The position numbers and the translations under genes were made by a program. A stretch of 59,533 nt of DNA from Rheinheimera sp. (GTDB lineage: Bacteria > Pseudomonadota > Gammaproteobacteria > Enterobacterales > Alteromonadaceae): the NCBI RefSeq assembly GCF_030824435.1, contig NZ_JAVBXS010000091.1, forward strand, positions 1 through 59,533, written 5' to 3'. Shown here in pieces: positions 1 through 59,533 of the stretch. Numbering within the stretch: position 1 is the stretch's first letter; the number at the start of each line of letters is the position of its first letter. Below the pieces are notes generated by a model. That model was not told where the DNA came from. It worked only from the letters and a program-made list of their open reading frames with translations, and made no database searches.

Positions 1-11
1 CGACGGCAGCA

Positions 12-29
12 AAACGACAGTTGTCGTTT
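12..29. promoter_or_regulatory. operator-like inverted repeat
   Basis: Two perfect 8-base arms (AAACGACA and TGTCGTTT) are separated by 2 bases. The shape fits a dimeric regulator operator. The gene it would serve lies outside the window to the left, so its role is unknown. The rest of 1-213 is AT-rich and holds no convincing gene. Confidence 0.3.
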
Positions 30-213
30 AAAGTGATTACTCCAATTATTTTTCTATTACCATGATTTTTTTAACATTTAACCAGCAAGATTTTATTTAA
101 GCTGGGCAATTGTGACCATAGCGAACACTGTCATTGCTGCATCTATGGCTGATTCATGTTGATTGCCGGTAAACAGCAGCAAAGCCGGTGCTGCTTTTTG
201 CTGCAGAAAAAGC

Positions 214-234
214 AAAACCGGCTAAGCCGGTTTT
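214..234 (-). terminator. terminator downstream of cpxP
   Basis: A 9-bp perfect stem (AAAACCGGC / GCCGGTTTT) with a TAA loop lies about 85 bases past the stop of the cpxP-like gene. Its A- and T-flanks would let it act on both strands. A second imperfect hairpin (GCTTTTT / AAAAAGC) lies next to it at about 193-213. Confidence 0.6.
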
Positions 235-319
235 GTGCTGACAAGGTGTCTGAAGTGCGACCAGATAAACCTGGCGTGCTGCCAACTGACTTTGGCCGGC
301 CCCAAGCCGGGTTTTGCCA

Positions 320-790
320 TTATTCGCTACCAGACTCAGCTTTTTTCTCGGTCATATGTTCCTGCATACGCTGACGCATTTTAGCTTTACGTTCATCCAG
401 TTTGGCTTTTTGCTCTGGTGTTAATACAGCACGTAACTGGTGCTGTAACTTCAGCTTCGCCACTTCCTGTTCCAGCTTTTTCGCTTGTTGTTTTTCCAGA
501 ATCACCCTGACGCCGGCTTCATCAAAAGTGTCGCTGTTTAAGGCCGCCTGCAATTCTTCATGCATGGCAAAACGTTCGGTTTTATTAATCATTTGCTCAC
601 GATGGGCTTTTAATAAAGTTTCCACCTGCACTTTTTGTGCATCGGTTAAATCCAGCCCTTTAAACATTTTACCATCGGCAAACAGATGCCCGCCGTGGCC
701 ACGCTGATGATCACCAGCCACAACAGCAGTACTGACACCGGTCAACAACACTGATGATAAAACTAAGGCTAACAGATTGAATTTTTTCAT
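320..790 (-). CDS. cpxP: CpxP/Spy-family periplasmic envelope-stress protein
   Basis: The 156-residue product starts with a signal peptide (MKKFNLLALVLSSVLLTGV, probable cleavage after VVA). A helical domain follows with the two LTxxQ-type motifs of the CpxP/Spy family, seen as LTDAQ and LTPEQ. Family members act in the periplasm as chaperone-like proteins, and CpxP restrains the CpxA sensor. The start at 790 was chosen over an upstream one because a GGAG ribosome site precedes it and a signal peptide begins there. It is divergent from cpxR across a CpxR box, which supports CpxP rather than a generic Spy protein. The C-terminus is strongly charged (Lys/Glu). Confidence 0.85.
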   Translation of the reverse strand: MKKFNLLALVLSSVLLTGVSTAVVAGDHQRGHGGHLFADGKMFKGLDLTDAQKVQVETLLKAHREQMINKTERFAMHEELQAALNSDTFDEAGVRVILEKQQAKKLEQEVAKLKLQHQLRAVLTPEQKAKLDERKAKMRQRMQEHMTEKKAESGSE

Positions 791-892
791 TTTACACTCC
801 ACTTGTCTGGTTTGGTTGCGCTGTGTTCCTGCTGGACTAAACAGCGATGAAACAAGCATACTCTGTGTAATGCAAAGCAACGCCAAGCATGG

Positions 893-908
893 GTAAAGGT
901 TGTGTAAA
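893..908 (+). promoter_or_regulatory. CpxR box between cpxP and cpxR
   Basis: Two exact GTAAA half-sites are separated by 6 bases, giving an 11-base repeat period. This is the known CpxR recognition pattern (GTAAA, 4-8 bases, GTAAA). It lies in the divergent promoter region of cpxP and cpxRA, where autoregulation is expected. Confidence 0.7.
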
Positions 909-969
909 GAGCATTGTCGCTTTGTGTCAGGCCTTTAAACTGCCAGTGAAGTGGTACTGAGGATGCGCA

Positions 970-1668
970 ATGAACCAAAAAATCCTGCTTATTGATGATG
1001 ACCATGAGCTCAGTCAGCTGGTCACTGATTATCTGACGCTGGACGGTTTTAGCCTCGACAGAGCTGCCGACGGCGTTTCTGGTTTGCAACTGGCACAAAG
1101 CGGCCAGTATCAGCTGATTTTGCTTGATGTGATGCTGCCAGGGCTCGATGGTTTGTCGTTACTCAGACAGTTGCGCCAGTCAAGCTATTGCCCTGTGCTG
1201 ATGCTGACCGCCCGCGGTGATGATATAGATCGTATTGTCGGGTTGGAGCTTGGAGCCGACGATTATCTGGCCAAACCTTTTAACCCAAGGGAATTAAGCG
1301 CCAGAGTCCGGGCCATTCTGCGCCGGGTAGAACTGGCACAACAGCCCCCCGCCCTTCATGTCACTAACCTGCTGGAACTGAACAATGTGCAGCTGAACCG
1401 GCAAAACCGTCAGGTGCATTGTGCCGGAATCACTATACTGCTGACCGCCACCGAATTTCAGCTGCTGGATCACCTGATGACAAACGCCGGCAAAGTGATT
1501 ACCAAAGAAGACTTAAGTAAAGAAGTACTGGGCCGGCCTTTGCAACAATATGACCGCAGCCTGGATATGCATGTCAGCAATATCCGCAAAAAACTCGCAG
1601 TGGCCGATAACACAGAAAAAATTCAGACCCTGCGCGGTAGTGGTTATTTATTTCTGGAGCAATCATGA
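970..1668 (+). CDS. cpxR: OmpR-family response regulator CpxR
   Basis: The 232-residue protein has an N-terminal receiver domain: acidic pocket IDDDHE, phospho-acceptor Asp53 in LLDVMLPGLDG, and Lys in LAKPF. A C-terminal winged-helix DNA-binding domain ends in RGSGYLF. The length matches E. coli CpxR. It is the cytoplasmic transcription factor of the envelope-stress system. It overlaps cpxA by 4 bases (ATGA), indicating translational coupling. The flanking cpxP-like gene and CpxR box support the name. Confidence 0.9.
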   Translation: MNQKILLIDDDHELSQLVTDYLTLDGFSLDRAADGVSGLQLAQSGQYQLILLDVMLPGLDGLSLLRQLRQSSYCPVLMLTARGDDIDRIVGLELGADDYLAKPFNPRELSARVRAILRRVELAQQPPALHVTNLLELNNVQLNRQNRQVHCAGITILLTATEFQLLDHLMTNAGKVITKEDLSKEVLGRPLQQYDRSLDMHVSNIRKKLAVADNTEKIQTLRGSGYLFLEQS

Positions 1669-3035
1669 CGCTGATGTCACTCAATCCAATGCGTTATCTG
1701 GCAGTCCGCATTTTTGCCTGGTTCTGGCTGGTCGTGTTGCTGACGATGGGCGCGGCCTGGCTGCTGGCCCGCGGCCTGAGTGACAATACAGAAATACGAC
1801 GCCTGCCGCATGACGCCGCTCATCAGCTGGAACCTTTGTTTAAATCCTTACAAAGGGCCGATTCCATTGAAGACTTATCCAGACGTATCAACCGCAGGGA
1901 TCGTAATCGCTGGCTAGTGGTAGACCCGCAAACCAATCAGGTGCTGAACAGCGAAATTCTGCCGCGCAATTTTGATCAGCATTGGCTGACAGAACTATCA
2001 CAACTGGATAAACCAAGATTGTTATTACACCGCAATACACTGCTGGCCGGGCCATTTTTAGTCAATTTTAAAGGCACGCCGCTGGCGTTGTATCAACAAA
2101 GAGCCAGACCACAAAGCCCCGGCCTGGATTTAATGGCATTACCACAATATCTGTTGCCGCTGCTGCTGTTATTGGTGTCGGCACTGGCCAGTATTGTGCT
2201 GGCACTCAGCATTACCAAACCACTGCGCTTGCTGAAGCAAAAAAACCTCGATTTTGCCGCCGGCGATTTACAGGCCCGCGTTAAAGCACCGGCGCGCCGT
2301 GCTGATGAAATTGGCGAGCTTAGCCGGGGTTTTAACCTGATGGCCAGCAAAATCAGTGACTTATTACAGAACCAACAAAGGCTGTTACGTGACGTTTCAC
2401 ACGAACTGCGTTCACCTTTAACCCGTGCCCAATTGGCTATTGCACTGGAACAACGCCAGGGCGGCGGCCAACAATTGCCAAGGTTACAACAGGAGCTGGA
2501 ACGTATTGATGAGCTGCTGGACGAGCTGTTAACCTTTAGCCGGCTGGACGCAGGCCAGTACCAACTGCAGTGGCAGGAACTGGATTTAGTGGAATTGATT
2601 GAAGAAATATTTGAAGTAAATCAGTTAGATGCAGAACAAAAACAACTAAAGCTGACTTTGCATGCGCCACCACGCTGTCTGTTGCAATGTGACAGCAGAC
2701 TGATAGGCCGTGCTATTGAAAATGTGTTACGTAACGCCATTAAATACAGCCCGAATGGCGCTGCTATTATGTTCAGCTTGCAACAGGACGCAGAACAGGC
2801 CAGGTTACAGATCTGTGACCAGGGGCCCGGCATTCCGCCAGACTGTCTGGAGCAGATTTTTGCACCTTTTTACCGGGTGTCTGACAGCCGCAACAGCGCC
2901 ACCGGCGGCACAGGTCTTGGGTTGGCAATTGCCGCTCAGGCTGCGCGCCAGCATGGTGGTTTTATCAGCGCCAGTCTGCCTGCTGCGGGTGGGCTCTGCA
3001 TCGAATTGACCTTGAACAACAGGAGTATTTCTTGA
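1665..3035 (+). CDS. cpxA: sensor histidine kinase CpxA
   Basis: The 456-residue inner-membrane kinase has a first membrane segment at about residues 14-34, a periplasmic sensor of about 125 residues, and a second membrane segment at about 160-185. A HAMP linker follows, then the H-box SHELRSPLTR with phospho-acceptor His246. The ATPase domain shows the N box (ENVLRNAIKYSP), G1 (DQGPGIPP), F box (FAPFYRV) and G2 (GTGLGLAIA). It would phosphorylate or dephosphorylate CpxR in response to envelope misfolding. The alternative start at 1674 also has an acceptable context. Confidence 0.9.
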   Translation: MTLMSLNPMRYLAVRIFAWFWLVVLLTMGAAWLLARGLSDNTEIRRLPHDAAHQLEPLFKSLQRADSIEDLSRRINRRDRNRWLVVDPQTNQVLNSEILPRNFDQHWLTELSQLDKPRLLLHRNTLLAGPFLVNFKGTPLALYQQRARPQSPGLDLMALPQYLLPLLLLLVSALASIVLALSITKPLRLLKQKNLDFAAGDLQARVKAPARRADEIGELSRGFNLMASKISDLLQNQQRLLRDVSHELRSPLTRAQLAIALEQRQGGGQQLPRLQQELERIDELLDELLTFSRLDAGQYQLQWQELDLVELIEEIFEVNQLDAEQKQLKLTLHAPPRCLLQCDSRLIGRAIENVLRNAIKYSPNGAAIMFSLQQDAEQARLQICDQGPGIPPDCLEQIFAPFYRVSDSRNSATGGTGLGLAIAAQAARQHGGFISASLPAAGGLCIELTLNNRSIS

Positions 3036-4075
3036 GTTTATTCCCGGCACTGAAAGCCACGTTTTATCAGACTGATTTCAGTTCAGGTCAGGCAGATACG
3101 GCATTCAAGCTATTATGGCAACAAGGGCAACATCAGCAGTTTGTCGGCACAGCCGGCTGCCGGTTGCATTACAGCTGCTGGCAACCTGAACTTGCCAGGG
3201 CAGCTTTATTGCTGGTGCCCGGCCGTATTGAAGCAGGCCACAAATATGCAGAATTTATTGCCGATGCACTGAGCTGCGGTTATCAGGTTTTTGTGTTGGA
3301 TCACAGAGGTCAGGGTGCTTCACAACGATTATTGCCCGACGGTCAGCTGGGTTATGTCGACAACTTTGACGACTATGCCAGCGACTTAAAATTGTTTGTT
3401 GATACCATCATACAACCTGCCTGCTCGTTGCCACTTTTGGCTGTTGCCCATTCGATGGGCGGCGCCATTTTAGCCCGTTATCTGCAACAACAGAGCGTAA
3501 CAGCGGTTAAAGCTGCAGTGTTCAGCTCCCCCATGTGGGGCATCAATACCAGCCCACTGCCAGCGGCAATAGCCCCCTTAGTGGTCAAAATGATGTGCGC
3601 TGTGAACGGTACATTAAGCAATAAGCCCTGGTATTTGCCGGGTCAGGGGCCTTATCAGAACCGGCCTTTTTTAAACAATGATTTAAGTCATTGTGCTGAG
3701 CGTTACCAATGGTTTAGGGAGCTGTATCAGCAATATCCGCTTTACCAGCTTGGCGGCGTCAGTTGGCACTGGCTGGCCGAAGCATTACAGGCTTGCACTC
3801 AGCTCAAACAACGGCGGGCACCGCAGATCCCTTGTTTTTTATTAAGGGGTGCAGAAGACACTGTGATTGATAACAGGCAACAACTGCTGCTGTGGCAACA
3901 ATGGCAACAACAACAGCCGTTATTACCTGCAGTTACTATTGCTGGCGCCCGTCATGAACTCTTAACTGAAACTGACGAGATCCGCGCTTTGTGGTTTACA
4001 GCTGTGAATCAGTTTTTGCTGCAGGTCGCGGATATTCCGGCACAGGCACCACAGAAACAGGATCAGCATGAATAA
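3032..4075 (+). CDS. pldB: alpha/beta hydrolase, lysophospholipase L2 (PldB)-like
   Basis: This is a 347-residue serine hydrolase with nucleophile elbow AHSMGG, an HG-type strand before it (VFVLDHRGQGAS), a late Asp (GAEDTVID) and a catalytic His (GARHELLTE). PldB-type enzymes cleave lysophospholipids or monoacylglycerols at the inner membrane. The start is a TTG overlapping the cpxA stop (TTGA), preceded by CAGGAG, so it probably belongs to the cpxRA transcript and would be co-induced by envelope stress. Its last 80 bases overlap the 3' end of fieF on the other strand. The family is certain; the exact substrate is inferred. Confidence 0.75.
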   Translation: MSLFPALKATFYQTDFSSGQADTAFKLLWQQGQHQQFVGTAGCRLHYSCWQPELARAALLLVPGRIEAGHKYAEFIADALSCGYQVFVLDHRGQGASQRLLPDGQLGYVDNFDDYASDLKLFVDTIIQPACSLPLLAVAHSMGGAILARYLQQQSVTAVKAAVFSSPMWGINTSPLPAAIAPLVVKMMCAVNGTLSNKPWYLPGQGPYQNRPFLNNDLSHCAERYQWFRELYQQYPLYQLGGVSWHWLAEALQACTQLKQRRAPQIPCFLLRGAEDTVIDNRQQLLLWQQWQQQQPLLPAVTIAGARHELLTETDEIRALWFTAVNQFLLQVADIPAQAPQKQDQHE

Positions 4076-4919
4076 TGACTTCGGCATCACGGAACAAAGC
4101 CGCCACTTTGTGCTCTGCATTGTCGACAATATCGTGTGCGTGCAACAACGACAGTTGATCAGACAACAATAACCGCAACTGCACAAATACCTTCACACCG
4201 GCCTGACGGGTTTTCAGTTGGTCCACCCCAAACACTTCCGGTAACTGATGCAGCACAACCACAATTTGTGCACGCTCTTTTTCTGACAACTCTTCATCCA
4301 GCAAATGCCGTAAACTCTCTTGCGCCAATTGCCAGGCCGTCCACAGCAGATATAACGCAATCAGCGCAGCCATCACGGCATCAGCCCACAGCACACTGTT
4401 ACTGACCAGCCACAATGCAGCAATGACCGACAGATTCATCAGCACATCACCACTGTAATGTGCAGAGTCAGCTTTGACGGCCAGGGAGGCCGTTTTTTTG
4501 ATGATCCAGCGTTGCACCAGCACCAACGTCAAAGTTAAACCGGTACAAATAAGTGTCAGTACTATACCGCTATTAAGCGCGCCCACAGGTTCAGGGCTGA
4601 AATAACGGCTCACGCCCTGATACAACAACAACACAGCAGCACCTGTTAAAAACGCCGCCTGAAATAACGCCATAATGGCTTCTGCTTTGCCATGGCCAAA
4701 ACGGTGTTCTTCATCAGCGGGTTTAAGTGCATAACGCAAGGCGATAAAATTCAGGGTGGACACCAGCACGTCCAGCAACGCATCCATAAAAGATGCCAGC
4801 GCTGAAGCTGCATTGGTCATAATGGCCGCTGTCAGTTTTAAAGCGACAATGGCAAGGGCAGTCAAAAGCGTCAGATAACCTGAACGCCTGACCCACAACT
4901 GATAATCGGCTTTGCTCAT
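3996..4919 (-). CDS. fieF: cation-efflux protein FieF (CDF family)
   Basis: The 307-residue cation diffusion facilitator exports Fe(II)/Zn(II) by proton exchange. The metal-site signatures are DALLDV in transmembrane helix 2, the FGHGKAE loop, and HYSGDV (HxxxD) in helix 5, followed by a cytoplasmic C-terminal domain with HxxxxI and IIHADP motifs. The start at 4919 follows GGGAG; an ATG directly before it (4922) and a longer upstream extension are less likely. In E. coli fieF also neighbours the cpx genes. It ends inside the pldB coding region, a tail-to-tail antisense overlap of 80 bases. trmL lies 19 bases upstream and is probably cotranscribed. Confidence 0.88.
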   Translation of the reverse strand: MSKADYQLWVRRSGYLTLLTALAIVALKLTAAIMTNAASALASFMDALLDVLVSTLNFIALRYALKPADEEHRFGHGKAEAIMALFQAAFLTGAAVLLLYQGVSRYFSPEPVGALNSGIVLTLICTGLTLTLVLVQRWIIKKTASLAVKADSAHYSGDVLMNLSVIAALWLVSNSVLWADAVMAALIALYLLWTAWQLAQESLRHLLDEELSEKERAQIVVVLHQLPEVFGVDQLKTRQAGVKVFVQLRLLLSDQLSLLHAHDIVDNAEHKVAALFRDAEVIIHADPVSVVPVPEYPRPAAKTDSQL

Positions 4920-4938
4920 CATCTCTCCCGCAACTTGA

Positions 4939-5403
4939 TTAAACCGCGCCGGCAAACCCCTGCTGGCGCCAGGCTTCATAACTGATAATGGCCACCGCAT
5001 TGGCCAGATTTAAACTGCGGGCATCGGCCATCATCGGGATCCGGATACGAAACTCAGGCGCAATAGCATTGCGCACTTCGTCCGGCAAACCGTGAGTTTC
5101 AGAGCCAAACAACAACACATCACCAGCCTGATATTGCACTTCGGTATGCGGTCTGCTGCCTTTGGTGGTGCAGGCAATAATTCGTCTGCCGCCCATCGCC
5201 TGTAAAAAATCGGCATAGTTGGCATGGCGGCTGACTCTGGTTAAATCATGATAATCCAAACCGGCCCGACGCAGCTTTTTTTCTTCAAAATCAAAACCTA
5301 AAGGCTCAATTAAATGCAAAGTACAACCATTGTTGGCCGCCAGCCGGATAATGTTGCCACAATTTGGCGCAATTTTAGGTTCAAACAAGGCGATGTGAAA
5401 CAT
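4939..5403 (-). CDS. trmL: tRNA (cytidine(34)-2'-O)-methyltransferase TrmL
   Basis: This 154-residue SPOUT-class methyltransferase is the usual TrmL (YibK) length. N-terminal [20 protein letters not shown] and the C-terminal trefoil-knot segments ([31 protein letters not shown]) bind S-adenosylmethionine. The enzyme methylates the 2'-O of the wobble nucleotide of leucine tRNAs. The gene is followed closely by fieF. The 193 bases upstream to the next gene hold short GCCAGC inverted repeats but no gene. Confidence 0.93.
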
Positions 5404-5596
5404 AAAGAAGATTTCCGCTGCTACAAATGTCGTTGCTAAAAAATAAAGCGTTCAGGCACGCCAGCTTAGAAGGCTGGCAGTATACCCAAATTTGCCAGCC
5501 TGTCACAAAACAGCACAATTATAAAAAGGTACTGTGCTGGTAATTTAGCTTAGTGTCACCAATAATTTCGGGACATATGTAAGCAGGGAAAGCGTT

Positions 5597-7387
5597 ATGT
5601 TGCACAGTAGCTACACGGAGTTTGCCAGCTCTTTTGTTTTGTCGGCACCAGGTATAGGTTTGGTACTGATCCTGGCACTGGTGCTGATCCAACGTTGGTC
5701 ACAACAAAGGTTAACGCCGGTACAAAAATTGTCGCTGGATAGTTTTTTCAGCAACTGTCCTTGTGCTGTCTGGCTGGCAGATGCGGATTTTAACTTACAA
5801 CAGGCCAATCCGGCCGCGGCCAAACTGCAATGGCAGGAAGGCAACAGACCCCAGTATTATCAAAGTAAATATTGTCAGCAGCCTGCCTGGCCGGACATTG
5901 CCGCCGAACTGCAGTATCAGCAGCACTGGCATGGTGTGGTCTGGCTTAATACCCAACCCGAACCCAGAGCCATGCAACTTTGGATCACCAGACTCGCTGA
6001 CAAAGACGCCCCCCGTTATCTGGTGGTGCAACATGACATCAGCGCCGAACAACAGCAACAAGCCCAGCTGCAACAACTCAGCACACACGACGCTTTAACA
6101 GGGCTGTCAAACCGCACTTTGTGGCTGGCACAGCTGGAACCTGTGTTAAAACAATGTCAGGCCAGTCAGCGCAATTGTGCTGTTGCTTTGCTGGAACTGA
6201 CTGAACTTAATCAGATCCGGCAGCAATTTGGTAATCAGCAGGCCTTGATCCTCGAATGTTGGGTTGCTGAACAATTACAACAACATCTGCCTCCTTCAGC
6301 AGTGCTTGGGCAATTTTCCGAACGTCGTTTTGCGTTAATCTTTAAACCTGAACATTGCCAGCAACAGGCAGAACAAGCACTGTGGCAACTGGCGCGGCAA
6401 TTACAAATAAGTTTACAGAACCCCTGCCCTTTAACCGACTTTGAAGTGTCAGTGCAGTGTTATATCGGACTGGCTGTTTATCCACAGGCCGGCACAGACA
6501 GCGAAACTTTGGTGCATCATGCCAGTTGGGCTTTGCAACAAGGGATTGAACAACAACAATGCATCACTTTCTGGCAACAACCCGGACTGGCGGCTCCGGC
6601 AGACTGGCAAACTGCCGATGAACTGGAACAGGCGCTGCGGCAATATCAGTTTGAACTTTGTTATTTGCCCAGTTACCAGCTGGAACAGCACATGTTGCAC
6701 GCTTTAACAGTGCAGCTGGCCTGGCATTCGCCAAAACGTGGTTTATTGTGGTTGCCGCAATTTGCCGCAGTGGCGGCGCAAAGCCATCAGTTACTGGCAA
6801 TAGAACGCTGGCAATTTCAGCAACTGTGCCAGCAACTCTGGCAATGGCGTCAACAAGGCACAACTGTGCCTGCAGTGCAGCTGGAGTTATCGGCGCTGCA
6901 ATTACAACAACCCGATCTGGTGGCTTATCTGTTGCACCATTTACAGGAATGGCAGCTGGATCCGGCTTTATTTTCGTTATTGATCGACGAAGCGCACTAC
7001 CTGGAGCAACCCGGTCTGGCACTCAAACAAATGGAAGCCCTGGCTAAAGCTGGTTTTTCGTTGTGGTGGCTGCATTTTGGCAGTGGTCAGACACCGCTGT
7101 TTTTAATGCAACAGCAATACTGGACAGGGGTGGTGCTCGCCGCCAGCGCAGTGGCTGAACTGGAAACTGATGATCAAAAACGACATTTATGCAGTTGCCT
7201 GATCCGTCTGGCAGCATCGCAGCAGCTGAAGGTGTCGGCGCAACAGATTGACAACGAGATGCAAGGCTATTTATTACATGTGATGGGTTGCCAGTTTGGC
7301 ACCGGAGATTTATTTGGTCAGGCGCAAAATGCCAGCCAAATCAGCAAAATTCTGCATATTGAACAGAACACACAAAAAACCGGCTAA
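5597..7387 (+). CDS. degenerate GGDEF-EAL protein, probably catalytically inactive
   Basis: The 596-residue protein has an N-terminal membrane segment (about residues 13-31), a PAS-like region, a GGDEF-fold domain beginning HDALTGLSNRTLW, and an EAL-fold domain. The diguanylate cyclase signature is replaced by FSERRF. In the EAL domain EALxR reads ALTVQLAW, the DDFGTG loop reads LHFGSG, and most metal ligands are absent. Neither cyclic-di-GMP synthesis nor hydrolysis is expected; such proteins usually act as binding or signalling scaffolds. Glutamine is very abundant. AGGGA precedes the ATG. Confidence 0.75.
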   Translation: MLHSSYTEFASSFVLSAPGIGLVLILALVLIQRWSQQRLTPVQKLSLDSFFSNCPCAVWLADADFNLQQANPAAAKLQWQEGNRPQYYQSKYCQQPAWPDIAAELQYQQHWHGVVWLNTQPEPRAMQLWITRLADKDAPRYLVVQHDISAEQQQQAQLQQLSTHDALTGLSNRTLWLAQLEPVLKQCQASQRNCAVALLELTELNQIRQQFGNQQALILECWVAEQLQQHLPPSAVLGQFSERRFALIFKPEHCQQQAEQALWQLARQLQISLQNPCPLTDFEVSVQCYIGLAVYPQAGTDSETLVHHASWALQQGIEQQQCITFWQQPGLAAPADWQTADELEQALRQYQFELCYLPSYQLEQHMLHALTVQLAWHSPKRGLLWLPQFAAVAAQSHQLLAIERWQFQQLCQQLWQWRQQGTTVPAVQLELSALQLQQPDLVAYLLHHLQEWQLDPALFSLLIDEAHYLEQPGLALKQMEALAKAGFSLWWLHFGSGQTPLFLMQQQYWTGVVLAASAVAELETDDQKRHLCSCLIRLAASQQLKVSAQQIDNEMQGYLLHVMGCQFGTGDLFGQAQNASQISKILHIEQNTQKTG

Positions 7388-7400
7388 CAGCCGGTTTTTT
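7374..7400. terminator. bidirectional terminator
   Basis: A perfect 12-bp stem (AAAAAACCGGCT / AGCCGGTTTTTT) with a 3-base loop. The stop codon of the upstream gene lies inside it, and the convergent gpsA stop is 2 bases beyond. It can terminate both transcripts. Confidence 0.85.
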
Positions 7401-7401
7401 G

Positions 7402-8400
7402 TTATTCATCGCGTTTTTCCCGACCAAGCAAATCAATCGCAGCTGCGCGGGCATCTTTGCCCTGATACAACACCTGATAAATTTGCTCCGTAATAGGCAT
7501 TTCAACACCCACACGGGTCGCCAGGTTAAAGACTTCTTTGGCATTGCGGTAACCTTCAACAACCTGTCCGATAGAAGCCATCGCTTCTTCAACACCGGCA
7601 CCTTGCCCGAGCAACAAACCAAAACGCCTGTTGCGCGATTGATTGTCAGTGCAAGTGAGCACTAAATCACCCAAACCGGCCATGCCCATAAAGGTTTCTT
7701 TTTGTGCACCTAAAGCGCAACCTAAACGGCACATTTCGGCCAAACCACGGGTAATGAGTGCGGTGCGGGCATTGGCACCAAAACCAATGCCATCGGCCAT
7801 GCCGGCGCCTATAGCAATGACGTTTTTCACAGCGCCACCCAATTGCACCCCAATAAAGTCGGGATTGGTATAAACCCGGAAAGTACGGCCACAATGCAAT
7901 AAATCAGAAAGCACAGTAATAAATTCAGGATCGGTGGACGACAGAGAAATTGCTGTAGGTAAACCCTGCGCCAGCTCTTTGGCAAAAGTAGGGCCTGACA
8001 ACACGGCTAAAGACACATCGTCCCCGAGAATGTCGCGGGCAACATCCTGTAATAAACGACCGGTATCCGGCTCTAAACCTTTGGTGGCCCAGGCCACCCG
8101 GGCATGCGGCAACAAATAAGGTTTAATTTGCCTTAAGGTGTCGGCAAAAGCATGGCTTGGCACCACCACCAACACATTCTGACTGGCCGAAACGGCCGAA
8201 GCCAAATCGGATGTCACCGCCAAAGTATCCGGCAATTTAATATCCGGCAGATACTTGTGGTTGATCCGATCTTGTTGCATCGCAGCAATATCTTGTTGGC
8301 TGCGGCCCCACAACAGGGTCTGATGACCATTGCGCGCCAGACAAATGGCGAGCGCTGTGCCGTATGAACCGGCGCCTAGAACTGTGATAGCCGCAGACAT
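7402..8400 (-). CDS. gpsA: glycerol-3-phosphate dehydrogenase [NAD(P)+]
   Basis: The 332-residue cytoplasmic enzyme reduces dihydroxyacetone phosphate to sn-glycerol-3-phosphate for phospholipid synthesis. The N-terminal Rossmann motif is [10 protein letters not shown]. Also visible are [17 protein letters not shown], and the conserved [24 protein letters not shown] segment with the catalytic Lys. The length is normal. It is the last gene of yibN-grxC-secB-gpsA; the small gaps suggest one operon. Confidence 0.95.
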
Positions 8401-8412
8401 AAAAAGGCAGTA

Positions 8413-8895
8413 TTAGTTTGGCAGCTGAGCTTGCGCTTCAGCCTGGCGCTGTTGCATATATTGCGCAAACAGAGCGTCAAAGTTGACCGGAGCCAGGTTC
8501 AGTTGTGGGAAAGTACCACGGTTGACCAGACTTGATACCGCTTCACGGGCATAAGGGAACAGGATATTCGGGCAGAAGGCTGCCAGCATATGCGCCATTT
8601 GTGCATCAGTTAATGCAGGCACTGAAAAAATACCGGCTTGTTGCACTTCACACAAAAAGGCAGTTTCCTGGCCGATAGTGGCAGTCACAGTCAGCGACAA
8701 CACCACTTCAAAAGTGTTGTCATCCAGTTTCTCACTGCGGGTGTCCAAATCTAATTTTACTTCAGGCGTCCATTCTTTACGGAAAATAGCCGGAGAGTTT
8801 GGTGCTTCAAAAGAAACGTCTTTGATATAAATGCGTTGAATTGCAAATTGAGCCTGCTGCGCATCTGCAGCTAAAGTGTTTTGTTCGTCGGCCAT
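8413..8895 (-). CDS. secB: protein-export chaperone SecB
   Basis: The 160-residue cytoplasmic chaperone keeps preproteins unfolded and hands them to SecA. Family segments [17 protein letters not shown] and [26 protein letters not shown] are clear. The start follows AGGACAC. It sits between grxC and gpsA, the standard gammaproteobacterial arrangement, with a 12-base gap to gpsA. Confidence 0.96.
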
Positions 8896-8922
8896 GATGT
8901 GTCCTAGCTGAATTGAATGTTG

Positions 8923-9186
8923 TTATTTAAAAAGCAGAGTGTCCAGTTTTCCCTGCGCTTCAAGCGCGTGGAGATCGTCACAGCCACCTATATGTTGTTC
9001 ATCAATAAAAATCTGCGGCACTGTGCTGCGCCCACCTGCTTTATTGATCATGTCCGGGCGAAGTTCAGGTTGTTCATCAATTTTGAACTCCTGGAACTGC
9101 ACAGCTTTAGCGGTTAATAGTGCTTTTGCGCGAACACAATACGGGCAATAAGCTTTAGTGTAAATAGTGACGCTGGCCTGAGTCAT
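8923..9186 (-). CDS. grxC: glutaredoxin 3
   Basis: The 87-residue thioredoxin-fold protein has the dithiol active site CPYC near residue 12, the cis-Pro segment TVPQIFID, and the GGCDD glutathione-binding motif. It reduces protein disulfides and glutathione adducts in the cytoplasm. It is preceded by yibN and followed by secB on the same strand. Confidence 0.94.
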   Translation of the reverse strand: MTQASVTIYTKAYCPYCVRAKALLTAKAVQFQEFKIDEQPELRPDMINKAGGRSTVPQIFIDEQHIGGCDDLHALEAQGKLDTLLFK

Positions 9187-9200
9187 AACTGCAAATCCTG

Positions 9201-9644
9201 TTATTTTTTCACCACAGGTAAGTTAGCTTCTTGCCATTTACCCATACCACCACGCAGTACCGCCACCTTGCTAAAACCAGCCTGAATCAGCTGCTTTGCT
9301 GCGCCTTGTGCCGACATACCGGCCTGACAGATGACAATAATGGGTGCGTCTTTATTTTTTTCAAGGGTATTCAGCTGAGCGGCAAATTGCGCCAGTGGCA
9401 TATTACGGGCACCGGTGATATGACCCTTTTTAAAATCGTCGGCACTGCGGATATCAAGCAGCTGGGCATCTTCTCTGTTCACTTTAATGGTCAACTCAGT
9501 TGGTGTAACAAACTGAATTTTTGACACTAATGACTGCACCCAGCTAACCAGCAGTGCGACTAAAATACCTGCCCAGGCCAGACTGAGATAAGGATGATTA
9601 CCGGCAAATTCGAGGTACTGTTGCATAAATTTAGCTTCCGTCAT
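9201..9644 (-). CDS. yibN: membrane-anchored rhodanese-like protein YibN
   Basis: The 147-residue protein has one N-terminal membrane helix (about residues 18-37) and a cytoplasmic rhodanese domain. The active-site loop CQAGMS retains the catalytic Cys, so sulfurtransferase or sulfur-carrier activity is possible; the physiological substrate is not known. It heads the yibN-grxC-secB-gpsA cluster and is divergent from gpmI, as in many gammaproteobacteria. Confidence 0.88.
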   Translation of the reverse strand: MTEAKFMQQYLEFAGNHPYLSLAWAGILVALLVSWVQSLVSKIQFVTPTELTIKVNREDAQLLDIRSADDFKKGHITGARNMPLAQFAAQLNTLEKNKDAPIIVICQAGMSAQGAAKQLIQAGFSKVAVLRGGMGKWQEANLPVVKK

Positions 9645-9833
9645 GCGATGATTTGGCGCCGAGTATAACGGCTTTCAGGGCCAAAAACAGCCCTGTGCTT
9701 TGTGCCTCAGGCCGAATTTACCGCTCTTTATGCTTTGGTTGCACAATAACTGAACAAGGACGATTGGAGTCGCCGGCAAATTTCGGTAAGATGAAGTTGA
9801 AATGATGATCAAGCAACAAGACGCGGAGCAGTG

Positions 9834-11378
9834 ATGACAATGTCGGTTAAACCTTTGGTACTTCTGATTTTAGACGGTTGGGGTTATCGCGAAGATCCAA
9901 CAGACAACGCCATACTGCAGGCAAACACACCGGTGATGGACAGATTATGGCGTGATTATCCACACAGCCTGATTTCCGGTTCAGGCATGGACGTTGGTTT
10001 ACCTGAAGGCCAGATGGGCAATTCCGAAGTGGGCCACGTTAATCTGGGCTCTGGCCGGGTGGTGTATCAGGATTTTACCCGCATTACTAAAGCCATTCAG
10101 GATGGTGATTTTTATCAGAATCCTGTGCTGTTGAACGCAGTACGCGCCGCCGCCAATGCCGGTAAAGCCGTGCATTTAATGGGCTTGTTGTCGCCAGGTG
10201 GTGTACACAGCCACGAAGAACATTTAATCGCCATGATTGAACTGGCTGCCCGTGAAGGCGCCAGCGCTATTTACCTGCACGCCTTTTTAGATGGCCGCGA
10301 CACCCCACCACGCAGTGCAAAAGCATCACTAAAACTGGTAGCGCAAAAATTTGCTGAACTTGGCAAAGGTCAGATTGCCTCTGTGATTGGTCGTTATTTT
10401 GCAATGGACCGCGACAAACGCTGGGACCGAGTGCAACAAGCCTATGATTTAATTGTTGATGGCAAAGCAGATTATCAATTTAACGACGCTATCAGCGCTT
10501 TAGATGCCGCTTATCAGCGCGACGAAAACGATGAATTTGTGAAGGCCAGTGTGATTCTGGGGCAAGACGGCAAGCCGGTGTTGCTGCAGGATGGTGACGC
10601 GCTGATTTTTATGAATTTCCGTGCCGACCGCGCCCGCCAGTTCAGCCGCACCTTTACCGAAAGTGATTTTCAGGGTTTTAACAGAAACCGTCAGCCAAAG
10701 CTGGCTGCTTTTGTACAACTGACCGAATACGCCGCTGATATTAAAGCCCCGGTGGCCTACCCGCCAACCAGCCTGAACAACGTGTTGGGTGAATGGCTGG
10801 CTAAACATCAAAAAACCCAGCTGCGTATTTCTGAAACAGAAAAATATGCCCACGTGACTTTCTTTTTCAGCGGTGGCCGTGAAGAGGTATTCCAGGGGGA
10901 AGAACGTATTCTGGTGCCTTCACCTTCGGTCGCCACTTACGATTTACAACCCGAGATGAACTCCACTTTGCTCACAGACAAACTGGTGGAAGCCATTCAT
11001 AGCGGCAAATACGACGTGATTATCTGTAACTATCCAAACGGCGATATGGTCGGTCATACCGGTATTTTGTCGGCTGCTATTAAAGCGGTGGAAGCTGTTG
11101 ATCATTGTATTGGCCGGGTGGTGGATGCTTTAGCCACTGTTGGTGGTGAATGTATTATTACCGCAGATCACGGCAATGCCGAACAAATGCTTGACCATGA
11201 TTCAGGTCAGGCGCATACGGCCCATACCAGTGGTCCTGTGCCGCTGATTTATGTTGGCCGGCCGGCCGCAGCGATTGAAGGTGGCATTTTAAGTGATATA
11301 GCGCCGACCATGCTGCAACTGATGGGCATGCCGGTTCCAGCCGAAATGACCGGTAAATTGTTGTTTAAACTCAATTGA
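9834..11378 (+). CDS. gpmI: 2,3-bisphosphoglycerate-independent phosphoglycerate mutase
   Basis: The glycolytic enzyme interconverts 3- and 2-phosphoglycerate. It has alkaline-phosphatase-fold Mn-binding motifs: [11 protein letters not shown] at the N-terminus, [11 protein letters not shown] with the catalytic Ser, [11 protein letters not shown], and C-terminal [11 protein letters not shown]. At about 514 residues it is family length. Starts at 9831 (GTG), 9834 and 9840 are in frame; GGAG at 9825-9828 best fits 9834. envC overlaps its stop codon region, so the two are likely cotranscribed. Confidence 0.95.
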
Positions 11379-11380
11379 AA

Positions 11381-12529
11381 ATGCCTATCCGATCCTTGTT
11401 TTCTGCACCGCTGCTGCTGAGCCTGTTATTGCTCAGCACAGTCAGTGTTTCTGAAGCACAGGCACAACAAAGTACCGCCAGCGCCCGTAAAGAGCTGGAG
11501 TCTTTGCAGCAGGAAATTAAACAGACAGAACGCCAGCGCCGCAACCAACGTCAGGCGTTAAAACGGGCTGAGGCAGAGCTGAAAAAAGCGGATCAGGTGC
11601 TGGCCGATGCCAGCAATGCAGTCCGGACAGAACAAGACAAGCTGCAAACTTTGCAGCAACAGCAACAACAGCTGGAACAACAGCAACAGCAACTGGAACA
11701 CCAACGGCAACATCAGCAGCAGTTATTGGCTTCTCAGGTGAAAGCTGCATATCAGGTAGGTGGCCATGACTACACTCAACTGTTGTTAAATCAACAAGAT
11801 GCCACCAAACTCGAACGTTTGTTAACTTATTACCAGTATTTTAATAATGCCAGAATGCAACAGCTGACGGCACTTAAAACCACGGTTGACGAGCTGGCGA
11901 CACTAAAACAACAAAGCGAAGCCAACCAACTTGAACAAGAACAAAGGTTGGCTCAGTTAACCGCTCAGCAGCAAGAACTGGCTGCTGCCCGTAAAAGCCA
12001 ACATGATTCAGTACAACAGTTACAGGCTTTATTGCAGGATCAAAAACAACAACTGGATTATTTAAAAAGCAACGAACAAAGCCTGCAGGCAACGCTTGCC
12101 AAGTTAAAAGCCCAGGCTGCCAACCGCAGATTAAAAAATACAGGTAAAGCAGGTTCTTTGCCCTGGCCAGTCAAAGGTGCTATCAGCCAGCAGTTTGGCG
12201 CTCGTCATGGCGGCGGTATGACAGCAAGTGGCGTTATTATTCAGGCACCAACAGGCACTGCAGTAAAAGCCATTGCCGATGGTCAGGTGATTTACGCCGA
12301 TTGGCTCAAAGGTTATGGCTGGGTCACTGTGGTTGACCATGGCAATGGCTTGATGAGTTTGTATGGTAATAACCAGTCTTTGTTAAAAACACCGGGAGAA
12401 GTGGTAAAAAGCGGTGACACTTTAGCGCTGGTGGGCCAGAGTGGCGGACAAAATGATGCGGGGCTTTATTTTGAAATCAGACAAAAAGGTTCTGCCGTCA
12501 ATCCTTTACGCTGGTTGCGTGCGCCTTAG
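11381..12529 (+). CDS. envC: EnvC-type murein hydrolase activator (LytM domain)
   Basis: The protein has a signal peptide, then a long glutamine-rich coiled coil (about residues 30-250), then a C-terminal LytM/peptidase M23 domain. The domain lacks the usual zinc ligands: the HxH strand reads LYFEIRQ. This is the hallmark of EnvC, which does not cut peptidoglycan but activates amidases AmiA/AmiB at the septum under FtsEX control. ftsEX lies 4 kb away. The ATG at 11381 is used here; a TTG at 11375 overlapping the gpmI stop is an alternative. Confidence 0.9.
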   Translation: MPIRSLFSAPLLLSLLLLSTVSVSEAQAQQSTASARKELESLQQEIKQTERQRRNQRQALKRAEAELKKADQVLADASNAVRTEQDKLQTLQQQQQQLEQQQQQLEHQRQHQQQLLASQVKAAYQVGGHDYTQLLLNQQDATKLERLLTYYQYFNNARMQQLTALKTTVDELATLKQQSEANQLEQEQRLAQLTAQQQELAAARKSQHDSVQQLQALLQDQKQQLDYLKSNEQSLQATLAKLKAQAANRRLKNTGKAGSLPWPVKGAISQQFGARHGGGMTASGVIIQAPTGTAVKAIADGQVIYADWLKGYGWVTVVDHGNGLMSLYGNNQSLLKTPGEVVKSGDTLALVGQSGGQNDAGLYFEIRQKGSAVNPLRWLRAP

Positions 12530-12601
12530 TCAGGCATAATAAGCAGCGTATCTTTGGTCCTGCTGCAGCTGTGCAGCGTTTTGGCGGTGAAATAACCTTC
12601 T

Positions 12602-13777
12602 GTGTGTAAATTCCGTTTTTTATCCTTGTTGGCGCTTTTTTCAGTCAGTGTTGCTGCCCAAACTTTACCACCCAAAGTTGCCATTATTATTGATGATATC
12701 GGTTTTCAGAAAGCCGACCCTTTATTGATCCGCCTGCCTTATCAGCTGACTTTTGCCGTGATGCCTTTTACCCCTCAGGGCAAAGAAATGGCACAACTTG
12801 CCGCAGCACAACAAAAAGAAGTGATGTTGCATATGCCAATGGAAGCCGTAGCGCAAAATCATCTGTTGGGTAAAGGTGCTTTGCGCAAAACAATGTCGAA
12901 AATCCAGGTGCAACAAGCCTTACAGCAGGCATTGGCTGAGGTACCGCAAGCCATTGGTGTGAACAACCATATGGGAAGTTTGTATACCAGTCTGAGCGCA
13001 CCTATGGACTGGACTATGCAGGTGATGGCAGAGCGGCAACTGTATTTTATCGACAGCAAAACTACCAACCGAAGTAGCGTTGCTGCCGCCACAAAGCAGC
13101 ATGGTGTCAAAAGCCGCAGCCGGGATATTTTTCTGGATAACGACAAATCGTATCAGGCACTGGACCGGCAGTTTACCCAGTTGTTAAAACTGGCAAAACA
13201 ACAAGGCAGCGCTATTGCCATTGGCCATCCCTACCCTGAAACTTATCAATATTTGCGGAAAAATCTCGCCAGGCTTAAAGCCGAAGGTATTGAACTGGTG
13301 CCGGTGTCACAATTATTGGCGCTGCCAGCACCTGTAACTCTGGCTAAACATAGCGGGGTTGCTGAGCCAGCCAAAGTTGTTCATTCAGACAAAGTGAATA
13401 CGCCTGACAAAGTTGTCATTTCAGAAAAAATAGCGGGCAGCACAGCTTATGTCGCCAGCAGCACTAAACGACAACTGAAGTTATCACCACAAGCTCCATC
13501 CAGCGCTGCAGGTATTGCAGGCTCCGGTTCAGTCAGTCTGGTCTATCCAACTGCAGATGAAAGGTTAAAACTGCCGGAAGGAACGGCGGTTGATGTATCA
13601 ATAGCCGACCCAATAACTGCAGAAGCATTGCAGTGGCACCCGCCCTATCGTATTAACTTGCCTGGTTTTAGCCAACCTACAACAGCAACAACCCAAGCCG
13701 ACTGGCGTTTTTTATTCACTCTGCCAGCAGATAAAGCTGATGTGGCACCACTGAGCGGCTTGTTATTGCTGCGCTGA
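12602..13777 (+). CDS. yibQ: divergent polysaccharide deacetylase YibQ, with C-terminal extension
   Basis: The 391-residue exported protein starts at a GTG with a signal peptide. Residues about 22-235 match the divergent polysaccharide deacetylase family: IIIDDIGF, HMPMEA, GVNNHMGS, FIDSKTT, IGHPYPET. The family commonly follows envC. The remaining roughly 150 residues are unusual: a low-complexity Lys/Val/Ser linker followed by a small beta-rich segment (SVSLVYPTADERLKLPEG and onward). Enzymatic activity is uncertain for this family. A strong bidirectional terminator follows. Confidence 0.82.
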   Translation: MCKFRFLSLLALFSVSVAAQTLPPKVAIIIDDIGFQKADPLLIRLPYQLTFAVMPFTPQGKEMAQLAAAQQKEVMLHMPMEAVAQNHLLGKGALRKTMSKIQVQQALQQALAEVPQAIGVNNHMGSLYTSLSAPMDWTMQVMAERQLYFIDSKTTNRSSVAAATKQHGVKSRSRDIFLDNDKSYQALDRQFTQLLKLAKQQGSAIAIGHPYPETYQYLRKNLARLKAEGIELVPVSQLLALPAPVTLAKHSGVAEPAKVVHSDKVNTPDKVVISEKIAGSTAYVASSTKRQLKLSPQAPSSAAGIAGSGSVSLVYPTADERLKLPEGTAVDVSIADPITAEALQWHPPYRINLPGFSQPTTATTQADWRFLFTLPADKADVAPLSGLLLLR

Positions 13778-13800
13778 TATTGGGCCTGGTATAAAAAACA

Positions 13801-13826
13801 ACAAAGGCAGCCGAAGCTGCCTTTGT
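13801..13826. terminator. bidirectional terminator between yibQ and rpoH
   Basis: An 11-bp perfect stem (ACAAAGGCAGC / GCTGCCTTTGT) with a CGAA tetraloop and T-runs on both strands, between convergent genes. Confidence 0.88.
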
Positions 13827-13846
13827 TTTTGCCACTCACTGCTAAC

Positions 13847-14707
13847 TTAAGCAGCATCCACCATAGCGGCATGCAACTTTTTCATCGCATTTTTTTCCAG
13901 CTGACGTACCCGCTCAGCAGAAACCTGATAACGGTCAGCCAGCTCCTGTAATGTCAATTTCTGGTTATCCAGCCAGCGGGCGCGGATAATATCCTGACTC
14001 CGCTCGTCCAGAGTGCGGACCGCCGCTTGCAAACGATCAACTGCGGCACCTTCTGACTGATCTTCTTCATAGTTGTTGGCTAAGTCAGAAGATTTATCCT
14101 GGAGGTAAAATACCGGCGCATTAAAGTTGCTTTCGTCATCGTCGTCCTGAGCATCAAAAGGCATATCGTGATTGCTCATACGCGATTCCATTTCACGCAC
14201 TTCGTATTCTGGTACACCCAAAGACTCAGCCACGTTTTTCACTTCTTCCTGACTAAACCAGCCTAAGTTTTTCTTAGCTTTACGCAGGTTAAAAAACAGC
14301 TTGCGTTGTGCTTTGGTGGTGGCCACTTTCACGATGCGCCAGTTTTTTAACACAAATTCATGAATTTCAGCTTTGATCCAATGAACCGCAAAAGAAACCA
14401 AACGTACACCCACTGTAGGGTCAAAACGCTTGACCGCTTTCATCAGGCCAATATTGCCTTCCTGCACTAAATCACCAATAGGCAGACCATAACCTGAATA
14501 ACTGCGGGCTATATGCACGACAAATCGTAAATGCGACATAATTAACTGACGGGCGGCTTCTAAATCACCATGCTGCTGCAGGCGTTCGGCTAACGCGCGT
14601 TCTTCCTCGGCAGACAGCATCTGAATACTGCTGACCGCATGGGTATAAGCCTCCAGGCTTCCGCTACCAGCGACAGACAGTGTCATAAGTTGGGATGCTT
14701 TTGTCAT
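13847..14707 (-). CDS. rpoH: RNA polymerase heat-shock sigma factor RpoH (sigma-32)
   Basis: The 286-residue group-3 sigma factor has region 2 ([37 protein letters not shown]), the RpoH-specific box ([17 protein letters not shown]), and region 4 with [19 protein letters not shown] as the -35 recognition helix. It directs transcription of chaperone and protease genes after heat shock. AGGAGC precedes the start. A perfect CIRCE operator lies 36 bases upstream of the ATG, downstream of a sigma-70-like promoter, suggesting additional control by the HrcA repressor. It is separated from ftsX by an EAL-HDOD gene. Confidence 0.96.
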
Positions 14708-14743
14708 ATAAACAGCTCCTGCTCGGATTTAAGTGGAATCATC

Positions 14744-14770
14744 TTAGCACTCTTTGATTGAGAGTGCTAA
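14744..14770 (-). promoter_or_regulatory. CIRCE element (HrcA operator) upstream of rpoH
   Basis: The sequence is TTAGCACTC, 9 bases, GAGTGCTAA: an exact match to the CIRCE consensus with both 9-base arms perfect. HrcA binds CIRCE and represses until heat titrates it through GroEL. The site lies between the proposed rpoH promoter and its start codon, inside the expected 5' untranslated region. Confidence 0.9.
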
Positions 14771-14799
14771 ACGAAGTTCCATCATTTTAAGATCCGAAT

Positions 14800-14829
14800 C
14801 TTATAAAGGACCATTTTTCAGAATATCAA
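14800..14829 (-). promoter_or_regulatory. candidate sigma-70 promoter of rpoH
   Basis: Read on the minus strand there is a -35 hexamer TTGATA (14829-14824), an 18-base spacer, and a -10 hexamer TATAAG (14805-14800). Transcription would begin near 14793, placing the CIRCE element about 23-50 bases into the transcript. No good sigma-32 promoter was seen here. Confidence 0.5.
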
Positions 14830-14959
14830 AGCATAAGTTACTTTAGATTTTTACGATATGCTCAGCTCATCAGCCCAATCTTTTGCCACAAAACCCTGAT
14901 CCATCAGCCACTAATCGCATGACCTTTGGCAACATCGAAGGTGAAGTAGGAGTTGCAGC

Positions 14960-16204
14960 ATGTATTGTTATATGGCACGTCAGCCGATTCTGGATAACAA
15001 CAAAAATTTATATGGTTACGAGTTGTTATTCCGGGACGGTGAAGCCAATGCTTTTCCCAATATCAACGATGACGAAGCCACTTCAAAACTCATCACTGAA
15101 CACCATCTTCTGATGGGGGTGGAAAAAATCACCGGTGGCCAGCTGGCATTTATTAATTTTTCCGCCGATACGCTGATCCATCACTTCCCGACTTCTATTA
15201 ACCCTAAAAGTATGGTGATTGAAATTCTGGAAACAGTGCCTATCAGCAGGGAATTACTGACAGCCTGCCGTGAACTGCACCGTATGGGGTATCAGCTGGC
15301 GCTGGACGACCATGATTTTGACCCCAAATGGGACATTTTCCTGCCTTATATCAGCATTATTAAAGTGGATGTACAGCAGTTTAATCTGCTGCAGATCAGC
15401 AAATACATCTCAAGGATAAAACACTACAACGTTGTGTTACTTGCAGAAAAAGTCGAAACCGCCGCCGAATTTAACAAACTACGCCAGCTGGGTTTTCATT
15501 TGTTTCAGGGTTATTTTTTTGCCCGTCCAGAAATGCTGAAACATAAAAAAATTGCCAGCAGCAAACTGAATCTGATGTTGTTAATTGCAGAAGCGAGCAA
15601 AGTTGAGCTGGATTTTGACCAGCTATCACAAATTGTTGAGCGGGATTTAGGTTTGTCTTACAAACTGCTGCGGTTTGTGAATAGTGCCAGTTTTGCCCGC
15701 GAAAAACCTATTGGTTCGTTAAAACACGCCATGGTGTATATGGGCGAAGCTGAGCTGAAAAAATTTATCGCTTTATTGGCTTTGGCCAACTTAAGTGAAA
15801 ACAACGGCAGTGAACTGTTAAATATGTCAGTGGTGCGCGCCAGATTTTGCGACCAGCTGGCAAACCTAAATCAGGATCCGGCGAATCCGCCAACAGCATT
15901 TTTAACAGGTTTATTTTCGCTGGTTGACGCTTTATTAGAGCAGCCGCTGGCCGAATTGCTGGATGACTTACCTATCTTACCGGAAATAAAAAATGCGTTA
16001 TTGCAGCACAGCGGCAGACTTGGCAAATATCTGGAACTGGCCAAAGCTTTTGAACAGGCCAACTGGGAAAAACAACAACAATTGACCAGGCAAGTTCTCA
16101 ACAAGGCCATAGATTTAAGTCCGGTTTATCTGGAAGCAGTGCAGTGGGCGCATGGCTTGATGTTAACGGCCAAAGACGAAGACAACAAAGAAGCAGTTAA
16201 ATAA
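14960..16204 (+). CDS. EAL-HDOD signalling protein
   Basis: The 414-residue cytoplasmic protein combines an N-terminal EAL-fold domain (about residues 1-200) with a C-terminal HDOD domain (about 205-400), the YuxH/CdgJ layout. Many EAL ligand positions survive (YELLFR, INFSADTL, EILE, IKVD, AEKVE, FQGYFF), but the DDFGTG loop reads DDHDFD, so phosphodiesterase activity is doubtful. Relatives affect motility through flagellar genes. AGGAG precedes the start. It lies in opposite orientation between rpoH and ftsX, which are often adjacent in related bacteria. It is divergent from rpoH, so its promoter region overlaps the CIRCE neighbourhood. Confidence 0.85.
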   Translation: MYCYMARQPILDNNKNLYGYELLFRDGEANAFPNINDDEATSKLITEHHLLMGVEKITGGQLAFINFSADTLIHHFPTSINPKSMVIEILETVPISRELLTACRELHRMGYQLALDDHDFDPKWDIFLPYISIIKVDVQQFNLLQISKYISRIKHYNVVLLAEKVETAAEFNKLRQLGFHLFQGYFFARPEMLKHKKIASSKLNLMLLIAEASKVELDFDQLSQIVERDLGLSYKLLRFVNSASFAREKPIGSLKHAMVYMGEAELKKFIALLALANLSENNGSELLNMSVVRARFCDQLANLNQDPANPPTAFLTGLFSLVDALLEQPLAELLDDLPILPEIKNALLQHSGRLGKYLELAKAFEQANWEKQQQLTRQVLNKAIDLSPVYLEAVQWAHGLMLTAKDEDNKEAVK

Positions 16205-16210
16205 AGCAAA

Positions 16211-16240
16211 CAGCGCTCAGAATTTTAGCTCTGAGCGCTG
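16211..16240. terminator. convergent hairpin, possible terminator
   Basis: An 11-bp perfect stem (CAGCGCTCAGA / TCTGAGCGCTG) with an 8-base loop between the convergent EAL-HDOD gene and ftsX. It lacks a long T-run on the plus strand, so termination strength is uncertain. Confidence 0.5.
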
Positions 16241-16244
16241 CAAA

Positions 16245-17212
16245 TTAAGGTTCAATCGCCTTAATATGACTACGCACTGCAATATAAGAACCGACCAGCC
16301 CCAGGCTCACCGCTATCAGCATCAGATAAGCAAACTCATGCAGACTCAGGGAGCGCAATACAAAATCACTTTGATACAGCTGAGTGACAGTCGCAATAGC
16401 GCCTTGCAGCCACCAGAGCATCAGTTCGACCACCACAAAAGCCAAAAAACCACCAAAAACACCTAACCAGATACCGGTATACAAAAAAGGTCGCTGAATA
16501 AAAGCGTCGGTGGCGCCCACCAGTTTCATCACTTCAATTTCGGCTTTTTTGTCCATAATCGACAAACGGATGGTATTGCCTATCACCAGCAAAGCAGCAC
16601 TTAACAACAAAACAGCAATGGTATAAACCGCTTGTTGCATCAGGTTCATCAGTGCGGCTAAACGCTCCAGCCAGCTGATATCGAGTTTGGCGAGTTCAAC
16701 AAAACGTTCTTTTTCCAGCTTGTGCATTAAAGCTTCGGCAGCTGCTGGCTGATTTAATTTTGGCGTGACCAGCAGCACATCAGGCAAAGGGTTTTGATCC
16801 AAAAAGGCTAAAGCCTCACCAAAACCCGATTGTTGTTTAAATTCAGCCATAGCAGCAGCTTTATCAATTAACCGCACTTTGGCGACCTGATTGTCACCTT
16901 GCAATAAGGTCACTAGGGTGGCGATATCGGTTGCACTGGCGTCATTTTTTAAAAACAAACTAATTTCAAAAGACTGGTCATAACTGCGGCTCACCTGCTG
17001 TACGTTTTTGACCAGCAAATGCAAAGTGGTAGGTAAGGTCATGCTGATACCAAGCACGGCAACTGTGATCAAAGCCCAAAGTGGGCTACGCCACAGTTCA
17101 CCTAAACTAGTGACCGCCTGACGCACATGGGTGAGCACAGCACGCAGCAATTTTTGCAGCAAATTTGGTTGACTGGCAGTGGCACCGACAGCACGGCCGG
17201 CAAACAACATAC

Positions 17213-17216
<4 letters not shown>
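16245..17216 (-). CDS. ftsX: cell-division ABC transporter permease FtsX
   Basis: The 323-residue inner-membrane protein has four transmembrane helices (about residues 46-68, 200-222, 247-270 and 290-312) and a large periplasmic loop that contacts EnvC. With FtsE it regulates septal peptidoglycan hydrolysis and divisome assembly. The start overlaps the ftsE stop by 4 bases. The residues before the first helix form a cytoplasmic N-terminal tail. Confidence 0.93.
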
Positions 17217-17896
<680 letters not shown>

Positions 17897-17898
17897 GT

Positions 17899-19266
17899 TC
17901 AGAATTCCTTATTAAATAATGCCCGGATAAAATCTTTGCTGTTAAATACCCGCAGGTCGTCGATGCTTTCACCCACACCGATGTAACGGATAGGCAACTT
18001 AAACTGGTCGGCAATGGCAAAAATAACGCCGCCTTTGGCGGTGCCGTCCAGTTTGGTCAGTGAAATACCTGTCAGTTCAACAGCTTCGTGGAACAACTTT
18101 GCCTGACTCAAGGCATTTTGACCAGTACCGGCGTCTAAAGTCAGCATCACTTCATGTGGCGCTGCACCGTCGATTTTTTTCATCACCCGGACAATTTTTT
18201 TCAGCTCTTCCATTAAATGGGCTTTGTTTTGCAAACGACCTGCGGTGTCGGCTATCAGCACGTCAATTTTGCGCGCTTTAGCGGCCTGATAAGCGTCAAA
18301 TATCACCGAAGCGCTGTCAGCACCTGAATGCTGGGCAATCACCGGAATTTGGTTACGCTCACCCCACACCTGCAACTGCTCAACAGCAGCGGCGCGGAAA
18401 GTATCACCAGCCGCCAACATCACAGATTTACCCTGTAATTTAAACTGCTGCGCCATTTTGCCGATGGTGGTGGTTTTACCCACACCATTCACACCCACCA
18501 TTAAAATCACAAAAGGGCCGTCATTGTTGTGGATTTGCAGTGGTTGTTCCACCACATCCAGCAGCTCAGCCATTTCCTGTTGTAATTTTTCATACAGGCT
18601 GTCGGCATCTTTTAACTGACGCCGGTCGGCATGTTGCACCAACTGTTTAATCAGCTTTTGACTGGTTTCAACACCCACATCAGCCATCAGCAGCTGGGTT
18701 TCCAGCTCTTCATATAAATCGTCATCTATTTTCTTGCCCAAGAACAAACTGGCTAAACCGTTGCCAAGGTTCTGGCTGGTTTTGCTTAAACCTTGTTTGA
18801 GGCGGGCAAAAAAACCTGGTTTTTTATCTGCTGCTACCGCTGTTGTTTCCGGGGTTTTATCTTCAGCTTGTGGGGCTTCTACTTTGTCAGCCACCGGGCT
18901 TGAAGACTTTGTCGCTGGCTCAATTGGTTCTGCAGCCACCGTTGTCTCTATAGGCTCTGCTGCTGGCTGTGCTATTGTCAGCACTTCTGGCGCCGGCTCT
19001 GGCACTATTTCAGCCGCAGGTATCAAAGCCTCTGCCACAGGTTCTGCCACTGTGTTGAGCGTGCTTGCTACTGTGCTGTTTTCTGTTGCCAGTTGCGGCT
19101 CAGTTGGTGCTGTAACCGGTGCTTGTTGAGGTGCTGCCACTGGCAACAGCTCTGGCTCTGCCACAGCAGGCGCTACCGCCTGTTCAGTGGTATTTTTTGC
19201 ATCAGGCGCAGCTGCTGGTTTTTTACCAAAGCCAAGCCAGGAAAAGAGTTTGTTAGGTTTTGTCAT
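17899..19266 (-). CDS. ftsY: signal recognition particle receptor FtsY
   Basis: The 455-residue GTPase docks SRP-bound ribosomes at the inner membrane. The N-terminal about 150 residues form a Glu/Ala/Pro/Val-rich low-complexity acidic domain. The NG domain follows with P-loop GVNGVGKTTTIGKMA, DTFRAAAVEQL, DTAGR and TKLDGTAKGG. It is the first gene of the ftsYEX operon and divergent from rsmD. Confidence 0.95.
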   Translation of the reverse strand: MTKPNKLFSWLGFGKKPAAAPDAKNTTEQAVAPAVAEPELLPVAAPQQAPVTAPTEPQLATENSTVASTLNTVAEPVAEALIPAAEIVPEPAPEVLTIAQPAAEPIETTVAAEPIEPATKSSSPVADKVEAPQAEDKTPETTAVAADKKPGFFARLKQGLSKTSQNLGNGLASLFLGKKIDDDLYEELETQLLMADVGVETSQKLIKQLVQHADRRQLKDADSLYEKLQQEMAELLDVVEQPLQIHNNDGPFVILMVGVNGVGKTTTIGKMAQQFKLQGKSVMLAAGDTFRAAAVEQLQVWGERNQIPVIAQHSGADSASVIFDAYQAAKARKIDVLIADTAGRLQNKAHLMEELKKIVRVMKKIDGAAPHEVMLTLDAGTGQNALSQAKLFHEAVELTGISLTKLDGTAKGGVIFAIADQFKLPIRYIGVGESIDDLRVFNSKDFIRALFNKEF

Positions 19267-19347
19267 AGGGTTCGCTGTCAGAATACTGAAACTCAGGTAA
19301 AATCGCCGCTTATACTAACACCTTTATTATTCAGGCATAAACTCCAG

Positions 19348-19992
19348 ATGAAAGCGCGTCGCCCTGCAGCAAATGCTCCTACCCACAATGGCCCGGGTTT
19401 TGTCCGTATTATCAGCGGCCAATGGCGTGGCCGGCGTTTACCTGTGCTCAATGCCGAAGGGTTAAGGCCCACCACAGACAGAGTCAAAGAAACTTTGTTT
19501 AACTGGCTGATGCAGGACACCGCGGGCCGCACTGTGCTGGATTGTTTTAGTGGCAGCGGCAGTCTGGCGCTGGAAGCTTTGTCACGCCATGCCAGCTTTG
19601 CCACTATGCTGGAACTGGATAAAACAGCGGTGCGGCAACTGCAACAACATCTGCAAACACTTAAATGCAACAATGCCGAAGTGATAGCAGGCAGCTGCTT
19701 GTTGTATCTGCAGCAACAGCCTAAAAGGCAATATGATTTAGTATTTTTAGACCCGCCGTTCCGGCAAAACTTATTGTTGCCTTGCGCCAGCTTGCTGGAA
19801 CAACAACAATGGTTAAGCGACGATGCGCTGATTTACGTTGAATGTGAAAAAGAACTGCTTGTATCTCAATTGCCTGCCAACTGGAGTTTATATAAAGAAA
19901 GTGTGGCGGGTCAGCTTGCTTACCGGCTTTATCAGCGTCAGCTGCCGGAGCCGGCAGCTCTGACTTCAGCCGCAGCTCAAGCCACCAGTTAG
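19348..19992 (+). CDS. rsmD: 16S rRNA (guanine(966)-N2)-methyltransferase RsmD
   Basis: The 214-residue methyltransferase has RIISGQWRGRRLPV, GLRPTTDRVKETLFNWL, the SAM-binding DCFSGSGSLALEALSR, and catalytic DPPF. It modifies G966 of 16S rRNA. The start at 19348 is the point where similarity to the family begins; longer in-frame upstream reading lacks family features. It is divergent from ftsY, as in E. coli. Confidence 0.93.
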   Translation: MKARRPAANAPTHNGPGFVRIISGQWRGRRLPVLNAEGLRPTTDRVKETLFNWLMQDTAGRTVLDCFSGSGSLALEALSRHASFATMLELDKTAVRQLQQHLQTLKCNNAEVIAGSCLLYLQQQPKRQYDLVFLDPPFRQNLLLPCASLLEQQQWLSDDALIYVECEKELLVSQLPANWSLYKESVAGQLAYRLYQRQLPEPAALTSAAAQATS

Positions 19993-20042
19993 CGAGGGAA
20001 ACCTCAAGCACAACAATGTGGTGCAGAGCTTCTGCAACAATA

Positions 20043-20077
20043 ACAAAAAGCCCGGACTTTTCAGCCGGGCTTTTTGT
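20043..20077. terminator. bidirectional terminator
   Basis: A 13-bp perfect stem (ACAAAAAGCCCGG / CCGGGCTTTTTGT) with a 9-base loop between rsmD and the convergent PEP-CTERM-like gene. Confidence 0.88.
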
Positions 20078-20125
20078 AAGCAACAACACACTGAATTCCG
20101 GATCAGACCGGAACTCAGCTGCCGA

Positions 20126-20755
20126 TTAAGCTTTGTTTGCTTTTCTGCGGCGCAGCATCAGGCCAGCAAAAGCCAGACCAAATAAACCAAACATACCAGG
20201 TTCAGCCACATCAATTGAGGTACAAGGAACACCCGGAGTTGGCACACAAGCCAAATCACCACCGTTTACAGTTAAGGTTGATTTACCTAAAGTCACTAAC
20301 CAGCCAGCATTGTTCTGATCGATATTCATCCGGACTTTTAAACCAGCGTTCACCTGGCTTTGCGCCCAGCTAAATGCACCTAAATCAAAGTCAGTGAAGG
20401 CCCAAATGCCATCACCGCCAGCCAGGTTACCCAGACTCAACCATGAAGAACCATCAAAAACTGAAATGGCATCCAGCTCACCTTGGGCAAAATCCACGTC
20501 AAACGCAGAAATACTCAGTTTGATACTGCTGAACACGCCAGCCAGTGGGTTGTGGATCCATTCCCAGTCCTGGTTCTGGTCACGCCAAAAAGTCGGTTGG
20601 CTATATTTATTCGCATCAGAGTCAACAAAATATTCAGTTGCGCTGTTGTTGCTGTATTCCTGCACATCAGTAATAGGCGCAGCAAAAGCAGCAGAAGACA
20701 TTAAAGTGACAGCAGCTGCAAAACCAGCAAACAATTTCCCAAAGTTATACGTCAT
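20126..20755 (-). CDS. secreted protein with PEP-CTERM-like sorting signal
   Basis: The 209-residue protein has a signal peptide (cleavage probably after AAFA) and an Asp/Trp/Ser-rich beta-type body. Its C-terminal tripartite tail is AEP, then the hydrophobic helix MFGLFGLAFAGLML, then basic RRRKANK. That is the layout of exosortase substrates, with AEP in place of the usual PEP. Two Cys flank a Pro-rich loop (CVPTPGVPC). Such proteins are often matrix or cell-surface components. No exosortase gene is in this window. The start at 20755 is supported by GGAG. The body matches no family recognised here. Confidence 0.72.
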   Translation of the reverse strand: MTYNFGKLFAGFAAAVTLMSSAAFAAPITDVQEYSNNSATEYFVDSDANKYSQPTFWRDQNQDWEWIHNPLAGVFSSIKLSISAFDVDFAQGELDAISVFDGSSWLSLGNLAGGDGIWAFTDFDLGAFSWAQSQVNAGLKVRMNIDQNNAGWLVTLGKSTLTVNGGDLACVPTPGVPCTSIDVAEPGMFGLFGLAFAGLMLRRRKANKA

Positions 20756-21246
20756 GTTGAAGTTCTCCAGAACTCTTTGAATTACACCAAGCAATGCCAG
20801 CAGCGCTGACCGGATCGCAGGTATTGCAGCTTTGCTCTGATTTTCCAGATGCACCTTAGCCTCAAATCACCTTACGCTGCAGTGGATTAGCAAAAATAAG
20901 GCCAACAATTTACAAAAATAAACCATTGATTTAAAAGGAAATAAAACAAGAATAAAAGAAACTAAACAACTCATGTAAAACATATTGACACGAAAAAGTT
21001 ACAAAAAGGTACAGGTTGTTTAATTCTTAAACCGCTGATTGACGAAGATAAATTTTTTGCAGCAAAACACCGGCAGCTGCTGCTGCTGACAGTGTTTTAT
21101 GACGGGGTAAAACAAATGATGGCTCGGCACTAAAACGCGGCTCAAAACAACATAGTGTGGGACATCAAAAATTGGGGCTACAAAAGCAAGCGCAACTGCA
21201 GCTTGTGCCATGCTGCGGCGCATACAGCAGAACGGGCTGCGCTGTA
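20756..21246. other. intergenic region without a recognisable gene
   Basis: This AT-rich stretch lies upstream of the PEP-CTERM-like gene and downstream of the DUF416 gene. It contains runs such as AAAATAAACC and a TTGACA at about 20983 without a good -10. Short open frames on both strands look random. A promoter for the minus-strand secreted protein is expected near 20800-20950 but could not be fixed. Confidence 0.4.
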
Positions 21247-21864
21247 TCAGCTGTGTGGTACTGTCAGCTCCATGCCCAGGTTAGTCACACCCTGCTCAAC
21301 CACCCAGCCTCTGAGCTGCTGTATTTCGGCACGGCCAAACTCGTTAATTTCACTACAGATATCAATCAGTTCGGCCAGACAGTCCATTTCGTAGCACATC
21401 AGCTCGTGCTCACGCACCACCTTTTTCAGCTCAGCTTCAGTGGTAATGTCCAAATCAGCGGACTCATGTTCAATCAGCCTTGCCACAGAGGCCTGCGATA
21501 TTTTGGCCACATTAATAAATTCGGTGCTGTCCTGCTGGGTAATGCCATTGAGCATGGTATCCAGCGCTGTGATGGCATCCAGCGCAGGATATACACCAAA
21601 AATATCAAAATGGCTGACCTCAGGAGTCACCAGTTCCAGTTCTTCCTGTAGCCGGTCAAAGTTAATTTTGGCGCGTTTGACCTGCAGCCATTCCCAGACT
21701 AAGTCCAGTACATGACGTGGCAAAGCGGCATCACCAAAAGCACTAACTTCCGCAAACAGCTGGTAACTGGGGATCATCCGTTCAAGCAAAGTGGCCGCCA
21801 CTGCGGCTTGCTGATAAAAGCTTAAATCACGCATGCGCTGGAAATTATTGGCTTTTATATTCAT
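21247..21864 (-). CDS. DUF416 (YjaG-like) protein
   Basis: The 205-residue cytoplasmic, mostly helical protein matches the DUF416/YjaG family in length and pattern (ERMIPSYQLFAE, VWEWL, GVYPALDAITALD, AEIQQLRGWVVEQGVTNLG). Its biochemical function is unknown. It is transcribed alone or after the glutamine-rich gene on the same strand, about 96 bases downstream of it. Confidence 0.8.
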   Translation of the reverse strand: MNIKANNFQRMRDLSFYQQAAVAATLLERMIPSYQLFAEVSAFGDAALPRHVLDLVWEWLQVKRAKINFDRLQEELELVTPEVSHFDIFGVYPALDAITALDTMLNGITQQDSTEFINVAKISQASVARLIEHESADLDITTEAELKKVVREHELMCYEMDCLAELIDICSEINEFGRAEIQQLRGWVVEQGVTNLGMELTVPHS

Positions 21865-21960
21865 GCAATTCTCTTATCTGACAAGCAGTTGCCATTGTGG
21901 CAACCTGAAAGGCCGCTATGATACACAAGGCTTGGCGGCAGAACCAGCATCACTGCCGGT

Positions 21961-23493
21961 TCAACCCGAAGTTGCATTCAGCTGACGCTGGGCATACTCA
22001 AACTTCAGCCGGTATTCGGTCAGCTGTTGCTCCAGTGTCTGTTGTTGTTGCTGGCTGTCGAGTTCCAGCTGCTGTAATTGCTGACGCAACACCCTGATGG
22101 TTTCCCTGGACTGATCGCCTTCATTTTGTTGCCGTTCTTCCAATGCCTGTTGCCGGCTTTGCGCCCGGAACAACTGACTTTCCAGTTTGTGCTGGATAGC
22201 CGACCATTCCTGCTCTTTTTGCTGCAGAGCGTCAAGCTGCTGCTGCGTTTGCGCCAGCGCATCGCTCACCGATTGCAGTTCTGCAGAACCCGACTGCTGG
22301 CGTTGTTGTTGTTCGGCAAGAGCGCTGCTGAGCTGCTGTTTTTCCTGTTCCAGCTGCTCAAACTGCTGCAAACGTATCTTCAGCTCCTGCTGTAATTGTT
22401 GGTCAATTACAGTGATTTGATTCAGCTGCACTGCCATCGCATTCACTTGTTGCTGATATTGATCCAACTGCTGTTGCAATTGTTGTTGTTGCTGCTGATA
22501 TTCGGCAGCCTGTTGTGCCAGTGCCTGAGCCAGAGTTTCTTCGGAGGTTTGCTGCTGCGCGGCCCACAAAGCACTGCTTTGTTGTTGCTGTTGATCCAAC
22601 TGTTGTTGCAACGTCAGCTGCTGTTGTGTTGCCTGTTGCAACTGTTGCTGAGTTGCCAGCAGTTCTGCTTTGCTCTGCTGCAGTTGTTGCTGCAGATCAG
22701 TGACAGCGCCTTGCTGTTGTTGCTGGCTTTGTTGTAATGCGGCCTGACTTTGTGCCAGTTGCTGTTGCAACGCATTCTGCAGCTGCTGCGCTTCACCAGC
22801 CGCCTGCTGACTTTGTGCCAGTTCAGCTTTAAGCTGGTTATATTGTTGCTGCTGTTTTTCCAGTTGTTGTTGCCACTGACCCGTCACACTGGCTTGCTGC
22901 AACTGGGCATCCTGCAACTCGGTGCGCAGCTGTTGCAATTGCAACTGCATGGCATCCCGCTCAGAAGTCACCTGATGTAACGCAGTTTCAAGCAACTGAT
23001 GACCGGATTCACCTGCTTGTTGCTGCTGCTTCTCCAGCTCCAGCACCCGGTATTTTTCCGATTTATAATCGTCCTGGCTTTGTTTCAGCTGCACAGCTAA
23101 ACGTTGCATCGCAGCAAGCGCTTCTTCTTTTTCTTCCTGAAACTGCCGTAATTGTTGTTGCAGCTGTTGTTGTGTCTGTTGTTGTTGTTTTTCAGCGGCG
23201 GCTAACTGCTGCTTCAGCGCGGCACAATCTGCTTCTAACTGCTGTTGCTGTGCGGTGGCACCATCGGCGGCATTCAGCTGCGAGTTTAATTGTTGCTGTT
23301 GTTGTTCAAGTTTTTGCTGCCACTGCTGTTCAACCTGCAGGCGTACCGACTGTGTCAGTTGCTCCAGCAGCTGTTGTTGTTGACTCAATAACTGACCTGA
23401 AAAATCCACCAAAGCGGTTTCAAGTTGTTGTTGTGCGGTTTGGACCAGAGTCTGTTCAGGGTGCTCTGTGTTATTTTTGACGACGGCTTGCAT
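21961..23493 (-). CDS. glutamine-rich coiled-coil protein of unknown function
   Basis: The 510-residue product is dominated by Gln (roughly a third or more of residues, in runs of 2-5) with heptad-spaced Leu, predicting one long coiled coil with no globular domain. There is no signal peptide or membrane segment, so it should be cytoplasmic; only one Cys is visible. The first 40 residues are less repetitive. It starts 3 bases after the marC stop, so it probably shares a transcript with marC. It is not a known SMC, Tar or prefoldin family by motif. The open frames on the opposite strand (Leu-rich) are antisense shadows of the CAG/CAA repeats. Confidence 0.75.
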   Translation of the reverse strand: MQAVVKNNTEHPEQTLVQTAQQQLETALVDFSGQLLSQQQQLLEQLTQSVRLQVEQQWQQKLEQQQQQLNSQLNAADGATAQQQQLEADCAALKQQLAAAEKQQQQTQQQLQQQLRQFQEEKEEALAAMQRLAVQLKQSQDDYKSEKYRVLELEKQQQQAGESGHQLLETALHQVTSERDAMQLQLQQLRTELQDAQLQQASVTGQWQQQLEKQQQQYNQLKAELAQSQQAAGEAQQLQNALQQQLAQSQAALQQSQQQQQGAVTDLQQQLQQSKAELLATQQQLQQATQQQLTLQQQLDQQQQQSSALWAAQQQTSEETLAQALAQQAAEYQQQQQQLQQQLDQYQQQVNAMAVQLNQITVIDQQLQQELKIRLQQFEQLEQEKQQLSSALAEQQQRQQSGSAELQSVSDALAQTQQQLDALQQKEQEWSAIQHKLESQLFRAQSRQQALEERQQNEGDQSRETIRVLRQQLQQLELDSQQQQQTLEQQLTEYRLKFEYAQRQLNATSG

Positions 23494-23496
23494 CTG

Positions 23497-24093
23497 TTAA
23501 TCCCATTTAAAATAATGGCTGATGCCATTTAACAACATTTGTACTGCAATTATCACTAAAATCATACCCATTAATCTTTCCATCGCGGTCAGACCACGTT
23601 CGCCAAGCACTCTGTGCAGCAAAGGCGCAAATAATAAAATGGCAGAACTGAGCAGCCAGGCGCCTACTAACGCCAGAGTCCAGTCCATCATCTGCCCTGG
23701 TTGTTGATTCGCCAGCAGAATTAACGCCGCCAGAATAGAAGGTCCGGCAATCATAGGCACAGCCAGCGGAAATAAAAACGGCTCTTCACCTTCTTTTAAA
23801 CCAGCCAGACCACCCGGTGGCGGAAAAATCATCCGGATGGCAATTAAAAACAGAATAATACCGCCGGCAATACTGACCGCTTCTTCTTTGACACCAAGCA
23901 GTGCCAAAAAGCTCTGGCCACCGTATAAAAACAATAACAAAATAATCAACGACAAAATAAGTTCACGAATCAAGACAATACGGCGGCGCTCTGGCTTTAA
24001 ATCTTTTAGAATAGCCACCACAACCGGCAGGTTCCCCAGTGGATCCATAATCAAAAATAACGTCAGCATTGCACTCCACAGATCAACTGCCAT
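23497..24093 (-). CDS. MarC/YhgN-family integral membrane protein
   Basis: The 198-residue protein has six predicted transmembrane helices and MarC-family motifs: LFLIMDPLGNLPV at the N-terminus, PLAVPMIAGPSIL in the middle, and ERLMGMILVIIAVQMLLNGI at the end. The family's function is unresolved; it was once wrongly linked to antibiotic resistance. AGGAG precedes the start. The glutamine-rich gene follows immediately. Confidence 0.9.
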   Translation of the reverse strand: MAVDLWSAMLTLFLIMDPLGNLPVVVAILKDLKPERRRIVLIRELILSLIILLLFLYGGQSFLALLGVKEEAVSIAGGIILFLIAIRMIFPPPGGLAGLKEGEEPFLFPLAVPMIAGPSILAALILLANQQPGQMMDWTLALVGAWLLSSAILLFAPLLHRVLGERGLTAMERLMGMILVIIAVQMLLNGISHYFKWD

Positions 24094-24210
24094 GCTGTTA
24101 CTCCTGTGCGGTTTTTTTTGTCTGAAGTCAGTGTAATATGAGTTCAGATTTCAAGCGAATCAATTTGTTGCAGCAACTTTGCTGTAAAATCCATCAGCAA
24201 AGGAGCAGAT

Positions 24211-24600
24211 ATGATGACCATCACCACACCGGCTTTGTTGTTTCCAGCCATTTCGTTGTTATTGCTGGCTTACACCAACAGGTTTTTGGTGTTGGCCCAG
24301 CTGATCCGCCAGCTGAATGACAGAGAAGGTGATCAGGTGCGGGATCTGGCCAAACGCCAGATTGAAAATCTGCGCCAGCGGATTGTGCTGATCCGCTCTA
24401 TGCAACGTTGGGGCGTGATTAGTTTTTTACTTTGTACCTTGTCGATGTTCAGTTTATTTTTAAACTGGACTTTAGCCGGCCAATGGTGTTTTGGCGCAAG
24501 CCTGGTTTGCCTGCTGTTAAGTCTGTTGATTTCGTTATATGAAATTCAGATTTCCTGTCACGCTATTAATATTGAACTTGAATCACTGGAAAATCGCTGA
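24211..24600 (+). CDS. DUF2721 membrane protein
   Basis: The 129-residue protein has three hydrophobic segments (about residues 8-30, 66-84 and 90-110) separated by a basic helical stretch (LAKRQIENLRQRIVLIRSMQRW). It matches the DUF2721 pattern PALLFPAISLLLLAYTNRFL. Its function is unknown. GGAG lies 5 bases before the ATG. It is monocistronic and divergent from marC. Confidence 0.8.
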   Translation: MMTITTPALLFPAISLLLLAYTNRFLVLAQLIRQLNDREGDQVRDLAKRQIENLRQRIVLIRSMQRWGVISFLLCTLSMFSLFLNWTLAGQWCFGASLVCLLLSLLISLYEIQISCHAINIELESLENR

Positions 24601-24683
24601 AAACCATTTTTCTGCGGTGCAACAGCTGCCAATACTTTAATTGTCAGCCATAGTTAACAGTAACTTTGTATTGAGCTGAGCCT

Positions 24684-26231
24684 ATGAGCAACCAAGACTT
24701 TTTATTCAGTCAGGACACTGCCGTCAGTTGGGCAACTGAACCGGACAAATCCCAGGTCACCCAAAAACCCTGGAAGGTACTGATAGTCGACGACGATGAA
24801 AGCATTCACCAAATCACCAGTCTGGTTTTGCGCGGCTTTCAGTTTGAACACCGCAATGTCGATTTGATCCATGTTTACAGCGCCCGTGAAGCCAAATCTG
24901 TGCTGGAAAACAATCCGGATATCGCGGTTGCCATTATTGATGTGGTGATGGAAACCAACCACGCGGGTCTGGATTTAATCAAAACTATCAGAGCCGAACT
25001 GAAGCAACATCAAATCCGCTTGATTTTGCGCACCGGTCAACCCGGCGAAGCACCGGAAGAAAGTGTGATCCGCGATTACGACATTAACGATTACAAAAAC
25101 AAAACCGAAGTGACGGCCATCAAACTAAAAACGCTGTTGTATTCGTCGTTACGCTCTTACCGTGATATCTGCATTATCGACGACAACAAAAAAGGCCTGG
25201 AAAAAATTATTGCTTCCACTGTCAGTTTTCTCGAATGTGAAAGCCTGACTGAATTTGCTTCCAATATTCTGGCGCAGGCCGCCCATTTGTTAGGCCTTGA
25301 TCATCAACAAATTTATTGTTGTGCCGCCACAGGTGACCCACGTCAGCAACAACTGCAACTGGAAGTTATTGCCGCGACCGGTCAGGAAACCACACCGGAT
25401 CACCAACTACCGGACAATGTGGTGGACCGGCTAAGAAAAGTACATCAGCTGAAACACACTTTTCATGGCGACGATTATTTTGTTGGTTATTTCACCACCA
25501 GTCGTGGCTTGGAAAACCTGTTGTATGTCAGTAAAGACAGTAAGTTTGACCAGGTTGACCATCATCTGCTGAGTTATTTTGCCAGCAATATTGCCGTGGC
25601 TTATGAAAATATCCGGCTGCGCGAACTGATTAAAGAAAGCCAACGTGAATTGTCTTATATCCTCGGTGAAGCTGTGGAACGCCGCTCCAAAGAAACCGGT
25701 AGCCACGTTAAAAGAGTGGCCAATTTCAGTTTCCTGCTGGCACAAAAATACGGTTTATCCAACTATGACGCGGAAAAAATTAAACTGGCGTCACCGCTGC
25801 ACGATGTCGGCAAAATTGCTATTCCGGATCATATTCTGAATAAACCAGGTAAACACGACGCGGCAGAATGGGACATCATGCGTCAGCACGCTGAAATTGG
25901 TTATCAGATTTTGCAAAAGTCCCAAAATGAAATTCTGCAGCAAGGCGCCATTATTGCGTATGAACATCATGAACGTTGGGATGGCAAAGGCTATCCACGG
26001 GGTTTAACAGGCGAAGAAATTGATATTGCCGGCCGTATCACGGCACTGGCCGACGTGTTTGACGCCCTTGCCAGCGAACGTTGTTACAAAGAAGCCTGGC
26101 CTATGCCAAAGGTGTTGCAGTATCTGGCTGAGGAAAAAGGTAAACAATTTGACCCTGTGCTGGTGGATATTCTGCTCAGTCATCTGGACGAGTTTATTGC
26201 CATCCGCGACGCTTACCCTGATTTGCAATAA
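24684..26231 (+). CDS. response regulator with DUF3369 and HD-GYP phosphodiesterase domains
   Basis: The 515-residue protein has a receiver domain (about residues 30-160; VDDDES, phospho-Asp in IIDVVME), a DUF3369 middle domain (about 170-320), and a C-terminal HD-GYP domain. The HD-GYP active site appears intact: HDVGKIAIPDHIL, then H in MRQHAEIG, HHERWDGKGYP and DVFDAL. It should hydrolyse cyclic-di-GMP in response to phosphorylation by an unlinked kinase. A strong terminator follows. Confidence 0.92.
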   Translation: MSNQDFLFSQDTAVSWATEPDKSQVTQKPWKVLIVDDDESIHQITSLVLRGFQFEHRNVDLIHVYSAREAKSVLENNPDIAVAIIDVVMETNHAGLDLIKTIRAELKQHQIRLILRTGQPGEAPEESVIRDYDINDYKNKTEVTAIKLKTLLYSSLRSYRDICIIDDNKKGLEKIIASTVSFLECESLTEFASNILAQAAHLLGLDHQQIYCCAATGDPRQQQLQLEVIAATGQETTPDHQLPDNVVDRLRKVHQLKHTFHGDDYFVGYFTTSRGLENLLYVSKDSKFDQVDHHLLSYFASNIAVAYENIRLRELIKESQRELSYILGEAVERRSKETGSHVKRVANFSFLLAQKYGLSNYDAEKIKLASPLHDVGKIAIPDHILNKPGKHDAAEWDIMRQHAEIGYQILQKSQNEILQQGAIIAYEHHERWDGKGYPRGLTGEEIDIAGRITALADVFDALASERCYKEAWPMPKVLQYLAEEKGKQFDPVLVDILLSHLDEFIAIRDAYPDLQ

Positions 26232-26270
26232 GGGCTGATGGCAGCCTTCACCACAAATAACAACTGCTGC

Positions 26271-26298
26271 AAAAGGCCTGTGTAAACACAGGCCTTTT
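26271..26298. terminator. bidirectional terminator
   Basis: A 13-bp stem (AAAAGGCCTGTGT / ACACAGGCCTTTT) with a minimal loop and a T-run, between the HD-GYP gene and the convergent DUF3833 gene. Confidence 0.88.
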
Positions 26299-26308
26299 TT
26301 ATACAACA

Positions 26309-26902
26309 TTATCCTTGTGGCGCCAGCGGCACTGTACGTTCCGTCTGATGATAACGACGAATAAAAGCGGCGCAATCTGCTGTTTTGTCGAGCTGGCGAA
26401 TCGCCAGGGTAAGCTCCCCTACTGTCAGGCCAAATTTATGTAAGGTGGATCTGTTGATCAACTGGTGAGGGCTTACCAGATACAGCCAGTCTTTGACAGT
26501 CACATCAATAAAGTCGCCGTCCTGCGGTATCCGCAGCACATATTGCCAATACAAAGTATTGCCTGCGAGCTGACCCGTGGCCTGCCCCACCACATCTTCA
26601 GCAGTACCGGATATTTCGCCTTTTTCATTCTGCCGCAGTTGCCAGTGCCTTTTGTCGATACGGCCATCACTAAAACTAAAAATCTCAAATAAATCGCCTT
26701 TTTCGCCTTGCCACTGACCACAAAGTTCAGCGGTAAAATGCAGACTCTGCTTGCCACGCCAGTCGTGCATCACCCCAAAAGCTTCGCTGGAACCAACAAA
26801 AAATTCTGACAACCTCAGCTGTGGTTGTATAGCCTGATAGTCCTGCACCGACTGGCTGCAACCAAACAAGGCCAACATACTTAACCATAAAGTTCTGCGC
26901 AT
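26309..26902 (-). CDS. DUF3833 lipoprotein
   Basis: The 197-residue protein starts with a lipoprotein signal whose lipobox is LALFGC (Cys about residue 15). The body matches DUF3833 (LSEFFVGSSEAFGVMHDWRGK, DGRIDKRHWQL, WQYVLRIPQDGDFIDVTVKDWLYL). Its function is unknown; relatives are encoded near chalcone-isomerase-like or cyclopropane-fatty-acid genes, none of which are here. The start at 26902 was chosen because it begins the lipoprotein signal. Confidence 0.82.
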   Translation of the reverse strand: MRRTLWLSMLALFGCSQSVQDYQAIQPQLRLSEFFVGSSEAFGVMHDWRGKQSLHFTAELCGQWQGEKGDLFEIFSFSDGRIDKRHWQLRQNEKGEISGTAEDVVGQATGQLAGNTLYWQYVLRIPQDGDFIDVTVKDWLYLVSPHQLINRSTLHKFGLTVGELTLAIRQLDKTADCAAFIRRYHQTERTVPLAPQG

Positions 26903-27128
26903 CTGTGAAATTCCGCCATAACTGCAATGACAACAGATACGGCTGCACAAGACTTTCGGATTGGTGCATAAAAAAACAGTCAAAGATGAAAAAACTGGCA
27001 ATAAAATTATGAATAAATTCAATGAACTGAATTAGTATTAAAAAAATTTGCAGTTTTTTCGCCAAATGGCCAACTAAATTCCGTCAGGCCACGACCAATG
27101 CTCATCAGAACCTGAGAATAAAAACAAA

Positions 27129-27692
27129 GTGTTTAAACGCAGTGATGAATCCTTAATCAACAAAGCGCTGAATGGCGACGAACGCGCCTGGCAGCAGCTG
27201 ATCAGCCGTTATCAGTCGGTGCTGTATTATTACGGCCTGCGACTGATGGGCAACCCGGACGATGCCCGTGATCTGCTGCAGGACGTTTGTATGGTGTTGT
27301 GCCGCAATCTGGCGCAGTTCCGCGGCGACAGCAGCTTTAAAACCTGGCTTTTTGGCATTGCCAATTACCGCGCTATGGATATGCTGCGCAAGCGCAAACC
27401 CAGCCAGGATCTGGATGATATACCGGAACTGTATAACGAGGACGAACAAAGCCATGAGCAGCAGCTGTACGGCAGCCAGACGCAAAAACTGGTGCAGCAG
27501 CAGCTTAGAACCTTAGCGCCGGAACAACGGCTGGTGGTGGAATTACGTTTTTATCAGCAGTTTACTTTTGACGAAATTGCCGAGCAGCTGGCGCTGTCGA
27601 GTAACACCGTCAAATCAAGATTTTACGCAGCATTAGATAAACTGCGTGTGCAGTTGGAGGTAACAGATGTTGGACAATCAGCAAATTTTTGA
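27129..27692 (+). CDS. ECF-family RNA polymerase sigma factor
   Basis: The 187-residue sigma factor has region 2 (WQQLISRYQSVLYYYGLRLMGNPDDARDLLQDV, FKTWLFGIANYRAMDMLRKRK) and region 4 (LAPEQRLVVELRFYQQFTFDEIAEQLALSSNTVKSRFYAALDKLR). The start is a GTG with a weak ribosome site. The gene overlaps the next by 26 bases and is co-translated with it. The membrane protein it is paired with is its probable anti-sigma factor. It is not closely RpoE-like, because the partner lacks the RseA signature. No autoregulatory promoter could be identified upstream. Confidence 0.9.
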   Translation: MFKRSDESLINKALNGDERAWQQLISRYQSVLYYYGLRLMGNPDDARDLLQDVCMVLCRNLAQFRGDSSFKTWLFGIANYRAMDMLRKRKPSQDLDDIPELYNEDEQSHEQQLYGSQTQKLVQQQLRTLAPEQRLVVELRFYQQFTFDEIAEQLALSSNTVKSRFYAALDKLRVQLEVTDVGQSANF

Positions 27693-28320
27693 AGCCTGGC
27701 TCGCGGGCAAAATAACCGCTGCTGAATGTGAGCAACAACTTCGTTCAGATAGCCAGTGGTATGGCCGTTTTCTGGCGGCAAGCAGCATCCAACAAGATGC
27801 CAGAGCGCCGATGTTTGATGCGGTGCCGCAAATAGACACCAGTCAGATGTTCCGCCAGCAATGGGGCCACAAAACCACTAAAACGGCCTGGTGGCCGAGG
27901 TTGAGTGTTGGCATGTCGGCCATGGCACTGATTATCAGTATTTCACCTTTGCAGCTGCAACTGCAGGACGGCGCTTTGGCGTTAAGCTGGAAGCAATATG
28001 ACAGTGCACAGCAACAACAGCAGTTGCAAACCATGCTGGCCAGTTTTCAGCAGGAGCAGCAGCAATATTTGCAGCAACAACTGCAAAACCAGCAGCAACA
28101 ACAAGCCACTCAGCTGGTGATGCTAAAAGACTATCTGTCTGAAAATGAACAAAAAGCGCGGCGTGGCGACATGCTGGAGCTGGTTGAATACCTGAATCAA
28201 CAACGACAAGCCGACTGGCAATACTGGCAGGACAATGCCCAGCCAAGCCAGGCCCGGCTTGATTACAGTAGCAGCAGTTATCTGCCGAACCGAACCATCA
28301 ACGGAGTAAACAAACCATGA
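27667..28320 (+). CDS. putative membrane anti-sigma factor with glutamine-rich periplasmic coiled coil
   Basis: The 217-residue protein has a cytoplasmic N-terminal helical region of about 80 residues, one membrane segment (about residues 82-97, VGMSAMALIISISPLQLQL), and a periplasmic Gln-rich coiled coil (about 115-160) ending in a Ser/Tyr-rich tail. There is no zinc HxxxCxxC anti-sigma motif. Position after an ECF sigma gene with a 26-base overlap, and the topology, suggest an anti-sigma factor; this is inference. TGGAGG precedes the ATG. Its stop overlaps the start of the third gene (ATGA). Confidence 0.65.
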   Translation: MLDNQQIFEAWLAGKITAAECEQQLRSDSQWYGRFLAASSIQQDARAPMFDAVPQIDTSQMFRQQWGHKTTKTAWWPRLSVGMSAMALIISISPLQLQLQDGALALSWKQYDSAQQQQQLQTMLASFQQEQQQYLQQQLQNQQQQQATQLVMLKDYLSENEQKARRGDMLELVEYLNQQRQADWQYWQDNAQPSQARLDYSSSSYLPNRTINGVNKP

Positions 28321-29246
28321 AACTGAATTTTTACGTTACAGCACTGGCCGCCCTGCTTTTTAGCGGCAATAGCCTGGCCGCCACTGAAGTGAGCCCTAAG
28401 CTGAAGCAAAATCTGGAGATCATGCGCAATATTCTGCAAACGTCGTTAGAACAAGGCAAACACTCGAATGTCAGCCGCATCAGCCACAGCTATCTGGCAG
28501 GCCAGGGCGTGTTGTTCCGCACCGGCACCCGCGGTCAGTTTGGTCATTATTTTGCCATGGCGCCTATGCCACCGGCAGCACCTATGCCACCTATTGACCA
28601 TGCAGCTATTGCGGCCATCAGCGCACGGGCGACAGCGGCAGCGAATACTGCGATGGCAGGCGGCCATATTTCGGAAGCCGATATTGAAGATATTGCTGAA
28701 CAGGCCGAAGCTCAGGCTGAACAGATGATGGAACAACAAGAACAAATGCAGGATCAGATGCGCGACCTGCGGGAGCAAAGCCGCGATCTGGAACGGGAAC
28801 TCAGGGATATAGAGCGGGAAAAACGCGACATTGAATTTGCCCGTAAAGTGGGTAAAGAAGACGCTGAGCAGCAAAAACAACTGACGCAGCTCAACAACAA
28901 AAATGCCGAGCTGCAAAAACGTCTGGCCGATACCAAACAAAAATATGCGGCCTGGGAGCAGGATTTCCAGAAAAAACGTGACGAGCAGGCCAAGTTAGCA
29001 GCGCAAAAACAAGCTGAGCTGATTACCAGCATCAGCGTAAACTTTGCCAACACTTTATGTGACTACGGTGCCAGCCTGCGCGAAATTAAAGACAACGAGT
29101 TTGTGTCTTTACAGCTGGAAACCTCACAAGGCCGCGACAGCAAAGATATTTATTGGGTCTTTAAAAAATCTGATATTAATCAGTGTGTCAGCGGTAAGTT
29201 AAAAGCTGAGACTTTGCTGAAAAAAGCGGATTATTATCAGTATTAA
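28317..29246 (+). CDS. secreted coiled-coil protein of the ECF operon
   Basis: The 309-residue protein has a signal peptide (ending SLAA), a Met/Pro/Ala segment (MAPMPPAAPMPPID), and a long charged coiled coil (about residues 125-235; Glu/Gln/Arg/Asp with REQSRDLERELRDIEREKRDIE). A C-terminal globular part of about 70 residues follows with two Cys (TLCDYG, NQCVSG) that could form a disulfide. The family was not recognised. It overlaps the putative anti-sigma gene by 4 bases, so it is likely a sensor, partner or effector in the same envelope system. A terminator follows. Confidence 0.6.
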   Translation: MKLNFYVTALAALLFSGNSLAATEVSPKLKQNLEIMRNILQTSLEQGKHSNVSRISHSYLAGQGVLFRTGTRGQFGHYFAMAPMPPAAPMPPIDHAAIAAISARATAAANTAMAGGHISEADIEDIAEQAEAQAEQMMEQQEQMQDQMRDLREQSRDLERELRDIEREKRDIEFARKVGKEDAEQQKQLTQLNNKNAELQKRLADTKQKYAAWEQDFQKKRDEQAKLAAQKQAELITSISVNFANTLCDYGASLREIKDNEFVSLQLETSQGRDSKDIYWVFKKSDINQCVSGKLKAETLLKKADYYQY

Positions 29247-29282
29247 TGTCGAATTAAGCGGGATAGACCGCTTCGCCTCTAC

Positions 29283-29305
29283 AAAGCCTGCATTTAGCAG
29301 GCTTT
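29283..29305 (+). terminator. terminator of the ECF operon
   Basis: A 9-bp stem (AAAGCCTGC / GCAGGCTTT) with an ATTTA loop and a following TTTTGCTTTTTT tail. Confidence 0.82.
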
Positions 29306-29413
29306 TGCTTTTTTGGCTCTGCCTAACCTCTTTGAACGCCGCAAAAAGGAGCGAGACGAATAAGCCTGAGCAACTGCTGTAAACCTGCACTACTACTTGC
29401 TGATGCTGTTTCT

Positions 29414-29788
29414 TCAGACTTTGCCGACCTTGCCAAACATACGCGCAAGTTTGGGCCTAAGCGGTAAAATCAGCCGGTAAGCGCCTTCAAATAACCAGGG
29501 CAAAGGCGGTATAGCACCGAGATAACCCAAAAAACGCCAGCCAGGCAAAGCCCGCCACAACCGCAAAAAAGCCCGCGCCCCCTGCCACACCTGGCCATTT
29601 TGGCCCACCAGATGGAAACGTTTAAGCGCATCACATCTGTTAATGCCTTGCGGCAGTGGTTGCACTGTGTCCGACACATCAATAAACAGCAGCGGTTCCC
29701 GCGCCTGCAGCTTTTGGTAATACGCAATTTCCCTGCTGCACAGTGGGCAACTGCCGTCGTATAGCACTTTTAGTGTGGTGTTGTTCAA
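29414..29788 (-). CDS. DCC-family (DUF393, YuxK-like) thiol-disulfide protein
   Basis: The 124-residue protein opens with VLYDGSCPLCSREI, the DGxCxxC signature of the DCC family, followed by a FIDVSD strand and GARAFLRLWRALPGW. Predicted thiol-disulfide chemistry has no defined substrate. The start is a TTG preceded by AGGGG; no in-frame ATG is available because an upstream ATG runs into TGA. The 167 bases between the ECF terminator and this stop hold nothing recognisable. Confidence 0.85.
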   Translation of the reverse strand: MNNTTLKVLYDGSCPLCSREIAYYQKLQAREPLLFIDVSDTVQPLPQGINRCDALKRFHLVGQNGQVWQGARAFLRLWRALPGWRFLGYLGAIPPLPWLFEGAYRLILPLRPKLARMFGKVGKV

Positions 29789-30047
29789 TCACATGCCCCT
29801 TTGTTGGTGCTGCCACCTATGGCTTGGCGACTGTTACAGCATTTTGCTGCTCTGATGTTGTATGGGGTTATTAACGTAGTCGGGCGGTTTTTGGATCTGA
29901 GGTTGATGGGCTGGCTTTTTTTGCTTTGCTGGCTACTGGCGTTGAAGTTTAACTACATAGGTGACACTGCACTTCAACTAGATGGGTGACTCTTGGCGTT
30001 CTCCCTAGGCTTAAGGGGGTAAGCGGCTGTTTATATATGGTTTTTTG

Positions 30048-30290
30048 ATGCCTGCGGCATGGCGCGGATGCCGGGTTTCGCCCCGGCGGGCGAGTCCCTT
30101 TCTTTGCTGACAAAGAAAGGGACACAAAGAAATCACCCCGAGATCGCTCGAAAGCCCGCTGTTTTGACCAATTTTGAGGCGCCGCCAAAACTCGGCGAGC
30201 GCTACCGTCGCTCGCCTCAAACAGTTGTCGGCTTAAAACCTCAAAACCGGCCAAAACAACGGCTCGCTTGACGGGGCCAAGAGCGGTTAC
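30048..30290. repeat. structured repeat-like element with stacked hairpins
   Basis: The element contains a small ATGCC/GGCAT hairpin (30048-30060), a GCCGGG/CCCGGC hairpin near 30070-30087, a perfect 13-bp stem GTCCCTTTCTTTG / CAAAGAAAGGGAC with CTGA loop (30094-30123), and GGCGAGCG / CGCTCGCC (30194-30216). From memory, similar CTTTCTTTG...CAAAGAAAG modules recur between genes in many gamma- and betaproteobacteria. Open frames across it are probably not genes. Confidence 0.55.
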
Positions 30291-30360
30291 AACTTGACCA
30301 TTTTGTTTAAAAGTAAAACTAAGACTTCAACATCACCATTTGTTTCTAACAAAGACAAAA

Positions 30361-30379
30361 GGCAAGACACGACCCCATC
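30361..30379 (-). repeat. left copy of an inverted 19-base motif
   Basis: GGCAAGACACGACCCCATC is the inverse of the motif at 31512-31530 with 2 mismatches. The pair brackets the 22-codon frame and the orphan gene at 30717. Tyrosine-transposase (RAYT/REP-type) sequences of this flavour are known in relatives; that assignment is inference. Confidence 0.5.
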
Positions 30380-30404
30380 GCATCTTACGACCCCATCGCA
30401 TCTT
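30369..30404. repeat. 18-bp tandem duplication
   Basis: The unit ACGACCCCATCGCATCTT occurs twice head to tail without mismatch. It overlaps the inverted motif at 30361-30379. Confidence 0.8.
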
Positions 30405-30644
30405 ATAAACGGGGATGGAAAAGCATTAAGTTGATGATGTGATCACTTCTATTTGTGCAAAATAGATACTGCAAAATTCAACCGCTTTAAATAGTTGGCG
30501 ACTGATAACGTCAAAACCGGTCAAAAAAGCTGATCAGGTTACGGAAGTAAAGGCTTTATATTTCAGGGAGTTTTAACTCTTAATGGTTGCAAAAATGTAA
30601 CTTATCGTTGCAGTATCTGCCTGCAACTTGAAGGGAGGCATTTT

Positions 30645-30713
30645 ATGGATAAACAAAAACTCAATCCGAAAGAGCACACCCATTTCTCCACTGTATTTAT
30701 CTCCGGCAGGTGA
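30645..30713 (+). CDS. possible 22-residue leader peptide or small protein
   Basis: The frame has an excellent ribosome site (AGGGAGG, 6 bases before the ATG) and encodes 22 hydrophilic residues starting MDKQKLNPKE. It stops 3 bases before the ATG of the next gene, whose own ribosome site lies within its last codons. This geometry suggests translational coupling or a leader peptide. It could also be the 3' remnant of a recombined gene. No database check was possible. Confidence 0.45.
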   Translation: MDKQKLNPKEHTHFSTVFISGR

Positions 30714-30716
30714 CAG

Positions 30717-31349
30717 ATGAGCTACAAACTAAACATCTTTGTCGCTGGCCTTGCCGGTTTAGCACTGTGGAATTTGTCATCTTACCTGCCGCCGGATTTA
30801 TCCGGCTGTGTGCAGTTTCAGGATATTTATATTCCTAAAAAATTCCTGATGCCCGGCAACAGTAGTTTTGTCAAAGTACCGGGCATGGAGTTTGACAAAG
30901 CCAATGGGATGCAGGTGGTTGTTTTACCCGACAGTAAAGGGAATGAGTTATCTATAGAGCTTTGGGGCAAATATGCTGTTCGAAGAAATGGTGCAGATAC
31001 TGAAGCGAAGCCAGCGTTTGAGCAAATGGGGGGAAATGCCATTGCACCAGACCCCAATTTGGCTGGGTTGTATCGGTTTTATCATATGGAATATGAAGGG
31101 AAGCGCCTGAATGTATGGTTTTTGGTTAATGCTCCGCAGCCACCGGCAAACCCTGATGCACAATGGGCCGTTGGTTCATGTTCTGGTGGGCAGTCAGGCA
31201 TTGATTGCTCTTATGTAAAAGACAGCCATGATCTGTGGTATATGATGACCTTTAAACCCGAAAGATATCGCAGCCTAGCTGAACTGGATAAGGTAATTCA
31301 ACCGCATCTGGACCAGTGGAAAACCTGTATTACACCGCGTGAAAAATAG
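30717..31349 (+). CDS. orphan membrane-anchored or secreted protein
   Basis: The 210-residue protein has an N-terminal hydrophobic anchor or signal (about residues 7-21) and an extracytoplasmic beta-rich body with four Cys, one near residue 31 and three in a late CSGGQSGIDC...C pattern. No family was recognised. It stands between inverted copies of a 19-base motif, is coupled to a 22-codon upstream frame, and is followed by a terminator. This setting fits a mobile or accessory single-gene cassette; immunity or surface roles would be guesses. Confidence 0.6.
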   Translation: MSYKLNIFVAGLAGLALWNLSSYLPPDLSGCVQFQDIYIPKKFLMPGNSSFVKVPGMEFDKANGMQVVVLPDSKGNELSIELWGKYAVRRNGADTEAKPAFEQMGGNAIAPDPNLAGLYRFYHMEYEGKRLNVWFLVNAPQPPANPDAQWAVGSCSGGQSGIDCSYVKDSHDLWYMMTFKPERYRSLAELDKVIQPHLDQWKTCITPREK

Positions 31350-31361
31350 TTGTTGAATGAC

Positions 31362-31379
31362 AGCCCCTTTACCGGGGCT
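31362..31379 (+). terminator. terminator of the orphan gene
   Basis: A 6-bp stem AGCCCC / GGGGCT with TTTACC loop and TTGTTTTA tail, 13 bases after the stop codon. Confidence 0.65.
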
Positions 31380-31507
31380 TTGTTTTACCCGATGTCTTTG
31401 CTAATGCCATTGGGTTGACGCAAAACCGACTCTACACAATTCAGGCAAAGCATGGATTCGTTTTTTATGGCCGCCAGATTTGTAAGACCGTATCTAGCTC
31501 AAAGCAA

Positions 31508-32105
31508 AAATGACGGGGTCGCGTCTTGCCATTTGCCTAACTTAATCCGTGTTATGCCAGTTTTGCATCCAAAACCTATATTCCTAAATTAAACCGCCAA
31601 ACCAAAACCGGGAGCTGCGGAGTGAGCATTCAAGAGTGAGCGCGGGAGGCGCGAACGGGCGAGCGGCGTAGTTGCCGGTGGTGGTTCGTGCCATGCCGAT
31701 TTAACCTCAGCACGGCCAACAGACAACAACTGAGAATTTCGGCAGCCTGGCAAAAGCTCACTACCAAGCATGAAATGATGGAGTCGCGATTGCCATTTAC
31801 TAAACTTAATCCGTGCTACGTCGGTTTTTCCCCAAAACCCATATTCACAAATAAACCACCAAACCAACACCGGCAGCTGCGCAGTGAGCATTCAAGAGTG
31901 AGCGCGGGAGGCGCGAACGGGCGAGCGGCGTAGTTGCCGGTGGTGGTTCGTGCCAGGCCGATTCAACCTCAGCAGAGCAATCAGACAACATAATCAAAGA
32001 GCATCATCAGACAACAGCTGAGAATTTCGGTAGCCGGACACAAGCTCACTACCAAACATGAAATGATGGGGTCGCGATTGCCATTTGCCAAACTGAATCC
32101 GTGCA
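31508..32105. repeat. long tandem repeat, two full units and a partial third
   Basis: Units begin with a motif like ATGATGGGGTCGCGATTGCC at about 31508, 31772 and 32058, giving periods near 265 and 288 bases. Each full unit contains a GC-rich core (31591-31704 and 31853-31966) with GAGCATTCAAGAGTGAGCGC, GGCGCGAACGGGCGAGCGGC, and arms CACCGGCA / TGCCGGTG that can pair. The third copy stops after about 45 bases. Open frames here repeat with the units and look non-coding. Confidence 0.85.
31512..31530 (+). repeat. right copy of the inverted 19-base motif
   Basis: GACGGGGTCGCGTCTTGCC is the inverse of the motif at 30361-30379 (17 of 19 identical). It also opens the first unit of the long tandem repeat, and related copies occur at about 31775 and 32064. 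Confidence 0.5.
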
Positions 32106-32137
32106 ACACACAGCACCAAAGACAGGTGCCGGTCGCA

Positions 32138-32584
32138 TCAATGCCCGGCTTTGATTGGCAAAGTGCCTAACTGGTAAGTTGCAGTGATATTGGGATTGGC
32201 AGACCAGACCGGATCGGCTTGTATCAGAGCGCCGCGGTTTTGACTGGCAATATTCAGCTGCAAACGTTCTTTATCAATGCTTTGCCACTGCACATCAATG
32301 CCAAGCTGTTCCGGGTGGCCTTCACTGGCAAACAAATTGCCCGGGCCATCTGCCAGCATGCCGTCTTTGGCCAGAATGGAAATATTGCTACTAAAACCGG
32401 GGGCATTATTGCAACTGCGGACAAACACCACGGCTTTAAAGCGATCGTCAGGTGAAGCAAGCTGCGCTGTGATGCCATTGGTGCAGGATTGTGTGGTGGC
32501 CGCAAACATCCAGGCCACCAGAGCGCCCAGAATCACAACTGGTGCAACAGCAAACAACCCAATATCTCTGACAACCTTTTTCAT
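32138..32584 (-). CDS. orphan membrane-anchored protein
   Basis: The 148-residue protein has one N-terminal membrane helix (about residues 10-28, LFAVAPVVILGALVAWMFA) and a body with a Cys pair (SCTNG and RSCNNA) around SPDDRFKAVVFVRSC. This resembles, from memory, small DUF5412-like proteins; that is tentative. The start at 32584 follows AAAGGAAAA. It lies between the partial third tandem repeat and the diverged copy at about 32740, on the strand opposite to the other orphan gene. Confidence 0.6.
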   Translation of the reverse strand: MKKVVRDIGLFAVAPVVILGALVAWMFAATTQSCTNGITAQLASPDDRFKAVVFVRSCNNAPGFSSNISILAKDGMLADGPGNLFASEGHPEQLGIDVQWQSIDKERLQLNIASQNRGALIQADPVWSANPNITATYQLGTLPIKAGH

Positions 32585-32739
32585 GTGTTTTCCTTTGAAT
32601 GATGACGACAAAACGGCGCCATTACATGTCAGCACAGGCGCAAATGCAAGCAGCACATCAGCTAAATAGATGCCCTGCCCTATCTACAGTGAAAATGTCT
32701 GCCGTGAGAATGCGTGCCGTGAAAATGATGGGCGCGTCC

Positions 32740-32910
32740 TGTAATTTGCCTGACATGACCTCTGCCAGGTCCGTTCCCTCAAAATCCAAGAGCCCCATCA
32801 ACCGCCAAACCAACACCGGCAGCTGCGGAGTAGGCATTCAACAGTGAGCGCGAACGGGCGAACGGGCGAACGCAGTAGTTGCCGGTGGTGGTTTATGCCA
32901 GGCCGTTTTT
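32740..32910. repeat. diverged copy of the long repeat core
   Basis: The GC-rich core of the tandem units recurs here (AACCGCCAAACCAACACCGG, then GTAGTTGCCGGTGGTGG), shortened inside. An 8-bp microsatellite CGAACGGG is repeated about 2.7 times at 32851-32872. The region from 32585 to 33021 contains no gene. Confidence 0.7.
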
Positions 32911-32949
32911 TTCCTGCTTTGGGCAAATAAAAAAGCAGCCCAATTAGAA

Positions 32950-32986
32950 AAAGCCCCATCACGCCATACCAGCACAACGGGGCTTT
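32950..32986 (-). terminator. terminator of ampC
   Basis: Stem AAAGCCCC / GGGGCTTT with a 21-base loop. On the minus strand it is followed by a T-run (GGGGCTTTTTC) about 40 bases past the ampC stop. Confidence 0.55.
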
Positions 32987-33021
32987 GTTGCTTTAACTCC
33001 AGCCAGCGTCAAATACCCCTA

Positions 33022-34284
33022 TTACTGCAAGCCTTCCAAAATCTGGTAAGCCAGCTTTACCCTGAGTGCATTGGGGTAACGTTTATTGGTCAGCATCACT
33101 ATGCCTACCTGACGTGACGGGATAAAAGCGGCGTAAGCGCCAAAACCGCCGGTGGCACCGGTTTTATGCACCCAGCTGCTTGTTTTACTGACTGTTTTGC
33201 TGGCAGTTTTGCCCGCTGTTTTATCAGCAGCAGGCTGCAAAATTAAACTGGCGGCGCTGCCGGCAACAAAAGCCGGGTCTGTCATAGCTTCGAGCGCTTG
33301 CAACTGCACCGGGTAGTCGAGCATTTCCCAGCCCAGCCCCTGATACATCTGCCCCGCTTTGGCATAGGGCAACTGCGCCTTTAAAATAGCTGCTTTCAGC
33401 ACTGGCGCTTGCACCTGCTGCGGCTGCATATTGGCCTGCACCCAGCTTGCCACATCACGCACACTGGCCTTCACGCCACCCGCTTCGTCCTGTAATACAC
33501 CAGTGCCAATATGCACAGCTTTGCCTTCTTTATAACCCCAGGCATATTGCGCCTGCGCTTCTTTAGGCACCTGTAAATAAGTGCTGCCAAGCTTCAGTGT
33601 GGTAGTCAGCTCAGCAAATTCATCAGCATAAGTTTTACCAGCGGCAGCTGCTGCCAGGTGGGCAAATAAACCTATGCTGCTATTGGCGTAGACCCGCTGA
33701 GTGCCTGGCGCGTAAGCGGGCTTAAACTCCTGGTAATACTGCAGCAAACTGGTTTTGTCGGTCACGCTGTCTGGCATAAAAAGTGGCAGCCCACCTGCGG
33801 TGTAAGTGGCCAAATGTTGCATATTGATGTTTTGCCATGGTTTTGCCGTAAGCTGCGGCCAGTGGGTTGCCACGCTATCTGTAAGTTTGATATCACCCCG
33901 CTGCAGCGCCATGGCGCCAATGACACCGGCGAAGGTTTTGCTGATAGAACCCAGCTCAAACAAAGTGTCCGGCGTTACGCTGCTTTGGTTGGCAATATCG
34001 GCCATCCCAAAGCTGTAATAAAAAGTCTTGCCCTGCCACAACACCGCCACAGCCATACCCGGAATTTGTTGCTGCTGCATCAGCTGCTGAACTTCGTTGC
34101 CAACAGCAGCTTTTAATGCTGCTTCGTTGTGAATGAGGTTGGGAATTTTGTTAGGAGTTTCGGTAAAAGTTGCGCCGTTTTGCGCCAGCGCCGGGCCTGT
34201 GCTGAACAGCATAAGTGCCAGCGCCATTTTTGACGCCAGCGCTACTTTAAACGCCTGGGCCACTCTGGTTTTTAATAAGTGCAT
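33022..34284 (-). CDS. ampC: class C beta-lactamase (AmpC family)
   Basis: The 420-residue periplasmic serine beta-lactamase has a signal peptide ending ALAQ. Catalytic motifs: S113-I-S-K116 (SxxK), Y199-A-N201 (YxN) and K374-T-G376 (KTG). It hydrolyses cephalosporins and penicillins through an acyl-serine intermediate. It is longer than typical AmpC (about 380), partly because of a Lys/Thr repeat insertion (about residues 354-369) just before KTG. The divergent ampR next door suggests induction by muropeptides. The start at 34284 follows AAGGAAC. Confidence 0.9.
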   Translation of the reverse strand: MHLLKTRVAQAFKVALASKMALALMLFSTGPALAQNGATFTETPNKIPNLIHNEAALKAAVGNEVQQLMQQQQIPGMAVAVLWQGKTFYYSFGMADIANQSSVTPDTLFELGSISKTFAGVIGAMALQRGDIKLTDSVATHWPQLTAKPWQNINMQHLATYTAGGLPLFMPDSVTDKTSLLQYYQEFKPAYAPGTQRVYANSSIGLFAHLAAAAAGKTYADEFAELTTTLKLGSTYLQVPKEAQAQYAWGYKEGKAVHIGTGVLQDEAGGVKASVRDVASWVQANMQPQQVQAPVLKAAILKAQLPYAKAGQMYQGLGWEMLDYPVQLQALEAMTDPAFVAGSAASLILQPAADKTAGKTASKTVSKTSSWVHKTGATGGFGAYAAFIPSRQVGIVMLTNKRYPNALRVKLAYQILEGLQ

Positions 34285-34427
34285 AAATGTTCCTTTGCAA
34301 AATGAATGGTTAAATAAAAGTGCCGGGCCCGCACTATCCATAGCTTGCCGCAGTTGACTTCGCCGGACAAAAGGTTAATTTGCATAGCAGCTGTTAGAAA
34401 AACTTACAGAACAGAGCAGGAAGCCGC

Positions 34428-35312
34428 ATGACACGCCGTTATATCCCGTTAAAATCTTTGCGCGCTTTTGAAGCAGCAGCCCGGCATTTAAGTTTTACCC
34501 ATGCTGCCATTGAGCTGAACGTGACGCACTCGGCCGTCAGTCAGCAAGTAAAATTGCTGGAAGATCAGTTACATTGCCCGTTATTTTTGCGTATTCCACG
34601 TGGCCTGATGCTGACGCCTGAAGGTGAAACTTTGTTGCCTGTGCTCAACGAATCTTTTGACCGTATTGCACAGCTGTTAGATTATTTTGCCGGTCGTAAA
34701 GTGCAGGAAAAACTCAAAATTGGTGTGGTCGGCACTTTTGCTACCGGTTTTTTGCTGCCGCGTCTAGCGGCTTTTTATCAGAAATTCCCGCATATCGAAC
34801 TGCAAATTTCCACCAATAACAACAGAGTGGATCTGGCTGCCGAAGGGCTGGATTATGCCATTCGTTTTGGTAGCGGTGCCTGGCATGGCACTGCTGCTTT
34901 GTATTTATGCGATAGCCCGCTGACGCCTTTATGTACACCGGAACTGGCGGCCAAAATTAGCCAACCGGCCGATTTACTGAACTTCAGGCTGCTGCGCTCT
35001 TACCGGCGCGACGAATGGACACTCTGGTTGAAACAAGCAGGCGGGCCGATGCTTCCGCCCACCCATCCGGTGATGGTGTTTGACTCCAGCGTCACTATGC
35101 TGGAAGCCGCACAAAGCGGCATAGGTGTTGCGATAGCACCGGCGCGGATGTTTAGCCATTTGTTACAAAATGGGCGTATTGTGCGGCCTTTTCATACCGA
35201 AATCAGCCTCGGCAGTTATTGGCTGACCCGGCTACAATCCAAACCCGAAAGCAGCGCCATGCGCGAATTTGCGCAGTGGCTCAGCGCAGAATTAATTGAA
35301 AGTGCGCTTTAA
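34428..35312 (+). CDS. ampR: LysR-family regulator AmpR
   Basis: The 294-residue regulator has an N-terminal winged helix (IPLKSLRAFEAAARHLSFTHAAIELNVTHSAVSQQVK) and an effector domain containing NNNRVDLAAEGLDYAIRFGSGAWH, LLRSYRRDEW and VMVFDSSVTMLEAAQSGIGVAIAP. These are close to enterobacterial AmpR from memory. It activates ampC when cell-wall anhydro-muropeptides displace UDP-MurNAc-pentapeptide. It is divergent from ampC across a 143-base gap that should carry its binding site (TTAATTTGC...GCAGC near 34375-34392 is a candidate). Confidence 0.92.
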   Translation: MTRRYIPLKSLRAFEAAARHLSFTHAAIELNVTHSAVSQQVKLLEDQLHCPLFLRIPRGLMLTPEGETLLPVLNESFDRIAQLLDYFAGRKVQEKLKIGVVGTFATGFLLPRLAAFYQKFPHIELQISTNNNRVDLAAEGLDYAIRFGSGAWHGTAALYLCDSPLTPLCTPELAAKISQPADLLNFRLLRSYRRDEWTLWLKQAGGPMLPPTHPVMVFDSSVTMLEAAQSGIGVAIAPARMFSHLLQNGRIVRPFHTEISLGSYWLTRLQSKPESSAMREFAQWLSAELIESAL

Positions 35313-35487
35313 CCTGAGCTGTAACCTGCGCTAAAAAGTCCAGGTTACAACCATAACAGGAAGGCGGCATAGCTGGCTGCAGGCTTTCTGAGCACCAGGC
35401 TGTTGTGGTTTTTCTTAAAAACACCGGAACTTCATCAGGCAGCTTTAGTCTGTATCTGCATCATTTTCCTCAGTTTTAAGACTGCCT

Positions 35488-36249
35488 TTGTTGTATTCCC
35501 GCTTGTCTGTTGCCATTGCACTTTCGTTGCTGCTGCATTTGTTATTGCTGGCGCTGTTGTTATTGCAGCCTGTCCCTGCCCCGGCCAAAACTACCGTCAA
35601 GGCGGCGCCACTGACAGTACAAATCATCAATAGGCCAAAGCCCAAAACGCCAGCCCCTGCTACAAGCAGCAATAAAAACAAAGAGCCGCCTGCAACAAGT
35701 TCCGGCACAACAGCGGCGGAAAATCGAAAAGCAAACCACAGCGCTGAGGCTGCACCAGGCAAAAAACCAGCTATACCCAAACATCACAACACCACAAAAA
35801 CGGCAAAAGCTTTCACCGCGCCCACACTAAAAACAGCTCAGAAGCAAAATACCCAGCAAGCCGAGCCGCAGCCAGGCACAGCAGAGGCAGCAATTGGACA
35901 ACCAGGCCTTGCCGACCGCATTTTAGCCACAGTGGCAACCCGGCAGCAGCAACAGGCAACAGAACTCAGCAGTGCTGAAATTCATGCATTACAGCAAAAA
36001 ACCGCGCCAGACAAAACAAGTTCGGTAGTGCGCAGCGGCCCCAAACCTTCTTATGCCGCTGACAATGTGCTGGAAGTGCTGAATGACGGCAGTTTTATCG
36101 AAAAAATTGGTGATTATTGTTATCAAGCCAAAGATGGAGCAGACCTTCGCCGTGATATCAGCAGCATGAAACCTGTCAACTGCGGCGACGATGCCAACGA
36201 AGTTTTGTACCACAGCATTATGGATAAAGTCGGGAAAAACCGGCGTTAG
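35488..36249 (+). CDS. TonB-like membrane-anchored protein of unknown function
   Basis: The 253-residue protein has one N-terminal membrane helix (about residues 8-26, almost all Leu) and a Pro/Lys/Ala/Thr-rich low-complexity linker (about 30-135), as in TonB/TolA-type proteins. A C-terminal domain of about 80 residues follows with two Cys (DYCYQAKDG, PVNCGDD). It lacks a recognisable TonB C-terminal domain. The start is a TTG (35488); no ATG with a better ribosome site was seen. It lies upstream of the GH31 gene but 225 bases away. Confidence 0.55.
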   Translation: MLYSRLSVAIALSLLLHLLLLALLLLQPVPAPAKTTVKAAPLTVQIINRPKPKTPAPATSSNKNKEPPATSSGTTAAENRKANHSAEAAPGKKPAIPKHHNTTKTAKAFTAPTLKTAQKQNTQQAEPQPGTAEAAIGQPGLADRILATVATRQQQQATELSSAEIHALQQKTAPDKTSSVVRSGPKPSYAADNVLEVLNDGSFIEKIGDYCYQAKDGADLRRDISSMKPVNCGDDANEVLYHSIMDKVGKNRR

Positions 36250-36474
36250 GGATAAACAACACCGGCACTTTCTGCATCACAATATCACTGCTTGTCCGAC
36301 CAACAGACAAAACCGCTGTGTTACCTTCAATAGCCAATAAAACCCGGCTTGAGCTATGCGCCTTAGTTTCTGCCATAACGCCCGCGACCAATAACAGCAG
36401 CGCTGCGCCTGTCTCCCTTGTTGTGGCTTTGGTTTTCAGGCAGCATTTTTGCATATTCATCATGAGGTTAACCC

Positions 36475-39400
36475 ATGCGCCTTCCGTTTTGTCTTGCCAC
36501 GCTCGCCAGTGCCGTTTTGTTTTCGTTGCAGTTACAGGCAGCCCCTGTTGGTAACCTGCTTAATATCCAGAGCCAGCACAATCAAATTCAGATCCAGACC
36601 GATCAACAGGTGCTGCTGCACATCGAACTGCTGAAAGACAACCTGTTCCGGCTGCAGGCCGGTTTACATGGCAAACTGACGGACGCCGGTGACAAAGCCG
36701 CCACTATTGTATTGGCGCAAGAATACAACAAGGTGAATTATCAGCTGAGCGACAAAGGCGCTTACCAGCTATTACAAACGCAAAAATTTGCACTACGCAT
36801 ATATGCCAAACCGCTGAAATTTGCGCTTTATAAAGCCGACAACCAACAACTGATCATGCAGGAATTACAACCGCTGGAGCTTGGCAAAACACAAAGTTTC
36901 CAGACGCTGAGCACAGATGCCAATGAACGTTTTTTTGGCGGTGGCCAGCAAAATGGTGCTTTTGAATTTAAAGGCAAAACCATGGAAATTTCTTATTCCG
37001 GTGGTTGGGAAGAAGGCGACAGACCCAGCCCGGCGCCTTTTTATATGTCGAGCAAAGGTTATGGTGTGCTGCGTAACAGCTGGGCCAACGGCAGTTATGA
37101 TTTTCGCTCCAGTGAATACATTAACTTAAACCATAACGAAGGCCGTTTTGATGCTTATTATTTTGTCGGCGACTCCATTCAGGATGTATTGGCTGATTAT
37201 ACCGAGCTAACAGGCCGCGCCCGCCTTATTCCACGTTGGGCTTTTGAATATGGTGATGCCGACTGCTACAACGACGGTGACAACATTAAAAAACCGGGCA
37301 CAGTGCCGGATGGCTGGAGTGACGGCCCCACAGGCACCACGCCGGATGTGATTGAAACTGTTGCCAAAAAATACCGTGAACACGACATGCCTGGCGGCTG
37401 GATTTTGCCGAACGACGGTTATGGTTGTGGTTACACCGACTTACCCAAAGTGGTGGCTGGCCTTGCCAAATATGGTTTTAAAACCGGCCTCTGGACCGAA
37501 AACGGTGTAGATAAAATTGCCTGGGAAGTGGGCACTGCAGGTTCACGCGCGCAAAAACTGGATGTGGCCTGGACAGGTCAGGGTTATCAGTTTGCTTTGG
37601 ATGCCAATAAAGCTGCAGCTGACGGCATTCTCAATAACTCAGACTCACGGCCATTTTTATGGACAGTGATGGGCTGGGCCGGTGTGCAAAGATATGCCGT
37701 CACCTGGACAGGCGATCAATCCGCCAGCTGGGATTATATCCGCTGGCATATCCCCACCCTGATTGGCTCTGGTTTATCGGGTCAGGCTTATGCCACTGGT
37801 GATGTGGACGCTATTTTTGGCGGCAGCGCCGAAACTTACACCCGTGATTTACAGTGGAAAGCTTTTACCCCAGTGCTGATGGGCATGTCGGGCTGGGCCA
37901 AAGCAGCACGTAAACACCCCTGGTGGTATGACGAACCTTACCGCAGCATCAACCGCGATTATCTGAAACTAAAAATGCGGCTGACGCCTTATATGTACAG
38001 CACGGCTTATCAAGCCGAAACCACAGGCGCGCCTATAGTGCGGGGCCTGATGTGGGATTATGCGCAGGATAAAACCGCGCTGACCGAAACCCATAAATAC
38101 CAGTTTTTACTCGGCAAAGATTTGTTAATAGCGCCGGTGTACCGCTCCATGGCGGCGACTAAAGGCTGGCGTAAAGATGTGTATTTGCCAGAAGGCCAAT
38201 GGATTGATTATTGGGATGGCCGGGTGGTCGATGCGCCAACTGAGGGCATCAGCCTGGACTACAAAGTGGATTTAAAAACCATACCTTTGTTTGTGCGTGC
38301 CGGTGCTATTTTGCCAATGTACCCTGCTGCTTTATATGACGGCGAAAAACCAAAAGATGTGCTGACTTTGGATATTTATCCTTATGGCGACAGCAGTTAC
38401 AGCATGTATGAGGACGACGGCAACACCCGCCAATATCAGCAGGGCAAATTTAGCCAACAGCAATTTAAAGTGACAGCGCCACAAGGCAAAGCCGGGGATA
38501 TCAGTGTCACTATTGGTGCTGTAACCGGAGAATATCAGGGCCAGGAATCAGAGCGGGTGTATCAGCTGCAAGTGCACAGCAGAATAAAACCAGAGCAAGT
38601 AAGGCTTACAGACAAGAACTTACCTGAGCTTAAAGACGCTTTATCTTTTGAAAAAGCCCACAGCGGCTGGCTGTACAGCCCGGAAAAATACGGTGTTATT
38701 CTGGTAAAAACGCCAAAAACCTCAATCCGGCAAGCTTTGCAAGTTGATATCAGCATCAATAGCGCTTTAGCGCTTACACCAACTGCCGGTTACCCCAAAG
38801 CGCCAGAGCTTGGCAATGCCATTGCCGCCGACAGTTTGCTGGTGCTGAATAGGCCAGCCGAAGAGTCAGGCCATGTGCTGGAAAATGCCTTTGATGACAA
38901 CCCAACCACATGGTTTAGGACCAAAAGAGATCAAGCCTTAAAAACCGGCGCCCATGAGTTTACGCTGGCTTTGGGGGAGCGCCGTATGGTGAATGGTTTT
39001 GAAATAGCACCCCGCAATGACCAACACTGGAAATATGGTCAGGTACGTGATTATGAAGTCTATATTGCCGACAATAACGGTGAATGGGGCGAGCCGGCGC
39101 ACAAAGGCCAGCTGAAACAAGCGGAAAAAGCGCAAAAAGTGGAGTTTGCGGCCAAAGCCGGTACTTTATTTCGCTTTCGGGTATTAAGCACTCAGGATCA
39201 GGCTGAAGATGGCACTGCCCTTGATCCCATGGTGACAGCGGCCGAAAACGGCTCTGACACCACAAAAACCACAGTGGCCAAAGCTTATAACGCGCTGCTG
39301 CCAAAACAAGTGACCCCTATTAGCATTTCGGAATTTAAAGTGCTGGAACAGCACTTGCCAAAAGCAGAACGGCAGCAACTGTATTTGTCGGAAGTGAAAG

Positions 39401-39792
39401 CTCTGGTCAGTGAAAACAAAATCACCCCCAAAGCGCCGATGCAAATGAATGGCCTGAAATTCCGTCAGGGGTTTACCGTGGCAGGTGAAAGCAGGTTTGA
39501 TTATCAGCTCGCTGGGCACTGGCAGATATTCCGCGCTGATGTGGGCATTAACGACAGCTGCCGTCAGCATGGCTCTGTACAGTTTCAGATCTATGGTGAT
39601 AACAAACTGTTGTTTGACTCAGGCACACTCAAAGCACCTGCGGTGGTAAAACCTGAGCTGGATATCCGTGGTATCAAACTGCTGAGCCTGCGTACAGTGG
39701 CAGGTAATAACAAAGTGTGCGCCAACTGGGCCAACGCCTCTTTGATTGGTTTTGCCGGCGACAAAGCAGGTGTCCTCACGCAAAAAATGTAA
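36475..39792 (+). CDS. exported GH31 glycosidase with discoidin-like and NPCBM domains
   Basis: The 1105-residue exported enzyme has a signal peptide (cleavage after LQA), a GH31 N-terminal beta domain, and a catalytic barrel with probable nucleophile Asp363 in KLDVAW and acid/base Asp414 in TWTGDQ. A C-terminal DUF5110-like beta domain follows (LDIYPYGDSSYSMYEDDG), then a discoidin (F5/8C)-type domain (about residues 770-900), then a terminal NPCBM domain (about 985-1098). GH31 acts on alpha-linked glucose, galactose or xylose; this layout resembles alpha-galactosidase-like members. The exact substrate is not certain. GAGG precedes the ATG. Confidence 0.85.
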   Translation: MRLPFCLATLASAVLFSLQLQAAPVGNLLNIQSQHNQIQIQTDQQVLLHIELLKDNLFRLQAGLHGKLTDAGDKAATIVLAQEYNKVNYQLSDKGAYQLLQTQKFALRIYAKPLKFALYKADNQQLIMQELQPLELGKTQSFQTLSTDANERFFGGGQQNGAFEFKGKTMEISYSGGWEEGDRPSPAPFYMSSKGYGVLRNSWANGSYDFRSSEYINLNHNEGRFDAYYFVGDSIQDVLADYTELTGRARLIPRWAFEYGDADCYNDGDNIKKPGTVPDGWSDGPTGTTPDVIETVAKKYREHDMPGGWILPNDGYGCGYTDLPKVVAGLAKYGFKTGLWTENGVDKIAWEVGTAGSRAQKLDVAWTGQGYQFALDANKAAADGILNNSDSRPFLWTVMGWAGVQRYAVTWTGDQSASWDYIRWHIPTLIGSGLSGQAYATGDVDAIFGGSAETYTRDLQWKAFTPVLMGMSGWAKAARKHPWWYDEPYRSINRDYLKLKMRLTPYMYSTAYQAETTGAPIVRGLMWDYAQDKTALTETHKYQFLLGKDLLIAPVYRSMAATKGWRKDVYLPEGQWIDYWDGRVVDAPTEGISLDYKVDLKTIPLFVRAGAILPMYPAALYDGEKPKDVLTLDIYPYGDSSYSMYEDDGNTRQYQQGKFSQQQFKVTAPQGKAGDISVTIGAVTGEYQGQESERVYQLQVHSRIKPEQVRLTDKNLPELKDALSFEKAHSGWLYSPEKYGVILVKTPKTSIRQALQVDISINSALALTPTAGYPKAPELGNAIAADSLLVLNRPAEESGHVLENAFDDNPTTWFRTKRDQALKTGAHEFTLALGERRMVNGFEIAPRNDQHWKYGQVRDYEVYIADNNGEWGEPAHKGQLKQAEKAQKVEFAAKAGTLFRFRVLSTQDQAEDGTALDPMVTAAENGSDTTKTTVAKAYNALLPKQVTPISISEFKVLEQHLPKAERQQLYLSEVKALVSENKITPKAPMQMNGLKFRQGFTVAGESRFDYQLAGHWQIFRADVGINDSCRQHGSVQFQIYGDNKLLFDSGTLKAPAVVKPELDIRGIKLLSLRTVAGNNKVCANWANASLIGFAGDKAGVLTQKM

Positions 39793-39813
39793 CAGCGGTA
39801 TTTAAAGTTGCTA

Positions 39814-39851
39814 AAAACAACAACCCCAGCCTTGGCTGGGGTTGTTGTTTT
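39814..39851. terminator. strong bidirectional terminator
   Basis: An 18-bp perfect stem (AAAACAACAACCCCAGCC / GGCTGGGGTTGTTGTTTT) with a TT loop, shared by the GH31 gene and the convergent solute-binding gene. Confidence 0.9.
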
Positions 39852-39866
39852 CAATAACGATATGCG

Positions 39867-40628
39867 TTAAGTCGTGGGGCATTGCGCCTGTAAGCTGGAT
39901 TGGTCGCTGATTAAATACCTTTGTTGCAGCTGCTGATATTCGGGGCTTTGCCAGAATTGCAACATGGCTTGATTAAAAGCATCGGCCAGTTTTTTATCAC
40001 GAAAGGCCACCCGGTAATAACTGGCAGGAAACAAAGCATGCACCTGTACTTCCTGCGGTGGTTCAATTTTGTCGTGGTGGTAATAAAAAATATTAATGTC
40101 CATCACCACAGCCTGCACCCGCAGTTTATGCAAAGACTCCACCTGAGTACGCTGCTCTACAGTTTCGCGGTATTTAAAAGATTGTTGCGCCAGGGCACGG
40201 AATTCTTCACCAAGCACAGCAGTGGCATTCTGAAAGGCCAAAACCGACAAGTTTTTTAAATCAGCCAGCTGATTAATGGTCAGTTGTTGCATTTCCAGAC
40301 TAACCACCACATTTTGATAACGGATATAAGGGCAGCTATAAAACAGGCCCGGCTCAGCAGCTTTTAACGGCTGCAAGGTCGCCATATCGCCGATATTCTG
40401 CTGCAATAAACTCTGAATACGTTTATTAGGCACATGCGTAAACTCTGCTTTGGCGCCCATACGGCCAACCAAAGCTCTGAGCAACTCAATTTCATAACCA
40501 TCTGCGGTTTCTATTTGAATATAGGGTGGTTTATTCATTCCCACCAACACTTGTAATGCCTGAGCACCGGCACTGAATACCGGAGTACAACAGAGTATTA
40601 AAGCGAATAACCAGGGGCGCACAACCAT
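39867..40628 (-). CDS. periplasmic solute-binding protein, family 3-like
   Basis: The 253-residue protein has a signal peptide (ending FSAGAQA) and a bilobed family-3 solute-binding fold (VLVGMNKPPYIQIE, GYEIELLRALVGRMG, VAFRDKKLADAFNQAMLQFW). There is no ABC permease or ATPase gene nearby, so it is a stand-alone binding or sensing protein; many relatives in Alteromonadales are like this. GGAG lies 8 bases before the ATG at 40628. Confidence 0.78.
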   Translation of the reverse strand: MVVRPWLFALILCCTPVFSAGAQALQVLVGMNKPPYIQIETADGYEIELLRALVGRMGAKAEFTHVPNKRIQSLLQQNIGDMATLQPLKAAEPGLFYSCPYIRYQNVVVSLEMQQLTINQLADLKNLSVLAFQNATAVLGEEFRALAQQSFKYRETVEQRTQVESLHKLRVQAVVMDINIFYYHHDKIEPPQEVQVHALFPASYYRVAFRDKKLADAFNQAMLQFWQSPEYQQLQQRYLISDQSSLQAQCPTT

Positions 40629-40795
40629 AGCTAAGGCTCCAAAAAACACCAGATTGATTGAGCATAGCTGGCAATAGCCAAAACAGGCGAACCAGAGTTG
40701 CGGATTATTTTATGGCGACAATTTGTGACAACAACAAGAGGGGGCAGGTCTGTTATGATGCCGGGCAAGTCTTCTGCGAACACTGCTGTTAAAAA

Positions 40796-41509
40796 ATGAA
40801 CATCATGCCTAAAGTCAGCTCCATCAGGTTCTGGCGCACCTTACATCTGTGGTTCAGTGTGATCTTGTCGTTGCAGCTGCTGGCCTGGTTTGGCAGTGGC
40901 CTGGTGATGTCAATATTGCCTATTACCGAAGTACGGGGTGATCATCTGAAAAACCCTGCTCCACCAGCGCACTGGCAACTTGCCCGCGTCAGCCCGGCTG
41001 ACATTCAGCATCCTTACACCAATCCTCTTTTAAGCCTGAAACAACGTGGTCAACTGCCGGTTTATCAGTTACAACAAAATGAACAACAGCAATATTTTAG
41101 CGCTGTGGATGGCAAAGAACTTTTACCGCTGACAAAAAATGAGCTGCAACAGCTGGCACAAGCCTGGTATAGAGGGGAAGGCACTGTCAGCAAAGCACAA
41201 CTTCTGACTGAACTGCCGCTGGAAGCCCGGGGTTTGCCACTGCCGGTGTGGCAGGTACAGTTTCAAGACGCGGAAAATACAGTGTTTTATCTGGATCCTA
41301 TGCTTGGACAATTATTAAGGGTTCGCACCGACAACTGGCGTTTATTTGATTTTGTCTGGATGTTACACATTATGGATTATCAGAACCGCGATAATTTTAA
41401 CCACCTGTTATTGATAGCAAGTTCGGCCAGCGCTTTGTTATTTACACTCAGTGGTTTGGTATTATTGCTAATGACGCTCCGCCGCAAGGCGAGGCGCACA
41501 GCTGAATAA
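40796..41509 (+). CDS. PepSY-type membrane protein
   Basis: The 237-residue protein has an N-terminal membrane helix (about residues 18-40), a periplasmic PepSY-like domain (PVWQVQFQDAENTVFYLDPMLGQLLRVR), and a C-terminal membrane helix (about 203-224) preceded by WRLFDFVWMLHIMDY with conserved His. Such proteins often relate to iron or heme reduction or peptidase inhibition. No siderophore gene is adjacent, so the role is open. Confidence 0.75.
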   Translation: MNIMPKVSSIRFWRTLHLWFSVILSLQLLAWFGSGLVMSILPITEVRGDHLKNPAPPAHWQLARVSPADIQHPYTNPLLSLKQRGQLPVYQLQQNEQQQYFSAVDGKELLPLTKNELQQLAQAWYRGEGTVSKAQLLTELPLEARGLPLPVWQVQFQDAENTVFYLDPMLGQLLRVRTDNWRLFDFVWMLHIMDYQNRDNFNHLLLIASSASALLFTLSGLVLLLMTLRRKARRTAE

Positions 41510-41611
41510 CCGCAAGGCTTAGCGGCATTGCCCTCTGGTTGGCAGGTCACAGCGAACTGAAATTTGCTGCTCTATACTACAAAGTAGTCAACCACCAGCG
41601 GAGCCTTTTGT

Positions 41612-41839
41612 ATGGACAACGGTTATCATTCGTTAAGCCAGCTGTTTGACCAGCTTGGCCTCGACAGCGACAGCAACAGTATTGAACAATTTATCAGTCA
41701 GCACAGGTTACAAGGCGATTTAGCCTTGTCTAAAGCCAAATTCTGGAGCCCGGCACAAGCCAGCTTTTTACGTGAGAGCTATCAGCAGGACGCAGATTGG
41801 GTGGAAGTGATTGACCAGCTGAATCAACGCTTACGCTGA
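41612..41839 (+). CDS. DUF2789 small protein
   Basis: The 75-residue cytoplasmic helical protein matches DUF2789 (LSQLFDQLGLDSDSNSIEQF, FWSPAQASFLRE, DADWVEVIDQLNQRLR). Its function is unknown. GGAG precedes the ATG by 8 bases. Confidence 0.85.
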   Translation: MDNGYHSLSQLFDQLGLDSDSNSIEQFISQHRLQGDLALSKAKFWSPAQASFLRESYQQDADWVEVIDQLNQRLR

Positions 41840-41870
41840 TTCAGCTACTTGAGCACAGCAACAGCAGCTG

Positions 41871-43184
41871 TTATTCAAGGTTATTCAATTGATAAAGCGG
41901 CAGTGCGTTTAAACGACGGTCAATTTCCTGCACCATCTGCTGATACACTGCCGAATCAACCGACTGATATCTTTGTTCAAACAGCTGTTGTGATAAACCT
42001 TCAGGCAACCGCGCTTTACTTGGGAAAATTTCAGCTTCTTCTCTGTCTTGTTGAAAAAACTGTTGTACCGCTGCCGCTGACTCAGGGGAAGCAGTGGCAA
42101 GACGGGCAAAACGTACACCGGCCCGGTCTGCCAATAAATCAACAAAACTAAAACCACTGCCGCCTTTAATAGAGTCCAGCAGTTCTTTGGCTTCACCCAC
42201 AGTGTTACTAACGTTACGGCTGGTCAGCAGGTGAATGGCTGCAGAATAAATAAAATGTTGTTGTAAATCAGGCCGGCGCGCCAAAGTCACGCGAGGCGCT
42301 TTGACGCCAGTCGGACGTTTGACTTCATTCACCAGCAACTGCAAATTCTGCCCGCCAAGTAACTGCGCCAGCGCCAGCAACACGGCCTGATTTTCGTTGG
42401 CTGCACGGCCAGGTTCACCGGCACTGCGTATTTTTGCTTGGCGAAACAACAATTGCAGATAACTGACCAGACTGCTGCTGCGCTGGGTGGCTGCATGGTC
42501 CAGTGCTATCTGATAATAAAACTCGATGTCAGCACGTTGTTGCGGTGAACTGAATAAGTCGCGGTACACCGAAAGGCCGGATTGTTTCAGCTGTTGTAAA
42601 TTCCAACCGCTGGGTTTGGTTAGTTCTACTTTCATCGCATTTTCTTCAAACTGAACCGAACGCACCATCAACATTAATTCGGCACCTTTACCAGGTCCCC
42701 ACACCTGATCGGCGGCCCAACCAACCAGAGTTAGAGCGGCGCCCCCCGGCACAGTTAACATGCCAATTTTTACTTTGTCGATTTGCAAAGGACCACTGGA
42801 TGGGTTTATTTGTACTGTGGCATTCAGATAATACTGCTGACGGAAGATCCGCAGCGGCACTGTCATCAAAGTGGTTAAGCCCAGTTCAGTTACCTGCGCT
42901 TGCCCCTGAAAACCAGGCAAAGTACGACTGGCCAGACTAAAAGCCGAATTGAGTTCGTCGGCATTGGCCGCTATCACCCATTCTGCGCTATCGGGGTTCT
43001 GGATCGATTGGTTCAGGTTATTCAGTAATTGTTTGCTATGCCGTACTGTATCAGCACTAACCTGACCGGATGGGGTTAATAATGGCTTCCTGTCCAGCAA
43101 CAACCAGCCGGCAAAAGAAAGTGTGGCAACAAGTACCAACAACAACGTCAGCAATTGCCGGAATAAATGATGCACAGCCTGCAT
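41871..43184 (-). CDS. conserved membrane-anchored protein of unknown function
   Basis: The 437-residue protein has one N-terminal membrane helix (about residues 11-30) and a large periplasmic or cytoplasmic domain with many amphipathic strands (VTELGLTTLMTVPLRIFRQQ, LQIDKVKIGMLTVPGG) and a helical second half. It contains no Cys and no catalytic motif that could be recognised. The first half resembles lipid- or envelope-binding beta folds, but that is an impression only. An 8-bp inverted repeat lies 18 bases upstream of its start. Confidence 0.6.
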   Translation of the reverse strand: MQAVHHLFRQLLTLLLVLVATLSFAGWLLLDRKPLLTPSGQVSADTVRHSKQLLNNLNQSIQNPDSAEWVIAANADELNSAFSLASRTLPGFQGQAQVTELGLTTLMTVPLRIFRQQYYLNATVQINPSSGPLQIDKVKIGMLTVPGGAALTLVGWAADQVWGPGKGAELMLMVRSVQFEENAMKVELTKPSGWNLQQLKQSGLSVYRDLFSSPQQRADIEFYYQIALDHAATQRSSSLVSYLQLLFRQAKIRSAGEPGRAANENQAVLLALAQLLGGQNLQLLVNEVKRPTGVKAPRVTLARRPDLQQHFIYSAAIHLLTSRNVSNTVGEAKELLDSIKGGSGFSFVDLLADRAGVRFARLATASPESAAAVQQFFQQDREEAEIFPSKARLPEGLSQQLFEQRYQSVDSAVYQQMVQEIDRRLNALPLYQLNNLE

Positions 43185-43201
43185 GAACTCTGCCAGACCC
43201 C

Positions 43202-43227
43202 GGTAAGATGAAAGTGGTTATCTTACC
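43202..43227 (-). promoter_or_regulatory. inverted repeat upstream of the conserved unknown
   Basis: GGTAAGAT and ATCTTACC are separated by 10 bases, just upstream of the gene ending at 41871. It may be an operator or an mRNA hairpin near the ribosome site. Confidence 0.3.
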
Positions 43228-43447
43228 AGAAGCTTTTCTAACTGCGACAAGCTTTTATCAACAACAGCCAGAGTTGGCTTGTATGCACATTCGCTAATAT
43301 TTTTTGAAGTTTGCCGCCGCATCAGTTATTTTATGCACAGAATGTCTTAAATTTCACCGGCATTGTGAATGACAGCCCTGTTTTGATTCTGGCTGCTAAG
43401 CTTGTCGCAATAACTACAATAAAACAGCCCAGTGAAAGAGATCCCAG

Positions 43448-45547
43448 ATGAATGCAGTCGGCGCCCTGTTCCACTTGATATTTTGCTTCAGAGCATTACC
43501 CAGATTATGGCTGTTGCTGCTGCTTGGCAGTTTTGCCGCAACTGCGGCTGTAGAGCTGGACACCCAACTTGAACAGCAGCTTGAACAATATCTGGTGCAG
43601 GCCAACAAAGACGAAAATCTGGCTGGCAAGTTTCTGTTCTCACTGGAAAAAGATGTTTCTGCACTGACCCCCATCAATAGCAGGGTGCGTTTTTATGTGT
43701 ATAAAGTGTCGGAACAACGCCGGTTAAAAGACCACAAAGGTGCAGCACAAACCTTAACATTGCTGCAGGAACTGGCACAAAGCAGCCAGGATCCGGATGT
43801 ATTGGCCGAAATTAATGCAGAAATGCTGGTGCAATATTGGGATCAGGCTGACTTTGCCAAAGCCATCACTTTCCTCGAACCCACCCTGATTTATGCGGCG
43901 CAGGCCACACAAAGCCGGGTGCGTTATTACGCTTTTAATATCGTCGCCAATTTTCAAACCTGGCAAGGTAAATATGACCAGGCGCTTGAGTCTTATCACT
44001 CTGCTTACGACGCTATTGAAAAGGACGAAAACCCCAGAACCCCATTTCGCCGGATGAATCTGGCACTTCGCATGGCGAATTTACAGTCGAGTTTAAAAAA
44101 CTTTGTTAAATCAAACCAGATGATGGAACAAAGCCTGCCAGTTGCACTGCAAAACCCTGATCTGGAAGCATTTTTACCCGATATTTATATTCAGCTTGGC
44201 TTTAACCTGGTGGAGCTGGAGGATCTGGAAGCTGCCGCTAAAGCCAATCTGGAAGCGTTAAAATGGGCGAAAAAACGCAATCTGGTTTTTGCTGAAACGA
44301 CAGCGCTGAATAATCTGGGTGATATTGCGATGCGCCAGCGCAAACTGCCGGAAGCCAGACAATATTTTGAACAATGCCTGAAATTTGGTATCGAGCAAAA
44401 AGACAAAAACACCGAGAACATGGCGCGTTTTAATCTGGGTTATGTTCAGGTGCTGGAAGGTAAGTTTGATGACGGCCTGAACGTGATGCAAAGCATTATT
44501 GATCTGTCCAAAGAAAGCGGTGCCCCTGCCGAAACCATGGATTACCTGACTGAAATGGCCGACGCTTATCAGTTGGCCGGTTTATATCAGCAAGAAGCCA
44601 AAACACTGCGTGAACATGCGGCGCTGGCAAAAGACATTTTTAAAGCCGAAAGCGAACGGCAGATCAATCAACTGCAGGAAGAATTTTCTGCCAAAGAAAA
44701 AAGCAAAGAAATTGCCGGTCTGAAACAACAGAACCAACTCAAAGCTGTTGAAATAGAAAGACAAAAACTACAACAAGATGTCACTTTATTGATAGGTATA
44801 GTGATTATTCTGGCCGCAGTTTTATTGTATTTGTTGTATCGCAAGGTACAAACTGCAAATCAGCGGTTAAAAGAGGCCAACGACCAACTGGCTTATCAGT
44901 CGTTACGCGACCCATTAACGGGTTTATATAACCGCCGTTCTTTCCAGGAGCAGATGGAAAAACGCCAGCGGCAGGTAGAAAGACGCCAGCTGGCCGCTTT
45001 GACCACCGACGGTTTTATTTTGCTGGACGTCGATTTCTTTAAACATGTCAACGACCACTTTGGCCATGCCGCCGGCGACGCTGTGCTGGTTGAAATAGCC
45101 AACAGATTATCCAGCCTGACCCGTAATGACGATATGGTATTACGTTGGGGTGGTGAAGAATTCCTGATTTTATTACGCCGGGTTGATATTAAGGCTTTAG
45201 CAGCTTTTACCCAGCGGGTGCTGGATACCATTGGCAACAAAGCGGTGCATTTTGGTGAACATCAAATCCGCGTTACGGCTTCCGCCGGTTTTTTAACTTA
45301 TCCTTTTGCCAGCCTGAATGAACAAAGTATGGGTTGGGCCAAAGCCTTACAACTGGCCGATATGGCTTTGTATCTGGGCAAAGTACATGGTCGCAATCGC
45401 GCTTATGGTCTGGTGCAGTTAAACAAACCTTATACCGATATTGCCACTCAACTGGAAACTGATTTATCTCAGGCCATTGAACAAGGCAATGTGGATGTGA
45501 TGTTGGTTGAAGGACCCCAAAAAACCACCGCGGATAGTTCATTCTGA
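43448..45547 (+). CDS. TPR-containing transmembrane diguanylate cyclase
   Basis: The 699-residue protein has a signal or anchor (about residues 15-36), a periplasmic TPR solenoid (about 60-400), a membrane helix (about 445-465), a short coiled coil, and a GGDEF domain beginning SLRDPLTGLYNRRSF with an intact GGEEF active site at residues 568-572. It should make cyclic-di-GMP from two GTP in response to a periplasmic signal or partner sensed by the TPRs. An inhibitory RxxD site four residues before GGEEF is not evident. Confidence 0.9.
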   Translation: MNAVGALFHLIFCFRALPRLWLLLLLGSFAATAAVELDTQLEQQLEQYLVQANKDENLAGKFLFSLEKDVSALTPINSRVRFYVYKVSEQRRLKDHKGAAQTLTLLQELAQSSQDPDVLAEINAEMLVQYWDQADFAKAITFLEPTLIYAAQATQSRVRYYAFNIVANFQTWQGKYDQALESYHSAYDAIEKDENPRTPFRRMNLALRMANLQSSLKNFVKSNQMMEQSLPVALQNPDLEAFLPDIYIQLGFNLVELEDLEAAAKANLEALKWAKKRNLVFAETTALNNLGDIAMRQRKLPEARQYFEQCLKFGIEQKDKNTENMARFNLGYVQVLEGKFDDGLNVMQSIIDLSKESGAPAETMDYLTEMADAYQLAGLYQQEAKTLREHAALAKDIFKAESERQINQLQEEFSAKEKSKEIAGLKQQNQLKAVEIERQKLQQDVTLLIGIVIILAAVLLYLLYRKVQTANQRLKEANDQLAYQSLRDPLTGLYNRRSFQEQMEKRQRQVERRQLAALTTDGFILLDVDFFKHVNDHFGHAAGDAVLVEIANRLSSLTRNDDMVLRWGGEEFLILLRRVDIKALAAFTQRVLDTIGNKAVHFGEHQIRVTASAGFLTYPFASLNEQSMGWAKALQLADMALYLGKVHGRNRAYGLVQLNKPYTDIATQLETDLSQAIEQGNVDVMLVEGPQKTTADSSF

Positions 45548-45681
45548 TATTCGCTGTGGCAGCACAGTCACTTTCAGCGTTGCAAGCCTGACGGAAACAT
45601 CTGCTGACCTTTTACCCATTGGCTGCTTTGGCTCTTGCGTATTAACATCAAGAGTCCTCACCCTTACCAGGAAGAACAATA

Positions 45682-46005
45682 GTGTATAGCAGCAATCCAA
45701 CACCGCAGCTTCATTCCATTGTCGCCACGGCTCAACAAGGGGTTGGCCATAGTGATGGCAAACTGAGTCTCAATGCGCACACACTCACTTTTGAACCTTT
45801 TAATCAGGCTTTTGCGTTAGGCCCCTATCACATTAGCCGCACTGATATAGTCAAAACTGAATTGTGCCATGGCAAAGGGGGTGGTTTTATTCCGCTGGCT
45901 ACTCAGGGTATTGAAGTAACCACAGCCGACAATAAAAGTTATCAGTTTCTGCTGGCCGAACCTGAAACATGGCTGGCACTGCTACAACCGCCAGACAGCA
46001 TCTGA
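45682..46005 (+). CDS. small GRAM-like protein of unknown function
   Basis: The 107-residue beta-rich protein has a pattern resembling PH/GRAM-like folds (GKLSLNAHTLTFEPFNQAFALGPYHISRTDIVKTELCHG, GIEVTTADNKSYQFLLAEPETWLALL). This is a fold impression only. The start is a GTG preceded by CCAGGAAG. It lies 134 bases after the diguanylate cyclase and upstream of the VOC gene. Confidence 0.6.
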   Translation: MYSSNPTPQLHSIVATAQQGVGHSDGKLSLNAHTLTFEPFNQAFALGPYHISRTDIVKTELCHGKGGGFIPLATQGIEVTTADNKSYQFLLAEPETWLALLQPPDSI

Positions 46006-46073
46006 TTTTACCTTGCCAGCTGGCTGAATAAGCACAACACTGCATACAGCCTCTCCCAAACCGGTGTGATGTT

Positions 46074-46490
46074 ATGTTTTTTATTCAGCAGCTGGATCAT
46101 CTGGTACTCAGAGTACAAAACCCCGAATTGATGTTGATGTTTTATCAGCAGGCTTTGGGTTGTACTTTGGAACGGGAACTGCCGGAGCTTGGTTTATATC
46201 AGCTCAGAGCCGGGCAACAACTGATTGATTTAATCAGTGTGGATGGTGAACTTGGTAAGCTTGGAGGGCAGGCGCCAGGCACTGAAGGCCATAATCTGGC
46301 GCACTTTTGTTTATTGATAAACCCTTTTGAACCTGCTGCTTTACAACAACATTTTGCCCGCTTTGGTATTGATATCAGCGAACCTGAAATCCGTTATGGC
46401 GCCACTGGTTTTGGCCCTTCGGTGTATGTGAAAGACCCACAAGGCAATACCATAGAACTTAAAGCGGCTATGGCTAAGCCAACGGCATAA
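46074..46490 (+). CDS. VOC-family (glyoxalase-like) metalloprotein
   Basis: The 138-residue protein has two beta-alpha-beta-beta-beta modules. Candidate metal ligands are His in QLDHLVLRV, His in HNLAHFCL, and Glu in DPQGNTIEL. VOC proteins include glyoxalase I, fosfomycin-resistance enzymes and dioxygenases; the motif set does not decide between them. A terminator follows. Confidence 0.85.
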   Translation: MFFIQQLDHLVLRVQNPELMLMFYQQALGCTLERELPELGLYQLRAGQQLIDLISVDGELGKLGGQAPGTEGHNLAHFCLLINPFEPAALQQHFARFGIDISEPEIRYGATGFGPSVYVKDPQGNTIELKAAMAKPTA

Positions 46491-46521
46491 AAAAGCAGCC
46501 TTTCGGCTGAGACTAAAGTAA

Positions 46522-46545
46522 AAAAGCAGCCCTTAGGCTGCTTTT
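46522..46545. terminator. bidirectional terminator
   Basis: A 10-bp stem (AAAAGCAGCC / GGCTGCTTTT) with CTTA loop between the VOC gene and the convergent tdh. A second, weaker CAGCC/GGCTG hairpin lies just upstream. Confidence 0.82.
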
Positions 46546-46598
46546 GCATTTTTAGCTTGATCAGCACCTTTAACAAAAGACGCCGTGCCGCTTTACTG

Positions 46599-47624
46599 TT
46601 AATCCCAGTTTAAAACCACTTTACCCGACTGGCCTGAACACATAATGTCAAAACCTTGCTGGAATTCTGCCACCGGCATTTCGTGCGTGATAATTGGGCT
46701 TAAATCCAGACCTGACTGAATTAAACTCGCCATTTTGTACCAGGTTTCAAACATTTCGCGACCATAAATGCCTTTGATCACCAGGCCTTTAAAAATCACT
46801 TTGTTCCAGTCCACCGCCATATCTGAAGGCGGAATACCCAGCATGGCAATTTTGCCACCATGGTTCATGGTATCGAGCATTAACCTGAACGCTGAAGGCA
46901 CACCGGACATTTCCAGGCCGACGTCAAAACCTTCGGTCATGCCAAGTTCGGCCATCACGGTTTTTAAGTCTTCTTTGCTGACGTCAACAGTGCGGGTGGC
47001 GCCCATTTTTTTGGCAAGCGCTAACCGGAACGGGTTGACGTCAGTGATCACCACATGGCGGGCACCAACATGGCGGGCGACAGCTGCAGCCATAATACCA
47101 ATAGGGCCGGCGCCGCTGATCAGTACATCTTCACCCACTAAATCAAAAGATAAAGCTGTGTGTACCGCATTGCCAAAAGGGTCAAAAATAGCGGCGATGC
47201 TATCAGGGATATTGTCCGGAATTTTAAAGACGTTAAAAGCCGGGATCACCAGATATTCAGCAAAACTGCCCTGACGGTTGACACCCACACCTATGGTGTT
47301 ACGGCATAAATGCACCCGGCCAGCACGGCAGTTACGGCAATGACCACAAACTAAATGGCCCTCCCCTGAAACCCGGTCACCGATAACAAAACCACGTACT
47401 TCAGAGCCCATGCCAACCACTTCACCAACATATTCGTGGCCAACCACCATACCGTGTGGAATGGTATTTTGCGCCCACTCATCCCATTTGTAGATATGCA
47501 CGTCGGTGCCACAAATAGCGGTTTTTTTAATTTTAATCAGCACATCATTAGGGCCAACTTCAGGCATTGGCACTTCGGTTTGCCAAATACCCGGTTCTGC
47601 TTTTAATTTTGCTAATGCTTTCAT
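46599..47624 (-). CDS. tdh: L-threonine 3-dehydrogenase
   Basis: The 341-residue zinc alcohol dehydrogenase-type enzyme has catalytic zinc ligands in [11 protein letters not shown] and [10 protein letters not shown], structural-zinc Cys in [15 protein letters not shown], and an NAD-binding [15 protein letters not shown]. It oxidises threonine to 2-amino-3-ketobutyrate. The start at 47624 gives the E. coli length and follows GAGGAAA. It lies 10 bases after kbl; the two form the classical threonine-to-glycine operon. Confidence 0.96.
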
Positions 47625-47634
47625 CGGGCTTTCC

Positions 47635-48831
47635 TCAGGCAATGACGCCCATATCTTTACCAATACGGATAAAAGCGTTGATGGCTTTATCCAGTTGTTC
47701 TTTCGTGTGTGCTGCCGAAATCTGGGTGCGGATACGCGCCTGACCTTTGGGCACTACCGGGAAAGAGAAACCCACCACATAAATGCCTTGTTCCAGCATA
47801 CGGCGGGCAAACTCTGACGCTACTTTGGCATCCCCCAACATCACCGGAATAATGGCGTGGTCTTTACCGGCCAGGGTGAAACCTGCTGCCGACATTTTTT
47901 CACGGAAATATGCGGCGTTATCCCACAGCTTAGCGCGCAGTTCGTCACCTTGCGCCAGCATTTCCAGCACTTTAATAGAAGCAGTAACAATAGAAGGTGC
48001 CAGACTGTTGGAGAATAAATAAGGGCGTGAACGCTGACGCAGCCATTCAATCACTTCTTTTTTGCCTGAAGTGTAACCACCGGATGCGCCACCCAAAGCT
48101 TTGCCTAAAGTGCCGGTGATAATGTCGACGCGGTCTAACACGTTGCAATATTCGTGAGTGCCGCGACCTTTTTTACCCACAAAACCAACAGCATGACTGT
48201 CGTCGACCATCACAAGGGCGTTGTATTTGTCGGCTAAATCACAAATAGATTTTAAGTCGGCAATCACACCGTCCATCGAAAACACACCGTCAGTGGCAAT
48301 TAACTTATAACGGGCGCCATCGGCATCTGCTTGTTTAAGCTGAGCTTCTAATTCAGCCATATCGTTATTGGCATAACGGTAGCGTTTGGCTTTACATAAA
48401 CGCACACCATCAATAATAGAAGCGTGGTTCAGCGCGTCAGAAATTACCGCGTCTTCAGCGCCTAAAATGGTTTCAAACAAACCACCGTTGGCGTCAAAAC
48501 AGCTGGAGTACAAAATAGTATCTTCGGTGCCTAAAAATTCACTGATTTTCGCTTCGAGTTGTTTGTGAATGTCCTGGGTACCACAGATAAAACGCACTGA
48601 AGCCACACCAAAACCATGGCTGTCGAGGCCATGTTGCGCTGCCTGAATCAGTTCTTTGGAATTGGCTAAGCCTAAGTAGTTGTTAGCGCAGAAGTTTAAA
48701 ACCTGCTGGCCGCCAACTGTGACGTCAGAAAATTGTTGTGAGGTAATAATACGTTCGGCTTTGTATAAACCTTCGTTTTTTACATCATCAATTTGTTGTT
48801 GGATATGGGTAAGGAAAGAGGTCGTTCGCAT
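47635..48831 (-). CDS. kbl: 2-amino-3-ketobutyrate CoA ligase (glycine C-acetyltransferase)
   Basis: The 398-residue PLP enzyme has the pyridoxal lysine in [27 protein letters not shown], and [10 protein letters not shown]. It converts 2-amino-3-ketobutyrate and CoA to glycine and acetyl-CoA. AGGAGGG precedes the ATG. It is the first gene of kbl-tdh. The upstream 300 bases to the tetR stop hold an inverted repeat and the 22-bp tandem repeat, not a gene. Confidence 0.96.
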
Positions 48832-49008
48832 AAGCCCTCCTGTAGGGGGTTGAGGCTATCTGATAAAAACGCCGCCATTGTAATAGTGAAAACCGCCTTT
48901 TGCTGCCTTTATTTCAGCGAATGCTGTTTTTTTGTCAAAGGTCGGAGCAGCGGTGGCTGGCACAGGCGGTTTAAGCGGAAGTCTGGATGGGAAAACAGGA
49001 AAAACGCC

Positions 49009-49047
49009 ACACTTCAGGTTTGGTTTTAACCGCCAAACCTGAAGTGT
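49009..49047 (-). terminator. hairpin, probable terminator of the TetR gene
   Basis: A perfect 15-bp stem (ACACTTCAGGTTTGG / CCAAACCTGAAGTGT) with a 9-base loop. On the minus strand it is followed by GGCGTTTTT, about 90 bases past the TetR stop. Confidence 0.6.
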
Positions 49048-49078
49048 AACTCTATCGGGCCGTCTCTATCAGGCCTTC

Positions 49079-49144
49079 ACTATCAGGCTATCAAGCCAAC
49101 ACTATCAGGCTATCAAGCCAACACTATCAGGCAATCAAGCCAAC
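49079..49144. repeat. 22-bp tandem repeat, three copies, entering the TetR gene
   Basis: The unit (ACTATCAGGC then TATCAAGCCAAC) occurs three times head to tail, with one mismatch in the last copy. A degraded partial copy lies upstream. The third copy contains the TetR stop codon and its last residues. Confidence 0.85.
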
Positions 49145-49806
49145 AAAGGCTGCCCGGCCAGTTGTTGATAATGCATCTGCAGTTTATCTATCCGTGGCAT
49201 GGCCTGGGTTGTGGCATAAGGTTTAAACAACAACAGAATTTTTAACACGCCCTGATAAGCCTGCTGCTGGTCAATAGCGGCATGCGGCGCCTGGGTTTTT
49301 AAATAGCTGATCCAGAAAGTCACCACTAGCTTGATAGTGTGGGCAAAATTCGGCACATCGGCATCATCAATAGCAATGACATCAGCATTTTTTAGTGCTG
49401 TGAGTACCGAAATCACTTTGCTCAATACACCTTTTTGCACCTGCAGATAATCCTGCTGCAAAGCGTCGTCGCGGCTTAAAATGTCCGGCAAGTTGGCGTA
49501 AAAAAAGTGAAAACGCCACATCAGCTCAAACACCACATCCAGATATTGTGCTAAAGCATCCAGCGCTTCAGAAGGCCGGCTGGGTGGTTGTAATCTGCTA
49601 TCCAGCAACTTGGCATATTCTTTAAAAATATGCCGCACTATGTCTTCTTTGTTCCTGAAATGGTAATACAAATTACCAGGGCTTATGCCAAGGTGGGCGG
49701 CTATATGATTGGTGGTCACCTGCCGTTCGCCCTGCTGATTAAACAGTTCAATACTGGCCTGCAGAATTTTATCTTTGGTGCGTAGCTTCTTGTCCATAAC
49801 CTGCAT
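49135..49806 (-). CDS. TetR-family transcriptional regulator
   Basis: The 223-residue protein has an N-terminal helix-turn-helix (KDKILQASIELFNQQGERQVTTNHIAAHLGISPGNLYYHFRNKEDIVRHIF) and an all-helical ligand domain. Its ligand and targets are unknown. It is divergent from coaD. Starts at 49806 or 49797 (MDKKL) are possible; 49806 is listed. The C-terminal residues are encoded inside a 22-bp tandem repeat, so the natural C-terminus may have been changed by the repeat. Confidence 0.82.
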   Translation of the reverse strand: MQVMDKKLRTKDKILQASIELFNQQGERQVTTNHIAAHLGISPGNLYYHFRNKEDIVRHIFKEYAKLLDSRLQPPSRPSEALDALAQYLDVVFELMWRFHFFYANLPDILSRDDALQQDYLQVQKGVLSKVISVLTALKNADVIAIDDADVPNFAHTIKLVVTFWISYLKTQAPHAAIDQQQAYQGVLKILLLFKPYATTQAMPRIDKLQMHYQQLAGQPLLA

Positions 49807-49834
49807 GGGCTTATTTTTTTTTGAATTATTTTGA

Positions 49835-51816
<1,982 letters not shown>

Positions 51817-51845
51817 CTGGTGCTGTTTAAAGCTTCGCAAGATTC

Positions 51846-51877
51846 AAACAAAAGGCGCTTTCAAGCGCCTTTTGTTT
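51846..51877. terminator. bidirectional terminator
   Basis: A 15-bp stem (AAACAAAAGGCGCTT / AAGCGCCTTTTGTTT) with a TC loop and T-run between the Wzi-like gene and the convergent nagX. Confidence 0.9.
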
Positions 51878-51879
51878 TT

Positions 51880-53016
51880 TTAGATTTTGATAAAAATCTG
51901 CCTGCGATACAAAACATAAGAAATGAACCAGAACAAGCCGACATGCAATAACGCAAACAGCAACGAAGCCGGTTTGTCGGCAAGGCCGCTTTGTAACAGC
52001 TGATACAACCACTGATAAGCCGACATGGTGTTTTCTGTGCCGCCCGTACTCCCAACCCCAGCGACCTGCCATACCAGCACTTTGCTCAGCAGCACTGTCC
52101 AGCACCAGGACAAAATGTAAATAAACAAAGGGTTAGAACCGTAAACCCGCAGCGGCTCTGCAATAAAAGCAAAGTTGCGGATATCCACCAGCCACACCAT
52201 TAACGCCAGCAGCCCCAATAACAAGCCAGTGCTTTGCAGCACATAACTGCCGGTCCATAAGGCTTTATTCACCGGCCAGATTGGTGCTAACAACTGCGAT
52301 AACAGCAACATCAAGGCGCCAACCGCCAATAACCACAACATCCCTGCTTTGGGCTGGCGTTGACTGAGTTCACCCGCTACCCAATAACCCAGCAGCACAT
52401 TCACCACAGCGCCTAAAGTACTGAGTAAACCTTCAGGGTCAAAGGGCATACCAAAACCCTGATATAACCGATGTTCACCCAATAAAGCCCTGTCTATCAC
52501 CCCAACAATATTGCCTTCCAGACTGTAAGGCGCTGGGCCGCCAAGCTGTAATAACAACCAATAAAACGCTAACAACAAAGCACCAAACAAAGGCATCAGA
52601 TATTGCTGTTTAGCACCGGTAAACCAGGGTTTTAATGCCAGCACCAATAAAGCCGCCAAGCCATAACATAAAGCAATACGCTGCAATACCCCCATCAGCC
52701 GCATTTGGCTCAAATCCGGTGTCCATAAAAAATTTAAACCAAGGCCAAGCACAAACATCAGCAGCGTGCGGCGCAGTACTTTTTTAACTGAAGCCGCACT
52801 CCAGGCTTGAGTTTTTAACGCAAAAAACATCGCCGCGCCCACTACAAATAAAAAGCCCGGAAACACCAGATCGGCAAAAGTAAAACCATGCCAGTCGGCA
52901 TGTAACAGCGGGCTATACACCGCCGACCAGGAGCCTGGTGTATTGACCAGAATCATCAGCGCCAAAATTAAACCGCGCAGTGCATCAAGGGCGACAAAAC
53001 GTGTGGTGGTCATCAA
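51880..53016 (-). CDS. nagX: NagX-like acyltransferase-fold membrane protein (DUF5009)
   Basis: The 378-residue protein has about ten transmembrane helices and the N-terminal RFVALDALRGLILALMILVNTPGSW motif of the heparan-alpha-glucosaminide N-acetyltransferase/DUF5009 family. It occurs in GlcNAc gene clusters of Shewanella and relatives, where it is called NagX; its reaction there is unproven. It is the last gene of the nagK-B-A-P-X series, 134 bases after nagP and separated from it by a terminator-like hairpin, so it may have its own promoter. Confidence 0.82.
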   Translation of the reverse strand: MMTTTRFVALDALRGLILALMILVNTPGSWSAVYSPLLHADWHGFTFADLVFPGFLFVVGAAMFFALKTQAWSAASVKKVLRRTLLMFVLGLGLNFLWTPDLSQMRLMGVLQRIALCYGLAALLVLALKPWFTGAKQQYLMPLFGALLLAFYWLLLQLGGPAPYSLEGNIVGVIDRALLGEHRLYQGFGMPFDPEGLLSTLGAVVNVLLGYWVAGELSQRQPKAGMLWLLAVGALMLLLSQLLAPIWPVNKALWTGSYVLQSTGLLLGLLALMVWLVDIRNFAFIAEPLRVYGSNPLFIYILSWCWTVLLSKVLVWQVAGVGSTGGTENTMSAYQWLYQLLQSGLADKPASLLFALLHVGLFWFISYVLYRRQIFIKI

Positions 53017-53104
53017 AACTTCTCTTTTTTATCAATAGGGTAAAGCTGGTTTTAGCAAGGCTGGGTTTAGAAAAAAGCAGCGCCAAAGCGGCCTGCTTTA
53101 AATA

Positions 53105-53136
53105 CAACAACGCCAGTGTTTCCACTGGCGTTGTTG
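53105..53136 (-). terminator. terminator-like hairpin between nagP and nagX
   Basis: A 14-bp stem (CAACAACGCCAGTG / CACTGGCGTTGTTG) with TTTC loop, 15 bases after the nagP stop. It could reduce read-through into nagX. Confidence 0.7.
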
Positions 53137-53150
53137 TTGAATCAAAAATG

Positions 53151-54473
53151 TTACCACTGACGGATTTTATGGCCTTTAAAAGCATAAAACAGGATAAACG
53201 CATAACAAGGCAACATCACCCAATACGCCAGCTGGCTGTCGCCTGAGCTGTGGGCAAAATAACCATACAGCAGCGGCAACAAAGCACCACCGGCAATACC
53301 CATAATCAATAGAGCTGAAGCTGTGGCGGTAAATTTACCTAAACCATCCAGCGCCAAAGGCCAAACCGCAGGCCACACCAGCGCATTGGCAAAACCTAAC
53401 ATCGCCAGATAAAGCACAGTGTCCGGCACTGTTGGAATACCAGTCCAGCCAAATAACAGCTGCGCAATCAGATGGCTGTCACCGGAGCCAAACATCACCC
53501 CCAAAGTGAACAACAAACCAAAAATTGCCGAGCCTTGTAAAGCACGGGCTTGTGACAAATATTTCGGAATACAGCTCACACCCACCAGATAACCCAACAC
53601 CATAAAAGCCATGGTATAAGAAGTTAAAGTACCGAAGTTTGCCACCTGCAGGTTCTGACCATATAAACCTATGGTGTCACCGGCAATGACTTCAACACCC
53701 ACATAAAAAAACAACGCAATCACACCCAATACCAGCTGTGGGAATTGCAACACTGAGGTTTGAGGTTGTGCTTTGGCGTCGCCAATGACAGCGTCTTCCA
53801 GATCCGGCTCTGGCAGCGGCGAAAATTTTACGAAAGCCATTAAGGCCACTAAAGCGGCCGTCATATAGATATAAGGTTGCACCAGACGGTTCGATAACTC
53901 GGCAATACGGCTGGCTTTTTCTTCTGCCGTTAACGCAGCCAAAGCTTCAGGGGTAAACTGGTCCATGCCGGTTAAAATTAATGCGGTAAATACCAAAGGC
54001 ACCACAATACCGGCACCTTTATTCACCAGCCCCATACAACTGATACGCATAGCGGCACTTTCGCGTGGGCCAATACAAACGATATAAGGGTTAGAAGCGG
54101 TTTGTAAAATGGTGAGGCCGGTACCCAAGGTAAACAAAGCTATTAAAAACAAACCATAAAAGCTGCTTTGTGCCGCCGGAATAAAGAGCACAGCGCCAAC
54201 CGCCATAATGCCCAAACCCGCCACCATACCGTTTTTATAGCCAATGCGGTTTAATACCATCGACATCGGAATGGCCATCACTACATAAGCAATATAAAAG
54301 GCGAATGTCACCAACAACGCCTGAAACTCATTGAGATCACAGACAATTTTTAAAAACGGTATTAAAGAACCGTTTAACCAGGTGACAAACCCAAATACAA
54401 AAAACAAGGTGCCGATGATGACCATCGGCAACAAGGTATTTCTGCCCTGTGTGTTGTTTATCGCCATTTCCAT
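53151..54473 (-). CDS. nagP: N-acetylglucosamine transporter NagP (MFS)
   Basis: The 440-residue inner-membrane permease has 12 predicted helices. It is a FucP/GluP-type sugar:proton symporter (GFVTWLNGSLIPFLK, GTGLTILQTASNPYIV, ESAAMRISCMGLVNKGAG). Its place between nagA and nagX fits GlcNAc uptake. GAGG precedes the ATG at 54473; a second ATG at 54467 is possible. Confidence 0.9.
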   Translation of the reverse strand: MEMAINNTQGRNTLLPMVIIGTLFFVFGFVTWLNGSLIPFLKIVCDLNEFQALLVTFAFYIAYVVMAIPMSMVLNRIGYKNGMVAGLGIMAVGAVLFIPAAQSSFYGLFLIALFTLGTGLTILQTASNPYIVCIGPRESAAMRISCMGLVNKGAGIVVPLVFTALILTGMDQFTPEALAALTAEEKASRIAELSNRLVQPYIYMTAALVALMAFVKFSPLPEPDLEDAVIGDAKAQPQTSVLQFPQLVLGVIALFFYVGVEVIAGDTIGLYGQNLQVANFGTLTSYTMAFMVLGYLVGVSCIPKYLSQARALQGSAIFGLLFTLGVMFGSGDSHLIAQLLFGWTGIPTVPDTVLYLAMLGFANALVWPAVWPLALDGLGKFTATASALLIMGIAGGALLPLLYGYFAHSSGDSQLAYWVMLPCYAFILFYAFKGHKIRQW

Positions 54474-54574
54474 ATCTACCTCTGTTGTTTGTTGCTGTTA
54501 TTGTTATCCGGTTACAGCTAAAAGCTGCACCTGATTTATCGTTGTGTGTTTTTGTATTGTGCAGCAGCGCGCTA

Positions 54575-55696
54575 TTACAGCTGAGCGGCGCCGCCAATCC
54601 AGCATTGTTGTACTAAACCTTGTTCATTCAAAAGCACCAGATCAGCACGATAGCCCGGCGCAATCCGGCCCATATGAAGTTCTGTGCCAATACACTGCGC
54701 CGGATATAAAGACGCCATACGTAGTGCTTCGCCTTGCGCCACACCAAGCTCAGCCACGGCATATTGCACAGCTGCCGCCATATCTAACACTGAACCTGCC
54801 AGCTGACCGGTTTCGATGGTGAGTTTATTACCATCGCGAAACACTTTGCCGTCAAAAAAGGCAAACTCAGTGTCGGTGGTGCCTACCGGCGACATGGCGT
54901 CTGTGACCAGCAGCAACTTGCCGCGTGGTTTGGCTGCCAGCGCCAGTTTGGCCGCCAGCGGATGCACATGATGACCATCGAGAATAATGCCACACCAGGC
55001 ATCCGGGCTTGCCAAAGCAGCACCGACCATACCGGGTTCACGCGAGGTCAGTGGTGACATGGCGTTGTATAAATGGGTAAAACCACAAGCGCCGGCCGCT
55101 AAAGCAGCGTTGACAGTGGCAGCGTCGGCATTGGAATGGCCCAAGAACACCAACACACCGAGCTCCACCAACTGGCGGATTTGTGCGGCGCTGATATTTT
55201 CCGGCGCCACTGTAACAAGCTTCACGCCAAGGTCGGTGCGGCGATAAATTGCGAGTTCTGCTTCAGACAAAGGCCGGATATGTTGCTGTGGATGCACGCC
55301 TTTTTTTGGTACCGATAAATGTGGTCCTTCAAAATGCACACCCAACACACCCGGCTCTTTAGCAGCAATAGCAGCTGCTATCACATCAGCAGCTTGCTGC
55401 ATCAGGGCAACAGAATCGGTGATCACTGTTGGCAATAAAGCGGTGCTGCCAAAACCGGCATGGGCTTTGACCATGGTTCTGAGCGTTTCTAAAGTGGGTG
55501 CTGTATTAAACAAAGCACCACCACCGCCGTTCACCTGAATATCAATAAAACCAGGCGCTAAGGTCAGCGGTAATACAGAAGCTGCATCAGCGGCAACAAT
55601 CTGGCTGATGTTGCCGTTTTCAAAACTGACCTGCACATTGTGCAACCAATGTTCACCGTCAAACAACTTTGCTACGGCCAGATGTTGTATTGTCAC
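54575..55696 (-). CDS. nagA: N-acetylglucosamine-6-phosphate deacetylase
   Basis: The 373-residue amidohydrolase has metal and substrate residues in GFIDIQVNG, GVHFEGPHL, LGHSNA, FTHLYNAMSPL and LVTDAMSPVG. It releases acetate from GlcNAc-6-phosphate to give glucosamine-6-phosphate. It follows nagB after 93 bases that carry a 9-bp hairpin. The 101 bases to nagP contain nothing recognisable. Confidence 0.95.
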   Translation of the reverse strand: MTIQHLAVAKLFDGEHWLHNVQVSFENGNISQIVAADAASVLPLTLAPGFIDIQVNGGGGALFNTAPTLETLRTMVKAHAGFGSTALLPTVITDSVALMQQAADVIAAAIAAKEPGVLGVHFEGPHLSVPKKGVHPQQHIRPLSEAELAIYRRTDLGVKLVTVAPENISAAQIRQLVELGVLVFLGHSNADAATVNAALAAGACGFTHLYNAMSPLTSREPGMVGAALASPDAWCGIILDGHHVHPLAAKLALAAKPRGKLLLVTDAMSPVGTTDTEFAFFDGKVFRDGNKLTIETGQLAGSVLDMAAAVQYAVAELGVAQGEALRMASLYPAQCIGTELHMGRIAPGYRADLVLLNEQGLVQQCWIGGAAQL

Positions 55697-55720
55697 TTGT
55701 TACCTACCTGCTTTTAGCAC

Positions 55721-55743
55721 TGGCAGCCAAAAAATGGCTGCCA
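55721..55743 (-). terminator. intercistronic hairpin between nagB and nagA
   Basis: A perfect 9-bp stem TGGCAGCCA / TGGCTGCCA with an AAAAA loop on the plus strand. No T-run follows on the transcribed strand, so processing or stabilisation is more likely than termination. Confidence 0.45.
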
Positions 55744-55789
55744 CATTTCTCTGTTTTTATTCTTAGCAAACTACTGTTTTTATAAAGAA

Positions 55790-56788
55790 TTACACTGTTT
55801 TAGTCACTTTATTCAGGCCAGGAGGCGCATCAGGGTTCACCCCACGGCTACGCGCAACAGCTTCCACATCCAGATAAAAACGTTGTAATACCAGCAGTGG
55901 CAATACTCTTGGATGAGAAGTTAAAGCACCGTGATTTAAATGCACCACAGCAGCGCCGCGGCTTTGTACTTCCAACACCTGCGCCTGATGCGCTGCCAGC
56001 GCTTCGTCAGCAACAGCAACATCAATAATGGCAAACTGGTTTTTTACCAAAGTCACAGGACCATGTAAAAACTCGGCACTGGAAAAAGCTTCGGCATGAA
56101 TACCACAAACTTCTTTCAGTTTTAACGCAATTTCACGTGCTATGGCATAACCAGGGCCACGGCCAAGCACTACCCCATGTTTTACAGTAGCAACAGACTC
56201 TGGTGTTAACTGCGCCGGTAATTGTTGCGCTTGTTCCAGCAAGGCCGGCAAAGATTCAACTGCTGCCAATAACTGCGGCTGCGCCGACCATACCGCCACC
56301 AGCTGTAATAAAGCACTTAAAGTGGCCAGATAGCTCTTGGTAGCTGCAACTGCTTTTTCCGGTCCGACAAACAGTGGCACCACAGCGTCCGCTTGTTCGG
56401 CCAGTGGCGAGCTGGTGTCGTTCACCAAAGCCACCACATAAGCACCGGCCATTTTGGCCATTTCAACCTGCGCCAGAATATCCGGGCTGCGGCCCGACTG
56501 CGAAATCACCAGCACCAGCGCGTCCTGCAACTGCAGTTGTTTGTGATAAACACTGGCAATAGAAGGCGCAGCAGGCACCACAGGTAAACCCAATTCGATT
56601 TCAATCAGATATTTGGCAAATACACCGGCGTGATCAGAAGATCCACGGCCAACCATATAGACATACTTAGGCGCACGTTGTTGAATTTGCTGCACAATAC
56701 CGGCAATAGTGCCGCTGTTGGCGGCCAGTTGTTCACGGATCCGGGCTGGAGCTTCGGCGGCTTCCTGCGCCATAATGGTACTGTTCAT
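55790..56788 (-). CDS. nagB: glucosamine-6-phosphate deaminase, SIS-domain type (NagB-II)
   Basis: The 332-residue protein has two SIS sugar-isomerase domains with YMVGRGSSDHAGVFAKYL and VISQSGRSPDILAQ. The C-terminal half has GRGPGYAIAREIALKLKEVCGIHAEAFSSAEFLHGP, like GlmS isomerase. It lacks the glutaminase domain, as in the NagB-II enzymes of Shewanella. It converts glucosamine-6-phosphate to fructose-6-phosphate and ammonia. Short imperfect repeats (CTGTTTTAGG) fill the 57 bases before nagK. Confidence 0.9.
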   Translation of the reverse strand: MNSTIMAQEAAEAPARIREQLAANSGTIAGIVQQIQQRAPKYVYMVGRGSSDHAGVFAKYLIEIELGLPVVPAAPSIASVYHKQLQLQDALVLVISQSGRSPDILAQVEMAKMAGAYVVALVNDTSSPLAEQADAVVPLFVGPEKAVAATKSYLATLSALLQLVAVWSAQPQLLAAVESLPALLEQAQQLPAQLTPESVATVKHGVVLGRGPGYAIAREIALKLKEVCGIHAEAFSSAEFLHGPVTLVKNQFAIIDVAVADEALAAHQAQVLEVQSRGAAVVHLNHGALTSHPRVLPLLVLQRFYLDVEAVARSRGVNPDAPPGLNKVTKTV

Positions 56789-56798
56789 CTGCTACTCA

Positions 56799-56850
56799 CT
56801 TCTGTTTCAGGATTCTGTTTTAGGATGCTGTTTTAGGGCTCTTGTTTAGG
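56799..56850. repeat. short imperfect repeats between nagB and nagK
   Basis: About four copies of a 13-14-base unit like TTCTGTTTTAGGA lie head to tail, reaching the nagK stop codon. The origin is probably slippage. Confidence 0.6.
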
Positions 56851-57766
56851 ATTGCGCCGCCGCTGCGGCAGGTAATAAGTTTTGTTGTTGTCTGGCAAAC
56901 CAGACAGCACCAAATTCGGGGGCTGCCAAAGCCGGTGTTAACGCCTGCTGCACCTTGTTGTCCAGATAAGGCACCAGCTTATAAGCCAAACCACCAATCA
57001 TCGAAAAACGTGGTGGCGACAGTTCAAACAGTTTCAGCGCTATCTGATTAATAAAAGCTGCACCTTGTGCCACTATGCCAAGGGCTGTTGTGTCGCCCTG
57101 CTCGGCGGCGGTAAACACCAGCGGTGCATAACGGGCATACACAGTAGGTGTGGCGTGCATAAAATGACTGACGATCTGCAGAGTGTCAGCTGCGCCAATC
57201 TCGTGGCACAACAAGCCGGTCAATAAGGTATCAGGCGCCAGGCCATCTTTGTGCAGCAACACATGATGTAACAACTGCATGCCAAACCAGGCGCCGCTGC
57301 CGTTATCACCATAAGGGAAACCATGGCCACCAATATCCAGCAGAGCCCCTTTTACATCGGCCAGACCACAAGAGCCGGTGCCGGCAATCACCACAGCACC
57401 ATCACCACCGGCATGGGCGCCAATACAGGCAATATGTAAATCCGTGGTCAGGTGAAAAGCAGCAAACGGATGTTTCCACTCGGAAAATAACTGAAAATAC
57501 TGCGGCATATTGACGCCAGCCAGACCAGCTCCGGCAATCAGGCGCGACATGTCGTTAAATGTCATACCTGCAGCCGTCAGCGCCTGTTGTGTTGCAGTTA
57601 AAATAGAATCTGTGGCCACTTTCATGCCACGCAGCGGATTGGCCGGCCCGCCCAGACCTTCGCCCAGCAGCTGATTATTGGCATTCACAATGACCACCCG
57701 GCATTTGCTGCCACCACCATCAATGCCAAGATACAAAGGCCCCTGCTGCCCTGAACTTATTGTCAT
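56846..57766 (-). CDS. nagK: N-acetylglucosamine kinase, BadF/BadG type
   Basis: The 306-residue sugar kinase of the ASKHA fold has phosphate-1 motif LGIDGGGSKCR, GGPANPLRG, phosphate-2 AGTGSCG and GGHGFPYGDNGSGAW. It phosphorylates GlcNAc arriving through NagP. It is the first gene of the divergent nag operon. GAGG and GGGCGG lie before the ATG. Confidence 0.92.
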   Translation of the reverse strand: MTISSGQQGPLYLGIDGGGSKCRVVIVNANNQLLGEGLGGPANPLRGMKVATDSILTATQQALTAAGMTFNDMSRLIAGAGLAGVNMPQYFQLFSEWKHPFAAFHLTTDLHIACIGAHAGGDGAVVIAGTGSCGLADVKGALLDIGGHGFPYGDNGSGAWFGMQLLHHVLLHKDGLAPDTLLTGLLCHEIGAADTLQIVSHFMHATPTVYARYAPLVFTAAEQGDTTALGIVAQGAAFINQIALKLFELSPPRFSMIGGLAYKLVPYLDNKVQQALTPALAAPEFGAVWFARQQQNLLPAAAAAQS

Positions 57767-57857
57767 CCGCCCAACCTCGTTACGTCATTCAGGGTTCCCC
57801 CTGCACTGCCTGCATTTTTGCTTGTACTTTGATGTTGAAAAATTGTACATTAGCCAA

Positions 57858-57875
57858 ATTGACAGCGTTGTCATT
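57858..57875. promoter_or_regulatory. NagR-type operator in the nag divergent region
   Basis: The palindromic core TGACAGCGTTGTCA matches, from memory, the NagR (LacI-family) consensus TGACArCGyTGTCA of Alteromonadales GlcNAc clusters, with one flanking mismatch. It lies between nagK and the hexosaminidase gene. No regulator gene is in the window. Confidence 0.75.
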
Positions 57876-57895
57876 TTTCCAGTTCAGCATATAAT
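57868..57895 (+). promoter_or_regulatory. candidate promoter of the hexosaminidase gene
   Basis: A -35 hexamer TTGTCA (57868-57873), a 16-base spacer, and a perfect -10 TATAAT (57890-57895). The -35 lies inside the operator, so repressor binding would block it. A leader of about 190 bases follows. Confidence 0.6.
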
Positions 57896-58090
57896 AATTT
57901 TGACAAATAACAAGACCCTTGTTTAAAAATCAAACTGAAATTTGTATTAAAACAACGGGGCGAAATAATTAACTGACTTAATTCAGTAGCTTAGCAGTCA
58001 AAATTGGCGCATTGTTTCTGCAAAGCCGGACTAAAGCACAAAAAACAACAACCGGCAGTTGTGACCGGTCTTAGCAACAGGGGAAGTCTC

Positions 58091-59533
58091 ATGAGTATCA
58101 AGCTGACGCGTCTGACAACACTGCTGGTTTTGTTTGCAAGCCAAGCATTGTTGGCAAAAGATTTTCTGCAACAAACCGAATTGCAAAAATTTGCCAGCCA
58201 AAGCCAGCTGCAGTTTGTTGTGGTCAGCAACTTTGTTGAAAATACAGGCACAACAGGCCAGCTGAAACTCAGCAATTTGTCTGACATCCAGCTGCATAAA
58301 GGCACAGGCAACTGGCAGATTTACCTGCACTCTATCCGTAAACTCAGCGCACCGGAACAACATGGTTTACGGCTTGAACATATTCAGGGTGATTTACACC
58401 GCCTGAGCGCAACCGCCAATTTTGCCGGGCTTGGCCAGGGTGAAGCAGTGGAAATTCACTACAGCGGCAATGCCCATATGGTGAGTTTTACCGACTTTAT
58501 GCCAAGAGCTTTTATTGTGGCCACTTCGTTACAACCGGAAATTTTTGCCAATACCGATACCGAAGATCTGGCGCAGTTTGTTGCCCCTTTTTTAAAGCCG
58601 GAACAACTGCTGCGTTACCGGCAGCCTGAGCCGGATTTGCACCCTATCGCCAGCAGTGAAAGCCGTTATCAGCAGAATCTGCCGGTGAATGCCGCCAGCA
58701 TCGAGTTACAAAAGCTGCAGGATAAAATAATTCCAACCCCACGCCAGCTAAGTTATCAGGCCGGGCGCACCGAACTGAATTCAGCATGGCACATTGCCTA
58801 TCAGGGCCGGCTGGCGACAGAAGCAGCTTATTTACAACAACAGCTGGCGCAAAGTGGCTTGCAGCTGCCATTACAGGCCACTGTGAACGAACAGCTGCAA
58901 CAACGAATTGTGTTGCTGGTTGATCACAAAGTGGCAGAGACCGAGGGTTATCAACTTAGCATCAGCAACAACAGTATTTTGATCCGCGGCCATGACAATG
59001 CCGGTGTGTTTTACGGGCTGCAGTCGCTGCTGAGCCTGCTGCCTGCCACTATTACAAACCAAAAATACAGCCTGCCACAATTGCATGTCAGCGACAGCCC
59101 ACGTTTTGCCTGGCGTGGCATGCACTACGATATGGCACGTAACTTCCACGGCAAAGCCGTGACTTTGCGGCTGATTGAACAAATGGCCCGTTATAAACTG
59201 AATAAACTGCACCTGCATCTGACTGAAGATGAAGGCTGGCGACTGGAAATTCCGGGATTGCCTGAGCTGACCGATATAGGCGCCAAACGTTGTTTTGACT
59301 TAACTGAACAACGTTGTTTATTAACCCAGCTTGGCACTGGTCCACATGTTTCAGGCTCGGGCAATGGTTATTACAGTCAAAGTGATTTTATTGAAATTCT
59401 AAAATTTGCCGCTGCCCGTCATATTGAAGTAATACCGGAAATTGATATGCCAGGTCATGCCCGGGCCGCAGTTAAAGCCATGGAAGCCCGTTATCATCGG
59501 TTAAAAAAACAAGGAGATGAAGCGGCTGCACGG
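58091..59533 (+). CDS. GH20 beta-N-acetylhexosaminidase (chitobiase type), partial
   Basis: The open frame runs off the window after 481 codons. It has a signal peptide ending LLA, an N-terminal chitobiase/hexosaminidase domain (about residues 30-175), a GH20b domain (about 220-330), and the start of the GH20 catalytic barrel (FAWRGMHYDMARNFHG, LNKLHLHLTEDEGWRLEI, IEVIPEIDMPGHARAA). The catalytic Asp-Glu pair lies beyond the end. It would cleave terminal GlcNAc from chito-oligosaccharides in the periplasm or outside, feeding NagP/NagK. GGGAAG precedes the ATG. Confidence 0.9.
   Translation, partial: MSIKLTRLTTLLVLFASQALLAKDFLQQTELQKFASQSQLQFVVVSNFVENTGTTGQLKLSNLSDIQLHKGTGNWQIYLHSIRKLSAPEQHGLRLEHIQGDLHRLSATANFAGLGQGEAVEIHYSGNAHMVSFTDFMPRAFIVATSLQPEIFANTDTEDLAQFVAPFLKPEQLLRYRQPEPDLHPIASSESRYQQNLPVNAASIELQKLQDKIIPTPRQLSYQAGRTELNSAWHIAYQGRLATEAAYLQQQLAQSGLQLPLQATVNEQLQQRIVLLVDHKVAETEGYQLSISNNSILIRGHDNAGVFYGLQSLLSLLPATITNQKYSLPQLHVSDSPRFAWRGMHYDMARNFHGKAVTLRLIEQMARYKLNKLHLHLTEDEGWRLEIPGLPELTDIGAKRCFDLTEQRCLLTQLGTGPHVSGSGNGYYSQSDFIEILKFAAARHIEVIPEIDMPGHARAAVKAMEARYHRLKKQGDEAAAR

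Follow-up and report, generated by a model that had tools for sequence, protein, structure and literature searches.

A CIRCE operator at rpoH in Rheinheimera and the predicted control of sigma-32 synthesis by HrcA, chiefly at a sigma-E-type promoter

The HrcA/CIRCE system and sigma-32 are generally treated either as alternative circuits or as circuits that overlap on groESL. A CIRCE element directly in front of rpoH, the gene for sigma-32, in a contig of Rheinheimera sp. raises the question of whether the HrcA repressor controls the synthesis of sigma-32 itself and, if so, which promoter it would act on. The site lies in the window (the whole stretch of DNA that was analyzed, 59,533 nucleotides) among the following features:

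13847 to 14707, minus strand: rpoH, encoding sigma-32 (286 amino acids), start codon at 14707-14705; the product is above the TIGR02392 cut-off (409.5 bits, cut-off 323.1) and contains Pfam sigma-70 regions 1.2, 2, and 4
14744 to 14770, minus strand: perfect CIRCE operator with 10-base arms and the spacer TCAATCAAA in the rpoH sense; arms invariant in 22/22 genomes of the genus
14960 to 16204, plus strand: divergent neighbor gene encoding EAL and HDOD domains

The sequence at 14744-14770 (TTAGCACTCTTTGATTGAGAGTGCTAA) is composed of TTAGCACTC-TTTGATTGA-GAGTGCTAA without a mismatch to CIRCE. A pattern scan of the window thereby confirmed what an earlier note on this DNA had claimed, two perfect 9-base arms separated by a 9-base spacer, and showed that the arms extend to 10 perfect pairs. 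The distance of 36 bases to the sigma-32 start codon given in that note is also correct (bases 14708-14743), the identity of rpoH being based on TIGR02392, and the element is contained in the 252-base intergenic region between rpoH and the HDOD/EAL gene. At up to three mismatches, neither the window (mean of 0.03 matches in shuffles) nor the 3,920,935-base (3.92 Mb) assembly contains any other CIRCE match. The reversed control pattern also matches the assembly once at three mismatches, and the evidential weight is therefore placed on the perfect match, for which the chance expectation is ∼6e-5 perfect 18-base matches under a uniform base composition.

The hrcA gene on which an HrcA reading of the site depends was found in the genome as two contig-end pieces, with PF01628 matching HMM positions 3-67 at one contig end and 65-215 at the other. 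Both pieces are ∼87% identical to the uninterrupted hrcA gene of a relative (G017) whose product passes the TIGR00331 cut-off (239.3, cut-off 197.2), and the neighboring genes, named by eye, are nadK and grpE. Because each piece stops where its contig stops, the two ends have 20 nt in common, and the frames, read separately, agree by eye, hrcA is read as an intact gene divided by an assembly break; an insertion or a frameshift within hrcA was rejected on the same grounds. The control genomes in which the HrcA profile matched do not include Escherichia coli.

The co-occurrence of the operator and the repressor was analyzed in 196 genomes of the order that were drawn as relatives, with hrcA called by a profile cut-off. 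A total of 45 genomes contain hrcA over the cut-off (a 46th match, in G060, is under the cut-off and that genome is without CIRCE). All 45 carry a CIRCE with at most two mismatches, each within ∼165 nt upstream of rpoH, whereas none of the other 151 genomes (hrcA not over the cut-off) has a CIRCE at rpoH by coordinates (Fisher 2e-45, phylogeny ignored); seven of the 151 are without an rpoH match at the threshold used. The CIRCE matches in five hrcA-negative relatives were rejected as chance, since all of them have two mismatches and lie away from rpoH; five other genomes of the order are matched by the reversed control pattern. In an alignment of the 22 genomes of the genus, the 10 bases of each arm never change although the flank is variable over much of its length, which is the opposite of a repeat lost from close relatives over a conserved flank, the pattern that the earlier note had named as counting against the site. 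The gene order nadK|hrcA-grpE, assigned by eye, is present in 12 out of 13 hrcA loci displayed (L101 differs), which suggests that hrcA was inherited vertically and lost repeatedly.

Two further observations concern individual loci. Very divergent HrcA proteins (PF01628 E 1e-7 to 1e-11) are encoded by three genomes of genus g19 (L095, L096, and L097) and by Pseudoalteromonas luteoviolacea (L109), the L095 protein scoring 118 bits with TIGR00331 (cut-off 197.2); all four genomes still carry a perfect CIRCE at rpoH, that is, the repressor has drifted and the operator has not. Tandem CIRCEs located 31-33 nt apart are found upstream of rpoH in more than one lineage, at L011, L047, L048-L051, and L055.

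Beyond the order, a genome scan with the RpoH of the window was used to list the best 80 rpoH loci, which do not constitute a random sample. A CIRCE-like site (at most three mismatches, within 400 nt upstream) is present at 33 of these best 80 loci, mostly from Gamma- and Betaproteobacteria and including P. luteoviolacea, Alcanivorax, Methylocaldum, Dyella, Pandoraea, and Trinickia. The hrcA gene was searched for in 50 of the 80 titled genomes, hand-picked among the Beta- and Gammaproteobacteria (the other 30 include 10 with the site), and CIRCE was found at rpoH in 21 out of 25 hrcA-positive but only in 2 out of 25 hrcA-negative genomes (Fisher p 7e-8, phylogeny again ignored). Both hrcA-negative exceptions are MAGs, and two of the 21 hrcA-positive sites are three-mismatch sites; the four hrcA-positive exceptions (L140, L149, L150, and L163, including Xanthomonas pisi) show no CIRCE in the 400 nt upstream of rpoH even when three mismatches are allowed. 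The presence of hrcA, the invariance of the site within the genus, and the co-occurrence of 45/45 versus 0/151 in the order, to which the titled genomes add 21/25 versus 2/25, make HrcA control of sigma-32 synthesis, the central prediction of the earlier note, a well-supported one on comparative grounds.

In a sample of the class, a CIRCE with at most one mismatch is present in 269 out of 369 genomes, and among 30 such loci that were fetched, 17 are located at groES, 11 at rpoH, and 2 at hrcA. By this measure, HrcA control of rpoH looks common in the class and not exceptional, so that the surprise voiced in the earlier note reflects E. coli. A 2003 survey of Beta- and Gammaproteobacteria by Permina and Gelfand may already contain some of these sites. 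A CIRCE upstream of rpoH was predicted from sequence in Geobacter sulfurreducens in 2004 (PMC545781); that site is likewise perfect and lies at -51, but CIRCE is also found there at groESL and at hrcA-grpE-dnaK-dnaJ, and the available portion of that paper describes groESL as the only constant member of the regulon and contains no mention of an overlap with sigma-E.

The Rheinheimera genome shares with the canonical HrcA/CIRCE regulon the operator consensus, the HrcA family, and the presumed logic of GroE titration (as far as described in the accessible part of PMC8533110). It differs in its targets. The canonical regulon consists of groESL, its constant member, and hrcA-grpE-dnaK, whereas no CIRCE-like site with up to five mismatches was found here in the 150-200 nt upstream of groES (200 nt), dnaK, grpE, or hrcA. 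The further sites at groESL, dnaK, and hrcA for which the earlier note proposed a search are thus not recognizable, and rpoH is the only recognizable target of HrcA in this genome. The same holds for the family, in which all 35 hrcA-positive genomes (eight genera) carry a CIRCE with at most two mismatches at rpoH only, with tandem copies in two. Because the chaperone operons are without a recognizable CIRCE, any influence of HrcA on the chaperones would have to pass through sigma-32, unless HrcA also recognizes an operator that is more degenerate. Sigma-32-like promoters, scored against a consensus, reach 11/14 at groES (CTTGGTT-14-CCCCATAT, p 0.11) and 12/14 at both dnaK and grpE (p 0.005 each). 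A sigma-32-like promoter on hrcA was found in 11 out of 19 relatives at p ≤ 0.05, making a closed negative loop plausible in those relatives; the hrcA gene of the Rheinheimera genome itself scores 9/14 (p 0.43) and for that reason no such loop is claimed here.

The second part of the question concerns the promoter that HrcA would block. Three elements upstream of rpoH are relevant:

14753 to 14757, minus strand: putative sigma-E -10 (TCAAA), inside the CIRCE spacer and 16 nt from the -35; TCAAA or TCGAA in 14/22 genomes of the genus
14774 to 14780, minus strand: putative sigma-E -35 (GGAACTT), 7/7 match, 3 nt upstream of CIRCE; exact in 7/22 genomes of the genus
14800 to 14829, minus strand: possible vegetative promoter TTGATA-18-TATAAG, weak; hexamers intact in 18/22 and 6/22 genomes of the genus, respectively

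A sigma-70-like promoter upstream of CIRCE, as proposed in the earlier note, can be read as TTGATA-18-TATAAG. Against it, the sequence is absent from a sigma-70 consensus scan, which listed one site in the region, on the opposite strand (shuffles mean 2.2), and TATAAG is kept in only six of the 22 genomes. A better match, which the note had overlooked, is the sigma-E-type promoter that overlaps CIRCE. Its sequence GGAACTT-16-TCAAA (14780-14753, minus strand) agrees at 10 out of 10 positions with the consensus pattern GGAACTT-N15..17-TCNNA and was equalled by none of 100 shuffles. The genome encodes rpoE (321.1 vs. 236.15 bits), upstream of which CGAACTT-16-TCATA was read by eye, a stricter scripted pattern giving no match there. 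The promoter gated by HrcA is, on these sequences, more likely of the sigma-E type than of the sigma-70 type.

The sigma-E-type motif is unevenly distributed in the genus. Besides the seven genomes with an exact -35, one retains 6 out of 7 bases and 14 retain 4-5 out of 7; the TC at the start of the -10 is present in 14 out of 22, and a perfect GGAACTT-16-TC[AG]AA is found in the window and six relatives. Outside the genus, g18 (L004 and L005) has TCAAA together with GAAACTT or GCAACTT, in the register of the window, and L007 (g43) has GAAACTA with TCAAA, while no match of at least 9/10 was found in the hrcA-positive loci L009 and L042-L047 (g19, g23, g37, and g49), the sequence upstream of the CIRCEs of L047 being hardly covered by the scan. 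These distributions support a sigma-E promoter in the clade of the window more than a genus-wide feature. A second sigma-E register in part of the genus (GGATCTT ... TTTTA) was rejected as no better than shuffles. Sigma-E binding at the rpoH promoter has been reported in the accessible parts of studies on Vibrio alginolyticus (PMC4890791) and Salmonella (PMC4577112). The window resembles E. coli and, as far as those partial texts describe them, Vibrio and Salmonella in having a sigma-E-type promoter in front of rpoH, but differs in that its promoter is overlaid by CIRCE, E. coli being without an HrcA profile match.

The association of the two elements extends across the class. The composite GGAACTT-N8..11-CIRCE is present in 49 out of 369 genomes of the class (gap 9 in 40, gap 10 in 7, and gap 8 in 2), and the wrong-gap control (gaps 12-22) gave 0/369. 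All 30 composites that were fetched from the 49 lie upstream of rpoH on the same strand. The -10 ends with spacer base 3, a position fixed by neither CIRCE nor the search pattern; this base is A in 46 out of 49 composites versus 1 out of 20 CIRCEs at groES. A test of the -35 alone was conducted on 42 rpoH loci with CIRCE (31 titled loci from the best 80 with at most two mismatches and 11 from the class sample; the three-mismatch loci L144 and L155 were left out). Here, 19 out of 29 near-matches to GGAACTT are located 16-17 nt upstream of CIRCE (offsets -16/-17), compared with 0 out of 3 in 20 groES loci, and 300 shuffles never gave more than three matches at two adjacent offsets. At these offsets, the sigma-E -10 begins with the TC that ends the left CIRCE arm. 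Full sigma-E scoring is biased near CIRCE because CIRCE itself supplies this TC; with that bias, 25 of the 42 loci score at least 9 (18 of these at the +7 register) and 17 score below 9. The -35-only, spacer-base-3, and wrong-gap tests are free of the bias, and the first and last of them replaced full scoring. In other loci, including loci of the order, the -10 begins 8-15 nt upstream of CIRCE. Since a repressor would cover the -10/start region of a sigma-E promoter in each of these different registers, these data suggest that the overlap itself has been selected. The gap of 3 nt in the window differs from the common gap of 9 nt, and the class-wide composite therefore supports the principle and not the exact placement in the window.

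A wider interpretation is modestly favored by these comparisons. Gamma- and Betaproteobacteria that keep HrcA would often transcribe rpoH from a promoter merged with its operator, the left CIRCE arm providing the first two bases of the -10. Such a composite would act as an AND gate, yielding sigma-32 only when two conditions coincide, the release of sigma-E by envelope stress and the removal of HrcA by cytosolic misfolding, and in the family of the window HrcA would have lost its chaperone targets and become a dedicated rpoH repressor. A single-target HrcA would be a clean system in which one operator mutation tests the whole circuit.

The strongest competing explanation is that HrcA represses rpoH at an ordinary vegetative promoter located further upstream, CIRCE being part of the leader and the sigma-E-like motif a functionless relic. 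This would match the classical layout, in which CIRCE lies between the start site and the ribosome site, and two stretches upstream of CIRCE, ATATT and TCTTAAAA (window 14785-14827, rpoH sense), are invariant in 22/22 genomes of the genus, including those in which GGAACTT is degraded. However, the vegetative hexamers match the consensus weakly and not all genomes of the genus keep them, and a relic explains neither the perfect sigma-E sites of the window and its six relatives nor the strict class-wide coupling of CIRCE to sigma-E, leaving the vegetative explanation a serious but unlikely one.

Much less probable is a role of the repeat at the RNA level, as a stem-loop in the leader of rpoH (for stability or as a thermosensor), in place of a DNA operator. 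The rpoH mRNA of E. coli is thermoregulated, and a 151-nt stretch in which the CIRCE arms pair as a stem has a better fold than its shuffles (z -2.07, 7/200 as good), but no Rfam family comes near threshold (one irrelevant weak match), and a transcript that starts at the sigma-E promoter would begin within CIRCE and lack the full stem. Matching changes in both arms of at least one relative (L164) fit a stem and a symmetric operator equally, whereas in the 22 genomes of the genus the arms are invariant and do not covary, and the presence of the site follows that of hrcA in the order (45/45 vs. 0/151). That the operator serves the divergent HDOD/EAL gene, with which rpoH shares the intergenic region, is very improbable, as CIRCE lies 36 nt from the start of rpoH versus 189 nt from that of the HDOD/EAL gene, and rpoH is the partner in 45/45 loci of the order and 30/30 composites of the class.

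The preferred reading, with a probability of roughly 0.8, is that CIRCE is an HrcA operator on rpoH that blocks chiefly sigma-E-driven transcription as long as GroE is not overloaded. At growth temperature, 14744-14770 would be occupied by a folded HrcA dimer, which would keep RNA polymerase off the rpoH promoter, in the main the sigma-E-type promoter (-10 in the CIRCE spacer, -35 just upstream), and would also slow polymerase arriving from promoters further upstream. Occupation of GroE by misfolded proteins, or inactivation of HrcA by heat, would release HrcA and allow rpoH to be transcribed; the rise in sigma-32 would switch on groESL, dnaK, and grpE via their sigma-32-like promoters, and newly made GroE would refold HrcA and close the loop. 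Stimulation of HrcA binding by GroE has been reported for Campylobacter and Bacillus (PMC8533110, accessible part). For Rheinheimera, HrcA binding, repression, the GroE signal, and the use of the sigma-E promoter are predictions, as is the joining of the GroE-HrcA step with sigma-E at one site.

If this circuit operates, HrcA/CIRCE and sigma-32 would be arranged in series with sigma-E on the same promoter, an integration point for three signals at which three stress systems may meet on ∼40 bases of DNA, and E. coli, being without HrcA, would be a special case and not the model. A literature search, with most subscription journals outside its reach, found no paper that joins HrcA, sigmaE, and rpoH or CIRCE with "rpoH promoter," and none on HrcA and rpoH in the Alteromonadales.

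The CIRCEs of the groES loci (L188-L214 and L058-L060) are placed differently relative to the promoter than those at rpoH. Near-matches to CTTGAAA (mostly CTTGACA by eye) begin 28 nt upstream of CIRCE in 8 out of 20 groES loci and TTATTA-like bases abut CIRCE; judged from these arrangements, the class of promoter with which CIRCE is associated may differ from one target gene to the next.
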